Shown here: positions 1 through 64,000 of the stretch, one piece after another
Numbering within the stretch: position 1 is the first letter of the stretch
Layout of the letters: each line of letters starts with the position of its first letter
NCBI RefSeq assembly: GCF_000293785.1
Contig: NZ_AKZI01000090.1
Coordinates: 1-64,000, forward strand
DNA from: Rhodovulum sp. PH10
GTDB taxonomy: Bacteria; Pseudomonadota; Alphaproteobacteria; Rhizobiales; Xanthobacteraceae
Reading direction: 5' to 3'
DNA: 64,000 nucleotides
Program-made: the position numbers and the translations under genes
The notes under the pieces: generated by a model
Told to the model about the DNA's origin: nothing
Seen by the model: the letters and a program-made list of their open reading frames with translations, nothing else
Database searches by the model: none

Positions 1-143
1 ACATCACCGAGGTCGACCGCGGCGCCACCGAGACCGGCTCCGCCTCCTCCCAGGTGCTGTCCTCCGCCCAGGCACTGTCGGGCGAGAGCAATCGTCTCAA
101 GCTCGAGGTCGGCCGCTTCCTCGACACGATCAGAGCCGCCTGA
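1..143 (+). CDS. C-terminal end of a methyl-accepting chemotaxis protein (partial)
   Basis: Only the last 46 residues are inside the window, read from base 3 to a TGA at 141-143. They run ITEVDRGATETGSASSQVL, then a Ser/Ala/Leu-rich helix, and end LEVGRFLDTIRAA. Alternating small and charged residues followed by a short xxFLxxIRAA tail are typical of the C-terminal helix of alphaproteobacterial chemoreceptors, whose last residues follow the MCP signalling hairpin. The sensor and membrane parts lie upstream of the window, so the ligand cannot be judged. A strong terminator follows about 40 bases downstream, making this the last gene of its transcript. Another protein with a similar alpha-helical tail cannot be excluded. 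Confidence 0.6.
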   Translation, partial: ITEVDRGATETGSASSQVLSSAQALSGESNRLKLEVGRFLDTIRAA

Positions 144-185
144 CCCTCTCCAGACCGGGACCGGCGCCGACAACCCAGTCCCCCT

Positions 186-216
186 GCCCGGGCGCGCAAA
201 CGCCCGGGCTTTTTTT
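186..216 (+). terminator. Rho-independent terminator after the chemoreceptor gene
   Basis: A perfect 9-bp stem GCCCGGGCG / CGCCCGGGC (186-194 with 201-209) closes a six-base loop and is followed by seven T (210-216). It lies 43 bases after the stop codon. Confidence 0.9.
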
Positions 217-271
217 GGCCGTTTCGGCGCAATGGTGCGTGGTCGCGCGTCCCGCCTGACCGATGCGAGCC

Positions 272-511
272 TCAGTCCGCGCTCGCGCGATCCTCGCTCA
301 AGCGATCGCCCGCGTGGTCCTGAAGCTGCTCGCTCTGCACGTGGCGACCGTCGAGCCCACGGCTCTCGGGATGGCGGGCCTTGTCTCGGTTCGACAGCAC
401 CATCGATTCACCGACCTTGTCCTTGTCGAGGTCGGTGGTGGCGCCGGTGCCGCTGCCCTTGCCCTTGCCCTGTGCGCCGGGGCCGAAATGCTTCCTGTCC
501 GCGTTCGCCAT
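272..511 (-). CDS. Small hydrophilic protein, 79 aa, unknown function
   Basis: Begins MANADRKHFGPGAQGKGKGS and is very polar, rich in Gly, Lys, Asp, Arg and His, with no hydrophobic stretch, cysteine or signal peptide. It is probably a disordered cytoplasmic protein. An AGGAGA ribosome site lies just upstream of the ATG at 511, which supports translation. The segment TGATTDLDKDKVGESMVLSN resembles short conserved hypothetical proteins I associate with Rhizobiales, but I cannot name a family. It is followed upstream, on the same strand, by another small polar gene (637-822). The two may form a small stress-type operon; that is inference from size and composition only. Confidence 0.65.
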   Translation of the reverse strand: MANADRKHFGPGAQGKGKGSGTGATTDLDKDKVGESMVLSNRDKARHPESRGLDGRHVQSEQLQDHAGDRLSEDRASAD

Positions 512-636
512 GATGGTCTCCTCGGCTGTCGTGATCGGTTCGCCGGCTCGGCCGGCCGGTGCGACCGCGTGGAATGCGCCGGCCCCGCCTGGCGGATGGT
601 GTGCGGGTGCTCGCGGCCGGTGGACACGAAGCGCCC

Positions 637-822
637 TCAGCGGTCCTGCTGATAACCCACATTGTGGGTGTTGACGCGCGTGTTGGCGGACTGGCCCTGC
701 TGGTCCGGATCGTTCGGCCGGTTGCGGCCGTGGATCTTGTCGTCCACCGTCGGGGCGTTGTCGTCACCGGGGCCCTTGTGGCTGCGGTTCTCCGGCGGAA
801 CGGGCGGCGGCTTGTGCGTCAT
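637..822 (-). CDS. Small Asn/Pro/Asp-rich protein, 61 aa, unknown function
   Basis: Begins MTHKPPPVPPENRSHKGPGD and ends NTHNVGYQQDR. It is highly polar with no hydrophobic core and is presumably disordered. The ATG at 822 is preceded by GGAGG at a spacing of 5, which argues against the GTG two codons upstream at 828. It is read in the same direction as the 79-aa gene at 272-511, with 125 bases between them. No family is recognised. The good ribosome site and the company of a second small polar gene make it more likely real than chance, but a conservation test would be needed to be certain. Confidence 0.55.
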   Translation of the reverse strand: MTHKPPPVPPENRSHKGPGDDNAPTVDDKIHGRNRPNDPDQQGQSANTRVNTHNVGYQQDR

Positions 823-984
823 GATCACCTCCGTGCTGGTGCCGGTCCGAACGAGCCGCGGCGCCGGTGGCGCCGGGCGGATGCGGGCCGGCTTTCGGCT
901 GTCGGGGCCAACGCCTGCCGCCGGCCTCGGTTCACCGATTCTCAGCGGAGGTGCGATGGCGCCGACCGGTGCCCGCTCGCGGTG

Positions 985-1410
985 TCATGCGGCCGGCGCC
1001 GCGGTCCGCGCAGCCTCCGCCGCATCGCGGGCGGAAAACACGGTGCAGGCCGCGGCAAGGCCGTTCAGCGCCGCCGGGAAGCCGGCATAGACGGCCATCT
1101 GCATGAGAATCTCGACGATCTCGGTGCGGCTCACGCCGACGTTCAGCGCGGCGTTCAGATGCACCTCGAGCTGCGGCCGCGCATTGCCGAGCGCAGCGAG
1201 CGCCGCCACGGTCGCGATCTCTCGCGCCCGTAGATCGAGGCCGGGACGGTCGTAGATGTCGCCGAACGGGAACTCGATCAGATAACGAGCGAAATCCGGC
1301 GCGATGTCGGCGAGGCTCTTCACCACCTGCGCGCCGACCTCGCCGTCGATGGCGGAGAGATTTTTCAGGCCGCGTTCGTAGCGGGTCTCGGGCTCGGTGC
1401 GAATGTCCAT
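985..1410 (-). CDS. Carboxymuconolactone decarboxylase (CMD) family protein, 141 aa
   Basis: A single-domain all-helical protein of the CMD/AhpD-like superfamily. The core segment reads DLRAREIATVAALAALGNA, then LEVHLNAALNVGVSRTEIVE and ILMQMAVYAGFPAALNGL, the pattern of PcaC-like 4-carboxymuconolactone decarboxylases. The CxxC pair of AhpD-type peroxidase-coupled proteins is absent, so peroxidase activity is unlikely. PcaC itself is a protocatechuate-pathway enzyme, but no other pca genes are nearby, so the substrate is open. An AAGGAGA ribosome site precedes the ATG. It is divergent from a LysR regulator at 1524, which probably controls it through the shared 113-base region. Confidence 0.85.
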   Translation of the reverse strand: MDIRTEPETRYERGLKNLSAIDGEVGAQVVKSLADIAPDFARYLIEFPFGDIYDRPGLDLRAREIATVAALAALGNARPQLEVHLNAALNVGVSRTEIVEILMQMAVYAGFPAALNGLAAACTVFSARDAAEAARTAAPAA

Positions 1411-1488
1411 CGGATGTCTCCTTCGGTACGGGCTGCCGTGCGGTACGGGCAGGCCGGGATGTCTCGACCCCAGAGGTAGGACGCGCTA

Positions 1489-1507
1489 ATGAATGAGCCA
1501 AATTCAT
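1489..1507. promoter_or_regulatory. Palindromic LysR-type operator candidate
   Basis: ATGAAT-N7-ATTCAT is a perfect dyad in the divergent region between the CMD gene and the LysR gene. It is AT-rich against a GC-rich background. LysR regulators usually bind an interrupted T-N11-A dyad in the promoter shared with their divergent target, so position and form fit. Binding is inferred. Confidence 0.5.
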
Positions 1508-1523
1508 ATCTCGCACCTTCGTC

Positions 1524-2438
1524 ATGCACCGGATCAATCTGCGCAGCGTCGACCTCAATCTCCTGGTGGTGCTCGACGCACTCCTGTCCCAGCGCAGCGT
1601 GACGCGCGCGGCGGCGCGGCTGCATCTCACCCAGCCGGCGGTGAGCCACGCTCTCGCCCGTCTGCGCGCGCTGTTCGACGATCCTCTACTGCTGCGCACG
1701 CCGGCCGGGCTGGTGCCGACCGCCACCGCCGACAAGATCGCGCCACGGCTTTCCTCGGTGCTCGCCGAGATCGGCGGCCTGCTGGCGCCCGACGAAACGT
1801 TCGATCCGGCGACCGCCAGACGCCACGTCACGGTCGGCATGTCGGATTACGCGGCTTTCGTGGTGCTGCCGGCGCTGGCGGCAAAACTGCGCGAGATCGC
1901 GCCCGGCATCGCGCTGGTGGTGAAGCACACGAGCCACGTGCGCGGGCTCGCCGACCTCGAGGCGGGCGAGGCGGAGCTGATCGTCGGCAGCTTTCCGAAG
2001 CCGCCGGCGCGCTTTTCCGCGCAACTCCTGTTCGAGGAAGGCTTTGCGTGCGCCGCCCGGAACGGGCATCCGGCATTCTCGAGAACGCTCGGACCGAAGG
2101 CCTATCTCGCCTGTGATCATCTGCACGTGTCGCTGTCGGGCGAGCCGTCCGGCGTGGTCGACGCGGTGCTGCGCAAGCGCAAGCATCGCCGCAATGTCGC
2201 GCTGACGGTCGGGCACTTTCTGGTGGCGCCGCAAATCCTCGCCGCGACCGATCTGGTGGCGACCGAGCCGACCCGCCTGCTGATCCCGCACGCCGCGCAG
2301 CTCGGGCTCGCGGTGCGGCCGCCGCCGTTTGCGATCCCGTCGTTTCCGGTGGTGCAGATGTGGCCGCGGCGGCTCGACGCCGATCCGGCGCTCGCCTTTC
2401 TGCGCGACACGGTGGCGGCGGTCGCAAAGCGGCTGTGA
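1524..2438 (+). CDS. LysR-family transcriptional regulator, 304 aa
   Basis: A standard-length LTTR. Residues 5-65 form the winged helix-turn-helix: VDLNLLVVLDALLSQRSVTR, then AAARLHLTQPAVSHALARLR, then FDDPLLLRTPAGLVPT. The remaining 230 residues form the periplasmic-binding-protein-like effector domain. The NodD/SyrM/LinR-like style of the N terminus (INLRSVDLNLL) suggests control of an aromatic or related catabolic step; that is family knowledge, not proof. It is divergent from the CMD-family gene, the likely target. The ATG at 1524 gives the usual spacing of the HTH from the N terminus. The effector is unknown. Confidence 0.92.
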   Translation: MHRINLRSVDLNLLVVLDALLSQRSVTRAAARLHLTQPAVSHALARLRALFDDPLLLRTPAGLVPTATADKIAPRLSSVLAEIGGLLAPDETFDPATARRHVTVGMSDYAAFVVLPALAAKLREIAPGIALVVKHTSHVRGLADLEAGEAELIVGSFPKPPARFSAQLLFEEGFACAARNGHPAFSRTLGPKAYLACDHLHVSLSGEPSGVVDAVLRKRKHRRNVALTVGHFLVAPQILAATDLVATEPTRLLIPHAAQLGLAVRPPPFAIPSFPVVQMWPRRLDADPALAFLRDTVAAVAKRL

Positions 2439-2488
2439 TACGGTTTCCGAATGATTAGTTCGGACCATCGATGACGGCACGGCCTCCA

Positions 2489-2509
2489 CCTCTCCCCGGC
2501 GGGGAGAGG
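2489..2509. repeat. CTCTCCCC...GGGGAGAG palindrome
   Basis: A 21-base near-perfect palindrome (CCTCTCCCC-GGC-GGGGAGAGG) between the convergent lysR and recJ genes. The same core recurs at 4754-4779, 42126-42150 and 42230-42253, so it is a dispersed intergenic element, not a site specific to these genes. Confidence 0.7.
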
Positions 2510-2551
2510 GTAAGAGCCCGAGCCGATCAGCCGGAAACAGTATGAGCGCCT

Positions 2552-4357
2552 TCAGCGCAGCCCGGTCGGGTCGGGGCTCGCGAGATCGAGGATTCGCAGC
2601 TGCACCCGCTCGGCGCCCTGCCAGCGGTCGATCGCGAGGCACCCGGCGACGTGCACTTTTCGCCCACGGCTCTCGAGAATGGCCTTGCCGAGCGGCTGGC
2701 CGGCCGAGCGAAAGGCGATCGCATCGACGACCGCGCCGTCCGACGATTTCAGCCGCGCGCGCACGTGCGCCTGCCCCACCTCGTCGGCATAGGCGACGGT
2801 GTGCGACGGCAGCGCCAGCACCGGCTCCGGGTTGCCCGCGCCATACGGCCCGGCCTGCGCCAGCGTGTGGCACAGCGCAGGCGTCACCGCGCCGGCCGAG
2901 ACGGCGGCGTCGATCTTCAGCGACTGGTCGCGCCGGGCGACCTCGACCGAGGGCGCCAGGGTCTCCTCGAGGAAGGCGCGAAACGCCGCGAGCGCACCCT
3001 TCTTCAGCGTGACGCCGGCCGCCATCGCGTGGCCACCGCCCTTGATCAGCAAACCCTCGTGCACGGCTCGAACCACCGCGCGGCCGAGATCGACGCCGGC
3101 GATCGAGCGGCCCGAGCCGGTGCCGGTGCCGCCGGGCTCGAGGGCGATCGCAAAGGCCGGGCGGCCGAACCGCTCCTTGAGGCGCGCCGCGACCAGCCCG
3201 ACCACGCCGGGATGCCAGCCGGCGGCGGCGACCACCACCACCGCCCCCTTCTCCTCGAGGCCGAGCGCCGCCATCGCCTCCGCCTCGGCTTCCGCGACTG
3301 CCGCCTGCTCGATCGCCTGCCGCTCGCGGTTGAGCCGATCCAGCTCCTGCGCGATTTGCTGCGCCTCCGTCGGGTCGTCGAGCGTGAGCAGGCGCGCGCC
3401 GAGATCGGCCCGCCCGATCCGCCCGCCCGCATTTATGCGCGGGCCGAGGAGAAAACCCAGATGCCACGCCTCGGGTGGGCCGTTGAGCCGCGCCACGTCC
3501 GTCAGCGCGGTGAGGCCCGGCCGCTCGCGCCGGCGCATGCCGAGCAAGCCTTTGGCGACGAAGGCACGGTTGAGGCCGATCAGCGGCACCACGTCGGCAA
3601 CGGTGCCGAGCGCGACCAGATCGACGTACGCCAGCAGATCCGGCGCGGGCCGCTCGGCGCTCCAAAACCCGCGGCGGCGCAGCTCGCGCACCAGCGCGAC
3701 GGCGGTCATGAACACGAGCCCGACGCCGCACAGATGGCCGAGCTTCGACAGATCGTCCTGCCGGTTCGGGTTCACCAGCGCGACCGCCGAAGGAAGCGTC
3801 TCCTCGGCCTGGTGGTGATCGATCACCACGACGTCGACCCCGAGCTTTTGCGCCTCCGCGAGCGGCGCGAAACTGCCGGTGCCGCAATCGACCGTGACGA
3901 TCAGCGTGTTTTTTCGCGCGGCGAGCGCGCGGATCGCCTCGACGTTCGGGCCGTAGCCTTCGAAAATGCGGTCGGGAATGTAGATTTCCGGGTCGAGCCC
4001 GGCGTGCCGCAGCACCAGCGTCATCAGCGCGCTGGCGGTCGCGCCGTCGACGTCGTAGTCGCCGAACACGGCGACCCTCTCGGCCTTCTGCACCGCATCG
4101 GCGAGCCGCGCCGCCGCCGCCGCCATGGCGGTCAGCACGTCGGGGTCCGGCATCAGCCGCTTGATGGTCGGGTCGAGATGCTCGGGCACCTGGTCGGGTT
4201 CGACGCCGCGCGCGGCCAGCACGCGGGCGAGCAGCTCGGGGGTCTCGTGGCGCTGCACGATGGCGAGCGCGCGCTGCGAGGCACGCTCGTCCAGCCGGTC
4301 GCGCCACACGCGGCCGGTGACCGATTTGTCGACGCCGAGGAAGGCGGAAGGGGTCAT
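2552..4357 (-). CDS. recJ: Single-stranded-DNA-specific exonuclease RecJ, 601 aa
   Basis: A 5'-3' ssDNA exonuclease of recombination (RecF pathway) and mismatch repair. The DHH phosphoesterase motifs are intact: FGDYDVDGATASALM, VTVDCGTGSF, VVIDHHQAEE, then CGVGLVF. The DHHA1 part carries GRIGRADLGARLL and the GSGRSIAGVDLG / GGGHAMAAGV motifs, and an OB-type C terminus follows. The start is set at MTPSAFLGVDKSVTGRVW (ATG at 4357) because FLGV-SVTGRxW is the usual start of alphaproteobacterial RecJ; the 15 residues upstream are low complexity. It is read in the same direction as glpX and hom, an order I know from Bradyrhizobium relatives. The 445-base spacer upstream is filled with repeats. 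Confidence 0.96.
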   Translation of the reverse strand: MTPSAFLGVDKSVTGRVWRDRLDERASQRALAIVQRHETPELLARVLAARGVEPDQVPEHLDPTIKRLMPDPDVLTAMAAAAARLADAVQKAERVAVFGDYDVDGATASALMTLVLRHAGLDPEIYIPDRIFEGYGPNVEAIRALAARKNTLIVTVDCGTGSFAPLAEAQKLGVDVVVIDHHQAEETLPSAVALVNPNRQDDLSKLGHLCGVGLVFMTAVALVRELRRRGFWSAERPAPDLLAYVDLVALGTVADVVPLIGLNRAFVAKGLLGMRRRERPGLTALTDVARLNGPPEAWHLGFLLGPRINAGGRIGRADLGARLLTLDDPTEAQQIAQELDRLNRERQAIEQAAVAEAEAEAMAALGLEEKGAVVVVAAAGWHPGVVGLVAARLKERFGRPAFAIALEPGGTGTGSGRSIAGVDLGRAVVRAVHEGLLIKGGGHAMAAGVTLKKGALAAFRAFLEETLAPSVEVARRDQSLKIDAAVSAGAVTPALCHTLAQAGPYGAGNPEPVLALPSHTVAYADEVGQAHVRARLKSSDGAVVDAIAFRSAGQPLGKAILESRGRKVHVAGCLAIDRWQGAERVQLRILDLASPDPTGLR

Positions 4358-4510
4358 GCGAAGAACCGGCGCGGCGGCAGCGAGCCGCGAGGGCGGTGGC
4401 ACCCACCGTCACCTCTCCCCGCTTGCGCTGTGGCAAGCACACGAGAGCAAGATGCCAAGTGTTTCAATACCAAGTGCTTCAGTAAGAGCGCGGGATCGCC
4501 GAGCCCTCCG

Positions 4511-4619
4511 CCGTCATCGCCGGGCCGGCCGCAGGCCGCGACCCGGCGATCCATCGAACCGAATACAAGAAAGTCTTTTGCTTTGGATGGATGCGCGGGT
4601 CGGAGCCCGCGCATGACGG
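4511..4619. repeat. CCGTCAT...ATGACGG inverted-repeat element, copy A
   Basis: The left arm CCGTCATCGCCGGGC...CGATCCATC and right arm GATGGATGCGCGGGT...GCATGACGG are inverted copies of each other, with a short AT-rich centre. A second copy lies at 38166-38261. The element is 109 bp and has no coding capacity. The form is that of a MITE- or RIME-like intergenic palindrome common in Bradyrhizobium-type genomes. Confidence 0.75.
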
Positions 4620-4753
4620 ATGCATGCGTTCGAGGAGATGTGTGCATCCGATCGCCCGCGCGCGGGGAGAGGTCGGAGCCAGCGCCGTCGGCGCGGGCTC
4701 CGGCCGAGGGGGCGTCGCCGATCGGACCGAAGCGCCGTTGCCCCTCATCCCGA

Positions 4754-4779
4754 CCTTCTCCCCGCAAGCGGGGAGAAGG
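4754..4779. repeat. TTCTCCCCGC...GCGGGGAGAA palindrome
   Basis: CCTTCTCCCCGC-AA-GCGGGGAGAAGG is a hairpin located just 3' of glpX (minus strand). No T-run follows on either strand, so it is better read as another copy of the dispersed palindrome than as a classical terminator. Confidence 0.65.
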
Positions 4780-4802
4780 AGAACGAACGCCCTGCCCCGT
4801 CC

Positions 4803-5831
4803 TCACCCCATCTGGAACTTCTGGAAATGCCGGTGCTCGGCGCGGATCCAGCGCACCGTGCCGGTGGTCGAGCGCATCACCACCGTCTCGGTCTCGATGA
4901 TGCCGGGGCGGAAGCGGACGCCGCGCAACAGCGAGCCCGACACCACGCCGGTCGCGGCAAACACGCAGTCGCCCTGCACGAGGTCCTCGAGCTGGTACTT
5001 CTTCTTCGGGTCCTTGATGCCCATGCGGCGGGCGCGCTCGCGCTTCTCCTCGGTGTCGAGGATCAGCCGGCCCTGGAACTGGCCGCCGATGCAGGACAGC
5101 GCCGAGGCCGCCAGCACGCCCTCCGGGGCGCCGCCGACACCGATATAGATGTCGACGCCGGTCGCCTCGGGATCGGCCGTGTGGATCACGCCGGCGACGT
5201 CGCCGTCGGTGATCAGCTGCACCGAGGCGCCGGTGCGCCGCACCGCGGCGATCAGGTCGGCGTGGCGCGGGCGATCGAGAATGAGCGCGGTGATCTCTTC
5301 CGGCTTCACGCCCTTGGCGAGCGCCAGCGAGCGGATGTTCTGCTCGGGCGGGGCATCGAGGTCGACCACGCCGCGGGAGTAGCCCGGGCCGATCGCGATC
5401 TTGTCCATGTAGACGTCGGGGGCGTTGAGCAGCGCGCCGCCCTCGGCCATCGCCATGGTGGCGATCGCGCCGGGCATCGCCTTGGCGCACAGCGTGGTGC
5501 CCTCCAGCGGGTCGACCGCGATGTCGACCTTCGGCCCCTTGCCGTTTCCGATATGTTCGCCAATGAAGAGCATCGGCGCCTCGTCGCGCTCGCCCTCGCC
5601 GATCACCACCGTGCCGGAGATCGGCAGACGGTTCAGCTCGCGCCGCATCGCATCGACCGCCGCCTGATCGGCGGCCTTCTCGTTGCCGCGACCCCGCCAC
5701 TGGGCGGCCGCCACCGCGGCGCGCTCGGTGACGCGCACGATCTCGATCGAGAGCACGCGGTCGAGAGTCTCGCGTTGTCTGGTCGCGGTGGCCGCGGTTC
5801 GATCGCTCTTCGCGATCTCACTGATGCTCAC
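4803..5831 (-). CDS. glpX: Class II fructose-1,6-bisphosphatase GlpX, 342 aa
   Basis: Hydrolyses fructose-1,6-bisphosphate (in many autotrophs also sedoheptulose-1,7-bisphosphate) in gluconeogenesis and the Calvin cycle. Li-sensitive phosphatase motifs are visible: VIGEGERDEAPML and VDPLEGTTLCAKAMPGAIA hold the metal-binding acidic residues, followed by YMDKIAIGPGYSRG and IYIGVGGAPEGVLAA. The length matches the family. It ends about 450 bases before recJ and starts 48 bases after hom, so it is probably cotranscribed with hom. Proteobacterial GlpX of this type often lies beside hom in Bradyrhizobium relatives. Dual FBPase/SBPase use cannot be read from the sequence. Confidence 0.96.
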   Translation of the reverse strand: MSISEIAKSDRTAATATRQRETLDRVLSIEIVRVTERAAVAAAQWRGRGNEKAADQAAVDAMRRELNRLPISGTVVIGEGERDEAPMLFIGEHIGNGKGPKVDIAVDPLEGTTLCAKAMPGAIATMAMAEGGALLNAPDVYMDKIAIGPGYSRGVVDLDAPPEQNIRSLALAKGVKPEEITALILDRPRHADLIAAVRRTGASVQLITDGDVAGVIHTADPEATGVDIYIGVGGAPEGVLAASALSCIGGQFQGRLILDTEEKRERARRMGIKDPKKKYQLEDLVQGDCVFAATGVVSGSLLRGVRFRPGIIETETVVMRSTTGTVRWIRAEHRHFQKFQMG

Positions 5832-5879
5832 GTTGCCGTTCCTTTCATTGCGACCGGGCTCCCCGCGGGATTTGCCCGG

Positions 5880-7205
5880 TCAGTTCTTCTCGATCCGGAT
5901 CACCTGAGGGTTACCCGTGATCACGCCTCTGTTTTTGATTTCGCGCAACGCTTTGCGAACGGCATCCTCGGTCGTCGCATAGGTGATCAGGATGACCGGA
6001 GCGGGGGGTGGGGCCTGCGGGTCGTCGCCGCCGTGGGGGGCGCCGTTGCGCCGCCGCTGGACGATCGACTCGAGGGAGATCTTCTCCTCGGCGAGGTGCT
6101 TGGCGATGGTGGCGAAGGTGCCCGGCCGGTCGACCGCCGAGAGGCGGATGTAGTAGCCGCCCTCGTGGCGCTGCATCGGCGCGCGGCGGCTGCCGGCGAG
6201 CGTCGCGGTCGGGCGGCCGAGCGGCTTCACCCGCACGCCGCGGGCGACGTCGACCACGTCGGCGACCACCGCCGAGGCGGTCGCCGCCCCGCCCGCCCCC
6301 GGCCCGACCAGGGTGATCGGGGTGAATCCTTCCGGATCGACGGTGACGGCGTTGGTCACGCCCATCACCCGGGCGAGCGGCGAATCGAGATGCACCATGG
6401 TCGGATGCACGCGCTGCTCGATGCCCTGGTCGGTGCGCACCGCAACGCCCAAGAGCTTGATGCGGTAGCCGAGCTCGGCCGCCGCCTCGAGGTCCTCCGG
6501 CTCCAGCGACGAGATGCCCTCGACGAACACCGCGTCGCCGTCGACCTGCACGCCGAAGGCGAGGCTGGCGAGAATCGCGATCTTCTGGGCGGTGTCGTTG
6601 CCCTCGACGTCGAAGGTCGGGTCGGCCTCGGCATAACCGAGCCGCTGGGCCTCCTGCAGGGCGTCGGCGAAGGAGAGCTTGGCCTGCTCCATCCGGGTGA
6701 GGATGTAGTTGCAGGTGCCGTTGAGGATCCCGTACACGCGCTCGAAGGTGCTGCCGGCGAATCCTTCGCGCACCGTCTTGACGATCGGGATGGCGCCGCC
6801 GACGGCGGCCTCGAAATTGAGCGCCACGCCCTTGGTCTCGGCGAGCGCGGCGAGCGCCACGCCGTGCTTGGCGAGCAGGGCCTTGTTGGCCGTGACGACC
6901 GATTTACCGGCGCCGAGCGCCGCCTCGATCGACGACTTTGCCGGATCGCCCGAGCCGCCCATCAGCTCGACGAACACGTCGATCTCCGGGTCGGTCGCGA
7001 GCTTGGTCGGGCTGTCGACGAAGCGCACCGGCCCCAAGCCCAGCGCATCGAGCTCGCTCTTCGCCTTGGCGGTGACCGCGACGAGCTCGATCGGACGGCC
7101 GCAGCGGCCGATCGTCGCCTCGGGCTCCTGCTTCTGGAGGAGGCGCGCGGTGGCGCCGCCGACGGTGCCGAGACCAGCGAGACCTACTTTGAGCGGCGCG
7201 ACCAT
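5880..7205 (-). CDS. hom: Homoserine dehydrogenase with C-terminal ACT domain, 441 aa
   Basis: Reduces aspartate semialdehyde to homoserine for threonine, methionine and isoleucine synthesis. The N-terminal Rossmann motif is VGLAGLGTVGGATARLL. The catalytic segment carries GVALNFEAAVGGAIPIVKT, GILNGTCNYILTRM and AEADPTFDVEGNDTAQK (catalytic Asp/Lys region). The C-terminal ACT domain (YYIRLSAVDRPGTFATIA...) should give threonine feedback inhibition. The start is taken at ATG 7205 (MVAPLKVGLAGLGTVGG); the frame stays open for 56 more codons upstream, but that stretch is Arg/Pro-rich and unlike the family. A Pro/Gly-rich insert (RNGAPHGGDDPQAPPPAP) sits inside the ACT domain. It follows alaC on the same strand, 270 bases downstream. 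Confidence 0.96.
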   Translation of the reverse strand: MVAPLKVGLAGLGTVGGATARLLQKQEPEATIGRCGRPIELVAVTAKAKSELDALGLGPVRFVDSPTKLATDPEIDVFVELMGGSGDPAKSSIEAALGAGKSVVTANKALLAKHGVALAALAETKGVALNFEAAVGGAIPIVKTVREGFAGSTFERVYGILNGTCNYILTRMEQAKLSFADALQEAQRLGYAEADPTFDVEGNDTAQKIAILASLAFGVQVDGDAVFVEGISSLEPEDLEAAAELGYRIKLLGVAVRTDQGIEQRVHPTMVHLDSPLARVMGVTNAVTVDPEGFTPITLVGPGAGGAATASAVVADVVDVARGVRVKPLGRPTATLAGSRRAPMQRHEGGYYIRLSAVDRPGTFATIAKHLAEEKISLESIVQRRRNGAPHGGDDPQAPPPAPVILITYATTEDAVRKALREIKNRGVITGNPQVIRIEKN

Positions 7206-7475
7206 GTTCGACGTTCCAGTGACGGTAAGGTGCAACGGGCGGAAACGGGACGGCCCCCGCGGACGGTGCGGCGGGCCGCACCGGTCGGGGCCTCGACAGT
7301 CCGGAGCGCATTCCCGAGCGGAAGACTGCCGGACGAATGCGACGAGCCCCGGGCACCCCCGCTCCTCCGACACGCGGACGGATCGAGGGCTTGCTCACCG
7401 AGGCTCACCGAGCGGCTCCTGATGGTGGTCCGAGACGGTTCTGTTCGAACGGTCTCGTGCGGCGGGGAGCCCCGG

Positions 7476-8693
7476 TCAGCGCGACTGCGCCAGGGGCACC
7501 ACGTTGTGCAACTTTTCAGGCCCGCTTTCAAGAAAGCGACGGAGGTTGCGGGCAGCCTGGCGAATCCGCTGCTCGTTCTCCACCAGCGCGATGCGCACGA
7601 AGCCGTCGCCGTGCTCGCCGAAGCCGAGCCCCGGCGCGACCGCCACCTCGGCCTTCTCCACCAGCATGGTGGCGAACTCGATCGAGCCCAGCGTGTCGAA
7701 CGGCTTCGGGATCGGGCACCAGGCGAACATCGACGCCTTGGGCGGCGGGACGTCCCAGCCGGCGCGGCCGAAGCTCTCCACCAGCACCTCGCGGCGGCGC
7801 TTGTAGGTCTCGCGCATCTCGTGGATGCAGTCCTCCGGCCCGTTGAGCGCGGCGGTGGCGGCGACCTGCACCGGCGTGAAGGCGCCGTAGTCGAGATAGG
7901 ACTTCACCCGCGCGAGCGCGGCGATCAGGCGCTCGTTGCCGACCGCGAAGCCCATGCGCCAGCCCGGCATCGAGAAGGTCTTGGACATCGAGGTGAACTC
8001 GACCGCGACGTCCATCGCGCCCTGAACCTGGAGGATCGAGGGCGGCGGGTTGTCGTCGAAATAGACCTCGGCATAAGCGAGGTCGGACAGCACGATCAGG
8101 TCGTGCTTCTTCGCGAACGCCACCACGTCCTTGTAGAAGTCGAGGTCGGCGACCTCGGCGGTCGGGTTCGAGGGGTAGCAGACCACCAGCGCGATCGGCT
8201 TGGGGATCGAGTGCATCACCGCCCGCTCGAGCGCATGGAAGAGGTCCGGCCCCGGCGCGCACGGCACCGAGCGGATCACGCCGCCCGCCATCAGGAAGCC
8301 GAAGGCGTGGATCGGGTAGCTCGGGTTCGGCACCAGCACCACGTCGCCCGGCGCGGTGATCGCCTGCGCCATGTTGGCAAACCCCTCCTTCGAGCCGAGG
8401 GTCGCCACCACCTGGGTGTCGGGGTTCAGCTTCACCTGGAAGCGGCGCTCGTAATAGGCGGCCTGCGCGCGGCGGAGCCCGGCGATGCCCTTGGAGGCGG
8501 AATAGCGGTCGGTGCGGGGACGGCCGACCGTCTCCTTCAGCTTCTCGACCACGTGGGCGGGAGCCGGCAGGTCCGGATTGCCCATGCCGAGATCGATGAT
8601 GTCGGCGCCGGCGTTGCGGGCCGCCGCCTTGGCGCGATTCACCTGCTCGAAAACATAGGGTGGGAGGCGCCGGATCCGGTGAAATTCTTCCAT
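7476..8693 (-). CDS. alaC: PLP-dependent alanine/diaminopimelate-type aminotransferase (AlaC-like), 405 aa
   Basis: A fold-type I class I/II aminotransferase. It begins MEEFHRIRRLPPYVFEQVNR and continues IIDLGMGNPDLPAP, LGSKEGFANM, VPNPSYPIHAFGFL, then SKTFSMPGWRMGFAVGN, whose Lys should bind PLP. These segments are close to those I recall for E. coli AlaC (YfdZ), a glutamate-pyruvate aminotransferase. Automated annotation often labels the same family LL-diaminopimelate aminotransferase. Its position upstream of hom, in the same direction, suggests a role in the aspartate-family or alanine branch. The exact amino donor is not decided by sequence. The start fits the family's N terminus. Confidence 0.88.
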   Translation of the reverse strand: MEEFHRIRRLPPYVFEQVNRAKAAARNAGADIIDLGMGNPDLPAPAHVVEKLKETVGRPRTDRYSASKGIAGLRRAQAAYYERRFQVKLNPDTQVVATLGSKEGFANMAQAITAPGDVVLVPNPSYPIHAFGFLMAGGVIRSVPCAPGPDLFHALERAVMHSIPKPIALVVCYPSNPTAEVADLDFYKDVVAFAKKHDLIVLSDLAYAEVYFDDNPPPSILQVQGAMDVAVEFTSMSKTFSMPGWRMGFAVGNERLIAALARVKSYLDYGAFTPVQVAATAALNGPEDCIHEMRETYKRRREVLVESFGRAGWDVPPPKASMFAWCPIPKPFDTLGSIEFATMLVEKAEVAVAPGLGFGEHGDGFVRIALVENEQRIRQAARNLRRFLESGPEKLHNVVPLAQSR

Positions 8694-8814
8694 GATGTCA
8701 AAAGCTCCGCTGCGACGATCGATCTCGATCGGCTCGTCCGCGGCGTTGTATCACGAGGATGGCCGGATCGGGAAACTCGAGGAATGCGCCGGGACCAAGT
8801 GAGGTCGGCCGGCG

Positions 8815-9120
8815 CTAGTCTGCGGCCGCGCCGGCCCGCCGGGCCGTCTCGGCCTTGGCGGCCGCCATCTCGGCCGCGAGCTTCTTGCGCTCCTCGTCCG
8901 TCATGACGGCGTCGCGTGCCTGCGGGAGATCGTTGACCGCCGGATACGAGGCGGTCTCGGCCGGCCGGGCCGGAACCCCCTCCGGCAGGCCACCGACCTG
9001 CTGCGGCATCTCGGACAGCACGGAGGAGCACCCCGCGAGCGCCAGCCCCAGCACGCCCGCCGCCAGCGCAGCGAGCGCGACCCGATGTCCACGACGATAT
9101 CCGGCCTGGGTTCTAGACAT
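8815..9120 (-). CDS. Small predicted lipoprotein, 101 aa
   Basis: The N terminus has basic residues, a hydrophobic segment (VALAALAAGVLGLALAGC) and a lipobox LAGC with Cys at about residue 31, so signal peptidase II cleavage and lipid anchoring are expected. The mature part is short, with a polar linker and an Ala/Lys/Glu helix near the C terminus (DEERKKLAAEMAAAKAETAR). Similar small lipoproteins of unknown role are common in Rhizobiales. It is divergent from phaC across a 113-base promoter region. No enzymatic motif is visible. Confidence 0.75.
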   Translation of the reverse strand: MSRTQAGYRRGHRVALAALAAGVLGLALAGCSSVLSEMPQQVGGLPEGVPARPAETASYPAVNDLPQARDAVMTDEERKKLAAEMAAAKAETARRAGAAAD

Positions 9121-9178
9121 CGTCGAGGGTCACCAACATCTCGAGAGGGTCGACGCAACACACGCCTTGGCGGTAGGC

Positions 9179-9207
9179 TTGGCGGTCGGTCGCCCTACCG
9201 AGATAAT
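9179..9207 (+). promoter_or_regulatory. Sigma-70-type promoter of phaC
   Basis: TTGGCG (9179-9184), a 17-base spacer and GATAAT (9202-9207) make a good -35/-10 pair. AAGGAG at 9219-9224 lies 9 bases before the ATG at 9234. The predicted leader would be only about 20 bases. Confidence 0.65.
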
Positions 9208-9233
9208 ATGACGAAACCAAGGAGCGACGCCCG

Positions 9234-11909
9234 ATGGAAACGACCGAGGGAACGCCCATGACGTCCGAATCCGCTCCTGCGACCGCTGCCGAGAGGCGGC
9301 CCGACGAGATCCTGCCGGAGGAGATGTCGCCGGAGGAGACGCTATCCGACGAGACGCTGCCGGAGGAGACGCTGCCGGAGCACGCGTCGGCAGAGCCGTC
9401 GCCGGCAGACGAGACGCTGCCCGAGAACGAGTTCGTGGTCGCCCACGCCGCGGCGTCGGCCGACGAGCCCGGGTTTTCGGCCGACCACTCGCCCGAGCCG
9501 CTGCCCGAGCCCGAGCCGGCGACCGCCTGGGCCGGCAACGGCGCCACCCCGCCGCCCGGCGCGGAAGCCATGGCAGACGCGGAAGCCGCGGCGGATGCGG
9601 AAGCCGTGGCGGAGCCCGCGCCGCCGCCCGGCGAGCCGCGCCCGGAGCCCGCCGCGGCGGCCGACCAGGTCGCCGGCGAGGATGCCGCGCCGCCGGACAC
9701 GATGGTGCGCGCCGAGCCGCCCCTCGACGCCCCCACCGGTGCGGCCGGACACGATGTGGCCGGACACGAAACGGCTTCCGGCGAAGCCGCCAAGGAAGCA
9801 GCCGGCGACGCCGGCCGCGAGACCGTGCTCGCCGAGCGCGTCGCCGCGCCGATCCCGCCGATCCCGCCGATGGCCCCCGCCGAGGCGGTGCCGGCCGCCA
9901 CGCCGGCCGAGCAGGCCGCCGCCGAGCTGAAGGCCGCGCAGACCAAGGGCAAGCCCTCGAAGGCCGAAGCCCCGAAAGCCGAAGCTCCGAAGGCCGCGCC
10001 CGCCAAGGCAGAGCCCGCCAAGGCCGAAGCTCCGAAGCGTGAGCCGTCCGAAGCACCGGCCAAAAAGGCCGAAAAAGCCGGGGCGGCGAAACCCGCCGCC
10101 GCCGCCGGCGACGGCCAGGCCGAGACGCCGCACGTCGACATCGAGAAGCTCGCCACCAATGTCGCTCGCATGATGGAGCAAGGCGGGCGGGCGCTCGCCG
10201 CGTACCTGAAGCCGCGCGAGGAAGGAAAGATCCACGACGAGCCGCCGCAGCAGGTGGTCGACGTGGTGACCACCTTCGGCAAGGTGATGGACTATTGGCT
10301 GCGCGACACCCGTCGCACCATCGAGCTGCAGACCAATATCGGCCACGCTTATCTCGATCTGTGGTCCAACACGATGCGCCGGATGGCCGGCGAGCCCTCG
10401 CCGCCGCTGGTGACGCCCGACCCGCGCGACCGCCGCTTCTCCGACCCGGAATGGACGTCGAACCAGTATTTCGACTTCCTCAAGCAGGCGTATCTGCTCA
10501 CCAGCAAGCTCGCCAATCACATGGTGGAGGACGCCGACGGGCTCGACCCGATCACCCGGCGCAAGGCGGATTTTTACGTCAAGCAGTTCATCAACGCGCT
10601 CGCCCCGTCGAACTTCGTTCTGACGAACCCGGAGCTGTTGCGCCTGACGCTGCAGTCGAACGCCGAGAACCTCGTGCGCGGCATGAAGATGCTGGCCGAG
10701 GACATCGAGGCGGGGCACGGCGAGCTGAAGATCCGCCAGTCCGACAACTCGCAGTTCGAGGTCGGCCGCAATCTGGCGATCACGCCGGGCAAGGTCGTCT
10801 ATCAGAACGAGCTGATGCAGCTGATCCAGTACACGCCGACCACCGAGCGCGTGCTGAAGCTGCCGCTGCTGATCGTGCCGCCGTGGATCAACAAATATTA
10901 CATCCTCGACCTCAACCCGCAGAAGTCGTTCATCAAGTACTGCGTCGACAACGGCGTCACGGTGTTCACGATCTCCTGGGTCAATCCGGACGAGCACCTC
11001 GCCAAGAAGGGGTTCGGCGACTACATGAAGCAGGGGCCGCTGGAGGCGCTGGAGATCGTCTCGAAGATCACCGGCGAGAAGAACGTCCACACGCTCGGCT
11101 ACTGCGTCGGCGGCACCATGCTCGCGGTGACGATGGCCTATCTCTCGGCGCGGAGCACGGCCGAGCAGATCCGCTCGGCCACCATGTTCACCGCCCAGGT
11201 CGATTTCGAGCGCGGCGGGGACCTGAAGCTGTTCACCTCCGACGAGCACCAGATCGAGGCGATCGAGCGGCGGATGTCGGAGATCGGCTATCTCGAGGGC
11301 GAGAAGATGGCCATGATCTTCAACTTCCTGCGCTCGAACGATCTGGTGTGGCCCTACATCATCTCCAACTATCTGAAGGGCGAGCAGCCGTTCCCGTTCG
11401 ACCTGCTCTACTGGAACTCCGATTCCACGCGGATGCCGGCGGCGAACCACTCCTACTATCTGCGCAACTGTTATCTCGACAACACCCTGAGCAAGGGGGA
11501 GATGGAGATCGAGGGCTACACGCTGCACCTCGAGGACATCGCGGTGCCGATCTACACGGTGGCGACCCGCGAGGACCACATCGCGCCGGCCGACTCCGTG
11601 CTGGTGGGGGCGCAGATGTTCGGTGGCCCGGTCGAGCTGGTGGTCGCCGGCTCCGGCCACATCGCCGGCATCATCAATCCGCCGGCCGGCAAGAAGTATC
11701 AGTACTGGACCGGCCCGCGCCCCGAGGGCGACAGCGCCGAAGCGTGGATCGCGAAAGCGACCGAGCATCCGGGCTCGTGGTGGCCGCACTGGCTCGAATG
11801 GCTGCGCGCCTTCGACCCGAGCGAGGTGCCGGCCCGCGTGCCGGGCAGCCACCCGGACTTCCCGGCGCTCGAGGACGCCCCCGGCGCCTACGTCAAGGTG
11901 CGCGCCTGA
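9234..11909 (+). CDS. phaC: Class I poly(3-hydroxyalkanoate) synthase PhaC with long N-terminal extension, 891 aa
   Basis: Polymerises (R)-3-hydroxyacyl-CoA into PHA on granules. The catalytic core starts near residue 302 (IEKLATNVARMMEQGGRAL) and is of normal class I length (about 590 aa). The lipase-like box GYCVGG holds the nucleophile Cys624; Asp781 (TREDHIAP) and His809 (GSGHIAG) complete the triad. Residues 1-300 are unusual. First comes an acidic Glu/Pro/Leu repeat region (EETLPEETLPE), then an Ala/Pro/Glu-rich linker, then Lys/Ala/Pro repeats (KAEAPKAEAPKAAPAKAEPA) like the tails of PhaF or histone H1-like proteins. The start is supported by AAGGAG and a promoter just upstream; an in-frame ATG at 9258 is a weaker alternative. 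No phaA, phaB, phaR or phasin gene is adjacent. Confidence 0.96.
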   Translation: METTEGTPMTSESAPATAAERRPDEILPEEMSPEETLSDETLPEETLPEHASAEPSPADETLPENEFVVAHAAASADEPGFSADHSPEPLPEPEPATAWAGNGATPPPGAEAMADAEAAADAEAVAEPAPPPGEPRPEPAAAADQVAGEDAAPPDTMVRAEPPLDAPTGAAGHDVAGHETASGEAAKEAAGDAGRETVLAERVAAPIPPIPPMAPAEAVPAATPAEQAAAELKAAQTKGKPSKAEAPKAEAPKAAPAKAEPAKAEAPKREPSEAPAKKAEKAGAAKPAAAAGDGQAETPHVDIEKLATNVARMMEQGGRALAAYLKPREEGKIHDEPPQQVVDVVTTFGKVMDYWLRDTRRTIELQTNIGHAYLDLWSNTMRRMAGEPSPPLVTPDPRDRRFSDPEWTSNQYFDFLKQAYLLTSKLANHMVEDADGLDPITRRKADFYVKQFINALAPSNFVLTNPELLRLTLQSNAENLVRGMKMLAEDIEAGHGELKIRQSDNSQFEVGRNLAITPGKVVYQNELMQLIQYTPTTERVLKLPLLIVPPWINKYYILDLNPQKSFIKYCVDNGVTVFTISWVNPDEHLAKKGFGDYMKQGPLEALEIVSKITGEKNVHTLGYCVGGTMLAVTMAYLSARSTAEQIRSATMFTAQVDFERGGDLKLFTSDEHQIEAIERRMSEIGYLEGEKMAMIFNFLRSNDLVWPYIISNYLKGEQPFPFDLLYWNSDSTRMPAANHSYYLRNCYLDNTLSKGEMEIEGYTLHLEDIAVPIYTVATREDHIAPADSVLVGAQMFGGPVELVVAGSGHIAGIINPPAGKKYQYWTGPRPEGDSAEAWIAKATEHPGSWWPHWLEWLRAFDPSEVPARVPGSHPDFPALEDAPGAYVKVRA

Positions 11910-11969
11910 CCCGCGTCGGCGCTCGCGCCGGCGCTTTCGTCGGCCGGCGACGACCGGCCTTCCGGCCCG

Positions 11970-11995
11970 GAGGCGGCATCCGCGGATGCCGCCTC
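11970..11995. other. 26-base perfect palindrome downstream of phaC
   Basis: GAGGCGGCATCC and its exact reverse complement meet around a CGCG-centred core in the 248-base spacer between phaC and the CBS-BON gene. No T-run follows, so intrinsic termination is doubtful; an mRNA 3'-end stabiliser or a protein site is possible. Directly after it the sequence GTTTGCCGATCACG is repeated twice in tandem (about 11999-12027). Confidence 0.55.
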
Positions 11996-12157
11996 GTGCG
12001 TTTGCCGATCACGTTTGCCGATCACGTTCCCGCCGGCGACCCTGCTTTTTGCGCCCGGTCAATGCACCTGCCCGCGCGGCGCGGAGGGTGAATTCGGCTC
12101 TCCCCGCCCCGGCCTCCGCCGGTCGCCACGCTCATCGGAGAGCCGGGAGTTACGAGC

Positions 12158-12880
12158 ATGAAAGCCTCCGACATCATGACGACCGATGTCGTCACGGCGG
12201 CTCCCACGGATACCGTGCACGACGTCGCCAAGAAGCTTCTGGAGCACCGCATCGGCGGGCTGCCGGTGGTCGACGAGCGCTCGCACGTGGTCGGCATGAT
12301 CGGCGAGAACGACCTTCTGCGCCGCGCCGAGACCGGCACCGACCACACCCGCTCCGGCTGGCTGCAGTTCCTGCTCGGGCACGAGGTGCTCGCCGCCGAG
12401 TTCGTCAAGGAGCACGGCCGCCGGGTGTCCGACGTGATGTCGGTGGAGGTCGCCACCGCGACCCCCGACACGCCGGTCGGCGAGATCGCCCGCCTGCTGG
12501 AGCGCCACCGCGTCACTCGCGTGCCGATCGTCGATGCCAGCTACCGGCTGGTCGGCATCGTCACCTGCGCCGACCTCGTGCGCATGCTGGCCGCCGAGAC
12601 CGAGCCCGCGCCGGGCGAGCTCGCGCCGGACGAGCCCGCGGCGCGCGCCGGCAACGACGCCGAGCTGCGCAAGGCGATCCTGAAGCGGCTCGAGGCCGAG
12701 CCGTGGATCTCGATCGGCTCGGTCGACGTGACGGTGGTCGACGGCACCGCGGACGTCTGGGGCATGGTCGACTCGGTCTGCGAGAAGCGCGCCGCCCGCG
12801 TCGCCGTCGAGACGACGCCCGGCGTCAAGGCCGTGCACGACGACAGCCTGGCGATCCGTCCGGCGGTCATCGGCGCCTGA
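12158..12880 (+). CDS. CBS-CBS-BON domain protein, 240 aa
   Basis: Two CBS motifs form a Bateman module. CBS1 covers about residues 7-60 (DIMTTDVVTAAPTDTVHDVA, GGLPVVDERSHVVGMIGEND) and CBS2 about residues 90-146 (VSDVMSVEVATATPDTPVGE, RVPIVDASYRLVGIVTCADL). A BON domain fills residues 165-235 (LRKAILKRLEAEPWISIGSV, ending TPGVKAVHDDSLAI). Bateman modules sense adenine nucleotides or similar ligands, and BON domains bind lipids or membranes; in this combination, common in Rhizobiales, the role is unknown. There is no signal peptide. It is a monocistronic gene ending at a strong bidirectional terminator. Confidence 0.9.
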   Translation: MKASDIMTTDVVTAAPTDTVHDVAKKLLEHRIGGLPVVDERSHVVGMIGENDLLRRAETGTDHTRSGWLQFLLGHEVLAAEFVKEHGRRVSDVMSVEVATATPDTPVGEIARLLERHRVTRVPIVDASYRLVGIVTCADLVRMLAAETEPAPGELAPDEPAARAGNDAELRKAILKRLEAEPWISIGSVDVTVVDGTADVWGMVDSVCEKRAARVAVETTPGVKAVHDDSLAIRPAVIGA

Positions 12881-12965
12881 TCGTCTCGGTCTCCGGCCGG
12901 GCGCGGCAACGTTCTCCTCCGTCACCCCGCCCGGCCGTCGGAGGGCGCAGAAGAAGCAACAAAAA

Positions 12966-12997
12966 GCCGGTCCCGGAGGCGTTTTTCCGGGACCGGC
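12966..12997. terminator. Bidirectional rho-independent terminator
   Basis: A perfect 12-bp stem GCCGGTCCCGGA / TCCGGGACCGGC (12966-12977 with 12986-12997). On the minus strand it is followed by TTTTTGTTG, ending the signalling operon that stops at 13157. On the plus strand ATTCTTT follows, suiting the CBS-BON gene. Confidence 0.85.
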
Positions 12998-13156
12998 CGC
13001 ATTCTTTCCGTGCTCTTCCGGGAGCCGCACAGGCCGCGTCCGTCGAAAAAAGCGAATGCCGACCTTTTTGCGAACGCCGGCAGACCGGCGCGGCCGTGCC
13101 GAGCGTCGCCCCGTCACGCCACCCGCTGTCGCCCCGCTGGCGTCACCCCACTGGCA

Positions 13157-14194
13157 TCACGCCGCGAATTCGAGGCTCACGCGGCAGCCCTTGCCGCACC
13201 CGTAGGTCACCTCGGTGCCGAGATTGCGCGCCATCGCGCCGACGATGCGGGTGCCCATGCCGGTGCCCTGGGCCGGCCCCTCACCCATCCAGCCGATGCC
13301 GTCGTCGGCCACCTCGAGCCGCACCCGCCCGTCGCCCGCCGTATGGAAGCCGACCCGGATCTCGCCGGCCGCGGCGTTCGGATAGGCGTATTTGAAGGCG
13401 TTGGTGACGAGCTCGGTCACCACCACCCCGATCGACACCACCTTGTCGGTCGGCACCCGGAGCGGATCGGCCGACAGCTTGATGGTCGAGGCGAGGCCGG
13501 ACGCCTTCATGGTCGCCTCGAGATCGGCGAGCAGGCTCGCGAGATATTCCGAGACCTCGACCGAGCGGACGTCGTCGGAGGTGTAGAGCCGGCGATGCAC
13601 CCCGGCGATCGCCAGGATGCGCGCCTGGGTTTCGCGCAGCGCGTCCTGGGCGGCCGGATCGGCGATCGCCTTGAGCTGCATGTGGACGAGCGCCGACACC
13701 AACGCGAGGCTGTTGGCGACCCGGTGATTGACCTCGTGCAGCAGAACCTCGGCGCGGTCGCGCGCCTCGCGCACCTCGCGCTCGGCCCGGTCGCGCTCGC
13801 GGGCGAGCCGCGCCTTCTCGATCGCCTGGTCGATCGCGGTGACCAGAAGCTCGAGGAACTCCTCGCCGACCCCCTTGGAGACGTAGTCGGCCGCCCCCGC
13901 CTTGAGCGCCGCCACCGCGACCGCCGGCTCGCCGGAGGCGGTGACGTAGACCACCGGCGGCGGGTCGGTCCGCTGCCGCAGCGCCTGCAGGAAATCGAGC
14001 CCGGTGCCGGTCGGCAGGAAATGGTCGAGCACGATCGCCTCGATGCCCCCGGCATCGAGCCGCGCGAACCCTTCCTCGCTGGTCGCGGCGCGCTCGACCG
14101 CATAGCCGCGGCGGCCGAGCGCCCGCTGCAGCAGGCGAGCGAGCCCCGGATCGTCGTCGATGTGCAGGATCGCGACCGGAGGACGTGTCGACAT
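13157..14194 (-). CDS. Receiver-HisKA_2 hybrid histidine kinase, 345 aa
   Basis: An N-terminal CheY-like receiver (residues 1-125: AILHIDDDPGLARLL, phospho-acceptor Asp57 in IVLDHFLP, TASGEP, Lys in YVSKGVG) is joined by a coiled helix to a HisKA_2 / HWE-like kinase. The phosphorylated His is probably His153 in LLHEVNHRVANSLALVSAL. The ATP lid follows as VVVTELVTNAFKYAYPN and VADDGIGW, and TGMGTRIV replaces the usual G2 box. The receiver likely takes phosphate from the upstream kinase/receiver pair. It is the third gene of an operon, five bases after the single receiver. There is no membrane segment, so it is cytoplasmic. Output targets are not encoded nearby. Confidence 0.93.
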   Translation of the reverse strand: MSTRPPVAILHIDDDPGLARLLQRALGRRGYAVERAATSEEGFARLDAGGIEAIVLDHFLPTGTGLDFLQALRQRTDPPPVVYVTASGEPAVAVAALKAGAADYVSKGVGEEFLELLVTAIDQAIEKARLARERDRAEREVREARDRAEVLLHEVNHRVANSLALVSALVHMQLKAIADPAAQDALRETQARILAIAGVHRRLYTSDDVRSVEVSEYLASLLADLEATMKASGLASTIKLSADPLRVPTDKVVSIGVVVTELVTNAFKYAYPNAAAGEIRVGFHTAGDGRVRLEVADDGIGWMGEGPAQGTGMGTRIVGAMARNLGTEVTYGCGKGCRVSLEFAA

Positions 14195-14199
14195 GGGCG

Positions 14200-14646
14200 T
14201 CAGTCGGCCTCGGGGACCTGCATCACCGCGAAGAACAGACCGAGCTGACGGATCGCGTTGGCGAAGTTCTCGTAGTTGACGGGTTTCGTGATGTAGACGT
14301 TGGCGCCGAGATCGTAGCAGCGCTGAATTTCGCGGGCGTCGTCGGTGGTGGTCAGCACCACCACCGGCGAGCGCTTGGTGTGCTGGTTCAGCTTCAGCTT
14401 CTCGAGGATGTCGATGCCGGTCATGTCCGGCAGATTGAGGTCGAGCAGAATCAGCAGCTGACGCCCCGACGACACCTCGCCCGACCCGTCCGGCCCGAGC
14501 AGGAAGGCGAGCGCCTCGGTGCCGTTGGCGAACGGCAGAATCTCGTTGCTGACCCCGGCGCGCCGGATGTTCTTCTCGATGAGGCGGGCGTGCCCCTCAT
14601 CGTCCTCGATCATCACGATCTGGACCGGCCTGGCGTTTCGGTTCAC
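14200..14646 (-). CDS. Single-domain response regulator (CheY/Rcp1-like), 148 aa
   Basis: A stand-alone receiver with no output domain: VQIVMIEDDEGHARLIEKNI, phospho-acceptor Asp69 in LLILLDLNLPDMTG, VVVLTTTDD, and Lys in VYITKPVNYENFANAI. A 15-residue loop before the Asp strand and the closing IRQLGLFF are typical of Rcp1-type receivers paired with phytochrome- or CHASE3-type kinases. The GTG at 14646 gives a correct N terminus (MNRNARPVQ); the longer open frame upstream is shadow from the kinase gene. It overlaps the 3' end of that kinase by 50 bases, so translation is coupled. It probably shuttles phosphate between the two kinases. Confidence 0.92.
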   Translation of the reverse strand: MNRNARPVQIVMIEDDEGHARLIEKNIRRAGVSNEILPFANGTEALAFLLGPDGSGEVSSGRQLLILLDLNLPDMTGIDILEKLKLNQHTKRSPVVVLTTTDDAREIQRCYDLGANVYITKPVNYENFANAIRQLGLFFAVMQVPEAD

Positions 14647-16135
14647 GGTTCTCTGCTCCGATGAGCTTGCGCAGGTTGCGCGGGAGGACGATTCGCATGG
14701 TCGTGCCCTCGTCGAGCGCGGAGACCAGCGTGATCTCGCCGCCGAGGTTCCGGACCATGGCACGGACATGGGCGAGGCCGATGCCCTCGCCCGGCTGATC
14801 CTGGGCCCCCGAGCGGCGGAACAGGTCGAACACCCGCTCGTGGTCCTGGGGCGCGATGCCCCGCCCGTTGTCCGACACCTCGACGACGACCCGCTGGGCC
14901 GGCTCCTGGCGGGTGCGGAGCGTGATCTCCAGCGGCCGCACCGGATGGCGGTACTTCACCGCATTGTCGAGGAGGTTGCCGAAAATCTGCTCGAGCGCCA
15001 GCCGGTCGGACACCATCGGCGGCGCCACGCCCTCGATCGTCACCTCGCCGCCCGCCTCCGCCACCTGGTGCTGGACGTTGGCGACCGCCGTCTCGAGCAG
15101 CTGGCGCAGATCGATCGGCTCCGGCTTCAGGGTCCGCCGGCCTTCCCGCGAAAGCTTGAGGATGGCGTTGATCAGCCCGTCCATCTTGCGGGTGGAGGAG
15201 CGGATGAAGCCGATCGCCTCCGGCGCGTCCTCCACCGCCGCGACCTTGGCGTCGGCGGTGGCGACGTCGTCGCCGCCCTCCACCGTCTCCATGTAGTCGC
15301 GAATGGTGGCGAGGCTGGTCTCCAGCTCGCTGGTGAAGCCCATGATGTTGACGAGCGGCGCCCGCAGATCGTGGGTGACGATGTAGGCGAAGCGCTGGAT
15401 CTCCTCGTTGGCGCGGCCGAGCTCGGCGGTGCGCTCGGCGACCCGCTCCTCGAGGCCGGCATTGAGCACCTCGACCTCGCGCTGGGCGGTGACGAGCTGG
15501 CGCGTGTAGGCGACGATCGCCCAGGCGGCGCCGGCCACCACCACCACGATCACCAGCGCACCGAGAAGGGTCGTCCAGAACAGCGCCGTGATGGTCTTCT
15601 GCTGGTCGGAGACGTGGGTGTAGATGCGCTGCTCGGTCGCGTCGATCAGCTGATCGAACAGGTCGCGGGCCTCGTCCATCAGCTCCCGGCCGCGCCCGGT
15701 GCGCACCATCGCCAGCGCCTCGTCGCGCCGGCCGGCGCGGTACAGCGCGACCGTCTGCTGCATCTCGGCGACCTTGGCGGCGACCAACTCGGCCAGCTGG
15801 TCGAACGGCCGGCCGCGGTCGGGATCGCCGGCGAGCATGCGGCGGATGTCGACGACCCGAGTGGCGATCCGGCCGGTCGCCTCGTCGTAGGGCGCGAGAT
15901 AGTCCTCGTCGCCGGTCAGCATGTAGCCGCGCTGGCCGGTCTCGGCGTCCTGCATCAGGCTGCGCAGGTCCACCAGGGCGGCGCGCTGCTGGCGCACCTG
16001 GATCGACAGCTCGGTGTAGGTCTGGGTCTCGCCGACCAGCCACACCGTCGTCGCCACGATGGCGAGAAGCGCCGCGAGGCCGACGATGAACGCCGCGGCA
16101 GTGGTCCGGATCAGGGCGATTTTCGATAGCGGCAT
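14597..16135 (-). CDS. CHASE3-domain membrane sensor histidine kinase, 512 aa
   Basis: The first membrane helix is at about residues 12-34 (AAAFIVGLAALLAIVATTVW). A CHASE3 extracytoplasmic sensor covers about 36-182 (marked by LRSLMQDAETGQRGYMLTGD and YLAPYDEA), and the second helix is at about 186-208. A coiled coil (LEERVAERTAELGRANEEIQ) leads to the dimerisation/phosphoacceptor box with His255 in FAYIVTHDLRAPLVNIMGF. The HATPase domain has the N box (FGNLLDNAVKYRHP), G1 (VSDNGRGI), F box (VFDLFRRSG) and G2 (GEGIGLAHVRAM). The start MPLSKIALIRTT (ATG 16135) puts the first helix in place; the upstream extension is Arg/Pro-rich and unlikely. It heads a three-gene signalling operon. The signal is unknown. 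Confidence 0.94.
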   Translation of the reverse strand: MPLSKIALIRTTAAAFIVGLAALLAIVATTVWLVGETQTYTELSIQVRQQRAALVDLRSLMQDAETGQRGYMLTGDEDYLAPYDEATGRIATRVVDIRRMLAGDPDRGRPFDQLAELVAAKVAEMQQTVALYRAGRRDEALAMVRTGRGRELMDEARDLFDQLIDATEQRIYTHVSDQQKTITALFWTTLLGALVIVVVVAGAAWAIVAYTRQLVTAQREVEVLNAGLEERVAERTAELGRANEEIQRFAYIVTHDLRAPLVNIMGFTSELETSLATIRDYMETVEGGDDVATADAKVAAVEDAPEAIGFIRSSTRKMDGLINAILKLSREGRRTLKPEPIDLRQLLETAVANVQHQVAEAGGEVTIEGVAPPMVSDRLALEQIFGNLLDNAVKYRHPVRPLEITLRTRQEPAQRVVVEVSDNGRGIAPQDHERVFDLFRRSGAQDQPGEGIGLAHVRAMVRNLGGEITLVSALDEGTTMRIVLPRNLRKLIGAENREPKRQAGPDRDDRGR

Positions 16136-16355
16136 TACGCGGGTACGGGTGCGGCAGGGGTTCTCATGCGCCACATATGATCGAGTTTTGCGCGATCGTA
16201 CAGCCCACCCCCGCGGCTGTTCACCGGCACGGGCGCACCTCCGGGCCGACAAAGGCGGCCGAGCGGTAACCCGCGGCCGGCCGTTGCGCGGTTCGCGCAG
16301 GCGCCATGGTCCGTCCGCTTTCGGTGGCGGAAGAGGCGCCGTTGCCCGCAGAACG

Positions 16356-16970
16356 TCAGGCGGGCGGCAGGTCGGCGAGCCGGAGCGAGAGATCGTCGGC
16401 GAAATCGAGCCGCAACGGCTCGTCGGGGCCGACCGTTCGCTGCTCGGCGAAGCCGTCGATCCCCGGCCGCGCATGGACGTGGGTGACCAGCCGCTCGGCC
16501 TCGATCACCCACACCGCGCGCACGCCGGCGGCCGCGTAAATCCGGCTTTTTCGATGAAGATCGTAAGCGAGGCTCGAATCGGCGACCTCGACGGCGAGCA
16601 GCGCGGTCGCCGGCGACAGTGCGGCGAGCCCGTCGGCGCGGCGGTAGAACACGAAATCGGGCTCGACGAAGCTGTCCGGGGAGAGACGGAAGGTCGTTTC
16701 CGGGGCGATGGCGATCTCCGGCGGCAGATGGGCGGCCCAGAACATGTTCAGGCTCACCTTCAGCGTCTCGTGACGGATGCCCTTCGGTGACATCGGCACG
16801 ACCTCCCCGCCGATCAGCTCGAACCGCTCGTCCTCCGGGATCACGCCCGCCGCCACCATCGCCTCGATCTCGGCGACGCTGAAGCGTCGCCGCATCAGGC
16901 CTTCGGCGGCCTGGGTCGTCCGAAGCAGATCCGGGGGACGCAGTTCCGGGGGCCGGGGGATCTCGTTCAT
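16356..16970 (-). CDS. Uma2 family (DUF820) putative PD-(D/E)XK nuclease, 204 aa
   Basis: The family fold is visible: RRRFSVAEIEAMVAAGVIPE, ERFELIGGEVVPMSPKGIRH (family signature), TTFRLSPDSFVEPDFVFYRR with the core Asp, then LLAVEVADSSLAYDLHRKSR with the Glu and Lys of the nuclease-like motif, and VRAVWVIEAERLVTHVHARP. Uma2 proteins are abundant in cyanobacteria and some Rhizobiales, often next to mobile DNA; substrates are not established. The start at ATG 16970 (MNEIPRPPEL) is chosen because the 15 residues upstream overlap repeat-like sequence. It lies 45 bases after the MltB-type gene on the same strand. A paralogue is found at 23684-24283. Confidence 0.88.
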   Translation of the reverse strand: MNEIPRPPELRPPDLLRTTQAAEGLMRRRFSVAEIEAMVAAGVIPEDERFELIGGEVVPMSPKGIRHETLKVSLNMFWAAHLPPEIAIAPETTFRLSPDSFVEPDFVFYRRADGLAALSPATALLAVEVADSSLAYDLHRKSRIYAAAGVRAVWVIEAERLVTHVHARPGIDGFAEQRTVGPDEPLRLDFADDLSLRLADLPPA

Positions 16971-17015
16971 GCCGGGCAGGGTATCACGGAGGCGGCGCAA
17001 CCGGAACGCGGGCAT

Positions 17016-17843
17016 TCACCCGCCGAGGCGCTGGGCGAACAAGACCATGGTCTTGCGGTAGATCTCCGAGCGGTTCCACTCGCGCATCACCTGGAAATTC
17101 GCGGTGCCCTCGCCATAGGGCGCGCCGGCCTGCCAGCCGTTGGTGCGCAGCAGATTCGCGGTCGAGGCGAGCACGTCCGGCACGCTGTGGCGCAGATCGA
17201 CGTGGCCGTTGCCGTCGTAGTCGACGCCGTACTTGATGTAGGAGGACGGCAGGAACTGGGTCTGGCCGATCTCGCCGGCATAGGCGCCGACCAGGTCGCG
17301 CAGCGGCAGGTCGCCGCGCTGGACGATCATCAGCGCCGCCAACAGCTCGCCCTGAAAGAGCTCGGTGCGACGGCAGTCGTGAGCGAGCGTGGCGAGGGTG
17401 CGGACCACCGGCCGCTTGCCCATGTCGCCGGTGCCGTTGTCGCTCTCGAGCGTCCAGATCGCCATCAAAAGCTCCTTCGGCACGCCGTACTGCCGCTCGA
17501 TGCGGGACAGCAGCGCGGCGTGACGGGCCATCAGCTTGCGGGCGCGGTTGATGCGGGCCGGCACCACGCGGGTCCGGGCGTACTCCTCGAAGCTCTTGCG
17601 AAAGGTGCCGCGCTGGCGGCGGTCGAAGGCGAGCACCGCCTGGTCCTCGGAGAGCCCCGAAAAGGCCGCATCGATCACCCCGCGCGAAATCCCGGCGGCC
17701 TGCGCCTCGCGCGCCATCGCACCGAGGAAGCGGCCGAAGTCGCCGCCGCATTGCGCCGCCGAGGCGGGCGCCGCGCCGAGCGCCGGCAGCGCGAGAAAAC
17801 CGAGAAGCGCGCAGATGCGCGCCGCCACCTTCGATGCGATCAT
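17016..17843 (-). CDS. Secreted lytic murein transglycosylase, MltB (SLT_2) type, 275 aa
   Basis: A Sec signal peptide (ICALLGFLALPALGAAPASAA) is followed by an SLT_2-type catalytic domain: FGRFLGAMAREAQAAGISRG, VLAFDRRQRGTFRKSFEEYA, then YGVPKELLMAIWTLESDNG with the catalytic Glu, and AYAGEIGQTQFLPSSYIKYG, closing with DYDGNGHVDLRHSVPDVLAS. It cleaves the MurNAc-GlcNAc bond to yield 1,6-anhydro ends in the periplasm. No peptidoglycan-binding domain follows, so it is a short form. The start at ATG 17843 gives the signal peptide. One of the direct repeats flanking the neighbouring two-gene module lies only 62 bases upstream, probably within its promoter region. Confidence 0.93.
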   Translation of the reverse strand: MIASKVAARICALLGFLALPALGAAPASAAQCGGDFGRFLGAMAREAQAAGISRGVIDAAFSGLSEDQAVLAFDRRQRGTFRKSFEEYARTRVVPARINRARKLMARHAALLSRIERQYGVPKELLMAIWTLESDNGTGDMGKRPVVRTLATLAHDCRRTELFQGELLAALMIVQRGDLPLRDLVGAYAGEIGQTQFLPSSYIKYGVDYDGNGHVDLRHSVPDVLASTANLLRTNGWQAGAPYGEGTANFQVMREWNRSEIYRKTMVLFAQRLGG

Positions 17844-17904
17844 GTGGAGAATCCCCGTGTCTCGACCACGTTTCGGACGGATCGTGACGCACCATGGCAT
17901 GCGG

Positions 17905-17923
17905 GTACGGCAGGGAAAAGGCG
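17905..17923 (+). repeat. Left copy of a 19-bp perfect direct repeat
   Basis: GTACGGCAGGGAAAAGGCG occurs here and again, identically and in the same orientation, at 21338-21356. The repeats bracket the unknown-protein/TPR gene pair. No such match is expected by chance over 3.4 kb, so this looks like a duplicated target or a recombination site. Confidence 0.75.
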
Positions 17924-18086
17924 CGGCACAACCCATCGAAACCCAGTTGCCGAAACCAAGCACCGCCAACGCTGGACCAGGAAAGCACTTACCAGTCTGG
18001 ACCGCTTCGGCTACGGTATTCACGAGGCTCACGTTTCAGGCAGTCGATTTTGCTCCCTTGGCCGACCGCAACCGTTTCCGAGACCA

Positions 18087-19000
18087 ATGAGATTCGACAA
18101 CCCTTCGCTGCAGGACGGGCTCCTCGAGTGGCGTAAACTCCCGGGCACAAAGGAGCGCTCGGAAGCAGACAACCTTTGGTTCGAGGACCGTGTGAGCACG
18201 AAACGACGTCTCGCATTCGAACAGGAGGCACACGAAGCGTCCAATCAGAGCGAACTGCGAAGGGCCCAAGCCGACTATTGGAGCGAATTCGTCCGCGTCG
18301 ACGAAGGTGTCCCGCACACGTTCGCCGCACAACTCGAGCCGGCGGACCTCGGGCCGATCGACGAAACACAGAAGATCGTGCGCCTCGAATCTTTGACGCG
18401 CCCACTGAACGATCACGGAATCTCGTTCGGCGACCTCTTGCGAGCTCACGCAAAAGGCGAGCACGGGGTGATCGACGCATTTCTGGCCGTCTGGAACACC
18501 GCCGGTGTGCGTGACGGGCGGCCGGCGTTCGGCGCCTTCGAGGACGAGGTGATCGACGATTTGAAATCCGACGAATGGCCTCGGCGGCTCCGTGACCGGC
18601 TCGGCCTCGCCCACTACGATTGCCGGTACGGCCCCATTCCCGTCGCCCTTATGGAGTACACGGTGGCCGAGGTGAGAGCCGCCGCTGCCAAGGCTTCCGT
18701 GGCCTGCGCCTTCACGGCCCCACGGTTCTCGACAGCGGCCCGTGGCCGTATTTCTTCCCAGCACCACCGGAGCTTTCCTGCGGGCGCACGATGGCCCTCT
18801 ACGAGGTTCAGGACGACAAGGAACTGTTAGCGGAAGTCCTTCATTTTCGGATAGACTACGCACGTCGTCACCTCGCGAAGCTCGGCGAGATCCGCGAACC
18901 TCCTCGGGCATACGACCTCCGGAGCCTTCGCAACCGTCACCTGCTCGCCTTGCACATCGCCGCAGGACGGGACGATTTCGGAGAAGACATTCCGGAATGA
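18087..19000 (+). pseudogene. Unrecognised protein of about 304 aa, split by an apparent 1-base frameshift
   Basis: The first frame runs from ATG 18087 (MRFDNPSLQDGLLEWRKLPG) through KASVACAFTAP at about 18720. The sense then continues in the -1 frame as TVLDSGPWPYFFPAPPELSC...GRDDFGEDIPE to the TGA at 18998-19000. Restoring one C in the CCCC run at 18718-18721 fuses the two into one smooth protein, so a base has been lost, or is missing from the sequence. Without it the first frame ends at 18830. The protein is charged, with no signal peptide, membrane helix or motif I recognise. Its stop overlaps the ATG of the TPR gene (ATGA at 18997-19000), so the pair is translationally coupled. Base composition is visibly less GC-rich than in flanking genes. 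Confidence 0.7.
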
Positions 19001-21186
19001 GCGCCCTGAGGAAGGACATGCCCCCCGATCGCCATCCCTGGCTGGTGCGGTTCGAGCACGCGCCGGAGGAGGCCCTCGGCGACCTGCTCGCGGGCTATGC
19101 CGACATCCATCCCTACGAGCGGGCGGATGCGCCCGACGCCGCGCGCATGCTGTTCGGCCCGCTCGATCCGGACAATCCGGCGCGGAGCCTCTTGGGGCCA
19201 GCACTCCTGTCGTGGCTGGAGAAGCGGCGGAAGGACCCGCTGCCGGCCGCGCGCCCCAAGCTGCAGCGCCGGATCCGGGAGATCGACGAGGCTTTCGAGA
19301 TCGTCGCGCTGCTGGAGGTGGCCGACGCGGCGATCGCGCTGCGCCGGCGCCTCCATGTCTGGACCGATTGGACCGCGCGGCTCGTGCTGTCGCCGGCGCG
19401 GGACGGTCGCGCCGCGTTGTGGCGCACGCTGGCCCTGACCCAGCCTCTGGTCGCCGCGCACGCGCCGGATCTCGACGCCGACGGTCTCGCACCGCTGTGG
19501 CAGCAGATCTGCCGCGAGGCCGGTGCCCGCGTGCCGCAGCACTATCTGTCGATCGGCCTGCTCGGCCTGCGGCGGCTGCCGAGGGGCAACGCGGGCTCGG
19601 AGCTGCCATGGGTGGCCGGGCTCGCCCAGTGGGCGCTCGCCCGGAATCCGTCCGACGCCGAGTTCGAGGCCGAGTGGCTCGGGCTCAAGCCGCTCTATCC
19701 GCGCGCGCCGGAGCGGTGGCGGAAGCTCGTCTCGACCCTGCTGTCGACCCGCGAGTTCCGGGACCACGAGATCGAGCCGCCGGGCTGGTGGCGAGTCGAT
19801 CCGGACTTCAAGTCGCTGGTGCAGAAGCGTTATGTCGCCTCGGGAGTTCCGCTGCGCTCTCCGATGCCGGAGGACTGCAGCCGCGTCATCGACCGGCTCG
19901 ACGAGCCGTTCGAAAAAATCGAGCCGCTGATCGACGACCTGTTCCGGCGGCACCGCCACTATCTCCATGCGACCGGCCATTCCCACTATTTCGTGCGGGC
20001 CGTTCACATGCTCGGCAGCGAGCTGATCGGGCGGGGCGAGGACGCCCGCGATGCGCGCGCCGAGAAGGCGCAGGCTTTGGCCCGCGAAGGGCTCACATGG
20101 GAGCCTTACAACCGTCACCTGTGGGCACTGTGGCGCGACGCGCTGGTGGCCGGCGGCACGCCCGAGGCCGCCGAGCTGATCGGATGGGAGATGATCCGAA
20201 GGGACCCAGGGAATATGAATGCTCGGAACCAGCTCGCAACGCTGCTCGTCAACGAGCTCGGCCGGCTCGACGACGCCGAGGCGCTGCTCGGGGACACGAT
20301 CGAGACGTTCCCCGACGACGACGTCGCGCGAAACGAGCTGGCCGAGCTGCTGATCTTCGAGGATCGCATCGACGAGGCCACGACGATCGTCGACACGGCG
20401 TTCGACGACGGGATCATAAGTGAAGCTACATTTTCCCTGCGGGCACGGCTGCTGTCGCATGCGGGACGACACGACGATGCGTTGCGCGTCCTCGAAGAGG
20501 GGCTCGCGCTGGATCCGATGTCGTCCTCGCTCGAACGACAAAAGCTGAGCTTAATCAAGGGCGCATCGATATCACTAAAAAGCGGAGCGTTCCGAACGCT
20601 TGCGCCTCGTGGATCGGAACGCTCCCTGCCCGCCCCGACGTTCGACCCGGAGCTTACCGGCGTAATGCGGCTCGGATCCGTTCGACGGCTGCGCTTCAGC
20701 TTGGAGGTGGCATCCGCGCAACAGCCAGCGAGCGCACTGGATGAGCTTCGTCAAATCCTCAGTGAAGACCCGACCTTCGCCTATGCCGAGCTGCTGGCGG
20801 CGCGCCATCGCCTCTGGGAGGCCGACGCGAGCACGCTGCCTCCGTTCGCCGCCGCCTTCGAGGCCGCGCTCGCAGCCGAAGACCGTGTCACGCTCGAGGC
20901 GCTCGCGACGAGGCAGCCGAAGCTCGAAGCGCTGATGCTGGTCGCCAAGGCTCTGATCGGAGACGCTGCGGCGGCGGAGGAGGTCGCACAATGGCTCCGC
21001 CGGTCGGAGCCGGCGCTCGAAGAGCCGGCCATCGCCGGTCTTCGAAACGCCCTCGGCTCGGTATTGCGCCTGATCGACGGCGGTCATTCCCCGCAGGATG
21101 CATTCTCCGAGATGCGAGAGCGCGCACTTCGCGCGGTGCGCGATGCCAACGAGGCAGCCCTCGGGGACATGTTTCTCGCCGCATGA
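18997..21186 (+). CDS. Large helical-repeat (TPR-like) protein, 729 aa, unknown function
   Basis: Starts at the ATG inside ATGA at 18997 (MSALRKDMPPDRHPWLVRFE). It has no signal peptide. The first 360 residues are a helical region of no known family (DEAFEIVALLEVADAAIALR, WTDWTARLVLSPARDGRAAL, FDEPFEKIEPLIDDLFRRHR-like segments). Residues 370-530 show TPR-type repeats (LTWEPYNRHLWALWRDALVA, NARNQLATLLVNELGRLDDA, VARNELAELLIFEDRIDEAT, SHAGRHDDALRVLEEGLALD). A Ser/Leu linker and further helical repeats end the protein. TPRs suggest a scaffold for protein partners, most obviously the upstream 304-aa protein. The stretch near 20550-20640 is distinctly AT-richer. The pair is flanked by 19-bp direct repeats. 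Confidence 0.85.
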   Translation: MSALRKDMPPDRHPWLVRFEHAPEEALGDLLAGYADIHPYERADAPDAARMLFGPLDPDNPARSLLGPALLSWLEKRRKDPLPAARPKLQRRIREIDEAFEIVALLEVADAAIALRRRLHVWTDWTARLVLSPARDGRAALWRTLALTQPLVAAHAPDLDADGLAPLWQQICREAGARVPQHYLSIGLLGLRRLPRGNAGSELPWVAGLAQWALARNPSDAEFEAEWLGLKPLYPRAPERWRKLVSTLLSTREFRDHEIEPPGWWRVDPDFKSLVQKRYVASGVPLRSPMPEDCSRVIDRLDEPFEKIEPLIDDLFRRHRHYLHATGHSHYFVRAVHMLGSELIGRGEDARDARAEKAQALAREGLTWEPYNRHLWALWRDALVAGGTPEAAELIGWEMIRRDPGNMNARNQLATLLVNELGRLDDAEALLGDTIETFPDDDVARNELAELLIFEDRIDEATTIVDTAFDDGIISEATFSLRARLLSHAGRHDDALRVLEEGLALDPMSSSLERQKLSLIKGASISLKSGAFRTLAPRGSERSLPAPTFDPELTGVMRLGSVRRLRFSLEVASAQQPASALDELRQILSEDPTFAYAELLAARHRLWEADASTLPPFAAAFEAALAAEDRVTLEALATRQPKLEALMLVAKALIGDAAAAEEVAQWLRRSEPALEEPAIAGLRNALGSVLRLIDGGHSPQDAFSEMRERALRAVRDANEAALGDMFLAA

Positions 21187-21576
21187 TTCGGTAGGAAGTG
21201 CTTTCGGCCCTCTTCTTCGTTCGCTCGATCATTTTCTATCTGCTCGATGCTCGGCTTTTCCGGCCTATTCGATCGGCCGAGCGCTCCTGAGCTTCGTCTC
21301 GTCGAGTGGCGCTCTCGACTTGCTCTGCCCAAACGGCGTACGGCAGGGAAAAGGCGGCGGCCGTCGCATCGAGCCTCCGCAATACGGCATGGCCGCCCGG
21401 CGCCCGGCGGGACGCAGGAGAGCCGAGCGTTGCGTGACGGCGCCCGCACCGCATGCCAAAATCACATGACATACCGATCGACCTGCTTGTGTGTGCATTC
21501 CCTGCCTGCCCGCTCGTCGCTCCTTCCAGACCCCGGCAGACGCCACCCTGCACATGACGCCCTGGAGGCGATGCCG
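21187..21576. other. Gene-free spacer with the right end of the direct-repeat module
   Basis: This 390-base stretch follows the TPR gene. Its first 150 bases are AT-richer than the surroundings; the right 19-bp repeat lies at 21338-21356, after which normal GC-rich sequence leads to the oxidoreductase gene. No further credible gene, hairpin with T-run or tRNA was seen. A GGAGG ribosome site closes the stretch at 21564-21568. Confidence 0.5.
21338..21356 (+). repeat. Right copy of the 19-bp perfect direct repeat
   Basis: GTACGGCAGGGAAAAGGCG, identical to 17905-17923. Bases flanking the two copies differ, so the identity is limited to these 19 bases. Loss of one repeat plus the DNA between would restore a short spacer between the mltB-type gene and the oxidoreductase. 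Confidence 0.75.
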
Positions 21577-23667
21577 ATGAGCGTGGAAGAGGCGCCTTGC
21601 GCCTGCGTGGTCGTTGCGATGCGGACGGCTCTGCGTCGCCGGTGGCGGGCCGCGGAGAATGCGGGTCGCCCGCTTCGCCGCACGCTCGCGCAAGCGACCC
21701 GGCTGATCACCCAGATCACCAACGGACGCGGATCGCAAAAGACGCTGGACGGGCTCGAGCGGCTGTGCCCCGAGCTCGCGCTGCTCGACGCGGAGGCGGC
21801 CGACGCGCTGTCCGGCTCGCTCGCCCGGGCGCACGACGAGTGGCTGTGCCATGCGGTCGACGGCACCTGCTCGGCGGGCGTCTGCTTCCTGCCGAACGTC
21901 GCGCCCTGCCGCGCCGCCTGCCCGGCCGACATCGACATTCCGGGCTTTCTCGCCCATATCGGCGCCGGCGATTATGGCGAGGCCCTGCGGCTGATCGGCG
22001 AGGACAACCCGCTGCCGCACTCGTGCGGCCTGGTCTGCCCCGCGCCGTGCGAAAGCGCATGCGTGCGCGGCGCGACCGGCTCCGCGCTGTTCATCCGCCC
22101 GCTCAAGGCGGTGGTCGCCGAGCAGTGCTGCACCGTGCCCTCCCCCCGTCGCTCGCCGTCCGGCAAGCGGGTCGCGGTGGTGGGCTCGGGCCCCTCCGGC
22201 CTGACGATCGCCTATTATCTCGCGATGCGCGGCCACCGGGTCGAGGTGTTCGAGGCCCGCGAAAAGGCCGGCGGGATGATGCGCTACGGCATCCCGTCCT
22301 ACCGGCTGCCGGCGCACGTGCTGGACGCCGAGATCGCCCACATCACGCGCGCCGGCGTGACGATCCACACGGGGGCGGAGATCCGCTCGCTCGGGGCGTT
22401 GCGCGAAAAAGGCTTCGAGGCGACCTATCTCGCGCTCGGCCTGCAGCTCTCCAGGCGGGCCGGCATTCTCGGCGAGGAGCTGCCGTTCGTGCACGGCGCG
22501 CTCGACTTTCTGGCGAGCGTCGCGGCCGGCAAGAACCCGCGGGTCGGCCCGCGCGTGGTGGTGATCGGCGGCGGCAACTCGGCGGTCGACGCGGCGATGA
22601 CCGCGCTGCGCCAGGGCGCCCGCCACGTCTCGATGGTCTATCGCGGCCGCCGCAAGGAGATGCGGGCGAGCCCGCACGAGATCGCGCTCGCGGTCGCCGA
22701 GGGCGTCGAGATCCTCGAACTGTGGACGCCCGACCGGGTGCTGCCCGACAACCGCGTTATCTTCACCCGCTCGCCCAAGGCGACCGAGGCCGAGCGCCGA
22801 GGCGGCGAGGCCTTGACGCTGAAGGTCGACCACGTGCTCGCCGCGGTCGGCCAGCAGGCGGCGCTCGACTGCCTCGCCGGCAGCCGGGTGGAGGTGAAGG
22901 GCGGCTTCATCGTCGCCGACCCGGTGACCGGCGCGACCGCCGAGCCCGGCGTCTATGCCGGCGGCGACATCGCCCACGGCGCATCGACCGTGGTGGCGGC
23001 GGTGCAGGCCGGCAAGGCCGCCGCCGACGCGATCCACGAATATCTCACCGGCGAGACCGCGGCGCCGCAGGCCGAGGCCGTGCCGGCGCCGCTGGTCGAG
23101 GTCGACGCGATCCAGCGCAGCGTGCGGCTGCGGCCGACCATGCCGGAGCGCAACGCCCGCGAGCGGACCGCCGGCTATCACACGATCGAGCTCGGCCTCG
23201 GCGAGGCCGACGCCAAGCGCGAGGCGAGCCGCTGCCTGCGCTGCGACGTGTGCATCGGCTGCGGCCTGTGCGAGCTGGTGTGCAGCGAGGTCGGCGCCGA
23301 GGCGCTGCGGATGGACGAGGCGGCCGGCGGCCGCATGGTGTTCACCGACTTCACCCGGCCGGCGACGAGCTGCATCGGCTGCGGCGCCTGCGCCGCGGTG
23401 TGCCCGACCGGCGCCATCAAGGTGGAGAGCGACACCTCGACCCGCACGACCAGCATCACCGGCACGGTGGTGTGCCGCCAGCCGATGCTGACCTGCGAAT
23501 CGTGCGGCGAGTACTACGTCACCGCGGCGCAGTTCGACCGGGTGCGCGACACCCTGCCGAACGGCGAAAACATGCGGCACCTGTGCCCCGACTGCAGCCG
23601 TCGCGAGCACGTCGCCGCGCTCCAGCGCGCCGACGAGGGCCGGCTGCTGGCACTGATGGGGCGGTGA
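21577..23667 (+). CDS. GltD-like FAD/NAD(P)H Fe-S oxidoreductase with C-terminal ferredoxin and zinc-ribbon-like ends, 696 aa
   Basis: Residues 1-100 are a helical extension. Residues 107-185 form the GltD-type [4Fe-4S] domain (CFLPNVAPCRAACPADIDIP, CGLVCPAPCESACVRG). The FAD motif is RVAVVGSGPSGLTIAYYLA (203-208 GSGPSG), and the NAD(P)H motif is VVVIGGGNSAVDAAMTALR (331-336). Two 4Fe-4S clusters follow (CLRCDVCIGCGLCELVC, CIGCGACAAVCPTGAIK), then CESCGEYY...CPDCSRRE, a CxxC-x26-CxxC arrangement like a zinc ribbon. It probably passes electrons between NAD(P)H and ferredoxin or a partner enzyme. No GltB large subunit is present, so it is not glutamate synthase. KorC-like NADPH:ferredoxin reductase is one alternative. 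ATG 21577 is chosen for its 8-base spacing from GGAGG. Confidence 0.85.
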   Translation: MSVEEAPCACVVVAMRTALRRRWRAAENAGRPLRRTLAQATRLITQITNGRGSQKTLDGLERLCPELALLDAEAADALSGSLARAHDEWLCHAVDGTCSAGVCFLPNVAPCRAACPADIDIPGFLAHIGAGDYGEALRLIGEDNPLPHSCGLVCPAPCESACVRGATGSALFIRPLKAVVAEQCCTVPSPRRSPSGKRVAVVGSGPSGLTIAYYLAMRGHRVEVFEAREKAGGMMRYGIPSYRLPAHVLDAEIAHITRAGVTIHTGAEIRSLGALREKGFEATYLALGLQLSRRAGILGEELPFVHGALDFLASVAAGKNPRVGPRVVVIGGGNSAVDAAMTALRQGARHVSMVYRGRRKEMRASPHEIALAVAEGVEILELWTPDRVLPDNRVIFTRSPKATEAERRGGEALTLKVDHVLAAVGQQAALDCLAGSRVEVKGGFIVADPVTGATAEPGVYAGGDIAHGASTVVAAVQAGKAAADAIHEYLTGETAAPQAEAVPAPLVEVDAIQRSVRLRPTMPERNARERTAGYHTIELGLGEADAKREASRCLRCDVCIGCGLCELVCSEVGAEALRMDEAAGGRMVFTDFTRPATSCIGCGACAAVCPTGAIKVESDTSTRTTSITGTVVCRQPMLTCESCGEYYVTAAQFDRVRDTLPNGENMRHLCPDCSRREHVAALQRADEGRLLALMGR

Positions 23668-23683
23668 GGAGAGGCAGGCGCCG

Positions 23684-24283
23684 TCAGCGCAGATCGAGCT
23701 CGGCGAGGCGGACTTCGAGCGAGGCGGCGACGAGCGGCACGAGCCGTTCGTCGGACGCTCGTTCGACGATCGAGCGATACCCCTCCGGCGTCGGCTCGCG
23801 ATGGACGTGGGCGACCAGCCGCACGGCGTCGATCACCCACAACTCGGCGATGCCGAAGCCGGCATAGAGCGACGCCTTCAGGCCGAGATCGTAGCCGAGG
23901 CTCGAATCGGCGATCTCCACCACCAGCCTCGCCGTGCCGGCCGACAAACCCTTGATTCCGCTCGCCCTGGGATAAAAGACGAAATCCGGCTCGAGATAGG
24001 TGTCCGCGGTGAGCCGGAAGGTCGTCTCCGTGACCAGCATCAGGTCGTCCGGCAGCCGCCGCGCCCAGTGAACATTCAAGGCCGCCTTCAGCATCTCGTG
24101 CCGGTTGCCCTTGGACGCCATCGGCACGACCTCCCCACCGATCAGCTCGATGCGCTCGTCCTCGGCGATGATCCCCTTGGCCGTCATCTCCTCGATCTCG
24201 GCCACGGTGAAGCGCCGCCGCAGCAACCCCTCGGCGGCGGTGGTGGTGAGCGGCAGCCCGGGCGGACGAAAAGTTCCGTTCAT
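23684..24283 (-). CDS. Uma2 family (DUF820) putative nuclease, second copy, 199 aa
   Basis: The same architecture as the gene at 16356-16970: RRRFTVAEIEEMTAKGIIAE, ERIELIGGEVVPMASKGNRH, TTFRLTADTYLEPDFVFYPR, RLVVEIADSSLGYDLGLKAS, IAELWVIDAVRLVAHVHREP. The two proteins are clearly paralogous, with many identical blocks. The conserved Asp (EPDFVFY), Glu (VVEIADSS) and Lys (GLKAS) are present, so the nuclease-like site looks intact. The start at ATG 24283 (MNGTFRPPGL) matches the paralogue's N terminus. It is convergent with the oxidoreductase gene, 16 bases away, and opens a run of small accessory modules separated by palindromic repeats. Confidence 0.88.
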   Translation of the reverse strand: MNGTFRPPGLPLTTTAAEGLLRRRFTVAEIEEMTAKGIIAEDERIELIGGEVVPMASKGNRHEMLKAALNVHWARRLPDDLMLVTETTFRLTADTYLEPDFVFYPRASGIKGLSAGTARLVVEIADSSLGYDLGLKASLYAGFGIAELWVIDAVRLVAHVHREPTPEGYRSIVERASDERLVPLVAASLEVRLAELDLR

Positions 24284-24330
24284 GCGAGCCAGGGTAGCAC
24301 GGCGGGCGGTGGGGAAGGAACCGGCCTCGA

Positions 24331-24390
24331 TCTGCACGACCTCCGAGGCGAACCGACCTCCGGATGATCGGCGGGCGAGAGGTCGAGCGC
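24331..24390 (-). pseudogene. Relic of a DUF1902 gene 3' end
   Basis: The words ATCTGCACGAC (24331-24341) and GGGCGAGAGGTCGAGCGC (24373-24390) recur at 24775-24785 and 24806-24823, at the 3' end of the intact DUF1902 gene. Here the match stops and joins directly to the GTAGGGTGGGC element, as though about 140 bases of the gene body had been deleted. It is an old duplication remnant. Confidence 0.5.
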
Positions 24391-24398
24391 GCTGTCCC

Positions 24399-24496
24399 GT
24401 AGGGTGGGCAGCGCGAAGCGCACCCACCGGCAGTCCGTCGCCCACCGACGCGCGCACCGCGTGGGCACGGCGCTTTCGCGCTTCTGCCCACCCTAC
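24399..24496. repeat. GTAGGGTGGGC inverted-repeat element, copy 1
   Basis: The left arm GTAGGGTGGGCA(GC)GCGAAGCGC and right arm GCGCTTTCGCG...TGCCCACCCTAC are inverted copies around a GC-rich centre (98 bp). Copy 2 is at 24979-25075, and a shorter relative is at 30365-30390. It is a non-coding, MITE- or REP-like element. Confidence 0.75.
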
Positions 24497-24536
24497 TTCG
24501 ACCTGTCACCGAAATCCCGGCGGTCGCGAGTGTCGC

Positions 24537-24740
24537 TCACGCGAAGAATGCCTTGACGACCAGCGCGACGACGCCGCCGAGAATGGTGCCGGTCATCCAT
24601 TTCAGCACCAGAAGATCGGCATCGATCCGGGCGAACCGCGCCTCGTAATTCGCGACGGCCTCGGCTGCCCGGCGCGCTTTGTCCTCCGGCGCACCGGCCG
24701 CGACGAAGGCGTCGTAAACTTCCGAAATCATCGTGGTCAC
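24537..24740 (-). CDS. 67-aa coiled-coil/tail-anchored microprotein
   Basis: A short Ala/Glu/Arg-rich amphipathic helix (EDKARRAAEAVANYEARFAR) is followed by a hydrophobic C-terminal helix (GTILGGVVALVVKAFF), giving a likely tail-anchored membrane protein. It resembles small DUF1640-like proteins of Rhizobiales; the match is by impression. The start is the GTG at 24740, which overlaps the TGA of the upstream DUF1902 gene in GTGA, so the two are translationally coupled; an ATG three codons in (24731) is the alternative. GGGAG lies 7 bases before the GTG. Function is unknown. Confidence 0.65.
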   Translation of the reverse strand: MTTMISEVYDAFVAAGAPEDKARRAAEAVANYEARFARIDADLLVLKWMTGTILGGVVALVVKAFFA

Positions 24741-24961
24741 GGCAATGCTCCCGAGGCCCGTTCCGACCTACATGATCTGCACGACAGCGAGGCGGGATCG
24801 ACGTCGGGCGAGAGGTCGAGCGCCATGGCGGAGATTTTCGCCATCAGTCCGTCGAGCGTCGGCGCGTCGGCGGCCGCCGGGATGTCGTCGCAGTGGCCGC
24901 TCCACACCGACGCCTCTGCGTCCCACACCGCAGAAATCGTGAAGATCACGGGCTTGGACAT
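24737..24961 (-). CDS. DUF1902 family protein, 74 aa
   Basis: MSKPVIFTISAVWDAEASVW, then SGHCDDIPAAADAPTLDGLM, is the DUF1902 / HicB-like half-fold that carries the 'WDAEAxVW...DDIPG' signature. Many members are antitoxin-like partners in two-gene loci. After about residue 50 this copy departs from the family's usual ending (the normal LLxxNG segment is missing) and closes with DPASLSCRSCRSERASGALP, so it may be slightly truncated. Its TGA overlaps the GTG of the 67-aa membrane microprotein. A deletion relic of the same gene lies at 24331-24390, which suggests local duplication. Confidence 0.65.
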   Translation of the reverse strand: MSKPVIFTISAVWDAEASVWSGHCDDIPAAADAPTLDGLMAKISAMALDLSPDVDPASLSCRSCRSERASGALP

Positions 24962-24978
24962 TTTCGACCCGCTTTCCC

Positions 24979-25075
24979 GTAGGGTGGGAAGCGCGAAGCG
25001 TGCCCACCGGCAGTCCGTCACCCCACCGACCGCGCACCGCGTGGCACGGCGCTTTCGCGCCTCTGCCCACCCTGC
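24979..25075. repeat. GTAGGGTGGGC inverted-repeat element, copy 2
   Basis: Nearly identical to 24399-24496: GTAGGGTGGGAAGCGCGAAGCG at the left and GCGCTTTCGCGCCTCTGCCC at the right. It lies just upstream of the DUF1902 gene. The two copies with the partly duplicated gene between them indicate a segmental duplication. Confidence 0.75.
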
Positions 25076-25103
25076 TTCGACTGAGCCAGGGCGTCGCTCG
25101 TCG

Positions 25104-25370
25104 TCACTCTGCCGCCGTCCGGGTCAGTTCTCCGGCCGCTGCCATGCGGTCGTGCAGCGCAATCGGGTCGAGATCGAAACCGTTCGGCCAGGAAAGCGCG
25201 CCCAGCTCGACGAACACGCGGGCGAAGAACGCCGGCTCCTTGAGGGGGCGCACCATCTCCCCGTCGCGCGCGACGGTCGACGAGAAGTCGTGCACGCCAG
25301 AGGAGCCGTCCGAAAAGCCGACGTGAAGCTTGAAACCACCGACCGCCTTCACCGAGACGACGTCAATCAT
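25104..25370 (-). CDS. DUF2442 domain protein, 88 aa
   Basis: VVSVKAVGGFKLHVGFSDGS, then SGVHDFSSTVARDG, and FFARVFVELGALSWPNGFDL with DPIALHDRM, are the marks of DUF2442, a small domain normally paired with DUF4160. The start is the ATG at 25370, eight bases inside the end of the DUF4160 gene; the frame is open back to 25415, but the added residues (MRKPTAAASAFQDPP) are not family-like. The overlap means coupled translation. Such pairs are often considered toxin-antitoxin-like, but activity has not been shown as far as I know. Confidence 0.8.
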   Translation of the reverse strand: MIDVVSVKAVGGFKLHVGFSDGSSGVHDFSSTVARDGEMVRPLKEPAFFARVFVELGALSWPNGFDLDPIALHDRMAAAGELTRTAAE

Positions 25371-25629
25371 CGGCGGGTCCTGGAATGCGGAAGCAGCGGC
25401 CGTCGGTTTGCGCATGTCGCCAGTTCTCCATCAACTCGGCTTGCCTGATCCGAACCCAGGACGTCACCAGCCTCGCCTGGCGTCGCGGCAGCCTGCCGCG
25501 AATGACCTCGCCGTCCGCGATCCGTACCAACGCTTTCATCTCGCCGTAGACCGCATGGACGTGCGGTGGATCGTGATCTTCGAAGAACATCTGAATGATG
25601 ATGCCGTTGAAGATCGCGATGATCGGCAT
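25363..25629 (-). CDS. DUF4160 domain protein, 88 aa
   Basis: MPIIAIFNGIIIQMFFEDHD, then PPHVHAVYGEMKALVRIADG, is the DUF4160 signature (EDHxPPHxHA...). The C-terminal half (RQARLVTSWVRIRQAELMEN) is the usual helix. It precedes and overlaps the DUF2442 gene by eight bases on the same strand, which is the standard order for this pair. A palindromic element at 25642-25730 lies just upstream. The two-gene unit is likely accessory DNA. Function unknown; toxin-antitoxin-like is a hypothesis from organisation. Confidence 0.82.
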   Translation of the reverse strand: MPIIAIFNGIIIQMFFEDHDPPHVHAVYGEMKALVRIADGEVIRGRLPRRQARLVTSWVRIRQAELMENWRHAQTDGRCFRIPGPADD

Positions 25630-25641
25630 GACGGCCCGTCA

Positions 25642-25730
25642 GCGTAAGGCGGAATAGCGAAGCGCATTCCGCCATCCTCTTCGCCACCTCATCACGGCTG
25701 CGGAATACGTTGCGCTATTCCGCCCTACGC
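25642..25730. repeat. GGCGGAATAGCG...CGCTATTCCGCC inverted-repeat element
   Basis: GCGTAAGGCGGAATAGCGAA at the left and TTGCGCTATTCCGCCCTACG at the right are inverted copies with a 28-base centre. It fills the spacer between rpoD and the DUF4160 pair. This motif type is a common dispersed palindrome in proteobacteria. Confidence 0.75.
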
Positions 25731-25756
25731 TGGTCCGCCCGACGAGCGCGGCGCCG

Positions 25757-27898
<2,142 letters not shown>

Positions 27899-28272
27899 GA
27901 GTTCTCCTGGAGCCGCGCTCTCGCCCACGCCGCACGGTGCCGCCGGCCAAAAAAGGGCAGCGTCGCCGCCGCCCGTCCGTCCCGATCCGGCCGCTCGCCG
28001 TCCCGTCCCCGCTCTCGCCCCCGGACCCGCCCGGTCGCTCGCGCGGACGGTACCGGCCTGAAACAAACACCCCGACCGCTTCGCCGTGCGGGTCGCCACC
28101 CGCCCGAGACGCCCCCGGCGCCCCGCCTCCCGCCCCGCGGTCCAGGGCGGGCTCGGCCGCAATTCTCGAATCCCGGCGCGGTTATCGCGCGCACTCGTTC
28201 GTTTTTCGTTTCGCGCCGCTTTTTTCGTTCCGCGCGTCGCGCCTCGCCTTCGTCGCGGACGGATCCGCCGGC
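27899..28272. other. dnaG-rpoD spacer
   Basis: 374 GC-rich bases without a credible gene. The middle part holds several T-runs on the plus strand (GTTCGTTTTTCGTTTCG at about 28197-28213 and CTTTTTTCG at about 28219-28227) but no hairpin before a T-run on the minus strand, so I see no clear intrinsic terminator for dnaG. A promoter for rpoD is expected here, but none is obvious. Confidence 0.5.
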
Positions 28273-30246
28273 CTAGATGCCGCGCGCCGGCCGACCCGAC
28301 AGCGTCCCGAACCCCTCGATCGAGGCCTCGGTGCCTTCGATCGCCGCCAGCCGGTCCTGAACGTCGCGCAGCCACGCATAATTGCGCTCGCTCGGCTCGT
28401 CCCCCAGCGCGCGCTCGGCCTCTTTCAGCTCCCTATTTAGCGTTCGGTTCTTGTGATGCAAGGTTAGAACATGGCGCCACCATGGCCGCACGTCTTCCGG
28501 AGCGGCGTCGGCGCGCGCCTCCCAGTCGGCCGTGTGGGTGATCGCCGCCTCGATCCGCTCGAGCACGGGGCCGAGATCGCGCGCGCGGATCGCCGCCCGC
28601 AGGCTCTCGGAATCGAGGTCGTGGCCGAGCGAGACGGCGTCGAGGATCGCCCGGCGCAGCCGGTCGGCATCGGGGTGGGCAAGATCGAGCGCCGCGAACG
28701 CCTCGGCATCGCGGTCGAGCAGCCAGGGGTGGTTGAGAACCGCAATCACCAGCAGCGCCTCACGCGGCGGCAGCATCGCCCGCACGCCGCGCACCAGCGG
28801 GCTGGTGGAGAGCCGCGGGCTGTGCCCGACGAACCGCTCCGCCGGCCGCGCAGCCCCCGCTCCCCGCGCAAAGCCGTTGCGCGCAAAATTTTTCTGGCCG
28901 GAAAAGCGCCCCTTTCCGCCGAACGCGTCACGCGCGCCGAACCCGTTCCGCGCCCCGAAACCGCCCGGCGGGCCAGACGGCGCGGTCAGCCCGCGCAAAC
29001 GGGCGGTCAAATCCTCCCGGTAGTATTTCCTCACCCCCTCGTGGGCGATCTCGCCGAGCAGGGTCGATATGCGCGCCTCGAGGCCGGCGCGACGTTCCGG
29101 CGTGTCGAAGGTGCCGGCCTCGGTCTCGCGCATCCACAAAACTTCGGCGAGCGGCTGGGCACTGGCGAGAACGTCCGCCATCGCCGCCGGGCCGCTGGCG
29201 CGGATCAGGTCGTCGGGGTCGTGGCCCTGCGGCAGGGTGGCGAAATAGAGGCTCTTGCCCGGTTGCAAGAGCGGCAATGCGAGATCGACCGCGCGAAACG
29301 CGGCGCGCCGGCCGGCCGAATCACCGTCGAAGCACAGCAAGGGCTCGTCGGCGATCTTCCACATCACCGCGAGCTGGTCGGGCGTCAGCGAGGTGCCGAG
29401 CGGCGCCACCGTGCCAGGGAAGCCGGCGGTGACCATCGCGATGACGTCGACATAGCCCTCGACCCCGATCAGCTGCGCGCCTTTGTGAACCGCCTCGCGC
29501 GCCGCCGCCCCGTTGTAGAGCAGCCCGCCCTTGTGGAAGAGCGACGTCTCCGGCGAGTTGAGGTATTTGGCCGACACGTCCTTGTCGAGCGCCCGCCCGC
29601 CGAACGCGACGATCCTCCCGCGCAAATCGCCGATCGGGAAGATCACGCGGTCGCGGAAGCGGTCGTACGGCACCGGGATGTCGTCGCCGGCGACCAGCAG
29701 CCCCGCCTCCACCATGTCCTCGACCGAGACGCCCTGCCCGCCCAGATGCTCCTTCAGCGCGAAACGGTCGGGCGGCGCATACCCGATGCGGAATTTCACC
29801 TGGGTGGCGGGGTCCAGCCCCCGGTCGGCGAGATAGCCGCGGGCGCGGGCGCCGGCCCGCGTGGCGAGCGTCGCCTCGAAGAATTGTGCCGCGAGCTCCA
29901 CCACCTCGAGCAGCGTGCGACCGTGCTTCGCCTGCCGCGCCGCCTCGGGCGAGGATTTGGGCATCGGCATGCCGGCCTGCTGGGCCAGACGCTCGACCGC
30001 CTCCGGGAACGACAAGCCCTCGGTCGCCATCACGAAGTCGAAGATGGTGCCGTTCTTGCCGGACGAGAAGTCGAACCACATCCCCTTCGAATCGTTGACG
30101 AAAAACGAGGGGGTCTTCTCCTTGTTGAAGGGCGAGAGGCCCTTCCACTCGCGCCCCGCCTTCTTCAGCTTGACGCGCCGACCCACCACCTCCGAGACCG
30201 GCAGGCGGGCGCGCAGATCGTCCAGGAACTCGGGCGGGAATCGCAT
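28273..30246 (-). CDS. dnaG: DNA primase DnaG, 657 aa
   Basis: Makes RNA primers for replication. The N-terminal domain reads [40 protein letters not shown] and [17 protein letters not shown]. The CHC2 zinc ligands of enterobacterial DnaG are replaced here (Pro-Phe-Asn, Phe-Asp-Phe-Ser-Ser-Gly), as in other alphaproteobacterial primases. The TOPRIM domain is clear: [20 protein letters not shown] with the catalytic Glu, then [21 protein letters not shown] low-complexity Phe/Gly/Arg linker ([20 protein letters not shown]) precedes the DnaB-interacting C terminus. The start at ATG 30246 matches the family; the longer upstream frame covers repeat sequence. Confidence 0.97.
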
Positions 30247-30364
30247 GGTGATTCGCGAGCCTATGGGACCGGTGCCGCGAATGTAAGGCGACCGTGACGC
30301 ATTGCGGCCGCCCGGAGGCGGCGGGCGGCGTTGTCCCGGATATCCACAGGGAAGTGGCGAGTAG

Positions 30365-30426
30365 GATGGGCAAAGCGAAGCGTGCCCATCTGCGAGTGGC
30401 GAGTGGCGAGTGGCGAGTGGCGAGTC
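30365..30426. repeat. GATGGGC palindrome plus five GCGAGTG tandem repeats
   Basis: 30365-30390 is an imperfect palindrome (GATGGGCAAAGCGAAGCGTG, ending CCCATC). 30392-30426 is the 7-bp unit GCGAGTG repeated five times, the last ending in C. Similar units in inverse orientation lie at 31188-31310, on the other side of the brnTA genes. Confidence 0.8.
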
Positions 30427-30454
30427 ACCTCCCTGGACAGGCGCCACATACAGA

Positions 30455-30464
30455 TGTATATACA
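30455..30464. promoter_or_regulatory. TGTATATACA palindrome, candidate BrnA operator
   Basis: A perfect 10-base palindrome, TGTATATACA, in the AT-rich region upstream of brnT. BrnA is a ribbon-helix-helix-type repressor that binds inverted repeats in its own promoter; position and symmetry fit. It lies about 30 bases upstream of the proposed -35 box. Confidence 0.4.
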
Positions 30465-30493
30465 CTATAGCAACCAATGCGACAACCCGCACG

Positions 30494-30522
30494 TTTCAAA
30501 CGGACGTTGATCGCGTTATATT
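30494..30522 (+). promoter_or_regulatory. Candidate brnTA promoter
   Basis: TTTCAA (30494-30499), a 17-base spacer and TATATT (30517-30522) form a plausible sigma-70 pair in the only strongly AT-rich stretch nearby. It is 48 bases before the brnT start. Confidence 0.4.
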
Positions 30523-30570
30523 TTCTATGAAGAAATTTTTATCATGAGGTGCGTTTTCGGATGAATTGTC

Positions 30571-30899
30571 ATGCTCGAGGATTCGTTTGAAAATTTGGTC
30601 GGACGGATCGACGACTTCGATTGGAACCCTGGAAAAGCCGAAAAGAACAGACGAAAACACGGGATAGACTTCGAGGACGCGATCGGGATTTTCTATGGAC
30701 CGACTTTTCTTCACCGGTCGGACCGAAACGAGGAGGCGCGATGGAAAGCGATCGGGAAACGGAAGGCCGCGTTCTCGCCGTGGTGTTCACGTGGCGAAAT
30801 GCGTCCGTCCGTGTCATCTCGGCACGCTGCGCGCGAAGAGATGAGCGACGAGCCTATCATCAAGCGAAAATGGGGAGATCGTCGAAAGGGACGGACTGA
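30571..30899 (+). pseudogene. brnT: BrnT-family ribonuclease toxin, frameshifted
   Basis: The frame from ATG 30571 reads through IDDFDWNPGKAEKNRRKHGI, DFEDAIGIFYGPTF and EARWKAIG, the N-terminal two thirds of BrnT. The family's C-terminal part (ETEGRVLAVVFTWRNASVRV, then ISARCARRDERRAYHQ) is present only in the -1 frame, ending TGA at 30899. One extra G in the GGG run at 30754-30756 would join them. As given, the first frame instead runs on through brnA to 31143. BrnT is a RelE-like RNase that blocks translation. This copy is inactive as written unless the base loss is a sequence error. Confidence 0.8.
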
Positions 30900-31143
30900 C
30901 TGGGCCGCCGTCGACGCTCTCACCGACGAAGAGATTGGCGAGGCCGTGCGCAACGACCCCGATGCAGTGCCGCTCGACGTCGACTGGTCGAAGGCCGTTC
31001 TCGCGGAGCCGCCGAAAAAGACCGCGATCTCGATCCGGCTCGACGACGACGTGCTCGACTTCTTCAAGTCGGAAGGACCGGGCTATCAGCGGCGGATCAA
31101 TGCGGTGTTGCGGTCGTTCATGGACCAGAAGAAGCGGGCATAG
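30841..31143 (+). CDS. brnA: BrnA-family antitoxin, 100 aa
   Basis: MSDEPIIKRKWGDRRKGRTD, WAAVDALTDEEIGEAV and DVDWSKAVLAEPPKKTAISI, RLDDDVLDFFKSEGPGYQRR, INAVLRSFMDQKK: the standard BrnA layout, with an N-terminal flexible toxin-binding part and a C-terminal ribbon-helix-helix DNA-binding part (KTAISIRLDDDVLDFF). It neutralises BrnT and represses the operon. The ATG at 30841 lies 59 bases inside the expected end of brnT, as usual for this operon. Because brnT is shifted, the frame from 30571 is continuous with brnA and would encode a BrnT(N)-BrnA fusion. The antitoxin itself appears intact. Confidence 0.88.
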   Translation: MSDEPIIKRKWGDRRKGRTDWAAVDALTDEEIGEAVRNDPDAVPLDVDWSKAVLAEPPKKTAISIRLDDDVLDFFKSEGPGYQRRINAVLRSFMDQKKRA

Positions 31144-31187
31144 CAGGCGAGGAACAGGCGAGGAGCGGCCCTATTCGCTCTCCTTTC

Positions 31188-31310
31188 TCGCCACTCGCTA
31201 TTCGCCACTCGCAACTCCCTCTTCGCCGAACGGTGGGCACGCTCCGCCCACCCCACTCGGTACTCGCACTCGCTACTCCCTATTCGCCACTCGCCACTCG
31301 CTACTCGCCC
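31188..31310. repeat. CGCCACTCGC repeat cluster with a GGTGGGC palindrome (right flank of brnTA)
   Basis: Units TCGCCACTCGCTAT / TCGCCACTCGCAAC / TACTCGCACTCGCTACTC repeat irregularly. GGTGGGCACGCTCCGCCCACC (about 31232-31252) sits in the middle. This is the left-flank cluster (30365-30426) in inverse orientation. The hemG stop codon at 31301 falls inside it. Confidence 0.75.
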
Positions 31311-31846
31311 TTCTCCGCCCCCGAAATCTCCGCGAGCTTGGCGGCGAAGGCGTCGACCCGGTCCCACTGGGTGTACTCCACCACCGTGCTCGGGTCGGTC
31401 GGGCCGCCGGTGATCAGCATGATGAAGCGGATGGCGAGCTTGTCGAGAAAGCCGTAGCGCGGATAGTCGAGCCGGCCGGCAAAGGCGGCGGCGACCGCCG
31501 GCTTCAGCTCGTTCACCGCGATCAGCTTGCGCAGATAGACATTGCCCTCGGCAGTGTCCTTGCCCGGCTTTCGCGCGGTGAGGTTGACCGAGGCGAGCGC
31601 CAGCGGCGGCGGCCGGTCGAGCGAGCGAAACATCTCGACGAACTGCAGCCCCTCCGGAAGGTGCTTGCCGTAGCGGATCGACAGCACCGCGACCACCAGC
31701 TTCGCCGCGGCCAGCTTCTCGGCGCTCGGCGGATCGGCGGCGAGGTCGACCGGCGTCGCGGCGATGCCGCGCGCGGCCAGCCGGCCGGCGATGTGGGCGG
31801 CGATCTTGCGGGACTGCCCGTCTCGGGACGCGTAATAAATCTGCAT
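31301..31846 (-). CDS. hemG: Menaquinone-dependent protoporphyrinogen IX dehydrogenase HemG, 181 aa
   Basis: A flavodoxin-like enzyme oxidising protoporphyrinogen IX to protoporphyrin IX in haem or bacteriochlorophyll synthesis. The N terminus MQIYYASRDGQSRKIAAHIA has the FMN-binding loop. VLSIRYGKHLPEG, LASVNLTARKPGKDT, LDYPRYGFLDKLAIRFIMLI, TGGPTDPSTVVEYTQWDRVD align closely, by memory, with E. coli HemG, including the family-specific insert before the C terminus. The start at ATG 31846 is preferred to a GTG two codons earlier. The last two codons and stop lie inside the brnTA-flanking repeat, so the 3' end may have been remodelled. Confidence 0.9.
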   Translation of the reverse strand: MQIYYASRDGQSRKIAAHIAGRLAARGIAATPVDLAADPPSAEKLAAAKLVVAVLSIRYGKHLPEGLQFVEMFRSLDRPPPLALASVNLTARKPGKDTAEGNVYLRKLIAVNELKPAVAAAFAGRLDYPRYGFLDKLAIRFIMLITGGPTDPSTVVEYTQWDRVDAFAAKLAEISGAEKGE

Positions 31847-31979
31847 CGGCACTCTCGAAATATCGGGCTGCGCATCCGGGCCCCCGCCCGCCGGAGGAGG
31901 CCCCGAAACCGCCCGCTGAAAATCGTCCGCCGTCCCCGTCCGAAAGCCCGGAACGGGCCGGATAGCCGACGGTCGTATG

Positions 31980-32432
31980 CTACTTTAGCAGGGTCTTCAC
32001 CAGTCCGCTCGCCTTGGCGACGTCGAGTTTTCCCGCATGGCGCTCTTTCAGCGCGGCCATGACCTTACCCATGTCCTTCATGCCGGAGGCGCCGAGATCG
32101 GCGATCACCGCCTTGGCGGCGGCTTCGGTTTCGGCCTCCGACAGCGGCTGCGGCAGATAGCCGGCGATCACCGCGATCTCCTCGCGCTCCTGCGCGGCGA
32201 GCTCGGGCCGGCCGCCCTTCTCGTAGAGCTCGACCGATTCCTGGCGCTGCTTGATCATCTTCTGCAGGACGGCCATGACCTCGTCGTCGCCGAGCGGCCC
32301 CTTGCCGGCGCCGCGCGCCTCGATGTCGGCGTTCTTCAGGGTGGAGTTGACCAGCCGCAACGTCCCGACCCGGCGCGCATCGTGCGCCTTCATGGCCTCC
32401 TTCAGGGCCGCATTGATGTCGTCGCGCAGCAT
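31980..32432 (-). CDS. GatB/YqeY domain protein, 150 aa
   Basis: MLRDDINAALKEAMKAHDAR, VGTLRLVNSTLKNADIEARG, EVMAVLQKMIKQRQESVELY, EKGGRPELAAQEREEIAVIA, GYLPQPLSEAETEAAAKAVI match the YqeY family, which resembles the tRNA-binding tail of GatB; tRNA binding is assumed but the cellular role is not settled. The length is standard. The start is the ATG at 32432; the upstream open frame is not conserved. It is divergent from carA across about 156 bases, an arrangement common in alphaproteobacteria. Confidence 0.93.
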   Translation of the reverse strand: MLRDDINAALKEAMKAHDARRVGTLRLVNSTLKNADIEARGAGKGPLGDDEVMAVLQKMIKQRQESVELYEKGGRPELAAQEREEIAVIAGYLPQPLSEAETEAAAKAVIADLGASGMKDMGKVMAALKERHAGKLDVAKASGLVKTLLK

Positions 32433-32588
32433 CGTCCGTCCTCGTGCACATGCGGCCCGCGAGGCCGAGACCTCGGGCCGCCCACCCTTGCTTCGGCGCT
32501 CTTTATACGCAAATAAGGCGGGACGGCCAGCGCCCGCCGGCATCCCCGATCCGGCACCCCGCGGCCGACCACCTCAGCGGAACGCACC

Positions 32589-33773
32589 ATGTCCTCGACC
32601 GAAACTTTTTGGGCGGAGCCCAAGCCCACCGCCCTGCTCGTGCTCGCCGACGGCACCGTGATCGAGGGGTTCGGCCTCGGCGCCGAGGGCCGCGCGGTCG
32701 CCGAGGTGTGCTTCAACACCGCCATGACGGGTTACGAGGAGATCCTCACGGACCCGTCCTATGCCGGCCAGATCATCACCTTCACGTTCCCCCACATCGG
32801 CAATGTCGGGACCAACGAGGAGGACATCGAGAGCGTCAACATGGCGGCGACGCCGGGCGCCTGCGGGGTGATCCTGCACGCGGCGATCACCCGCCCGTCG
32901 AATTTTCGCGCGACGCGTCACCTCGATGCATGGCTGAAGGCGCGCAACATCATCGGGCTCGGCGGCATCGACACCCGCGCGCTGACCGGCCTGATCCGCG
33001 CCAAGGGCATGCCGAACGCGGTGATCGCCCATGCGCGCGACGGCAAGTTCGACCTCGATGCCCTGAAGAAGGAGGCCGCCGCCTGGCCGGGCCTGGTCGG
33101 GATGGATCTGGTGCCGCAAGTCACCTCCGGCCAGCGCTTCACCTGGACCGAGACCGAATGGGTGTGGGGCCAGGGTTATGGCCGCCAGGAGAACCCGGAC
33201 CTGAACGTGGTCGCGATCGATTACGGCATCAAGCGCAACATTCTGCGGCTCTTGGCCGGGATCGGCGCCAACGTCACCGTGGTGCCGGCCACCACCGCCG
33301 CCGAGGACATTTTGGCGCTGAAGCCCGACGGCGTGTTTCTCTCCAACGGCCCGGGTGACCCGGCGGCCACCGGAAAGTATGCCGTGCCGGTGATCGAGGC
33401 GCTGATCGAGAAGGACATCCCGACCTTCGGCATCTGCCTCGGGCACCAGATGCTCGGGCTCGCGGTCGGCGGCACCACCAAGAAGATGCACCAGGGCCAC
33501 CACGGCGCGAACCATCCGGTGAAGGACCTCGAGACCGGCAAGGTCGAGATCACCTCGATGAACCACGGCTTTGCGGTCGACCGCGACAGCCTTCCGGGCA
33601 ACGTCAAGGAGACCCACGTGTCGCTGTTCGACGGCTCGAACTGCGGGCTGGCGATGACCGACCGGCCGGTGTTTTCCGTGCAGTACCACCCCGAGGCCTC
33701 GCCCGGCCCGCGCGACAGCCACTATCTTTTCCGGCGTTTCGCCGGGCTGATGCGCGACCGAAAGAGCGCCTGA
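32589..33773 (+). CDS. carA: Carbamoyl-phosphate synthase small subunit CarA, 394 aa
   Basis: The glutamine amidotransferase subunit feeding ammonia to CarB for arginine and pyrimidine synthesis. The N-terminal CPSase_sm_chain domain covers about residues 1-155 (FNTAMTGYEEILTDPSYAGQ, FTFPHIGNVGTNEEDIES). The class I GATase domain has VVAIDYGIKRNILRLL, FLSNGPGDP, the nucleophile Cys283 in FGICLGHQML, and a His-x-Glu pair in SVQYHPEASPGP. carB is not in the window. The start at 32589 gives the usual N terminus. Confidence 0.98.
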   Translation: MSSTETFWAEPKPTALLVLADGTVIEGFGLGAEGRAVAEVCFNTAMTGYEEILTDPSYAGQIITFTFPHIGNVGTNEEDIESVNMAATPGACGVILHAAITRPSNFRATRHLDAWLKARNIIGLGGIDTRALTGLIRAKGMPNAVIAHARDGKFDLDALKKEAAAWPGLVGMDLVPQVTSGQRFTWTETEWVWGQGYGRQENPDLNVVAIDYGIKRNILRLLAGIGANVTVVPATTAAEDILALKPDGVFLSNGPGDPAATGKYAVPVIEALIEKDIPTFGICLGHQMLGLAVGGTTKKMHQGHHGANHPVKDLETGKVEITSMNHGFAVDRDSLPGNVKETHVSLFDGSNCGLAMTDRPVFSVQYHPEASPGPRDSHYLFRRFAGLMRDRKSA

Positions 33774-33904
33774 GGCGGGGCACGCGTCCTGGGCGGTGGT
33801 ATCTCGCGGGGCCAATTGAACCGACCGGCTTAAGCCGGATTTAAGCCCTGAACCGCACATTGGCACCACGCGCGCCGGGGTCGCCCGGCGGCCAGGATGG
33901 ACTC

Positions 33905-34513
33905 ATGCAGGCACGAAACACCCGAGCCGCCCCGGAGACCCACAAATTCTCCGACGACGGATCGATCCCCAACAACCCGATCCTGTCCTTCGTGGTCTTC
34001 CGCAACGCGATCGACCTGCGCGGCTCGCCGGACCACGAGGCGGTGATCGAGAAGACCTTTCTCCGCCACGGCTGGGTCGGCACCTGGCGCAACGGCGTCT
34101 ATCCTTACGTGCATTATCATTCCCGCATCCACGAGGTGATGGGCATCGCCCGCGGCCGCGCGCGGGTGCAGTTCGGCGGCGAGCACGGCGCCGAGATCGA
34201 CCTCAAGGTCGGCGACGTCGTCGTGCTGCCGGCCGGCACCGGCCACCAGCGGCTGTGGCAGACGCCCGACCTCGTGGTGGTCGGCGCCTACCCGCCGAGC
34301 GGCCGCTTCGATCTCTGCCGCGGCACCCCGGCCGAGCACGACCGTGCCGTCGCGGCGATCCGCGAGGTGCCGCTGCCGACCACCTGTCCGGTGCGCGGCA
34401 AGGCCGGGCCGCTGGTGAAGCTGTGGACCGCCGAGGCGGAGGCCGCGGCACACCTGTCGACGGCCGAGGCCACGTCGCAAGGCGAGCCGGGGCGCGACGA
34501 GGACGCCGCCTGA
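33905..34513 (+). CDS. YjlB-like cupin domain protein, 202 aa
   Basis: One cupin fold with probable metal ligands in YPYVHYHSRIHEVMGIARGR (two His and Glu) and VVLPAGTGHQRLWQTPDLVV (His). The N terminus (KFSDDGSIPNNPILSFVVFR) and the YPPSGRFDLCRGTPAEHD segment after the barrel are features of the YjlB family. The reaction is unknown; cupins of this type may be isomerases, dioxygenases or sensors. The start is at ATG 33905 (MQARNTRAAP). It stands between carA and the glycosyltransferase operon with no obvious partner. Confidence 0.82.
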   Translation: MQARNTRAAPETHKFSDDGSIPNNPILSFVVFRNAIDLRGSPDHEAVIEKTFLRHGWVGTWRNGVYPYVHYHSRIHEVMGIARGRARVQFGGEHGAEIDLKVGDVVVLPAGTGHQRLWQTPDLVVVGAYPPSGRFDLCRGTPAEHDRAVAAIREVPLPTTCPVRGKAGPLVKLWTAEAEAAAHLSTAEATSQGEPGRDEDAA

Positions 34514-34717
34514 GCGGGCGCCCAAAAGCCCGCTCCGCTCTCTCCGTCGACCAATTCCACGCACGCGGAAAAACCGTATCCTGCCGCGCGGCGCGCGGCC
34601 CGGCGCCGCGGCGAAAGCAAATCTCGCGCCCGCCCTGCGCTTGATTCTCGCTCCCGAGTGTGGCCTGACACGTCCGCCGGCCACCGGGTGGCCGGAGCGA
34701 AGACGGGGGTATCGAGG

Positions 34718-35740
34718 GTGTCGGCGGTGTCGGATCGGTGGGAGACGGAGCGGCCGCTCCTCTCGGTCGTGCTGCCGGCCTACAACGAGGCCGGCAATGT
34801 CGGCCCGATGGCCGAGCGGCTCGCCGAGATTCTGGCGCCGATCGGCTCCTACGAGATCGTGTTCGTCGACGACTGCTCGAAGGACGCCACCCTCGCCACC
34901 CTGCGCCGGCTGGCCGCCGACGACCCGCACGTCCGTTACGTCTCCTTCACCCGCAATTTCGGCCACCAGTCGGCCCTGCGGGCGGGCCTGCGCCACGCGC
35001 GCGGCGACGGCGTGGTGCTGATGGACTGCGACTTCGAGCACCCGCCCGAGCTGATCCCCGAGATGATCGCGGCGTGGCGCGGCGGGGCAAAGATCGCCGC
35101 CGGGCAGCGCGAATCCTCGCCCGAGATCTCGTTTCGCAAGCGGTTCACCTCGAACCTCTATTATCGCGTGCTCGACGCCATCGGCGACGTGCGCATCGAG
35201 CCCGGCAGCGCCGACTTTCTGCTGCTCGACCGGCAGGTGGTCGACATCCTCAACGGCTTCGACGACCACGACGTCTTTCTGCGCGGGCTGGTGCGGTGGC
35301 TCGGCTTCCCGCTGGTGAAGGTGCCGTACCACCAGGGCGTGCGCAGCGAGGGCCAGTCGAGCTACACGCTGCGGCGGATGATCGACCTCGCGATCAGCGG
35401 CATCATCGCCCACAGCGTGCGGCCGTTGCGCATCGCCATCCATCTCGCGCTGATCTTCGCCTTCATCGGGCTGTTGCTGCTCGTCTACTCGGTCGTCAGC
35501 TTCCTGTGGATCGGCCACACGGTGGCCGGCTGGACCTCCACCATGTCGGCGATCGCCATTCTCGGCGCCGGCCAGTTCCTGGTGCTCGGCATCATCGGCG
35601 AGTATGTCGGGCGGGTGTTGCGCGAAACCCGCAAATGGCCGTCCTTCCTGATCGCCGAGACGGAGGCGGACACGCCGGCCGCCCACCCGGAGACCCTGCC
35701 GAGCAGCCTTGCGGCCCGCCGGCACGCCAACGAGCCATGA
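34718..35740 (+). CDS. GT2 family polyprenyl-phosphate glycosyltransferase (GtrB/DPM1-like), 340 aa
   Basis: The GT-A domain covers about residues 10-230: LLSVVLPAYNEAGNVGPMAE, YEIVFVDDCSKDATLATLRR, FTRNFGHQSALRAGLRHARG, then VVLMDCDFEHPPELIPEMIA with the DxD-like motif and ITVPYHQ-type RSEGQSSYTLRRMIDLAISG. Two C-terminal membrane helices follow (IAIHLALIFAFIGLLLLVYS and SAIAILGAGQFLVLGIIGEY), as in GtrB/ArnC. It would transfer a sugar from a nucleotide to undecaprenyl phosphate on the cytoplasmic face. The start is uncertain: GTG at 34718 is used, with GTG 34727 or ATG 34658 possible. The stop overlaps the ATG of the next gene (ATGA). Confidence 0.88.
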   Translation: MSAVSDRWETERPLLSVVLPAYNEAGNVGPMAERLAEILAPIGSYEIVFVDDCSKDATLATLRRLAADDPHVRYVSFTRNFGHQSALRAGLRHARGDGVVLMDCDFEHPPELIPEMIAAWRGGAKIAAGQRESSPEISFRKRFTSNLYYRVLDAIGDVRIEPGSADFLLLDRQVVDILNGFDDHDVFLRGLVRWLGFPLVKVPYHQGVRSEGQSSYTLRRMIDLAISGIIAHSVRPLRIAIHLALIFAFIGLLLLVYSVVSFLWIGHTVAGWTSTMSAIAILGAGQFLVLGIIGEYVGRVLRETRKWPSFLIAETEADTPAAHPETLPSSLAARRHANEP

Positions 35741-37311
35741 GCACCACGATTCCGACGAGCCGCCGCACCGCGAGCCCCTCGCGGGCGATCGGCGCCTTTC
35801 TCGACCATGCCGACGACGGCCGCGCGACCGCGCTGCTGCTCGCGCTGTTCGTCGTCGCCTGGACCGCGTTCCAGGTGATCTCCTATGCCTCGCTCGACCT
35901 CCATCCCGATCTCGTCGAGGTTTTTGCCTGGAGCCGGCATCCGAGCCCCGGCTACTACAAGCATCCGCCGCTCGGCGCGCTGATGGCGGCCGGCTGGTTC
36001 TCGATCTTCCCGATCGCCGACTGGGCGTTCCATCTCCTGGCGATGGTCAATGCGGCGCTGGCGCTGTTCATCGTCGACCGCATCGCCCGCCGATCCGTGT
36101 CCGGCGACAAGCGCGTGCTGGTGCTGCTCTTCCTGCTGCTGACGCCGTTCTATCAGTTCCACGGCCAGCGCTTCGGCTCCAACCAGACGCTGCTCGCCAC
36201 CTGGCCGCTGGTCGTGCTGTGCTTCCTGCGCGCCTTCGAGACCCGCACCGTGATGTGGTCGATCGCGGCGGGCGCCGCCTGCGCGCTCGCCATGCTCGGC
36301 AAGTACTACTCGATCTATCTGATCGTCAGCCTACCGCTCGCGGTGCTGCTGCACCCGGCGCGCTGGGACTATCTGAAGTCGCGCTCGCCCTGGATCTCGG
36401 TCGCCGCCGGGCTCGCGGTCTTGTCGCCGCATCTGTGGTGGCTGGTCGCGACCGGCTTCCAGCCATTCGACTACGCCTATGCCGTGCACGGCGGCGCGAC
36501 GCTCGGCGCCATTCTCTCCAAGGCCGTGTCGTACCTCGCCGGCGGCATCGGCTACGTGGCGGTGCCGCTGATCGTCTGGCTCCTGGTGGTGCGACCGAGC
36601 CTCGCCACCATCCGAAAGACCTTTCGGCCGGACGAGCCCGACCGCCGCCTGCTGGTGAACCTGTTGGCGCTGCCGCTGCTGATCCCGGCGATCACCGCCC
36701 CCTTCGTCGGGGTCGAGCTGACGCCCTTGTGGACCATGCAGGCCTGGTTCCTGCTGCCGATCGTGCTGCTGGCGCCGCCCGAGGCGATCGTCGCCCGCAA
36801 GGACGCCGTGCGCGTCACCGCCGTGGTCGCCGTCCTCACGCTGGTCGTGCTGCTCGCCTCGCCGGTGATCGCGCTGGTGCGCCACCTGCAGGGCAACAAG
36901 GAAGGCCGCGCCTACTACACGCCGCTCACCGAAGCGGTCGACCGCGAATGGCGGGCGGTGACGGCGCGAAAGCTCTCGGTGGTGATGGGCGACGCCGATC
37001 TCGGCGCGGCGATCGGCTTCTACCATCCCGACCACCCCGATTCGGTGCCCGGCTTCACCCTCGACCCGACCCCGTGGATCGAGCCGACACGGCTGGTGAT
37101 CGACGGCTTCGTCGCGGTCTGCCGCATCGACGACGGATTCTGCCGCGCCGGCCTGACCGCGATCGCCGGCGCCGAGCCGCGTGCGCCGGTGGTGGTGCGC
37201 GAGGTGTCGGTCACCAGGACCTTCCTCGGCTTCACCACGCCGCCGGCCGCCTATCGCGTGCTGATCGTGCCGCCGCGGGCGGGCACCACCGAGGAGCGAG
37301 GCACGCCATGA
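35737..37311 (+). CDS. GT39/ArnT-like integral membrane glycosyltransferase, 524 aa
   Basis: About ten to twelve hydrophobic helices. The first luminal loop has the acidic/His-rich pattern expected of GT-C enzymes: YASLDLHPDLVEVFAWSRHP, SPGYYKHPPLGALMAAGWFS. Later features are FRFGSNQTLLATWPLVVLCF-like helices and a C-terminal periplasmic domain from about residue 390. It would take a sugar from the lipid carrier made by the upstream GT2 enzyme and move it to an acceptor on the periplasmic side. The start at ATG 35737 overlaps the GT2 stop, and the stop overlaps the methyltransferase start. The acceptor (lipid A, O-antigen, other) is unknown. Confidence 0.85.
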   Translation: MSTTIPTSRRTASPSRAIGAFLDHADDGRATALLLALFVVAWTAFQVISYASLDLHPDLVEVFAWSRHPSPGYYKHPPLGALMAAGWFSIFPIADWAFHLLAMVNAALALFIVDRIARRSVSGDKRVLVLLFLLLTPFYQFHGQRFGSNQTLLATWPLVVLCFLRAFETRTVMWSIAAGAACALAMLGKYYSIYLIVSLPLAVLLHPARWDYLKSRSPWISVAAGLAVLSPHLWWLVATGFQPFDYAYAVHGGATLGAILSKAVSYLAGGIGYVAVPLIVWLLVVRPSLATIRKTFRPDEPDRRLLVNLLALPLLIPAITAPFVGVELTPLWTMQAWFLLPIVLLAPPEAIVARKDAVRVTAVVAVLTLVVLLASPVIALVRHLQGNKEGRAYYTPLTEAVDREWRAVTARKLSVVMGDADLGAAIGFYHPDHPDSVPGFTLDPTPWIEPTRLVIDGFVAVCRIDDGFCRAGLTAIAGAEPRAPVVVREVSVTRTFLGFTTPPAAYRVLIVPPRAGTTEERGTP

Positions 37312-38027
37312 CCGCCATCCGCGACTGGGTCGCCTTCTGGGACAACCCGCATTCGATCTATGTGAACGCGCGTCATGCCGACGTGCACTATCGCGACATC
37401 GCGACCGCGATCGTCGGCTACCTGCCGGGACCGAACGCGCGCGTGCTCGATTTCGGCTGCGGCGAGGCCTTGCACGCCGATCTGGTGGCGGCAAAGGCCG
37501 GATCGCTGGTGCTGAGCGACGCCGCGCCGCGCGTGCGCGAGCACCTCGCCAGCCGCTTCGCGGCCGTGCCGAACATCGCCGTGGCGAGCCCCGAGGAGCT
37601 GCGGGGGCGGCCGGCCGCCGCGTTCGACCTGATCGTCGCCAACTCGGTGGTGCAGTATCTCGACCGCCAGAACCTCGACGGCCTGCTCGCCGAGTGGCGC
37701 CGCCTGCTCGCCCCCGGCGGCACGCTGATCGTCGCCGACGTGATCCCGCCGGACGTCGGCGCGGTGAGCGACCTTCTCGCGCTGCTGCGCTATGCCGGGA
37801 AGAACGGCTTTCTCGTCGCGGCCTTGGTCGGCGTCGCCCGCACGGCGGTCTCGCCCTACCGAAAGCTGCGCTCGACGCTCGGCATCGCCCGCTACACCGA
37901 GCCCGAGTTCTTCGCGATTCTGGACCATGCCGGCTTCACGGCGCAAAAGCTCGCGAAGAACATGGAGCACAACCCCGCCCGCCTGAGCTTTTCCGCACGG
38001 GCGAAGGAGACGGCGGCGGGGCGGTGA
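37308..38027 (+). CDS. Class I SAM-dependent methyltransferase, 239 aa
   Basis: The SAM-binding Rossmann motif I is ARVLDFGCGEALHADLVAAK, motif II LVLSDAAPRVREHLASRF, and motif IV FDLIVANSVVQYLDRQNLDG, followed by LLAPGGTLIVADVIPP. The C-terminal lid ends LGIARYTEPEFFAILDHAGF, a common type-11 methyltransferase pattern. It starts at the ATG of ATGA at 37308, coupled to the GT39-type gene. It probably modifies a sugar or lipid in the same pathway; the substrate is not visible from sequence. Confidence 0.88.
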   Translation: MTAIRDWVAFWDNPHSIYVNARHADVHYRDIATAIVGYLPGPNARVLDFGCGEALHADLVAAKAGSLVLSDAAPRVREHLASRFAAVPNIAVASPEELRGRPAAAFDLIVANSVVQYLDRQNLDGLLAEWRRLLAPGGTLIVADVIPPDVGAVSDLLALLRYAGKNGFLVAALVGVARTAVSPYRKLRSTLGIARYTEPEFFAILDHAGFTAQKLAKNMEHNPARLSFSARAKETAAGR

Positions 38028-38373
38028 TCGGGCTGACCCGTCGGGGCACGGCCGACGCTCCGGACGAGGCGGGGCTCCCTCTCCCCGCACGCGGACTACG
38101 GGATGCACACATCCTCGAATACGGCGAGTTCTCAATGGGAATCGTGAACGCTTCCAAGAACTCCTCCGTCATCGCCGGGCTTCGACCCGGCGATCCATCA
38201 ACCTGAACAAATAGTCCTTTTGATCTTGATGGATGCGCGGGTCGGAGCCCGCGCATGACGGATGAACGCATCCGGGGCGATGTGTGCATGCTCTAGCCCG
38301 CACGCGGGGAGAGGTGAAGACATCGGGTCGATGGCCCGATCCACGCTCGGATGGACCTCGTCCCGGCCCGACC
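38028..38373. other. Repeat-filled spacer
   Basis: A 346-base stretch between convergent genes with no credible coding. It contains the CCGTCAT element at 38166-38261 and partial CTCTCCCC palindromes near 38085 and 38305. No T-run terminator was found. Confidence 0.5.
38166..38261. repeat. CCGTCAT...ATGACGG inverted-repeat element, copy B
   Basis: The same design as 4511-4619: CCGTCATCGCCGGGCTTCGA at the left and GATGGATGCGCGGGTCGGAG, ending GCATGACGG, at the right. It is 96 bp with a slightly different AT-rich centre. The sequence after it (GATGTGTGCAT...GCGGGGAGAGG) also resembles copy A's right flank, so the copied unit extends further, to about 38317. Confidence 0.75.
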
Positions 38374-38913
38374 CTACATCTTCGACAGATCGGGGAACGG
38401 GCGGATCGGGTCGCGGCCGTCCCAGCCCTCCGACGCCTTGCGGATCGTCTCGAACAGCCGCCCCTTCGGCCCCGACACCTCGGACAGCTCGATCACCGTG
38501 CCGGGGTGGATCTCGCAGTCGAAATAGACGTAGCGGCCGTTCGCGCCGACCTCGCCGCCCATGCCGACCGTCATGCCCGCCGCCTTCGCCGCCGCCATGT
38601 GCGCGTCGAACGTCGTCGTCCAATAGGCGAAGTGCTGCACGCCGATGCGGCCGGCCTTCAGAAAATCGAGATACATCGAGGGCGCGTCGTTGCGCTGCTG
38701 CACCAGCTCCATCTGCACGAAGCCGGAATTGGCGAGCGCCACCGAGCGCTCGATCGGCGACGGCTTCCCTTTGTAGTAGAAGTTCTGGTCGACGATCTTC
38801 TCGGCATAGAACCACGGCCCGATGCCGAGCTTCTCCGCCCAGTCGCGCATCGCGGTCTCGATGTCGTCGACCACGTAGCCGATCTGGCGCACTTCCCCGA
38901 ACAGCCTGCTCAT
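38374..38913 (-). CDS. VOC (glyoxalase-like) family protein, 179 aa
   Basis: VRQIGYVVDDIETAMRDWAE, KLGIGPWFYAEKI begins the first beta-alpha-beta-beta-beta module, and GVQHFAYWTTTFDAHMAAAK begins the second, with VYFDCEIHPGTVIELSEVSG closing it. Likely metal ligands are His in GVQHFAY and Glu in VIELSE. VOC enzymes include epimerases, lyases and extradiol dioxygenases, so the activity is open. The start at ATG 38913 (MSRLFGEVRQ) is the family norm. It is divergent from the TRAP transporter genes and may share their operator region, which would tie it to the acid-sugar cluster. Confidence 0.82.
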   Translation of the reverse strand: MSRLFGEVRQIGYVVDDIETAMRDWAEKLGIGPWFYAEKIVDQNFYYKGKPSPIERSVALANSGFVQMELVQQRNDAPSMYLDFLKAGRIGVQHFAYWTTTFDAHMAAAKAAGMTVGMGGEVGANGRYVYFDCEIHPGTVIELSEVSGPKGRLFETIRKASEGWDGRDPIRPFPDLSKM

Positions 38914-39014
38914 CGTCCTGCGGGCCCCCTTCGTCCCGTTCCGTCGCGGCGCCCAGCGGGTGCGCCGAAGGCGCGCATCCTGCCCCCGCCGGGGCGTCCG
39001 CTCATCCGTTTCTC

Positions 39015-39090
39015 TACGAATAGAACATCGGTAGACACACTCCATACCAAAAAGTATGTTACGAAACCATCCTAGAACCCACGCAGAACC
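39015..39090. promoter_or_regulatory. Cluster of TACGAA / TAGAAC words upstream of the TRAP genes
   Basis: TACGAA-TAGAAC (39015-39026), TACGAAACC (39060-39068), TAGAACC (39073-39079) and CAGAACC (39084-39090) occur in this AT-richer divergent region. The words TACGAACC and TAGAACC recur in the other divergent region of the cluster (45408-45437, opposite strand). Repeated short operators of this kind are typical of DeoR-type regulators; the link to the regulator at 43180 is inference. Confidence 0.45.
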
Positions 39091-39109
39091 GATCTGGGAG
39101 TGACTCTGG

Positions 39110-40129
39110 ATGCCCGACCTCAGCCGACGCCGCCTCCTCGCCACCGCCGCTCTGGCGGTGCCCGCAGTACTCGCGATGCCGCACGTGCGCGCGAAGGCGC
39201 GCTCCAAGTTCGTCTACAAGTACGGCAACAATCTCCCGCTCACGCATCCGCTGAACGTGCGCGCCGCCGAGGCGGCCGCCAAGATCAAGACGGAGACCGA
39301 GGGCGCGCTCGACATCCGCATCTTCCCGAACAATCAGCTCGGTGGCGACACCGACATGCTCAATCAGGTGCGTTCCGGCGCGCTCGACTTCTTCACGCCG
39401 TCGGCGCTCGTCATCGCCACGCTGGTTCCCGCCGCGCCGATCAATGCGGTCGGCTTCGCCTTCCCGAGCTACGAGCGGGTATGGGCGGCGATGGACGGCG
39501 ATCTCGGCGGCTTCATCGGCGAGGAGATCGAGAAGTCCGGCCTGCACATGATGCGCAAGGTGTGGGACAACGGCTTCCGTCAGCTCACCACCTCCGGCAA
39601 GCCCGTGGTGACGCCCGACGATCTCGCCGGCATCAAAATCCGCGTGCCGGTGAGCCAGCTCTCGATCAGCCTGTTCCAGGCCCTCGGCGCCGCGCCGACC
39701 TCGATGCAGTTCTCCGAGGTGTACACCGCGCTGCAGACGAAAATCGTCGACGCCCAGGAAAATCCGCTGCCGATCATCCAGACCGCGAAGCTCTTCGAGG
39801 TCCAGAAATACGGCATGCTGACCAATCACATCTGGGACGGCTATCTGTTCGTCGCCTCCGGAAAAACCTGGTACCGGCTGCCGAAGGACATCCAGGCGAT
39901 CGCCGAGAAGACGCTGAACGACTGCGGCATGGAGCAGCGCGACGACATCGCCAAGCTGAATGCCTCCGTCCAGGCCGACCTCGAGGCCAAGGGCATGGTG
40001 TTCAGCAAGCCCGACCCGGCGCCCTTCCGCGAAGCGCTCGCGAAGGCCGGTTTCTATGTTCAGTGGAGGGAGAAGTTCGGTGACGCCGCTTGGACCCGCC
40101 TCGAAAAATACGTCGGCAAGCTCGGCTGA
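39110..40129 (+). CDS. TRAP transporter substrate-binding protein (DctP family), 339 aa
   Basis: A twin-arginine-like signal (SRRRLLATAALAVPAVLAMP) exports it to the periplasm. The DctP fold follows: YKYGNNLPLTHPLNVRAAEA, IFPNNQLGGDTDMLNQVRSG, MRKVWDNGFRQLTTSGKPVV, GIKIRVPVSQLSISLFQALG with the family's conserved Arg that binds the substrate carboxylate, and EVYTALQTKIVDAQENPLPI. It probably delivers a small sugar acid to the DctQM permease encoded next. It starts at ATG 39110. Context (DUF1537 kinase, PdxA2) suggests a four-carbon acid sugar such as threonate or erythronate; that is inference. Confidence 0.93.
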   Translation: MPDLSRRRLLATAALAVPAVLAMPHVRAKARSKFVYKYGNNLPLTHPLNVRAAEAAAKIKTETEGALDIRIFPNNQLGGDTDMLNQVRSGALDFFTPSALVIATLVPAAPINAVGFAFPSYERVWAAMDGDLGGFIGEEIEKSGLHMMRKVWDNGFRQLTTSGKPVVTPDDLAGIKIRVPVSQLSISLFQALGAAPTSMQFSEVYTALQTKIVDAQENPLPIIQTAKLFEVQKYGMLTNHIWDGYLFVASGKTWYRLPKDIQAIAEKTLNDCGMEQRDDIAKLNASVQADLEAKGMVFSKPDPAPFREALAKAGFYVQWREKFGDAAWTRLEKYVGKLG

Positions 40130-40136
40130 CGCGATC

Positions 40137-42005
40137 ATGACCAGCCCGTCGGACCAGACGTCCGGCGGGCTCGCCGCCCTGAAGGCCGCCTGCGGCCGCC
40201 TCGAACGCGCGATCGCGTTCGCCACGGAAGTTCCCGGGGCGATCCTGGTGGTGGTCGAGGTGATCGTGCTGTTCACCGGCGTCGCCTTCCGCTACGGGCT
40301 GCACAGCCCGCTGGTGTGGTCGGACGAGCTCGCCTCCATCCTGTTTCTGTGGCTGTGCATGCTGGGCGCGGTGGTCGCCCAGCACAAAGGCGGCCACATG
40401 CGCCTCACTGTCGTCGCATCGCTGCTGCCGCAGCCGTGGCGCGACCGCATCGAGACGTTCTCCGCGACCGCGGTGATTCTGTTTCTCGCACTGCTGCTCG
40501 AGCCCGCCTGGGAGCACGCCGTCGATCAGATGATGATCACGACACCGGCGCTGCAGGTGCCCGATACCGTGCGCTCCGCCGCAATCCTCACCGGCCTCAC
40601 GCTGATGCTGATCGTCGCGCTCCTGCAGCTCGTGCAGCGGGCGAAGCTCTTGGATCTCGCCTTCTCGGTCGGCATCGTCGTCGCCTGCGGCGTTCTCCTG
40701 CAGGTGTTTCTCCCGCAGCTCGAGGACATGGAGAACTGGAATCTCCTGGTGTTCTTCGGCTTCGGCGTGCTGGTGCTGGTGCTCGGCGGCGCGCCGATCG
40801 CCTTCGCCTTCGGACTGTCGACCGTCGTCTATCTCGAATTCATGACCTACATGCCGATGAGCATCGTGATCAGCCGCATGGACGAGGGCATGTCGACCTT
40901 CGTGCTGCTGTCGATCCCGCTGTTCGTGCTGCTCGGCCTGTTGATCGAGATGACCGGGCTCGCCGCGGTGCTGGTGAAGCTTCTCAGCTCGCTGGTCGGC
41001 CACTTCAAGGGCGGCCTCTCCTACGTGCTGATCGGCGCGATGTATCTCGTCTCCGGCATCTCCGGCTCGAAGGCCGCCGACATGGCGGCGATCGCCCCGG
41101 TGCTGCTGCCGGAGATGCAGCGGCGCGGCAAGGAGCCGGGTGAGCTGATCGGCCTTCTGTCCTCCTCCGCGGCGATGGCCGAGACCATTCCGCCGTCGAT
41201 CGTGCTGATCACGGTCGGCTCGGTCACCGGCGTGTCGATCGCCGCGCTGTTCACCGGCGGCCTGTTGCCGGCGGCGGTCGGCGCGGTCGGCCTGGTGCTG
41301 GTCGCCTGGTTCCGCTCGCGGCGTGAGGACGTGTCGGAGGCCGTCAAGGCGTCGGGCAAGGAGGTGCTGAAGACGTTCGTCGCGTCGGTCCCAGCGCTCG
41401 CGCTCCTGGTGCTGATCCGCTGGGCGGTGGTGTCGGGCGTCGCGACGGCGACCGAGGTCTCCACCATCGGCGTCGTCTACACCGTGCTGGTCGGCATCCT
41501 GCTCTACCGTCACTTCCCGCTGAAGCGGGTGTGGCCGATGCTGTGCGACACGCTCGCGCTGTCGGGCGCGATCATGATCATTCTCGGCACCGCGACGGCG
41601 ATGGCCTGGGCGCTCACCCAGTCCGGCTTCTCGCAGCAGCTCGCGCACGGCATGGCGCACATGCCGGGCGGGGCGACCGGCTTCGTCGCGCTGTCGATCG
41701 TGGTGTTCGCCATTCTCGGCTGCGTGCTGGAGGGTATCCCGGCGATCGTGGTGTTCGCCCCCTTGCTGTTCCCGATCGCGCACGAGCTCGGCATCGAGCC
41801 GATCCACTACGCGATCATGATGGTGCTCTCGATGAGCCTCGGCCTGTTCACGCCGCCGCTCGGCATCGGCTTCTATCAGGCCTGTGCGATCGGCCGGGTG
41901 GAGCCGGACAAGGCGATGCGGGCGATCTGGCCCTACATGGCCGCGCTCCTGATCGCCGCGATCATCGTCGCCGCGGTGCCCTGGCTCGCGACGCCGCATT
42001 TTTGA
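40137..42005 (+). CDS. Fused TRAP transporter permease DctQM, 622 aa
   Basis: Residues 1-190 are the small DctQ subunit (four helices, with LHSPLVWSDELASILFLWLC). Residues 200-622 are the large DctM subunit (twelve helices, including FVLLSIPLFVLLGLLIEMTG, ISGSKAADMAAIAPVLLPEM, SAAMAETIPPSIVLITVGSV, ILGCVLEGIPAIVVFAPLLF, MSLGLFTPPLGIGFYQACAI). The two halves are fused in one frame, as in a known subset of TRAP systems. It drives uptake with the sodium or proton gradient. The ATG at 40137 is seven bases after the DctP stop. A strong terminator follows. Confidence 0.94.
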   Translation: MTSPSDQTSGGLAALKAACGRLERAIAFATEVPGAILVVVEVIVLFTGVAFRYGLHSPLVWSDELASILFLWLCMLGAVVAQHKGGHMRLTVVASLLPQPWRDRIETFSATAVILFLALLLEPAWEHAVDQMMITTPALQVPDTVRSAAILTGLTLMLIVALLQLVQRAKLLDLAFSVGIVVACGVLLQVFLPQLEDMENWNLLVFFGFGVLVLVLGGAPIAFAFGLSTVVYLEFMTYMPMSIVISRMDEGMSTFVLLSIPLFVLLGLLIEMTGLAAVLVKLLSSLVGHFKGGLSYVLIGAMYLVSGISGSKAADMAAIAPVLLPEMQRRGKEPGELIGLLSSSAAMAETIPPSIVLITVGSVTGVSIAALFTGGLLPAAVGAVGLVLVAWFRSRREDVSEAVKASGKEVLKTFVASVPALALLVLIRWAVVSGVATATEVSTIGVVYTVLVGILLYRHFPLKRVWPMLCDTLALSGAIMIILGTATAMAWALTQSGFSQQLAHGMAHMPGGATGFVALSIVVFAILGCVLEGIPAIVVFAPLLFPIAHELGIEPIHYAIMMVLSMSLGLFTPPLGIGFYQACAIGRVEPDKAMRAIWPYMAALLIAAIIVAAVPWLATPHF

Positions 42006-42034
42006 ACATTTTCTGAAGGCTTCTGAAACGACGA

Positions 42035-42068
42035 GAGGCCCGTGCTCACCCGCACGGGCCTCTTTTTT
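42035..42068 (+). terminator. Rho-independent terminator after the TRAP operon
   Basis: A perfect 11-bp stem GAGGCCCGTGC / GCACGGGCCTC (42035-42045 with 42052-42062) is followed by six T. It lies 30 bases after the DctQM stop codon. Confidence 0.92.
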
Positions 42069-42125
42069 GTTCGAGCGACGGCGTTTCCGACTGATCAGGA
42101 TCGTCCAACGCACGGCGCCCGCGCT

Positions 42126-42253
42126 CCTTCTCCCCGCTTGCGGGGAGAGGGTCGGGGTGAGGGGCGGAGTTGTTGTTCGTGAGAAAGGCGCCCCCTCACC
42201 CGGAGTCCTCGCTCACGCTCGGACTCCGGCCTCTCCCCGTCTACGGGGAAAGG
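42126..42253. repeat. Paired CTCTCCCC palindromes
   Basis: Two hairpins of the dispersed type: 42126-42150 (CCTTCTCCCCGC-TT-GCGGGGAGAGG style) and 42230-42253 (CCTCTCCCCGT...ACGGGGAAAGG). Between them is a third small hairpin, CCGGAGTCC...GGACTCCGG (about 42200-42229). It fills the spacer between the convergent DctQM and aldolase genes. Confidence 0.65.
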
Positions 42254-42303
42254 TGAACGGGGCGCCAGGATGACGTGTTTACAGCTCGGAACGCACGAGT
42301 GCG

Positions 42304-43164
42304 TCACGCCGCGGCGGGCGACGCCGAAAAGCCGGCGCACGCGATCGCCTCGTCGACCGACACCCGGTCGTGGATGACTGCGCGGCACGCCTTCATCACC
42401 GCGAGCGGGTCCTTCGCCTGGAAGATCGTGCGGCCGAAGAAGATGCCGGCGGCACCCCCGTCCATGATCTGTGAGACCAGCTCGACAGTTCCACGATCGG
42501 TACCGTTGTGTGGGCCGCCGGCGAGCATTACCGGAACCGGCAGCGCCGCAGTGATGCGTTTCAGCGCCGCGACCGAGCCCGGCCAGTCGGTCTTGATCAC
42601 GTCGGCGCCCATCTCGACGCCGATGCGTGAATGGAAGCGCACGAACTCGCCGTCGTGGATCTCCTTCGGCAGTGCGCCGCGCGCGCCCATGGTCTCGATC
42701 ACATGCACCATGCCGGCCTTGCGCGCAAAAGCATTCACCTCGGAGTTCTGCTGGAACGCGCGCGTTTCTTCGGCCGGATCGTTGTGGCCGACGAACAAAT
42801 AGGTGATCACGCCCTCGGCGCCGAGCGCGACCGCATCCTCCACGCTCGCGACGAGACGGGTGAAACCGTCGGCATAAGCGAGCGGCGTGCCCTCGCGCCA
42901 CATGGTCGTCTGGTCGAGCCGCAGCACCAGCGCCGGCCCGCCATTGGCGACCAGCCGCGGCCCGTACTGCAGCGCCGAGCCGAGCGGCAAAATCACCGCA
43001 TCGACGCCGGCCTCCGCCATCTGATCGAGCGTCTCTTCCGGTCGCTCCATGCCGGCGCAGGCGCCGAGCTGGAGCGCGTGATCGAAGGCGATGCAGAAGC
43101 CGCGGTGCGTTCGCCGATCGACGATGCGCGAGAGACGAACCTGCTTGCCCAACACCTGCTGCAT
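42304..43164 (-). CDS. DhnA/LsrF-type class I aldolase, 286 aa
   Basis: A DeoC/LacD/FBP-aldolase-class-IA barrel: RGFCIAFDHALQLGACAGME, GVDAVILPLGSALQYGPRLV, EGVITYLFVGHNDPAEETRA, then MGADVIKTDWPGSVAALKRI with the Schiff-base Lys191, and PVPVMLAGGPHNGTDRGTVE, GGAAGIFFGRTIFQAKDPLA. Members include DhnA FBP aldolase, LsrF and ADH synthase; the closest function cannot be chosen. Most of these handle DHAP or its analogues, which fits a pathway whose PdxA2 step should yield DHAP. It is read in the same direction as the DeoR and DUF1537 genes, with 15 bases to deoR, so all three probably form one operon. Confidence 0.88.
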   Translation of the reverse strand: MQQVLGKQVRLSRIVDRRTHRGFCIAFDHALQLGACAGMERPEETLDQMAEAGVDAVILPLGSALQYGPRLVANGGPALVLRLDQTTMWREGTPLAYADGFTRLVASVEDAVALGAEGVITYLFVGHNDPAEETRAFQQNSEVNAFARKAGMVHVIETMGARGALPKEIHDGEFVRFHSRIGVEMGADVIKTDWPGSVAALKRITAALPVPVMLAGGPHNGTDRGTVELVSQIMDGGAAGIFFGRTIFQAKDPLAVMKACRAVIHDRVSVDEAIACAGFSASPAAA

Positions 43165-43179
43165 GACGTTTCTTTCCGG

Positions 43180-43953
43180 CTAGACGAGGTCGAAGGCGAT
43201 GCCCGCCTGGCGCAAGCGCTGCGCCGCGGCGGCATCGAGATCACGACCGATGAACACGCGGGCGAACTCGGCGAGCTCGGCGAAGTGATTGAGCGCGCGG
43301 GTCTTGAACTTTGCGGCGGCGAGCAGCAGCACCGAGCGCTCGGCCGATCCCATCAGCGCGCGCTTCATCCGCACCACCTCCTGATCCTGGTGATAGAGCG
43401 AGGTGCCGATCGCCGACGAGGCCGAGAGAAACGCCAAGTCGGCCCGCAGCTTGCTCAACGACTGCTCGCACACGAGGCCGTAAAACCCCTGCAGCGTGTC
43501 GTTGTAGGTGCCGCCGGTGAGGATGAGCTGCACGTTCGCGCGCCCCCGCAGGCGATCGCATGCTGCGAGCGAGTTGGTGATCACGGTGACGTGCTCGATG
43601 TCCTCGAGCTCGTCGCAGATCGGCAGCGTGGTGGTCGAGTCGTCGATCATGATCACGTTGCCGGGCTCGATCAGCGCGCGTGCGGCCTGCGCCAAGGCCT
43701 TCTTCTCGGCCTGCCCCATCTGCAGGCGGTAGTGAAAATTGCTCTCGAACAGCAGCGAGCTTTCGGCGGTGGCGCCGCCGCGCTCCTTGCGCAGCAGACC
43801 GCGGCTCTCGAGGAAATCGAGATCGCGATGCACCGTCATGCGGCTGACGCCGAGCCGCTCGGCCAGCTCGTCGAGCTGCACCGTCTTCTCGTTCTGAACG
43901 AGCTTGACGATCTCGTGGCGGCGCTCGTCCGGGGTCATGGTCGGCTCTCTCAT
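43180..43953 (-). CDS. DeoR-family transcriptional regulator, 257 aa
   Basis: The N-terminal winged HTH is RRHEIVKLVQNEKTVQLDEL, AERLGVSRMTVHRDLDFLES, RGLLRKERGG. The C-terminal sugar-phosphate-binding domain (DeoRC) has IEPGNVIMIDDSTTTLPICD, VTVITNSLAACDRLRGRANV, LILTGGTYNDTLQGFYG. The effector is probably a phosphorylated intermediate of the cluster. The ATG at 43953 overlaps the stop of the DUF1537 gene (ATGA), so translation is coupled; ATG 43938 is an alternative. It likely controls both this operon and the divergent pdxA2 and TRAP units through TACGAACC/TAGAACC sites. Confidence 0.92.
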   Translation of the reverse strand: MREPTMTPDERRHEIVKLVQNEKTVQLDELAERLGVSRMTVHRDLDFLESRGLLRKERGGATAESSLLFESNFHYRLQMGQAEKKALAQAARALIEPGNVIMIDDSTTTLPICDELEDIEHVTVITNSLAACDRLRGRANVQLILTGGTYNDTLQGFYGLVCEQSLSKLRADLAFLSASSAIGTSLYHQDQEVVRMKRALMGSAERSVLLLAAAKFKTRALNHFAELAEFARVFIGRDLDAAAAQRLRQAGIAFDLV

Positions 43954-45320
43954 CGTCCTGCGAGCACGCGGCCGAAGAAATCCGGACCGCCGACCTGCCC
44001 GCCCTTCAACGACATCTCGACGCCGTCGATCGCGGCGTCAGTGGAATGAATCCGGCACAGCGGCGCGCCGGGCACCAAGGGTCCGGCGACCGCGAGCGCC
44101 TCGACACCCATCGCGTCGACGGTGTGGCTCGACGAATCGCCGCCCGCCAGCACCGCGCGCGAGACGCCGGTTTTTGCGATCAGGCAGCGCATCACACGGC
44201 CCATTGCGTTACCGAGAATGCGCGAGCTGTCGAGCGCGGTGAGGCCACGCTTCTCGAGCGCGGCGCGGGTCGGCCCGAGCCGCGGATCGGCGGGGCCTCG
44301 CGCGGAATGCAGCACCACCCCGGTGCTCTTCGACAAGGCATCGGCGAGCATTTCGGCGGTCCGCGCCTCGATCTCCTCGCCGCCCTCCACCATCGCCACC
44401 GTGTCGGCAGCGATCACGAAGAATCCGTTCGCCTCCGCCCAGGCGATCTGAGACTCGGTGATCGGCGAGCAGCTGCCGCACACCGCGACGATCTTCTCTG
44501 CCGGACCGCGCGGGGTCGGCGGTGCAACGATCGGCAGGACGCCGGCGTTCGTCAGATGATCGACCAGCGCATATTCGACACCCGACGAGCCGACCAGAAA
44601 GGCCGGCCCACGCGCGGCGTGCGCGGCGATCAGCGCACCGGTCGCGCGCGTGGTCGCGGCGTCGAACGTATCGAGAATCACGAGGTCGTTGTCGGCGAGC
44701 ACCGCCTGCAACGCCGCGTCGGCATCGGGCGCGAGCATGCGGCGGAAATCGAAGCCGGCGATCCTTCGTTGCGGCGCCTGCTCCGCAAGATGGAGCCGCA
44801 GATCGGCCTCGCGCATCGGCGTCACCGGATGCTTGCTCATCGTCGGGTGGCGATCGATGCGGAAGATCTCGTGGGTGTCGCCGACGCTGCCGGCCGCGAA
44901 CAGATTGGCGAAGACGACGAAGCGCTGATGCCGCACCACGCCGACCACGACCAGCACTTTTCCGCCGAACACGGCTTGGCCGATCTCGGCGGCGCGGCCG
45001 ATATTGCCCACCTCCGGCGCGGAGTCGAACGTGGAGCAGGTCTTGTAGTGACAGAGCGGCGCGAGCGCCCGCAGCTTCGCGAAAACCTGCGGCAGATGCG
45101 CGTCCATCCAGTCCGGCGAACGGCTGCGGCTGGTGCCGGCGACGCCGACCGCGCGCAGGTTCGGCCAGCGCGTCGCGAGGTCGTCCGGGCTCGGCGGCTC
45201 GAGAAACAGCATCGCCGGCACGCCGGCCGTCGCGAGGGCCTCGAGCGAGTCGGTCGAGCCGGTGAAGTCGTCGCCGTAGAAGCTCAGGAGCGGGCCGGAG
45301 CCGCCCGGGCGGAAAGCCAT
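43950..45320 (-). CDS. DUF1537 four-carbon acid sugar kinase, 456 aa
   Basis: The N-terminal SBD_N domain begins LLSFYGDDFTGSTDSLEALA (the signature GDDFTGSxD), with CHYKTCSTFDSAPEVGNIGR. The C-terminal nucleotide-binding part has VCGSCSPITESQIAWAE, STGVVLHSARGPAD and AVLAGGDSSSHTVDAMGVEA, then GAPLCRIHS and GGQVGGPDFF. Members shown biochemically are D-threonate, L-threonate and D-erythronate kinases. With PdxA2 next door and no LtnD/OtnI/OtnC gene, D-threonate kinase is the best guess. The start at ATG 45320 (MAFRPGGSGP) is used; 33 extra upstream codons are Arg/Pro-rich. Confidence 0.92.
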   Translation of the reverse strand: MAFRPGGSGPLLSFYGDDFTGSTDSLEALATAGVPAMLFLEPPSPDDLATRWPNLRAVGVAGTSRSRSPDWMDAHLPQVFAKLRALAPLCHYKTCSTFDSAPEVGNIGRAAEIGQAVFGGKVLVVVGVVRHQRFVVFANLFAAGSVGDTHEIFRIDRHPTMSKHPVTPMREADLRLHLAEQAPQRRIAGFDFRRMLAPDADAALQAVLADNDLVILDTFDAATTRATGALIAAHAARGPAFLVGSSGVEYALVDHLTNAGVLPIVAPPTPRGPAEKIVAVCGSCSPITESQIAWAEANGFFVIAADTVAMVEGGEEIEARTAEMLADALSKSTGVVLHSARGPADPRLGPTRAALEKRGLTALDSSRILGNAMGRVMRCLIAKTGVSRAVLAGGDSSSHTVDAMGVEALAVAGPLVPGAPLCRIHSTDAAIDGVEMSLKGGQVGGPDFFGRVLAGR

Positions 45321-45407
45321 TCTCGATCCTCGCGGGCCGCCGGCCGACATGGGCGGCGGACTGTATCGCGGCCGCTCGACGTTTCGGATTGCGCTATCGG
45401 ACGACCC

Positions 45408-45437
45408 GGTTCGTACCATAAAACATGAGTGGTTCTA
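45408..45437. promoter_or_regulatory. Candidate DeoR operator pair in the kinase-pdxA2 divergent promoter
   Basis: GGTTCGTA (45408-45415) and GGTTCTA (45431-45437) are the reverse complements of TACGAACC and TAGAACC, the words found upstream of the TRAP genes at 39015-39090. They sit in an AT-richer part of the 224-base region shared by the DUF1537 kinase and pdxA2. Confidence 0.45.
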
Positions 45438-45544
45438 ACGCAATTCATGTGATATCGGGGGTGACACGGACGGCGGAGGCGCGTTTCGAGCCGCGCGACC
45501 CGCCGCGCACCCTCGACACGCGAAGACGCCAGCGAATACGTCAC

Positions 45545-46537
45545 ATGAAGACCATTGGCATGAACACCATCGGACTGACCATGGGGGATCCGGCCGGCAT
45601 CGGCCCGGAGGTGATCTGCAAGGCGCTCGGCGCGCTGCCGGCCGACGAGCGCAAGGCGACCGTGGTGATCGGCGACCCGTTGTTCATGGAGCGCGCCCGC
45701 GGACTCGTCCGCGCGAATTTTTCGTTCGTGCCGTACGGAGACACCGTGCCGGAGGGCGCCGTGCCGCTGCTCGCGATCGACGCGCCGAACCGCGATGCCA
45801 TCGTGCCCGGAAAGCTCTCGGCGGATGCCGGAGAGGCCGGCTGCCGCTGCGTGAAGAAGGCGGTGGAGATGGCGCTCGCCGGCGAGATCGACGTGATCTG
45901 CACCGCCTCGCTCAACAAGACCGCGGTGCGGATGGCGGGCTATGATCTCAACGGCCACGCGGGCCTGCTCGCGCTCTACACCGGCGTGAAGAAGAACTAT
46001 GCCGTGCTCGCCTGCCCCCAATTCGCGGTGATCCACGTCTCCACCCACGTCTCGCTCGCGCAGGCGGTGGAGCTGTGCCGCACCGAGCGCATCCTCGAGA
46101 CGATCCGCGTCGCGCAGCGCCACGTGCTCACCACCGGCGTGGCCAAGCCGCGGGTGGCGATCGCGGGCCTCAACCCGCATGCCGGCGAGGGCGGGCTCTA
46201 CGGCACCGAGGACGACGACTTCGTGGCGCCGGCGGTGGCGGCCGCGCGGGCCGAGGGCATCGACGCGCACGGGCCGATCCCCGGCGACGTGGTGTTTCAG
46301 CAGGCGATCGACGGCAAATTCGAGATCGTGGTGGCGCAGTTCCACGACCAGGGGCACATCGCGGCCAAGCTGGTCGGCGGCCACGACACCGTGAACATCA
46401 CCGCCGGCCTGCCGATCCTGCGCACCTCGGTCGATCACGGCACGGCGTTCGACATCGCCTGGAAGGGCGTCGCCGATCCGTCCAACATGAAGGCGGCGAT
46501 CGCCATGGCCCGCCGGATGAAGCCGGTGGCCGGCTGA
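45545..46537 (+). CDS. pdxA2: PdxA2-type 4-phospho-D-threonate dehydrogenase, 330 aa
   Basis: A PdxA-family oxidative decarboxylase: GLTMGDPAGIGPEVICKALG, CTASLNKTAVRMAGYDLNGH, VIHVSTHVSLAQAVELCRTE, VAIAGLNPHAGEGGLYGTED, and QFHDQGHIAAKLVGGHDTVN with metal-binding His/Asp, then RTSVDHGTAFDIAWKG. PdxA2 paralogues beside DUF1537 kinases convert 4-phospho-D-threonate (or erythronate) to DHAP and CO2 with NAD, unlike true PdxA of pyridoxal synthesis. The assignment as PdxA2 rests on context. The start at ATG 45545 (MKTIGMNTIGLTMGDPAG) is preferred; ATG 45560 is possible. It is divergent from the kinase. Confidence 0.87.
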   Translation: MKTIGMNTIGLTMGDPAGIGPEVICKALGALPADERKATVVIGDPLFMERARGLVRANFSFVPYGDTVPEGAVPLLAIDAPNRDAIVPGKLSADAGEAGCRCVKKAVEMALAGEIDVICTASLNKTAVRMAGYDLNGHAGLLALYTGVKKNYAVLACPQFAVIHVSTHVSLAQAVELCRTERILETIRVAQRHVLTTGVAKPRVAIAGLNPHAGEGGLYGTEDDDFVAPAVAAARAEGIDAHGPIPGDVVFQQAIDGKFEIVVAQFHDQGHIAAKLVGGHDTVNITAGLPILRTSVDHGTAFDIAWKGVADPSNMKAAIAMARRMKPVAG

Positions 46538-46648
46538 GACTGAGGCCGCACGCGGTGGCGGCGCTACGAACAAACCGCGAATCCGCTACACTCCGTTTCG
46601 ATTCGCGCGAGGCGCCAGCGCCTCCGCCGCACCGGAACGGACAACGTC

Positions 46649-47767
46649 ATGCGTCTCGTCCACACCGCCGACTGGCAGATCGGCAAGCCGTTTCTCCGCT
46701 TCGGCGACAAGGCCGAGGCGCTGCGCGCGGCGCGGCTCGACGCGATCGAGGCGATCGGCAGGCTCGCGGTCGCCGAGGGCGCGGGGCACGTGCTGGTCGC
46801 CGGCGACGTCTACGACAGCGAGACGCCGTCGAACGTCACGCTGCGCGCGCCGATCGAGCGCATGCGCGGCTTTCCGGGCGTCACCTGGCATCTGCTGCCG
46901 GGCAATCACGATCCCCATCGCCCGGCCGGCATCTGGGAGCGGTTCTCCGCGCTCGGCCCGCCCGCCAATATTCTCGTGCATCTCACCGCCGAGCCGGTCG
47001 ATCTCGGGCCGGAGGCGGTGCTGCTCACCGCCCCGCTGACCAGCAAGGCCGAGACGCGCGACCTCACCGCCCGCTTCGACGACACCGAGACGCCAGCCGG
47101 AAAAATCCGGGTCGGCCTCGCGCACGGCGCGGTCACCCGCTTCGGCGTAAAGGGCGACGAGGGCGAGGCCGGCAACCAGATCGATCCCACCCGCGCGGAG
47201 CGTGCGAACCTCGATTATCTGGCGCTCGGCGACTGGCACCGCACCTGCGAGATCGGCGCTAAGACGTGGTATTCGGGAACGCCCGAGCCCGACCGGTTCG
47301 ACAGCCAGACGGTCGGCACCGCGCTTCTGGTCGACATCCCGCAGGCGGGCGCCGCGCCGACCGTGACGCCACGCACCGTCGGCACCTATCGCTGGGCGAG
47401 CGAAAGCGTCGAGATCGGCGAGGCCGAGGCATTGGCGGCGCACGAGGCGGCGCTGCGCCAAACGCACGACCCGCTGTCGCGGCTGGTGCTGAAGTTTTGC
47501 GTGCGCGGCGCGCTGTCGATGGTCGGCCGGCAAGCGCTCGCGGAGTGGCTGGAGCGACTGGAGGCCGCCGTCTTTTACCTGGCCGCCGACCTCGCGGTGC
47601 GGGTGCGGCCGGAGGCGAACGACCTCGAGGCGATCGATTTCGACGGCGTGCTGCGGCGGGTGGCGGAGACGCTGAAGGCGCGGGCCGCCGACGAGACGCT
47701 GACGCTCGACGAGCGGACGATCGCCGAGGACGCGCTGATGGCGCTCTATCTCGAGGCGACCGCATGA
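46649..47767 (+). CDS. SbcD/YhaO-like DNA repair exonuclease (metallophosphoesterase), 372 aa
   Basis: All calcineurin-like metal motifs are present: LVHTADWQIGKPF, VLVAGDVYDSETPS, WHLLPGNHDPHRP, VGLAHGAV, LDYLALGDWHRTCE. The C-terminal capping part is rich in Ala/Leu/Glu. The nuclease acts on DNA ends with an SMC-type ATPase partner; that partner is encoded 25 bases downstream. The length is shorter than E. coli SbcD and closer to YhaO. The start is the ATG at 46649. Confidence 0.9.
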   Translation: MRLVHTADWQIGKPFLRFGDKAEALRAARLDAIEAIGRLAVAEGAGHVLVAGDVYDSETPSNVTLRAPIERMRGFPGVTWHLLPGNHDPHRPAGIWERFSALGPPANILVHLTAEPVDLGPEAVLLTAPLTSKAETRDLTARFDDTETPAGKIRVGLAHGAVTRFGVKGDEGEAGNQIDPTRAERANLDYLALGDWHRTCEIGAKTWYSGTPEPDRFDSQTVGTALLVDIPQAGAAPTVTPRTVGTYRWASESVEIGEAEALAAHEAALRQTHDPLSRLVLKFCVRGALSMVGRQALAEWLERLEAAVFYLAADLAVRVRPEANDLEAIDFDGVLRRVAETLKARAADETLTLDERTIAEDALMALYLEATA

Positions 47768-47791
47768 GGACGACACCGTGAGGACCGCGCC

Positions 47792-50524
47792 ATGATCATC
47801 ACCCGCCTCGCGGTCGAGGGCGTCGGCCGGTTCCGCAGTCGCCACGTCGTGCAAGGGCTCGGGCCCGGCCTCAACCTCCTGTGCGCGCCGAACGAGGCCG
47901 GCAAGTCGACGCTGTTCCGCGCGCTGCAGGCCGCCCTGTTCGCCCGCCACGGCAGCAAGACCGAGGAGCTGCGCCGCCTCGGCTGCCTCGATGCCGAGGT
48001 GCCGGCCTCGATCGAGGTCGGGTTCCGGCGCGGCGAGGCCGAGTATCTGGTGCGCAAGTCGTTCCTGCGCGGCACGGGCGCAAAACTGTCGCGGGACGGC
48101 AGCGTGGTGGCGGAAGGCCGCGCGGCGGACGAGAAGATCTGGGAGCTGCTCGACCTCGCACCCGGCGCGTCGATCGCCGAGCCGTCCACCTTCGGCCTCT
48201 TGTGGGTGCCGCAGGCGAAGTCTTTCGATGCGTACGAGCCGAGTCCGGAGGCCAAAGCCTTGCTCGGCCGGGTGATCGAGGCAGAGGTCGGCCAGGTGCT
48301 CGGCGGCGAGCGCGGCGAGCGGGTCTTGCGCAGCGTCTGCGAAAGGCTCGCGCGCGAGGCGACGGCGACCGGCCAGCCGAAGGCCGGCGGCCCGTGGCGC
48401 ACGGCGATCGAGCGGCGCGACGCCGCGAAGGCGGAGCTCGCCGCGCTGCAAGCCACCATGGCGACCCTCGAGGCCGACCGCGCCGCGCTCGCCGGCCTTT
48501 TGCGCCAGCGCGAGGCACTGTCCGACACGTCTGCGCTCGCGGCGATGCGGGCCGACCTCGCCACCGCGGCGGCCGAGCGCGACGCCGCCGCGCGCGCCGA
48601 CCATGCCGCCCAGCAGGCCGAGACCGAGCAGGCCCAGCGCGAGCTGACCGCCGAGCGTGCCCGCAAGCGCCACGAAGAGCTGGTCGGGCTCGACCAGCGC
48701 ATCGCCAGGCGCCGCGAGCAGATCGCCGCGCTCGACCGGCAACTCGCCGAGCAGACGAACGTGCTGGACGCGCAGGCCACGGTTCTGTCGACCAAAGAGC
48801 AGGCGCTCGCCAATCTCGCGGCCAAGCTCTCGGAGGCCGAGCGAGCGGCGGACCGGGCGCGCCGGCGCGAGGCGTCGGCGCGCGACGCCGAGCACGTCGA
48901 GGAACTCTCGGTGCGGCTCACGAAGGCGAGGCGCCTGCGCGACGACATCGCCCGGGTGAAGCAGGCGATCGAGCGCACGACCGTCCCGATGGAGGCGGTG
49001 AAGGCGATCGAGACGGCGCGGCGGGCGCTGGAGGCGGCGGAAGCGCGGCGCGAGGCGAAGGCGCCGCGGGTGATCGTGCGGCCCCGCCCGGCGGGTGCGG
49101 GAAAAATCCTCTGCGACGGCGCGCCGGTGACGGAGGGCCGCGAGGTCGCGGCGACGGCGCCGCTTCTCATCACGGTCGCCGATCTCGCCGAGATCGAGAT
49201 AAAACCCGCCGCCTCGCCGGACGACGACGCGGCGGTCGAGATCGCGCGCGAAAATCTCGCGAAGGCGCTGCGGACCGCGGGGGTCGCCTCGCTCGCCGAG
49301 GCGCAGGAGTGCCGCGCAAAAGCCGCCGACCTCGAGGCGGAGCGGCGCGGGCTTCTGGCCGAGCTTTCCGCCACCGCGCCAGCGGTCGGCAAGGAGGACG
49401 GCATCGCCGCGCTCGAGCGACAGCTCGCCACCGCAAAAGCCGCGCTCGACGCCCTCACCGCCGACACGGACCGTGCTCCGGACCACGCCTCCGGCGACAC
49501 GCCGGGCGAGACGAAAAAAATCGCCCTGCCCGACCGCGAGACGCTGGCGCGCGAGCGGATCGCCGCCGAGGCGGCCTGCGACCTCGCCCGCCACGCGCAC
49601 CGCACCGCCCAGGAGATGGTCTCGACCGCCCGCGAGCAGGTCGCCGCGACCCGGTTCATGTGCAAGGGCACAGAGGCCCAGATCGCCGAAGCGAACCGCG
49701 CGCTCAGGGACGGCCTCGTCCTTTGCCCGGACGCGGAGCGTGCCGACCGGCTGACCGCGCTCGCCGCCGCAGCCGGCGAGGCCCGCGTTTTGTTCGAGGC
49801 CGCCCGCGAAAAAGCGGCGGCGCTCCGCGCAGCGGTGCCGACGGCAGAGGTGCGCGCCGCCACCGAGGCGCGGGTGAAGCGGCTGACCGGCGCGATCGAG
49901 ACCAATGAGCGCCGGCTCGGCGAGGTCGAGCGGGACATCGCGGCGCTACAGGGACGCATCGCCACCCGCGGCGGCGAAGGCTTGGGCGAGCGCGAGGCGG
50001 AGGCGGTCGACGCGCTGGCGCTCGCCGAAAGCGAGCTCGCCCGCACCGACCGGCGGGTCGCCGCGCTGAAGCTGTTGAAGACCACCATCGAGGAGAGCCG
50101 GCAGGCAGCCGCCGACCAGTTTCTCGCGCCCGTCAAGACCGCGATGCGGCCCTATCTGCACGCGCTGTTCCCCGGCGCCGACGCCGCGCTCGATCCCCGC
50201 TTCGGCATCGACGGCATCTCGCGCGGCGCTGCCGCCGCAATCGAGCCGTTCGTCTCGCTGTCGGACGGCACCCGCGAGCAGGTCGCGATCATCGTGCGGC
50301 TGGCCCTCGGCCGCCTGCTCGCCGAGCGCGGAAACCCGGTGCCGGTGGTGCTCGACGATGCGCTGGTCTTCTCCGACGACGACCGCATCGAGCGGATGTT
50401 CGACGTGCTCACCCGCGCCGCCGAGAAGCAGCAGGTGATCGTGCTGACCTGCCGCAGTCGCGCCTTTCTCACCTGCGGCGGCCGGCCGCTCTCGATCGTT
50501 CCCGAGGATCTTTCGTCCGGCTAG
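47792..50524 (+). CDS. SMC/Rad50-like ATPase (YhaN/SbcC type), 910 aa
   Basis: The N-terminal nucleotide-binding half is IITRLAVEGVGRFRSRHVVQ with Walker A NLLCAPNEAGKSTLF (residues 28-42). A long coiled coil covers about 190-760 (AAQQAETEQAQRELTAERAR and similar), without an obvious CxxC zinc hook in the middle. The C-terminal half has the ABC signature VSLSDGTREQVAIIVRLALG and Walker B VPVVLDDALVFSDDDRIERM. It would clamp or process DNA ends with the upstream nuclease. The missing hook and PNEAGKST form favour YhaN over SbcC or Rad50. Both genes form a bicistron. Confidence 0.9.
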   Translation: MIITRLAVEGVGRFRSRHVVQGLGPGLNLLCAPNEAGKSTLFRALQAALFARHGSKTEELRRLGCLDAEVPASIEVGFRRGEAEYLVRKSFLRGTGAKLSRDGSVVAEGRAADEKIWELLDLAPGASIAEPSTFGLLWVPQAKSFDAYEPSPEAKALLGRVIEAEVGQVLGGERGERVLRSVCERLAREATATGQPKAGGPWRTAIERRDAAKAELAALQATMATLEADRAALAGLLRQREALSDTSALAAMRADLATAAAERDAAARADHAAQQAETEQAQRELTAERARKRHEELVGLDQRIARRREQIAALDRQLAEQTNVLDAQATVLSTKEQALANLAAKLSEAERAADRARRREASARDAEHVEELSVRLTKARRLRDDIARVKQAIERTTVPMEAVKAIETARRALEAAEARREAKAPRVIVRPRPAGAGKILCDGAPVTEGREVAATAPLLITVADLAEIEIKPAASPDDDAAVEIARENLAKALRTAGVASLAEAQECRAKAADLEAERRGLLAELSATAPAVGKEDGIAALERQLATAKAALDALTADTDRAPDHASGDTPGETKKIALPDRETLARERIAAEAACDLARHAHRTAQEMVSTAREQVAATRFMCKGTEAQIAEANRALRDGLVLCPDAERADRLTALAAAAGEARVLFEAAREKAAALRAAVPTAEVRAATEARVKRLTGAIETNERRLGEVERDIAALQGRIATRGGEGLGEREAEAVDALALAESELARTDRRVAALKLLKTTIEESRQAAADQFLAPVKTAMRPYLHALFPGADAALDPRFGIDGISRGAAAAIEPFVSLSDGTREQVAIIVRLALGRLLAERGNPVPVVLDDALVFSDDDRIERMFDVLTRAAEKQQVIVLTCRSRAFLTCGGRPLSIVPEDLSSG

Positions 50525-50632
50525 CCGGCGGCACGTCGTGCCGTCACGCAACAGTCACGGCAGTTGCATCGGCGCGCCACAGGAATCGACGACTGGTGGT
50601 AGGATCGCCGTGTCCGCTGCAACGGGCCGCGG

Positions 50633-51529
50633 ATGCCGATCCGGAAACTCCCGTCCATGCCGTCGCTGCAGGCCGTCCCCGACTTCTGGCACCCCGCCGC
50701 CGCGCGGGAGCTGCTGCGCTGGCCGCTGCCCTATCGCGGATTTGCCGACCGCTGCCTGTTGCGGGCGATCGCGCTCGCCGGCCGCGGCCGGGTGCTCGGC
50801 ATCGGCGGGCTGCAAAACATCCGCGCCGGCTACGACCCGTTCATCCTGGCGCTCAACCATTCGACCCGCACCGAGGCGGTGCTGGTGCCGGCGCTCCTGA
50901 TGCTGCACCGGGGCGGCCGGATGATCCATTTCATGGCCGACTGGAATTTCAGCCTGATCCCCGGCGTCGGCTTCGTCTATCGCCGGGCGCAAATCCTCAC
51001 GGTCACCGCAAAGCCCGCCAAGCCTGCGTTCCTGAACCGGCTGCGCCCGCTCTATCGCGGCCCGGTGCCGGTGCTCGACGTCGCCCGCGACTGCCTCGCC
51101 CGCGGCCGTGCGGTCGGCGTGTTTCCCGAAGGCACGGTGAACCGCGACCCGCACCGCCTGCTCGCCGGCCGGCGCAGCGCCGCCCTGCTCTCGCTCGAGA
51201 CCGGCGCGCCGGTGGTGCCGGTCGGCATCCGCTTCCCCACCGTCGTCGACCGGCAAATCCGCGACCGCGACCCGATGGAGGTTTTGATCGGCGCGCCGCT
51301 GGTGCCGCCGCGCACCACCGACCGGGTGTCGCCTGCCGCCGTCAAGGCGTGGCACGCGGTGGTGATGGGCGAAATCGCCCGGCTGTCCGGCAAGCGCTGG
51401 CCGCCGGCCGATTGTTCGCCCGACGACTCGTTGCCCCGCGCCTCGTCGCCCGACGAGGCGAGCCCGAAACCATCCCCGTACGCTCCGTGTCCCCAGGGAG
51501 GATCCCGATGCGACTGGACGAGCGCGTGA
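50633..51529 (+). CDS. PlsC-like acyltransferase, 298 aa
   Basis: The acyltransferase block I is FILALNHSTRTEAVLVPALL (NHxxxxE in place of the usual NHxxxxD or HxxxxD), block III VGVFPEGTVNRDPHRL, and block IV VVPVGIRFP. A hydrophobic N-terminal part precedes (LLRAIALAGRGRVLGIGGLQ). The family esterifies lysophospholipids or other acyl acceptors at the inner membrane. The C-terminal 40 residues are Ser/Pro-rich. The end overlaps the next gene (FeeM-like N-acyltransferase) by 22 bases, so the pair is probably a two-step lipid or acyl-amide unit, compare OlsB/OlsA; the direction of the analogy is speculation. Confidence 0.82.
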   Translation: MPIRKLPSMPSLQAVPDFWHPAAARELLRWPLPYRGFADRCLLRAIALAGRGRVLGIGGLQNIRAGYDPFILALNHSTRTEAVLVPALLMLHRGGRMIHFMADWNFSLIPGVGFVYRRAQILTVTAKPAKPAFLNRLRPLYRGPVPVLDVARDCLARGRAVGVFPEGTVNRDPHRLLAGRRSAALLSLETGAPVVPVGIRFPTVVDRQIRDRDPMEVLIGAPLVPPRTTDRVSPAAVKAWHAVVMGEIARLSGKRWPPADCSPDDSLPRASSPDEASPKPSPYAPCPQGGSRCDWTSA

Positions 51530-52185
51530 GCGCCGAGCGCGTGATCGACGAGGACGGCCGCCGCCGCGCCATCGCGGTGCTCGGCGCCACCTATCAGCGC
51601 GAGAAGCGCTGGGTCGCCGACCCCGAGGCCCAGTTCCCCGAAAGCGACCTCGCCCGCACCGACCTGTCGTGGTTCCTGGTCGAGGTGAAGAGCCGGCCGA
51701 TGGGCGTGCGGGTGCGGCCCGCCGGCGTGGTGCGCGTGCTCTACGATCCGCCGCTCGCGGCCTACGCCTCGTACGGGCTCGCGCCGATCGATCCCTCGCT
51801 CGACATCGCGGCGATGATCGCGGCGAGCCGGATCGCCGAGATCGGCCGCTTCGCCGTGGTGCCGCGCTATCGCCGCCGGCTGATGGTCGCCGCCGCGCTG
51901 ATGCGCGCCGCCGCCGCCGAGACGGTCGAGCGCGGCTACACCCACTACGTCACCGACGTGTTCGAGAACGACCCGCACAGCCCGTACGGCTTCCACACCC
52001 GCGTGATGGGTTTTTTGCCGATCGCCACCCACGAGGTCGGCGAGCTGCACCACCAGGGCCGCCGCATCACCATGGTGCTCGACCTCAAGGCCGCCTATCA
52101 GCGCCTGCGGGCGCGCGGCAACTGGATGTTCCGCTATCTCACCGGCCAGTGGCCGGAGGCGCTTCACCGCCGCCTGGTGGCGTGA
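51508..52185 (+). CDS. FeeM-like / GNAT-fold N-acyltransferase, 225 aa
   Basis: A GNAT-related fold: an acyl-donor segment (SRIAEIGRFAVVPRYRRRLM), then VAAALMRAAAAETVERGYTH and YVTDVFENDPHSPYGFHTRV, a pattern I associate with N-acyl amino acid synthase FeeM and PEP-CTERM-linked acyltransferases, which also resemble LuxI. The N-terminal part is RRAIAVLGATYQREKRWVAD, then SWFLVEVKSRPMGVRVRPAG. ACP- or CoA-bound acyl groups may be the donor. The ATG at 51508 follows AGGGAGG. It overlaps the PlsC-like gene by 22 bases. The product is unknown; the family assignment is a moderate-confidence impression. Confidence 0.65.
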   Translation: MRLDERVSAERVIDEDGRRRAIAVLGATYQREKRWVADPEAQFPESDLARTDLSWFLVEVKSRPMGVRVRPAGVVRVLYDPPLAAYASYGLAPIDPSLDIAAMIAASRIAEIGRFAVVPRYRRRLMVAAALMRAAAAETVERGYTHYVTDVFENDPHSPYGFHTRVMGFLPIATHEVGELHHQGRRITMVLDLKAAYQRLRARGNWMFRYLTGQWPEALHRRLVA

Positions 52186-52258
52186 TTTTTTCGCACCGAC
52201 CGCCGGCGGCCCGAGCGCCGGCCGGGCCGCGCGGTGCGGCACGGCGCAGTGAAAAAAA

Positions 52259-53041
52259 TCACTCCTCGACGCCGACCGCGTCGGGGGTTTGCCAGGCGAG
52301 CCGCTGGCCGCCGTCGACCGCGATGGTCTCGCCCGTCACGCTGCGGGCTTTGGCCAGATAGAGCACCGCATCGGCGATCTCCTCCGGCGACGGCCCGCGG
52401 GCGAGCGGCACCGCCTTGACCTGCCGGGCGAAGGCATCGGCCCCCTGGCGCGGCCCCGGAAGCGTCGGGCCGGGCGCCACCGCGTTGACCCGCACGGCGG
52501 GGGCGAGCGCCTGGGCGAGCGTCGTCGTGGCCATGTGCAGCGCGCTCTTGCTCAGGCCGTAGGAGAGGAATTTGGGCGTCGGCTTGTAGACCCGCTGGTC
52601 GAGCAGATTGACGATCGACGGATCGGCCCCCTCGCCCGCCGGCGCCTGCGCGGCAAAGGCCTCGGCGAGAAACACCGGTGCCCGCAGGTTCACCGCCATG
52701 TGGCGGTCGAACACGGTGCGGTCGAGCCGGCCGATCTCGTCGGGCTCGAACTCGGACGCGTTGTTGACCAGGAGCGTCAGCGGCCCGACCGCCGCCACCG
52801 CCGCCGGCACCAGCCGCTCGACCGCCGCGTGGTCGGCGAGATCGGCGACCACCGTCTCGGCCCGGCCGCCCGCTGCGACGATCTCCGCGCACAGCGCGTC
52901 CGCCTGCTCGCGCGAGGCGCGCGCATGCACGGCCACGGCAAAGCCTGCGCGTGCAAGAGCGCCGACGATCGCCCGGCCGATCCGTTGGGCGCCACCGGTG
53001 ACCAGCGCGGCCGGCGCCGCGACGACAGCTTGGTTCGACAT
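52259..53041 (-). CDS. SDR-family oxidoreductase, pteridine-reductase/FolM-like, 260 aa
   Basis: A classical SDR: the cofactor motif ALVTGGAQRIGRAIVGALAR is the TGxxxRxG type of FolM/PTR1 rather than TGxxxGxG. NNAS is in LTLLVNNASEFEPDEIGRLD, and the catalytic YGLSK is in KFLSYGLSKSALHMATTTLA. The end VTGETIAVDGGQRLAW is typical. An Arg after the first Gly favours NADPH. FolM-type enzymes reduce dihydromonapterin or dihydrofolate; no fol gene is nearby in the window. The start at ATG 53041 (MSNQAVVAAP) is chosen; a longer frame exists upstream without support. It is convergent with the FeeM-like gene. Confidence 0.85.
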   Translation of the reverse strand: MSNQAVVAAPAALVTGGAQRIGRAIVGALARAGFAVAVHARASREQADALCAEIVAAGGRAETVVADLADHAAVERLVPAAVAAVGPLTLLVNNASEFEPDEIGRLDRTVFDRHMAVNLRAPVFLAEAFAAQAPAGEGADPSIVNLLDQRVYKPTPKFLSYGLSKSALHMATTTLAQALAPAVRVNAVAPGPTLPGPRQGADAFARQVKAVPLARGPSPEEIADAVLYLAKARSVTGETIAVDGGQRLAWQTPDAVGVEE

Positions 53042-53450
53042 CTGGGCCGCTCGTGAGAGATCGCGGGAAGGAGACGGCGGGCGCGGGCACCGCGCTACGG
53101 CACCATGGCGGCTTCGCGGGCCGCCGGCAACACCCTGCCCCGGCAACCGATCGCCAGCGGACACCACGGTGCGTAAACACCGGCGCCCTGCCCCATTCGT
53201 AAACATCCGCGGCGCGGGCGGCCGAGCGTTAACGACCCCTTATCCTTGACGTCCGGTCACTGCCGACCCGCCCCGGGCAGGTAAGGAAAGGTTTACTCGA
53301 ATGCGGGGATAACCGGAAACACGAAATTATCCATTTTTCGCCTTTCGCCAGTCCTGCGGGCATCACGATCGTGGACGACAAGCATCGGCGCTGTCGTCGC
53401 GATCCCCGGGGGACGGTGGACGGATCGAGGCGTGCAGAGGGGAGCCGACA
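53042..53450. other. Divergent promoter region between the SDR and porin genes
   Basis: 409 bases with no credible gene. CGTAAACA occurs twice (about 53173-53180 and 53200-53207). An AT-richer patch lies at 53285-53345, where a porin promoter and long 5' leader are likely, but I could not pick a convincing -35/-10 pair. Confidence 0.45.
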
Positions 53451-54098
53451 ATGAAGAAGACGACGCTCGCGGGATGGATCGCGGCAACGGCGGCGATGGT
53501 CGCCACGGCCCCGACGAGCACCGTGCTCGGCGCCGATCTCGGCTATGGCGGCTACCGCGGCTATCCGCCGGCGTCCGCGGCGCCTCCCTACGCGGTGCCG
53601 ATGAACTGGACCGGCCCCTATGCCGGCATCAATCTCGGCTATCGCTGGGGCTCGTCGGCGCTCACCACCGATCCGAGCGGTTTCGCCGGCGGCCTGCAGG
53701 GCGGCTACAACTATCAGAGCGGCCAGTTCGTCATCGGCCTCGAGACCGACATCCAGCTCTCCAACGCCGACGACACCTTCGCGGCCTACAAGTTCTCGAA
53801 TCCGTGGTTCGGCACGCTGCGTGGCCGGGTCGGCTGGGCGATGAACAACATCCTGCTCTACGGCACCGGTGGCTTCGCCTATGGCGGGCTCGATCTCGAC
53901 GCCTTCGGCATGTCGGAGAGCAAGACGCTGACCGGCTGGGCGTTGGGCGGCGGCATCGAGGTGGCGCTCGCGCCGCAATGGAGCGCGCGCGCGGAATACC
54001 TCTACACCGACCTCGGCGAGAAGAACTACGCGCTGGCCGGCGTCGATGCCGGGCTCGAGTCGAGCATCATCCGCTTCGGCCTGAACTACCGGTTCTGA
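53451..54098 (+). CDS. Omp25/RopB-like outer membrane beta-barrel protein, 215 aa
   Basis: The signal peptide (MKKTTLAGWIAATAAMVATA) is followed by a Gly/Tyr/Pro-rich linker (GYGGYRGYPPASAAPPY) and an eight-strand barrel. Family marks are MNWTGPYAGINLGYRWGSSA, GGLQGGYNYQSGQFVIGLET, FGTLRGRVGWAMNNILLYGT, and the terminal strand IRFGLNYRF with C-terminal Phe, the signal for BAM insertion. Omp25/Omp31-like porins are major Rhizobiales outer-membrane proteins. It is monocistronic with its own terminator. Confidence 0.93.
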   Translation: MKKTTLAGWIAATAAMVATAPTSTVLGADLGYGGYRGYPPASAAPPYAVPMNWTGPYAGINLGYRWGSSALTTDPSGFAGGLQGGYNYQSGQFVIGLETDIQLSNADDTFAAYKFSNPWFGTLRGRVGWAMNNILLYGTGGFAYGGLDLDAFGMSESKTLTGWALGGGIEVALAPQWSARAEYLYTDLGEKNYALAGVDAGLESSIIRFGLNYRF

Positions 54099-54132
54099 TC
54101 GCGCTCGGCCGATCGAGGCCCGAGACCAACGA

Positions 54133-54161
54133 GCCGCCGGCGACCCCGGCGGCTTTTTTTT
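54133..54161 (+). terminator. Rho-independent terminator after the porin gene
   Basis: GCCGCCGG (54133-54140) pairs with CCGGCGGC (54146-54153) around a short loop and is followed by eight T (54154-54161). Confidence 0.9.
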
Positions 54162-54863
54162 CGTCTTCGCCTCGCGTTCGGATGTCGGTGCGGCACGATG
54201 GCGGGTGCCCTCCTCCGGCACCGACGAACTGATCACGTGCCGCGGATTTCGCCGCATGTCGGCGCGCCGACCGATGGGCCGAGCGATATGACGAAGACGC
54301 GCGCCCTGTCATCATTCCTATAAGACATTCGGGCTATTGAATGTGCGGTAGCGACCCTTGCCGCCGATCGTTCGGCAGACGTTTGCTCCGGTACGACGCG
54401 CCGGGGCGACGACCAGGACACGACGCCGGGTACGGCGACGGGGGATGCCACGAGGGCACCGCAGCAGCACCGCGTGGGCAGCGCCACGTGACGACACCGG
54501 AGCGGCAACACCGAGTGCCGCCAGGAGCGCCCGAAGGTCTGCCCGAAGCTGTGCCGGCGTCGACGCGAGCGTCGACGCGCAAGTCGATACGGGGCGCCGC
54601 GCAACGCGCCGCCGGAGGCGAGCACCGAACGACGAACACCGAACGACGAGCACCGTGCGTCCACCCCGCGGCGAGCGGCGTGAACGTCCGGACGTCACGA
54701 CGGATTTTTCGCTGGAACGGCGGCGTCTCGACCGGGGCTCTCACCAATGTGGGCGCACCGGCCGCCCCATTCGCCGCAGGTCGCGCCTCACGGATCGCGC
54801 ATCACACCCTCCTGCCGGTGCCGGGCGAAAACTGCCGCGGCATCGACGCGCCCTCCCGAAAAC
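54162..54863. other. Gene-poor 700-bp region with short direct repeats
   Basis: No credible gene: several overlapping open frames exist but all are Arg/Pro/Ser-rich, without family or ribosome site. It contains ACACCGAACGACGA-type repeats at 54621-54653 (two and a half units) and GCGTCGACGC twice at 54557-54578. An AT-richer island at about 54300-54345 might hold a promoter for a transcript I cannot identify; a small RNA is possible but unsupported. Confidence 0.4.
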
Positions 54864-55076
54864 TCACGAGACGATCAGATTGACCGCCTTGGGGCCTTTG
54901 CCCTTCTTGTCCGGCTCGACATCGAAACTGATGCGTTGGCCTTCGTTGAGCGACTTCAACCCGGCCCGCTCGACCGCCGTGATGTGCACGAACACGTCCC
55001 GTCCGCCGTCGTCCGGCTTGATGAACCCGTAACCGCGCTCGCTGTTGAAGAACTTGACCGTACCCGCCATTGCCAT
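54864..55076 (-). CDS. CspA-family cold-shock protein, 70 aa
   Basis: A single cold-shock domain: TVKFFNSERGYGFIKPDDGG (RNP1 KGYGFI-like) and RDVFVHITAVERAG (RNP2 VFVH), ending KGPKAVNLIVS. It is a nucleic-acid chaperone of normal length. The start is ATG 55076 (MAMAGTVKFF), with ATG 55070 as alternative. A long leader of about 170 bases separates it from a probable promoter at 55246-55262, as is usual for cold-shock genes whose leaders act as thermosensors; folding was not computed. Confidence 0.95.
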   Translation of the reverse strand: MAMAGTVKFFNSERGYGFIKPDDGGRDVFVHITAVERAGLKSLNEGQRISFDVEPDKKGKGPKAVNLIVS

Positions 55077-55245
55077 CGGGACACTCCTATCCCATGCTGC
55101 TCGTCGTCGGCCCTCGTGGCGCGACGTGGCTTCGCAGTCCCCTCCCCGAGACCGTGTTCACCCGACCAACTCCCCCGAGATCGCCGGCCGCGCGCGATGC
55201 GCGTTCGTGTCCCGCGGTCGCGCCGAGCGGAGAGCGCGAAAGCCC

Positions 55246-55262
55246 TTATAACGTTAACATAA
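55246..55262 (-). promoter_or_regulatory. AT-rich near-palindrome, probable cold-shock gene promoter
   Basis: TTATAACGTTAACATAA stands out as an AT-rich near-palindrome in GC-rich surroundings, 170 bases upstream of the cold-shock start codon. Read on the minus strand it contains TATAAG, a fair -10 box. The -35 is not clear. Confidence 0.4.
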
Positions 55263-55309
55263 AGGTTGCGGGCCAGAAAGAGGAAGCACGGTGCGTTGCA
55301 TCCCTCGCG

Positions 55310-56167
55310 TCAGTCTTTTGCGATCCAGTCGAGACGCGCCGCCGCACCGGGGCCGCGCGCGAGCAGCGGAACGAGCCAGTCGAGCAGCGGCGTAAGCTCG
55401 TCGGCGAGCCGCCACGGCGGATTGATCAGCACGAGGCCGGAGGTCGTGAGTCCGTCCGCTTCGCCGCCGACCGAGATCTCCAATCTCATCACCTTCGGAA
55501 TGCAGGCATCGGCGAGCGTTTGCAGAAACGCCTCGCTCTCACGGCGATTTTTCACCGGGTGCCAGATCATGTAGACGCCGCTCGGCCATTTGCGAACCGC
55601 TCCCGCGACGGCCTTCGACAGCCGGGCAAACTCGTCGGGCTTCTCGAACGGCGGATCGATCAGCACCAGGCCACGCCGCTCCTTCGGCGGCAGATAGGCC
55701 TTGAGCGCCAGCCAGCCGTCGATCGCGATGCGCTTGGCCCGTGCGTCACGCCCGAGCGCACGGGCGAGCGCGCCGGCGGCGCCCGGCTCGAGCTCGCAGG
55801 CGACGAGACGATCCTGCGGCCGCATCAGACGAGCCGCGATCAGCGGTGATCCGGGATAACGAGACGGAATGCCGTTCTGCGATCCGCCCCCACCGCACGC
55901 CGCCAGCGCATCGAGATAAGGTGCGAGCAGCGCGGCAATGGTCTGCGGCATGTCTTTCACGGCGAGCACGCGGCCGATGCCGTCGCGCCATTCGCCGGTG
56001 CGGCTCGCCTCGGGGCCGGCGAGATCGTAGAGGCCGGCGCCGGCGTGGGTGTCGAGCACGCGAAACGCCGCCGGCTTCTCGGCGAGATGCATCAGCACGC
56101 GGGCGAGCACCGCGTGCTTGAGAACGTCGGCGAAATTGCCGGCGTGAAAGGCGTGGCGATAGTTCAT
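55310..56167 (-). CDS. rlmJ: 23S rRNA (adenine-2030-N6)-methyltransferase RlmJ, 285 aa
   Basis: MNYRHAFHAGNFADVLKHAV is the diagnostic N terminus of RlmJ (YhiR). FRVLDTHAGAGLYDL is the SAM site, and RGLVLIDPPFEKPDEFARLS holds the DPPF amino-methyltransferase motif. IWHPVKNRRESEAFLQTL and SGLVLINPPWRLADEL complete the family pattern. It methylates A2030 of 23S rRNA before ribosome assembly. The length is normal. It is divergent from the RNase T2 gene. Confidence 0.96.
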   Translation of the reverse strand: MNYRHAFHAGNFADVLKHAVLARVLMHLAEKPAAFRVLDTHAGAGLYDLAGPEASRTGEWRDGIGRVLAVKDMPQTIAALLAPYLDALAACGGGGSQNGIPSRYPGSPLIAARLMRPQDRLVACELEPGAAGALARALGRDARAKRIAIDGWLALKAYLPPKERRGLVLIDPPFEKPDEFARLSKAVAGAVRKWPSGVYMIWHPVKNRRESEAFLQTLADACIPKVMRLEISVGGEADGLTTSGLVLINPPWRLADELTPLLDWLVPLLARGPGAAARLDWIAKD

Positions 56168-56550
56168 CTGCGAAACGGTCTTCGTCTGCTCGGGCGTGGA
56201 TCTTCTCGGAGGCGTGGATCGGTCCGCCGCCGCCCCCGGCGGGTTCCGGGCGGCACGACGACGGCCGGTGGACGGCGGCGCCTCTCATCGCACGGCAAAC
56301 GTTTGCTGCCCACCGCATCGGCGCCGCGTTTTTTTTCGCACGAGACGTCGTGACGCCGCCTCGGGACGAGCCGCTCACCCGTGATGCCGGCCGGCCGCCC
56401 GGCGCGCGCCGGGGGGGGTCGACCGGGCGACGCGATTGTTCTTGTAATGTTCTGCACGCTGCGGTACGCTTCCCAAATACCGTCACAGGAGCCGATCGGC
56501 GCGGAACGTCGCGCGAGGGTGGTGGTCGATCGGTGGTCGGGGGGCGCGAG
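56168..56550. other. Divergent region between rlmJ and the RNase T2 gene
   Basis: 383 GC-rich bases without a credible gene. An AT-richer stretch near 56435-56480 (GCGATTGTTCTTGTAATGTTC) is the best place for the RNase T2 promoter. No repeats or hairpins stand out. Confidence 0.4.
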
Positions 56551-57585
56551 ATGTTTTTCGAGCGTGGGGGAATCTTCGAGCGCGCGGGGACGCTGCTCGC
56601 TCTCTGTCTTCTTCTGGTGCCGGTGCTGGTCGGCGCGCCGGCGGCGGCGCAGGACCGCCGGCAAAACACGCCCGGCGCGTTCGACTTCTACGTCCTCGCG
56701 CTGTCGTGGTCGCCGTCCTGGTGCGCCGGCGCGGCCGAGCGGCCGAAGCGCAAGCGACCCGACCCGCAATGCGGCGAGCGGCCCTACGCCTTCGTGGTGC
56801 ACGGCCTGTGGCCGCAATACGAGCGCGGCTTTCCGGAATATTGCCAGGTGCCGGCGCCAAGGCTCGACCGGTCGCTGGTGTCGTCGATGCTCGACCTGAT
56901 GCCGAGCCCGCGGCTCGTCTTCCACGAATGGAACCGCCACGGCGTGTGCTCCGGCCTGCCGCCGCGCGGCTATTTCGAGGCGGTGCGCAAGGCGCGCGCG
57001 GTGGTGAAGATCCCGGAGGCGTTCATCGAGCCGGAGACGACGCTGACGGTCGCCCCCGACGAGGTCGAGGCCGCCTTCGTCGCCGCCAATCCGGGGCTCG
57101 AGCGCACCGGCATCGCCGTCGGCTGCAGCCGCAATCGCCTGAGCGAGGTGCGCATCTGCCTCGGCCGCGATTTCGGCTTCCGGCCGTGTCCCGAGGTCGA
57201 CCGGCGCAGCTGCCGGCGCAAGCAGCTGGCGATGCCGCCGGTGCGCGGCGCCGATCTCTCGCCGACCGACCCGAGCGCGCCGCGGCGCCCGGCCACCGCC
57301 CCGACACCGACGACGCTCCCTGCCGCGCCGCCACCGGTGACCGGCCCGACGACGGCCCCGGCCGCCGCGATGCCGGTTCCGCCGGCGGCACCGGCCTCGG
57401 CGACGCCCGCCGCCCCGCAGCCGCCCGCCACGGCGACGACATCGCAACCCGATCCGCCGACGCCGCCGGCCACGGCACAGCCGTCCGCCGCCCCGACCCC
57501 GCCGTCACCCGCCGAGCCCGATCCGGCGTCGGCACCCGATCCGGCCGACGACGGTCGGGCCGACGAAGGACAAGAGGAGGATTGA
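56551..57585 (+). CDS. Secreted ribonuclease T2 with long Pro/Ala/Thr-rich C-terminal tail, 344 aa
   Basis: The signal peptide (RAGTLLALCLLLVPVLVGAP) is followed by an RNase T2 domain: FDFYVLALSWSPSWCAG, CAS I YAFVVHGLWPQYERGFPEYC, and CAS II LVFHEWNRHGVCSG, with both catalytic His. GFRPCPEVDRRSCRRKQLAM ends the domain. About 115 residues of Pro, Ala and Thr (APTPTTLPAAPPPVTGPTTA and more) follow and finish with an acidic end. It would cut RNA in the periplasm or outside. The tail may be a flexible linker or glycosylation-type stalk without an attached domain. The start at ATG 56551 sets the signal peptide properly. Confidence 0.9.
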   Translation: MFFERGGIFERAGTLLALCLLLVPVLVGAPAAAQDRRQNTPGAFDFYVLALSWSPSWCAGAAERPKRKRPDPQCGERPYAFVVHGLWPQYERGFPEYCQVPAPRLDRSLVSSMLDLMPSPRLVFHEWNRHGVCSGLPPRGYFEAVRKARAVVKIPEAFIEPETTLTVAPDEVEAAFVAANPGLERTGIAVGCSRNRLSEVRICLGRDFGFRPCPEVDRRSCRRKQLAMPPVRGADLSPTDPSAPRRPATAPTPTTLPAAPPPVTGPTTAPAAAMPVPPAAPASATPAAPQPPATATTSQPDPPTPPATAQPSAAPTPPSPAEPDPASAPDPADDGRADEGQEED

Positions 57586-57591
57586 GGAGAA

Positions 57592-57626
57592 GACCGACGG
57601 GAAGGACCGACGGGAAGCACCGACGG
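57592..57626. repeat. GACCGACGGGAAG tandem repeat
   Basis: A 13-base unit, GACCGACGGGAAG, occurs two and a half times just after the RNase T2 stop. The rest of the 269-base spacer (57586-57854) is GC-rich and shows no terminator with a T-run and no credible gene. Confidence 0.65.
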
Positions 57627-57854
57627 ACACGGGCCGTCGAAAAGGGCCGACGCGGGAATGATCGCGTGGCGAGGCGCGGTGAAGCGCGCGAGGCGAGGTG
57701 GAGCGCGCAAGGCGTCGCTCCGAGCGTCGGCGCCGCCGTTCGGACGGAGGAGGCGTCCCGACACGCCGCGCCGTCATGTGGCGGCGGCGGGGGCCGTCCT
57801 GACGACACGTCGTCGGAACGGCCCGCGAGGATCGACCTGTCGCGGTGTGCCGTC

Positions 57855-59177
57855 TCACGGGAAGGCGAACTTCACCGCGAACAGGAGCGCCAGCACGATC
57901 ACCGTCGGGGTCGCCTCGCGGAACTTTCCGGCGATGATCTTTGCCAGCGCATAGGTGATGAAGCCGAGGCCGATGCCGGTGGCGATCGAGTAGGTGAGCG
58001 GCATCGCCACCGCCGCCACCACCGCCGGCGCGTACTCGGTGACGTCGTCCCAGGAGATCTCGGCGAGGCCGCGGGTCATCAGGCAGGCGACGTAGAGGAG
58101 CGCGGCCGCCGAGGCATAGGCCGGCACCATGCCGGCGAGCGGGGCGAAGAACAGCGCGAGGAGAAACAGCACCGACACCACCGCCGCGGTGAGGCCGGTG
58201 CGGCCGCCGGCCGCGACCCCGGACGCGCTCTCGATGTAGCTGGTGGTGGTCGAGGTGCCGATCAGCGAGCCGAACATCGCGGCGAACGAGTCGGAGATCA
58301 GCGCGTGCTTCATGCGCGGCAGCTTGCCCTCCTCGTCGAGCAGCCCGGCGCGGTGCGTCACCCCGATCAGCGTGCCGGCATTGTCGAACACGTCGATGAA
58401 CAGGATGCTGAACACCACGATCAGGAAGGTCGACTCGTGGATCGCCGAGAAGTCGAGCTGCAGGAAGGTCGGCGCGAGCGAGGGCGGCGCCGAGACGACG
58501 CCGCCGAAGGTCGCGAGCCCGAGCGGCAGGCCGATCAGCGTGACGGCGAGCATGCCGAGCAGCGTCGCGCCGAGAATGTTGCGGAAGTTCAGCGCGGCGA
58601 TCAGCACGAAGCCGAGAATGCAGAGCATGGCGGCGGGCTGGCGCAGGTCGCCGAGCGTCACCAGCGTCACCGGATGGGCGACCACGATCTTGGCCTGCTC
58701 GAGCGCGATGATGCCGAGAAACAATCCGACGCCGGCCGAGATCGCGAGCTTGAGATTGTGCGGGATCGCGTTGATGACGAACTCGCGCAGCCGAAACACC
58801 GAGAGCAGGAAGAACAGCACGCCCGAGCAGAACACCGCGGCGAGCCCCTGCTGCCACGAATATTTGTAGGTGAGCACGACGGTGAAGGCGAAGAAGGCGT
58901 TGAGCCCCATGCCGGGCGCCAGCGCGATCGGATAATTGGCGTAGAGCGCCATCACCATGGTGCTCACCGAGGCGGCGAGGCAGGTGGCGACGAACACCGC
59001 GCCCTTGTCCATGCCGGCATTGCCGAGGATCGTCGGGTTGACGATCACGATATAGACCATGGTGAGGAAGGTGGTGAAGCCGGCGACCACCTCGGTGCGC
59101 ACCGTGGTGCCGCTCGCCGTCAGCCCGAACCAGCGATCGAGAAACGAGCCGGCTTTCGGCGCGGCGGTATCGGTCAT
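57855..59177 (-). CDS. AzgA/GhxP-family purine permease (NCS2-like), 440 aa
   Basis: RTEVVAGFTTFLTMVYIVIV and NPTILGNAGMDKGAVFVATC open the protein, and ALAPGMGLNAFFAFTVVLTY, ISAGVGLFLGIIALEQAKIV, FSILFIDVFDNAGTLIGVTH and GTSTTTSYIESASGVAAGGR are the signature segments of the hypoxanthine/guanine/adenine permease branch (AzgA, PbuG, GhxP). About twelve to fourteen helices are present. It imports a purine base by proton symport. The start at ATG 59177 is chosen. It is divergent from cydA with about 306 bases between them; no purine enzyme is adjacent. Confidence 0.94.
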   Translation of the reverse strand: MTDTAAPKAGSFLDRWFGLTASGTTVRTEVVAGFTTFLTMVYIVIVNPTILGNAGMDKGAVFVATCLAASVSTMVMALYANYPIALAPGMGLNAFFAFTVVLTYKYSWQQGLAAVFCSGVLFFLLSVFRLREFVINAIPHNLKLAISAGVGLFLGIIALEQAKIVVAHPVTLVTLGDLRQPAAMLCILGFVLIAALNFRNILGATLLGMLAVTLIGLPLGLATFGGVVSAPPSLAPTFLQLDFSAIHESTFLIVVFSILFIDVFDNAGTLIGVTHRAGLLDEEGKLPRMKHALISDSFAAMFGSLIGTSTTTSYIESASGVAAGGRTGLTAAVVSVLFLLALFFAPLAGMVPAYASAAALLYVACLMTRGLAEISWDDVTEYAPAVVAAVAMPLTYSIATGIGLGFITYALAKIIAGKFREATPTVIVLALLFAVKFAFP

Positions 59178-59483
59178 GGTGCTCCCCTCCCCGTGGTTCC
59201 CCGTGCGGCGCGCTCGGCGCGGCGGCGGGCACGATGCGCGCACGCAGCGCTCCGGTCCATCCGCCGTGCAAGTCGCGCGCCACATTTCTGTGGAACAATG
59301 GCGATCGCGCCACGTTGAACGACGGCTGCGCGGTCCGGTCGGCCGCGTCCCCGCGGGGCATTCGGACGTGCGTCACCCGAGCACGGTCCGAGCTTTCACC
59401 ACATCGCCCGCGTGTCCGGTCCGTCGCCCGATCCGGCCGCTCGTCCGGGGCACGGTCGCCAGTACTTTCCGGGGTTCCACGTG

Positions 59484-60875
59484 ATGGACTTCGATCCGGT
59501 CGTTCTCGCGCGCATCCAATTCGCCTTCACCATCACGTTCCACATCATCTTTCCGAGCTTCACCATCGGCCTGTCGGCCTGGATCGCCACGCTCCTGGTG
59601 GTCGGCCAACGCACCGGCGATCCCCGCTATCCGCGCCTCGCCCAGTTCTGGACGAAGATCTTCGCGGTGTCGTTCGCGCTCGGCGTGGTGTCCGGCATCG
59701 TGCTCTCCTATCAGTTCGGCACCAATTGGAGCCGCTTCTCGGTGGTGGTCGGCAACGTGCTCGGCCCGCTGCTCGGCTACGAGGTGCTCACCGCGTTCTT
59801 TCTCGAGGCGTCGTTCCTCGGCATCATGCTGTTCGGCCTCGGCCGCGTGCCGCGCACGCTGCACACCGCCTCGGCGGTGATCGTCGCGATCGGCACCGCC
59901 ATCTCGGCGTTCTGGATTCTCTCCGCCAACAGCTGGATGCAGACGCCGACCGGCCACGTGATGATCGACGGCATCGCCCACCCGCAGGACTGGTGGGCGA
60001 TCGTCTTCAATCCGAGCTTTCCCTATCGCCTCGCCCACATGCTGGCGGCCGCCTATCTCACCACCGCCTTCGTCGTGCTCGCGGTCGGCGCCCGCTGGAT
60101 CCTGGCCGATCGCCACGGCGAGGAGGCACGGCTGATGGTGAAGATGGCGGTCGGCATGATCGCCGTGCTCGCCCCCTTGCAGCTCTTCATCGGCGATCAG
60201 CACGGGCTGAACACGCTCGAGCACCAGCCGACCAAGGTCGCCGCGATGGAGGCGCACTGGGAGCGTGGCCCGGCCGACTTCCACATTTTTGCCTGGCCCG
60301 ACCAGAAGGCCGAGACCAACCGCTTCGCGATCTCGATCCCGCGGGCCGGCTCGATGATCCTCACCCATTCGTGGGACGGCGTGGTGCCCGGCCTGAAGGA
60401 CGTGCCACCGGAAGATCGCCCGCCGGTGCCGAACGTGTTCTTCGCCTTCCGCATCATGCTGGCGATCGGCTTCGCGATGATCTTTCTCGGGCTCGCCGGC
60501 GCGGTGCTGTGGTGGCGCGGCGGGCTGTTCACCACCGGCTGGTTCCTGAAGACGGTGTCCTACACGTGGTGGTTCGGCTTCGTCGCGGTGATCGCCGGCT
60601 GGATCGTCGCCGAGAGCGGCCGCCAGCCATGGATCGCCACCGGCATTCTGCGCACCGCCGACGCCGCCTCGCCGGTGCCGGGCGGCAGCGTCGCCGCCAC
60701 CCTCGCGCTGTTCGTGCTGGTCTATGGCGTGGTGTTCTCGATGGGCATCTACTTCATCAACCGGCTGCTCGCGAAAGGCCTCGCCGGGCCGTCGGGCGAG
60801 CCGCCGCGCAGCGGCACGCCGCTGCGCCCGCAGTCGGCCGCCCGCGAGGCGGGCCGCGAGTTCCTCGGGTCCTGA
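59484..60875 (+). CDS. cydA: Cytochrome bd-type quinol oxidase subunit I (CydA/CioA), 463 aa
   Basis: DFDPVVLARIQFAFTITFHI, IFPSFTIGLSAWIATLLVVG (haem b595 His in FTITFHIIFP), YEVLTAFFLEASFLGIMLFG and WILSANSWMQTPTG (haem b558 ligand region) and LFIGDQHGLNTLEHQPTKVA with the Glu pair of the proton route. The Q-loop is short, the form of cyanide-insensitive oxidases (CioA). It oxidises quinol and reduces O2 with high affinity. The start at ATG 59484 (MDFDPVVL) is taken; a 24-residue upstream extension is not family-like. cydB follows at 60892. Confidence 0.96.
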   Translation: MDFDPVVLARIQFAFTITFHIIFPSFTIGLSAWIATLLVVGQRTGDPRYPRLAQFWTKIFAVSFALGVVSGIVLSYQFGTNWSRFSVVVGNVLGPLLGYEVLTAFFLEASFLGIMLFGLGRVPRTLHTASAVIVAIGTAISAFWILSANSWMQTPTGHVMIDGIAHPQDWWAIVFNPSFPYRLAHMLAAAYLTTAFVVLAVGARWILADRHGEEARLMVKMAVGMIAVLAPLQLFIGDQHGLNTLEHQPTKVAAMEAHWERGPADFHIFAWPDQKAETNRFAISIPRAGSMILTHSWDGVVPGLKDVPPEDRPPVPNVFFAFRIMLAIGFAMIFLGLAGAVLWWRGGLFTTGWFLKTVSYTWWFGFVAVIAGWIVAESGRQPWIATGILRTADAASPVPGGSVAATLALFVLVYGVVFSMGIYFINRLLAKGLAGPSGEPPRSGTPLRPQSAAREAGREFLGS

Positions 60876-60891
60876 TCGGAGACGATGCGCC

Positions 60892-61893
60892 ATGGAGATC
60901 GATCTCGCGATCGTCTGGGCCGGCGTGCTCGGCACCGCCGTCGCCCTCTATGTGGTGATGGACGGGTTCGACCTCGGCATCGGCATTCTCTTCCCGTTCG
61001 CCGAGAACGAGCGGCAGCGCGACCAGATGATGGCCTCCGTCGCCCCGTTCTGGGACGGCAACGAGACCTGGCTGGTGCTCGGCGGCGGCGGCCTGCTGGT
61101 CGCCTTTCCGCTCGCCTATTCGGTGGTGATGCCGGCGCTCTATCTGCCGGTGATTGCCATGCTGCTGGCGCTGGTGCTGCGCGGCGTCGCCTTCGAGTTC
61201 CGCGCGCCGCACGCCGGCGCCACCGCCGCCTGGAGCGTCGCCTTCTTCGGCGGCTCGCTGCTCGCCGCATTCTTCCAGGGCGTCATTCTCGGCGGCTACA
61301 TCCAGGGCATCACGGTGGCCGACCGCGCCTTCGCCGGCGGCCCGTTCGACTGGGCGACGCCGTTCGCGGCGCTGTGCGGCCTCGGGGTGGTGACCGGCTA
61401 TGCGCTGCTCGGCGCCACCTGGCTGATCATGAAGACCGAGGGGCCGGTCGCCGAGCGGGCGCGCCGGCAGGCCCGCGGCCTCCTGATCGCGGTGATGGGC
61501 CTGATGGCGGCGGTGAGCCTGTGGACGCCGCTCGCCTTCCCGCGCATCTTCGAGCGGTGGTTCACCGCGCCGAACATCTACGTCCTGTGGATCGTGCCGG
61601 TGGTCACCGCGGCGCTGGCGATCACCGTGTGGCGCACCACCGAGCGGCACGACCAGGTGCCCTTCGTCGGCACCATCGGGCTCTTCCTGCTCGGCTATCT
61701 GGGGCTTGCGATCTCGACCTATCCTTACGTGGTGCCGCCCTCGCTCACCATCTGGGACGCCGCCGCCGCGCGGTCGAGCCAGATCTTCATGCTGACCGGC
61801 ACGGTGGTGCTGTTGCCGATCATCCTCGGCTACGTCGCCTTCGTGTACTGGCTGTTCCGCGGAAAAGTCGGCGAGGACGAGAGCTATCACTGA
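60892..61893 (+). CDS. cydB: Cytochrome bd-type quinol oxidase subunit II (CydB/CioB), 333 aa
   Basis: VWAGVLGTAVALYVVMDGFD, LGIGILFPFAENERQRDQMM, VAPFWDGNETWLVLGGGGLL, AFPLAYSVVMPALYLPVIAM and LRGVAFEFRAPHAGATAAWS are signature CydB segments. About eight helices. It stabilises the haem d/b595 centre with CydA. The ATG at 60892 lies 16 bases after cydA. No CydX-type small gene follows, as in other Cio-type operons; cydDC are absent from the window. Confidence 0.96.
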   Translation: MEIDLAIVWAGVLGTAVALYVVMDGFDLGIGILFPFAENERQRDQMMASVAPFWDGNETWLVLGGGGLLVAFPLAYSVVMPALYLPVIAMLLALVLRGVAFEFRAPHAGATAAWSVAFFGGSLLAAFFQGVILGGYIQGITVADRAFAGGPFDWATPFAALCGLGVVTGYALLGATWLIMKTEGPVAERARRQARGLLIAVMGLMAAVSLWTPLAFPRIFERWFTAPNIYVLWIVPVVTAALAITVWRTTERHDQVPFVGTIGLFLLGYLGLAISTYPYVVPPSLTIWDAAAARSSQIFMLTGTVVLLPIILGYVAFVYWLFRGKVGEDESYH

Positions 61894-61923
61894 GCCGCCC
61901 GGCCCGTGGGCGGCCGGCGCCGA

Positions 61924-63426
61924 TCACTGCGGCCGCAGCATGCCCCAGCCGATCCGCATCAGCGGCAACCGGCCCTGAATCGTGCGCGAAAAAGTTTGCG
62001 GAACCTCGGGCACCAGGCCCGGAAAGCGCGCGGCGATGTCGGGCGGCGGCGTGCCGGCGGTGTCGGTGGTCGGCCACACGATCACCGCGCCTTTCTCGCG
62101 CAGATCGCTGCCTGTGACCCACGGCGTGCGGTCGGGCGCGGCGTCGAAATAGAAGCTCGGGCGCGACGGCGCGGCGATCGCGATCAGCGTCGCGAGGCGC
62201 GGCGCGCCGGCGACGATCCTCAGCGGCTTGCCGGTGCGCCGCTCGAACGTCTCGCCGAAGAACCGGCCGATCGCCCCCGCCGGCTGGGCGATCGGCACGT
62301 CGGTCTTGGCGACGAACGGCAGCACGCCGACCGCGGCGGCGGCGATCAAGGGCGGCGCGGCGAGCAGCAGGCTCCAGGCGAGCGCGGTGAGGCCCTGGCG
62401 CTGCAGCGGGATCGTGTTGCCGGCGAGCACCACGATCGCGAGGCCGGACAGCACCACGTACGGCCCGAAACCGCCGATCGGCCCGCCCTCGCCGATCACC
62501 GCCCGCATCACGATCGCCGTCAGCGGCAGCGCGATCGCGAAGAACAGCACGAAGCGCCGCTCGAGCGCGGTGGAGGGATTGCGGGTGAAGGTCGGCACCT
62601 TGTCGCGCGGCGCCCGCAGGCCGCGGCCGAGCAGCACCAGCACGACCGCCCCGAGATGGGCGACGACCAGGCTGCCGAGCAGCGCGCCGCCGCGCAGCAC
62701 CGGCTCGACGCCGGAGACCGCCAGCCGCTCGCGGCCGGTCCACACCCCCCACATGCCCGAGACGTCGACCCACAGGAGGTGGGGAAACACGACGACGGCG
62801 ACGAGAAACAGCGCGACCCACGGCTCGATGCCGCGCAGCGTCGCCCGCGCGCGCCGGCTGGTCGCGGTGAAGACGGCGATGGCGACCAGCAGAACGAGCC
62901 CGGCATATGTGGTGAGCAGCAGGAGCGCGAGGCCGATCGCCATCACGTACCAGGCGCTGCGCCGCCCCTCGCCGACCACCCGCCAGAAATGGCGCAGCAC
63001 GAACACCGTGAGCGGCATGGCGAGGATCGGCGGGCCGAAGTCCGGGCTCGGCACGGCGATCACGGCGATGCCGACCATCAGGAGCACGGCGAGCGCCGCG
63101 TGCTGCGCGCCGACGATCGCCCGGCCGAGCGTGAACACGCCCCACAGCGTCAGCACCACGCAGATTTGCGAGAGGAAATAGACCCCGCCGATGCCGGCGA
63201 CCCGGAAGGCGAGCTCGGCGAGCCAGCTGGCGAGCGGCGGGCCCCAATAGGAGCCGAGCTGGAACTCGTGGCCGATCGCGACGACCAGCGGCAGGTTGCC
63301 GGGCGGCGCCGAGTAGAGGAGCGTCGGCACCAGCCACCACAACAGCGCCTGGGTGAGCGCCGCCGCCCACACCATCGCCTTCGGATTTGCGCGCAGGAGC
63401 TCGACGAACAGGGAGACGTGCAGCAT
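61924..63426 (-). CDS. GT39-type integral membrane glycosyltransferase, 500 aa
   Basis: About eleven or twelve hydrophobic helices with the GT-C first loop HEFQLGSYWGPPLASWLAEL (an aromatic/Glu pattern similar to dolichyl-phosphomannose mannosyltransferase homologues) and GWLAELAF-type helices. The C-terminal periplasmic part (FFGETFERRTGKPLRIVAGA, GAVIVWPTTDTAGTPPPDIA) ends near the membrane. It probably glycosylates an envelope component with a polyprenyl-linked sugar. A paralogue of different sequence lies at 35737. The start at ATG 63426 (MLHVSLFVELL) is preferred; the upstream frame is Pro/Arg-rich. It is convergent with cydB, 30 bases away. Confidence 0.8.
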   Translation of the reverse strand: MLHVSLFVELLRANPKAMVWAAALTQALLWWLVPTLLYSAPPGNLPLVVAIGHEFQLGSYWGPPLASWLAELAFRVAGIGGVYFLSQICVVLTLWGVFTLGRAIVGAQHAALAVLLMVGIAVIAVPSPDFGPPILAMPLTVFVLRHFWRVVGEGRRSAWYVMAIGLALLLLTTYAGLVLLVAIAVFTATSRRARATLRGIEPWVALFLVAVVVFPHLLWVDVSGMWGVWTGRERLAVSGVEPVLRGGALLGSLVVAHLGAVVLVLLGRGLRAPRDKVPTFTRNPSTALERRFVLFFAIALPLTAIVMRAVIGEGGPIGGFGPYVVLSGLAIVVLAGNTIPLQRQGLTALAWSLLLAAPPLIAAAAVGVLPFVAKTDVPIAQPAGAIGRFFGETFERRTGKPLRIVAGAPRLATLIAIAAPSRPSFYFDAAPDRTPWVTGSDLREKGAVIVWPTTDTAGTPPPDIAARFPGLVPEVPQTFSRTIQGRLPLMRIGWGMLRPQ

Positions 63427-63525
63427 CGGCGGGTACGCTCGGCGCGGGGCGGGCGGCACGGGCACGAGCCCGGCGACCGCTCGGGACGAGCCGCCGCCCC
63501 CGGGTGGTAGCAAACCGCGCCCGGC

Positions 63526-64000
63526 CTAGGAAGCGATGCCGAGCACCGGCAAGGTGGCGGGCGCCTCGGTGGCGGCCCCTTCTGCGGCGGCCTCGACTGC
63601 CAGCCTCTCGGCGGCTTGCCGCTCCGCTGCGGCCGTCTCGGCAACGAGTTGCTCAGCGACGAGTCGCTCGGCGACGAGGTGCTCGACGGCGATGTGCTCC
63701 GCGGCGAGTTGCGCGGCGACGCGTTGCGCGGCGGCGCGCACCGGCGCGAACGACTGCCGGTGGTGGCGGGTCGGGCCGAGCGTCGCCAACGCACGGGTGT
63801 GGGCGGGCACGCCATAGCCCATGTGGCGCTCGAAGCCGTAGCCCGGACAGGCGGCGCCGATCCGCGCCATCAGGCGGTCCCGCGTCACCTTGGCGACGAT
63901 CGAGGCGGCGGCGATCGACAGCACCAGCGCATCGCCCGAGATCACCGCACGGCAGTCGCACGGCACGTCGATCTTGTCGCAGCCGTCGACGAAGACGAGC
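63526..64000 (-). CDS. rnhB: Ribonuclease HII RnhB, C-terminal part with repetitive extension (partial)
   Basis: The window cuts the gene on its 5' side. The visible part starts [20 protein letters not shown], then [20 protein letters not shown] with the last catalytic Asp, and [34 protein letters not shown], all typical of the C-terminal half of RNase HII. After this, about 70 residues are added: [40 protein letters not shown] and so on, an Ala/Glu/Val heptad-like helix ending LPVLGIAS. This extension is not part of the usual fold. It would remove RNA from RNA-DNA hybrids and single ribonucleotides from DNA. Confidence 0.9.

What the first reader, a model, noticed from the sequence alone, without database searches (positions are those of the whole stretch)
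17905..21356. Two-gene module of unknown function bracketed by 19-bp perfect direct repeats
GTACGGCAGGGAAAAGGCG occurs at 17905-17923 and 21338-21356 in the same orientation. Between them lie only an unrecognised ~304-aa protein and a coupled 729-aa TPR-type protein, both less GC-rich than neighbours. The unit sits between a transglycosylase and an oxidoreductase gene and carries no transposase or integrase. This looks like a compact passenger inserted, or deletable, by recombination at short repeats. A TPR protein paired with a small unknown partner is a layout seen in some defence or conflict loci, but nothing here proves that role. It is the window's best candidate for an undescribed system.
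Basis: partly seen in the sequence, partly recalled or inferred. Interest (0 to 1): 0.65.

Follow-up and report, generated by a model that had tools for sequence, protein, structure and literature searches.

The report
Rare two-gene cargo, probably phage defence
A rare pair of adjacent genes, one without recognised relatives and one a helical-repeat protein, sits in a changeable chromosome spot here and in scattered other bacteria, and in some phages it fills a slot where related phages often carry DNA-restriction genes, so it may be an undescribed anti-virus defence module; its first gene is broken in this genome.

Summary
The 19-bp repeat is exact and unique in the genome, but only modestly improbable. 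Its left copy is an old element upstream of mltB, kept in pair-less relatives; the right copy was seen only here. G004 has the pair at the same site without a right copy, so the repeats are not its ends. The "304-aa protein" is not one open frame: gene A is frameshifted in this window, intact in G004. A (about 300 aa) matches no Pfam, PHROG or PDB family convincingly; B is a TPR protein. A is followed directly by B in 29 of 32 loci, and their divergence correlates (r = 0.88). The pair is rare, patchy and changes neighbours. In three IMG/VR phage contigs it lies between terminase and portal genes. In related phages that slot is a hypervariable cargo site rich in restriction-modification genes, and two divergent A-B pairs entered it in opposite orientations. 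A fourth copy lies in an integrase/relaxase element beside Vsr and a C5-methyltransferase. Best reading: an undescribed two-component accessory defence module of unknown chemistry. Against it: chromosomal copies show no clear defence island (no matched control), and nothing was tested at the bench.

The parts
18087..18719 (+). gene A, N-terminal part (open frame runs on to a stop at 18830, but is A-like only to about 18722)
   Evidence: 67% identity to G004 A residues 1-212
18713..19000 (+). gene A, C-terminal part, in a different frame: gene A is frameshifted here
   Evidence: 83.5% identity to G004 A residues 211-307 (alignment runs just past the stop); stop overlaps the B start as ATGA
18997..21186 (+). 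gene B, 729-aa TPR protein with an N-terminal region of its own
   Evidence: translation; PF14559 TPR_19 41.3 bits, cut-off 25; TPR superhelix about 283-524
17905..17923 (+). left 19-mer: conserved element upstream of mltB
   Evidence: same element with 2-3 mismatches at the syntenic place in G001, G002, G003 and 5 in G004
21338..21356 (+). right 19-mer: second copy, found only in this genome
   Evidence: left flank unlike that of the ancestral element; no copy to the right of the pair in G004
17016..17843 (-). mltB-type lytic transglycosylase, conserved left neighbour
   Evidence: SLT_2; TIGR02283 above cut-off; 79-81% identity in G001-G004
21586..23667 (+). GltD-like Fe-S/FAD oxidoreductase, right neighbour with no close orthologue in the relatives searched (start codon not settled)
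   Evidence: best-scoring match in 9 other genomes has 41% identity
25757..27898 (-). rpoD, right border of the variable stretch; abuts the pair in G004
   Evidence: 713 aa; PDB RpoD chains at E 2e-270; 88-92% identity in the genus

Best explanation
A-B is an undescribed two-component accessory module that spreads horizontally and most likely protects its carrier against phages or other mobile DNA. Shown: A and B are a tightly spaced gene pair that diverges as a unit; it is rare and patchy, changes chromosomal address, and is carried by phages in a slot where related phages often carry restriction-modification genes. Inferred: the two proteins form a complex in which the TPR superhelix of B recognises an infection signal or a phage protein, and A, or the complex, carries out the block, by a chemistry that cannot be read from the sequence. 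In this genome the module sits in a variable stretch between mltB and rpoD and is probably non-functional, because gene A is frameshifted, unless that is a sequencing error or the frames are read separately.
For: Pairing: A directly followed by B on the same strand in 29 of 32 loci with hits, plus L138 and L139; junctions from a 19-nt overlap to a 2-nt gap in the 12 loci checked of these 34; A and B distances correlate, Mantel r = 0.88, 0 of 2000 permutations, the 21 pairs held in both alignments (shared host history adds to this). Patchiness: 4 of 296 family genomes, 2 of 385 of the class, 16 of 398 of the phylum, own genome included in these; 6 of 82 in the order of G667. Phage slot: pair between terminase and portal in L082, L138, L139 (portal confirmed by PDB portal chains). 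The 71 distinct contigs with both genes have 1.6-6.7 kb between them, lower in GC than the rest in 71 of 71, 51 cargo types among 70. 98 non-A-B cargo representatives (46,973 residues) match 475 PADLOC families, 92 controls (30,795 residues) from the same contigs match 2. Pfam finds N6/N4 methylases, ResIII, HSDR, EcoRI, XhoI, XamI, BsuBI/PstI domains. Methyltransferase motif in 53 of 149 gap ORFs against 5 of 373 outside. Recurrent entry: terminases of L138 and L082 are 94% identical, their A and B only 27% and 29%, and the pair is inverted. L081: pair in one element with integrase, relaxase, Vsr and C5-methyltransferase.
Against: The chromosomal copies show no clear defence island: among 121 neighbours the commonest PADLOC families matched 2 (GlgB, MotB-like, desaturase models); no MTase_II model is among the 25 of 88 listed, though single matches such as RT_UG29 (E 1e-36), DolB and MkoA occur; these were not examined one by one and there was no control set. 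No known defence or toxin domain was found in A or B. Some cargo of the slot is not defence-like: a dipeptidase and a DHDPS domain. 21 of 70 slots lack the methyltransferase motif, two of them the A-B slots; not all were otherwise classified. Restriction genes in a phage may serve to protect the phage's own DNA. Only four element-borne loci are known, three from one phage group. The pair in this window and G004 looks resident (B 74% identity; MltB 82%, DnaG 81%, RpoD 91%). No function was tested.
Confidence: 0.5

Rival explanations
1. A-B is an accessory two-gene operon with a physiological role (regulation, stress, envelope or storage), lost and gained like many accessory genes; its phage copies are ordinary morons.
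For: Chromosomal copies have diverse neighbours that look like housekeeping genes by eye and show no clear defence island; TPR proteins are mostly adaptors (general knowledge); the pair in G000 and G004 shares its site, and B (74%) is not far less conserved than MltB or DnaG.
Against: Separate entries into a restriction-modification-rich slot of phages in both orientations and placement near Vsr and a methyltransferase in L081.
Confidence: 0.28
2. A-B is a toxin-antitoxin-like or abortive-infection pair in which one protein restrains the other (this overlaps with the best explanation).
For: Tightly spaced gene pair, co-divergence, patchy distribution; defence by abortive infection would look the same.
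Against: Sizes (about 300 and 700 aa) and no toxin or antitoxin family match. In this genome gene A is broken while B is open, which speaks against B being a toxin held by A, if the frameshift is real.
Confidence: 0.2
3. A and B are phage packaging or head-assembly accessory genes, since they lie between terminase and portal.
For: Position in L138 and L139, same strand as terminase and portal.
Against: Inverted in L082; the other 68 contigs examined have other genes in the slot; most copies known are chromosomal, without phage genes noticed beside them by eye.
Confidence: 0.03
4. The unit between the 19-bp repeats is itself a small mobile element or cassette that inserted here by the 19-bp sites.
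For: Perfect repeats on both sides; one copy of the element in the pair-less relatives G001-G003.
Against: G004 has the pair at the same site with no right copy; the left copy is old; right flanks do not match clearly (of 8 comparisons one reached p 0.03, G003 against the left copy's right flank); A and B are no recombinases. The loci beyond L062-L068 were not searched for the 19-mer.
Confidence: 0.07

Closest known systems
[quoted passage not shown] 2022, PMC9122126; passages read)
   Same: Variable cargo of antiviral genes at a fixed place in the phage genome, including a two-gene cassette; a protein with TPRs proposed as sensors occurs there.
   Different: The TPR protein described there is a TIR-STAND-TPR protein; no TIR or STAND family is among the Pfam matches listed for B. 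The slot here is between terminase and portal, in another phage group.
Restriction-modification systems (other occupants of the slot)
   Same: Same genomic niche in related phages; few genes; patchy.
   Different: No methylase or nuclease family match in A or B.
TPR proteins such as LbcA (PDB 7rqf, 8sxf) and OGT
   Same: B has a TPR superhelix at about residues 283-524.
   Different: Common fold only, which shows no shared function; model confidence moderate (mean pLDDT 71.8).

Membership tests
TPR protein (B) | tandem TPR motifs above curated cut-off | tested here: met
   TPR_19 41.3 bits, cut-off 25; TPR_17 30.4, cut-off 24.4; 21 of 23 B members match TPR_19 at E 0.01
Known defence systems of PADLOC-DB 2.0.0 (2023) | match of A or B to a model | tested here: not met
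   window A parts none; B only PrimPol, E 0.008. Only the window's proteins were scanned; systems described after 2023 were not tested.
Restriction-modification system | DNA methyltransferase and/or restriction nuclease domain | tested here: not met
   no such family match
Defence cargo of a phage hotspot | located in a variable slot between core phage genes whose other cargo is largely defence genes | tested here: met
   three phage contigs; for these phage copies only, not for the window's own copy
Anti-phage defence system | reduces phage infection, loss of protection on mutation | not testable with these tools
   needs plating assays
Chromosomal defence island | neighbours enriched in known defence genes | tested here: inconclusive
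   121 neighbours of the chromosomal loci: commonest PADLOC family in 2 members, 88 families in all, 25 listed; no control set
Toxin-antitoxin module | known toxin or antitoxin family | tested here: not met
   no such match in Pfam, NCBIfam or PADLOC
Toxin-antitoxin module | one product toxic, the other neutralising | not testable with these tools
   needs expression
Transposable or integrative element bounded by the 19-mer | own recombinase between the repeats | tested here: not met
   A and B fill the interval and match no recombinase; overlapping ORFs in other frames were not scanned
Transposable or integrative element bounded by the 19-mer | empty site with one copy and both flanks joined | tested here: inconclusive
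   G001-G003 have one diverged copy; left flanks match in G001 and G002, not in G003; right flanks do not match clearly

The most novel reading that the evidence does not exclude
A-B is a new two-component anti-phage immune system with an effector or sensor protein (A) of a family for which no convincing match was found in Pfam, PHROGs or PDB, recruited more than once by temperate phages into a terminase-portal slot that serves as a reservoir of restriction-modification and other defence genes.
Probability: 0.47. Interest if true: 0.7.

Novelty: new variant of a known kind. Interest (0 to 1): 0.54.

Why it matters
If true, it adds a defence module whose first protein has no recognised relative, and that a search of defence islands could miss because its chromosomal copies seem to stand alone; the link shows through phage cargo. 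The terminase-portal slot of this phage group, rich in restriction-modification genes, is a place to look for further unknown systems.

Tried and rejected
Searches that gave nothing: B against plasmids and phages, A against phages; A against plasmids gave one weak partial match at E 0.05. Pfam, PHROGs and PDB searches with the A family gave only weak matches that I judged chance. The one scan of genome contigs went to the 19-mer (four exact matches in unrelated phyla), so that collection was not scanned for A or B.

Structure of A: AlphaFold2 on six rows gave mean pLDDT 45, pTM 0.28, too poor for a fold search, so none was made. B: mean pLDDT 71.8; matches are common TPR solenoids; the N-terminal 280 residues were not folded alone, so nothing is said of their fold.

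Vertical or lateral at the mltB site: a small tree (mltB, rpoD, dnaG and two further proteins that lacked G004) places G000 outside the other four species of the genus examined, with weak support (0.65) inside; presence in G000 and G004 fits ancestral presence with two losses, or two gains. An earlier tree gave another order, but used a wrong frame for mltB, as its lower identities show, and was discarded.

Considered and dropped: 19-mer as a regulon motif (only two copies in the genome); the oxidoreductase as part of the unit (no close orthologue in the nine other genomes). A first gene-calling pass of the phage gaps with a codon model missed low-GC cargo and was replaced by longest non-overlapping ORFs, some of which may be antisense. 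In the neighbour scan 18 of 139 proteins were left out before the count: 9 very long or probably antisense ORFs, to stay within the residue limit, and the 9 of L133 and L136; the window's own neighbours were not in it. Gene calls in GC-rich loci are approximate. The 80 terminase loci are the best 80 of at least 600, a biased sample; L138, L139 and L082 were found through A-B, so 3 of 71 is no frequency. A PDB search did not confirm the transposase that I named by eye in L080.

Full report
What is in the window. The 19-mer occurs twice and nowhere else in the window or genome at up to three mismatches. It is one of seven maximal exact direct repeats of 19 bp or more in the window, and 12 of 60 Markov sequences of the same composition had at least one, so length alone is weak evidence. 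Between the copies lie two genes. B (18997-21186) is an open frame of 729 aa with TPR motifs. A is not open: its N-terminal part starts at 18087 in one frame, its C-terminal part (about 18713-19000) is in another. The intact homologue in G004 has 308 aa. A's stop and B's start overlap as ATGA.

The site. In G004, of the same genus, the pair lies at the same place beside mltB, in the same orientation, and then abuts rpoD; B is 74% identical. G001, G002 and G003 (99-100% complete) have mltB but no match to the pair. G005 is 58% complete and says little. Between mltB and rpoD the content differs among the genomes compared: in this genome the pair, the second 19-mer, an oxidoreductase without close orthologue in nine other genomes and a Uma2 gene. 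The left 19-mer is an old element upstream of mltB: it recurs at that place with 2 (G001, G002), 3 (G003) and 5 (G004) mismatches (a 5-mismatch match also occurs elsewhere in the G001 stretch, so the G004 one rests on its position). Its left flank aligns with G001 and G002 (shuffle p 0.012 and 0.002) and weakly with G004 (0.04), not with G003 (0.81). The left flank of the right copy resembles none of the four (p 0.36 or more), and that copy is missing in G004. Of eight right-flank comparisons one reached p 0.03 (G003 against the left copy's right flank), the others 0.2 or more. So the repeat marks the border of a variable stretch, but is not a demonstrated insertion footprint of the pair. The tree of the genus does not settle gain against loss.

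The pair elsewhere. A profile of A found it in 4 of 296 genomes of the family, 2 of 385 of the class and 16 of 398 of the phylum, own genome included, and in 6 of 82 of the order of G667. The profiles differ: A2, A6, so the rates are not strictly comparable. In 29 of 32 loci A is directly followed by B on the same strand; this counts two loci with fragments only (L080, L137). The exceptions are L127 (no B found by the profile), L133 (A cut short, no B) and L136 (weak matches, 1.7 kb apart). Junctions were tight in the 12 checked. Distances of A and B correlate with r = 0.88 over 21 pairs, 0 of 2000 permutations reaching it. Four genomes of one genus, g410, have the pair in three different surroundings, judged by eye (L113 and L114 alike, L116, L123). 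G004, G740, G748 and G1093 have two copies; G667 has an intact and a decayed one. The A family matched nothing convincing in Pfam (25 members), PHROGs (7 rows) or PDB; in NCBIfam and PADLOC only the window's parts were scanned.

Element-borne copies. Scans of IMG/VR found four: L081 and L082, L138 and L139. L081 carries, in order, a phage-type integrase, a relaxase with DUF3363, A, B, a Vsr endonuclease, a 315-aa protein without Pfam match at E 0.001, and a C5-methyltransferase. In L138 and L139 the order is terminase, A, B, portal; in L082 the pair lies in the same interval but inverted. The terminase of L082 matches GpA and the portal of L139 matches solved portal proteins (E 4e-34). The terminases of L138 and L082 are 94% identical, while their A and B are 27% and 29% identical, so different pairs entered the same slot separately.

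The slot. I fetched the best 80 relatives of the L138 terminase (of at least 600). With L138 and L139, 82 loci were examined; 10 had no portal within reach, and L181 repeats the L139 contig, which leaves 71 contigs; L162 is the L082 contig. They have 1.6 to 6.7 kb (median 3.4 kb) between terminase and portal, with lower GC than the rest of the fetched stretch in 71 of 71. 98 cargo representatives (A-B left out) matched 475 PADLOC families at E 1e-5, against 2 for 92 representatives of other genes in the same contigs. Many PADLOC models are overlapping methyltransferase models, so 475 is not a count of systems. Pfam shows amino-methylases (12, 11 and 11 members for three families, which may overlap), ResIII (5), C5-methylases (3), HSDR_N (3), MmeI (3) and single EcoRI, XhoI, XamI and BsuBI/PstI endonucleases, but also a dipeptidase and a DHDPS enzyme, among the 25 of 73 families listed. 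By a motif test, 49 of 70 loci (L162 and L181 left out) have a methyltransferase-like ORF in the slot; the 21 without include L138 and L139. Outside the slot 5 of 70 loci have one. Homologues of this terminase at E 1e-100 or better occur in 22 of 337 genomes of the window's class, not in G000, one at 97% identity.

Chromosomal neighbours. Against my reading: among 121 neighbours of the chromosomal pairs the commonest PADLOC families matched two proteins (GlgB, MotB-like and a desaturase model), 88 families in all, 25 listed, with single matches to RT_UG29, DolB, MkoA and others that were not examined. Without a control of other chromosomal genes this neither shows nor excludes a weak enrichment; it is nothing like the phage slot. 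Two loci of one genus, g403 (L121, L122), have an S24-type repressor gene just downstream of B.

Mechanism. The model of B shows a TPR superhelix at about 283-524; TPR superhelices bind peptides or proteins (general knowledge). No transmembrane or export signal stood out by eye in A or B; this was not computed. I therefore propose a complex with B as sensor or adaptor and A as the partner that acts. The family-wide conserved residues of A include Arg-Pro-x-Phe, Gly-x-x-His, Pro-Thr-x-Leu and Arg-x-x-His, which fit no catalytic motif that I recall. Which of the two proteins acts is open.

Literature. Searches of the held library for a terminase-portal slot with restriction-modification genes, and for a two-gene TPR defence module, listed no paper that I recognised as describing them (listings and starts of abstracts only, plus passages of PMC9122126, PMC13092281 and PMC12429752). 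DefensePredictor (PMC13092281) names TPR among the domains of its systems in two figure legends; whether any is related to B could not be told. Papers outside the open library were not seen.

Verdict. A real, rare, conserved two-gene accessory unit, its first protein without a recognised family; defence is the best-supported role, through the phage-borne copies; the 19-bp repeats are incidental or mark the variable site; the copy in this window looks damaged.

Noticed in passing
L141-L219 (IMG/VR), between terminase and portal genes: A phage group whose terminase-portal interval held low-GC cargo in all 71 contigs examined, with methyltransferase-like ORFs in 49 of 70; no description was found in the papers searched.
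   Followed up: partly
L081 8293-9240: A 315-aa protein without Pfam match between Vsr and a C5-methyltransferase, next to A-B: possibly a restriction enzyme.
   Followed up: partly
window 16356-17015 and 23684-24457: Two Uma2-family genes, both on the minus strand, on the two sides of the pair; they share exact matches of at least 18 bp (16568/23896, 16791/24119), and G001 has DNA like the second one directly next to its mltB element.
   Followed up: no
window 4586 and 38228: Exact direct repeat of 37 bp, 33.6 kb apart.
   Followed up: no
window about 30392-30423: Short tandem repeat with a 7-base period.
   Followed up: no
L121 12178-12843, L122 6129-6815: S24 repressor-type gene directly downstream of B in two genomes of genus g403 (G744, G722) with different further neighbours; may regulate the pair.
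   Followed up: partly
L080 8821-10057: Decayed A-B pair in G667 near an ORF (10817-11980) that looks by eye like a transposase, not confirmed in PDB, while an intact pair lies elsewhere in the same genome.
   Followed up: partly
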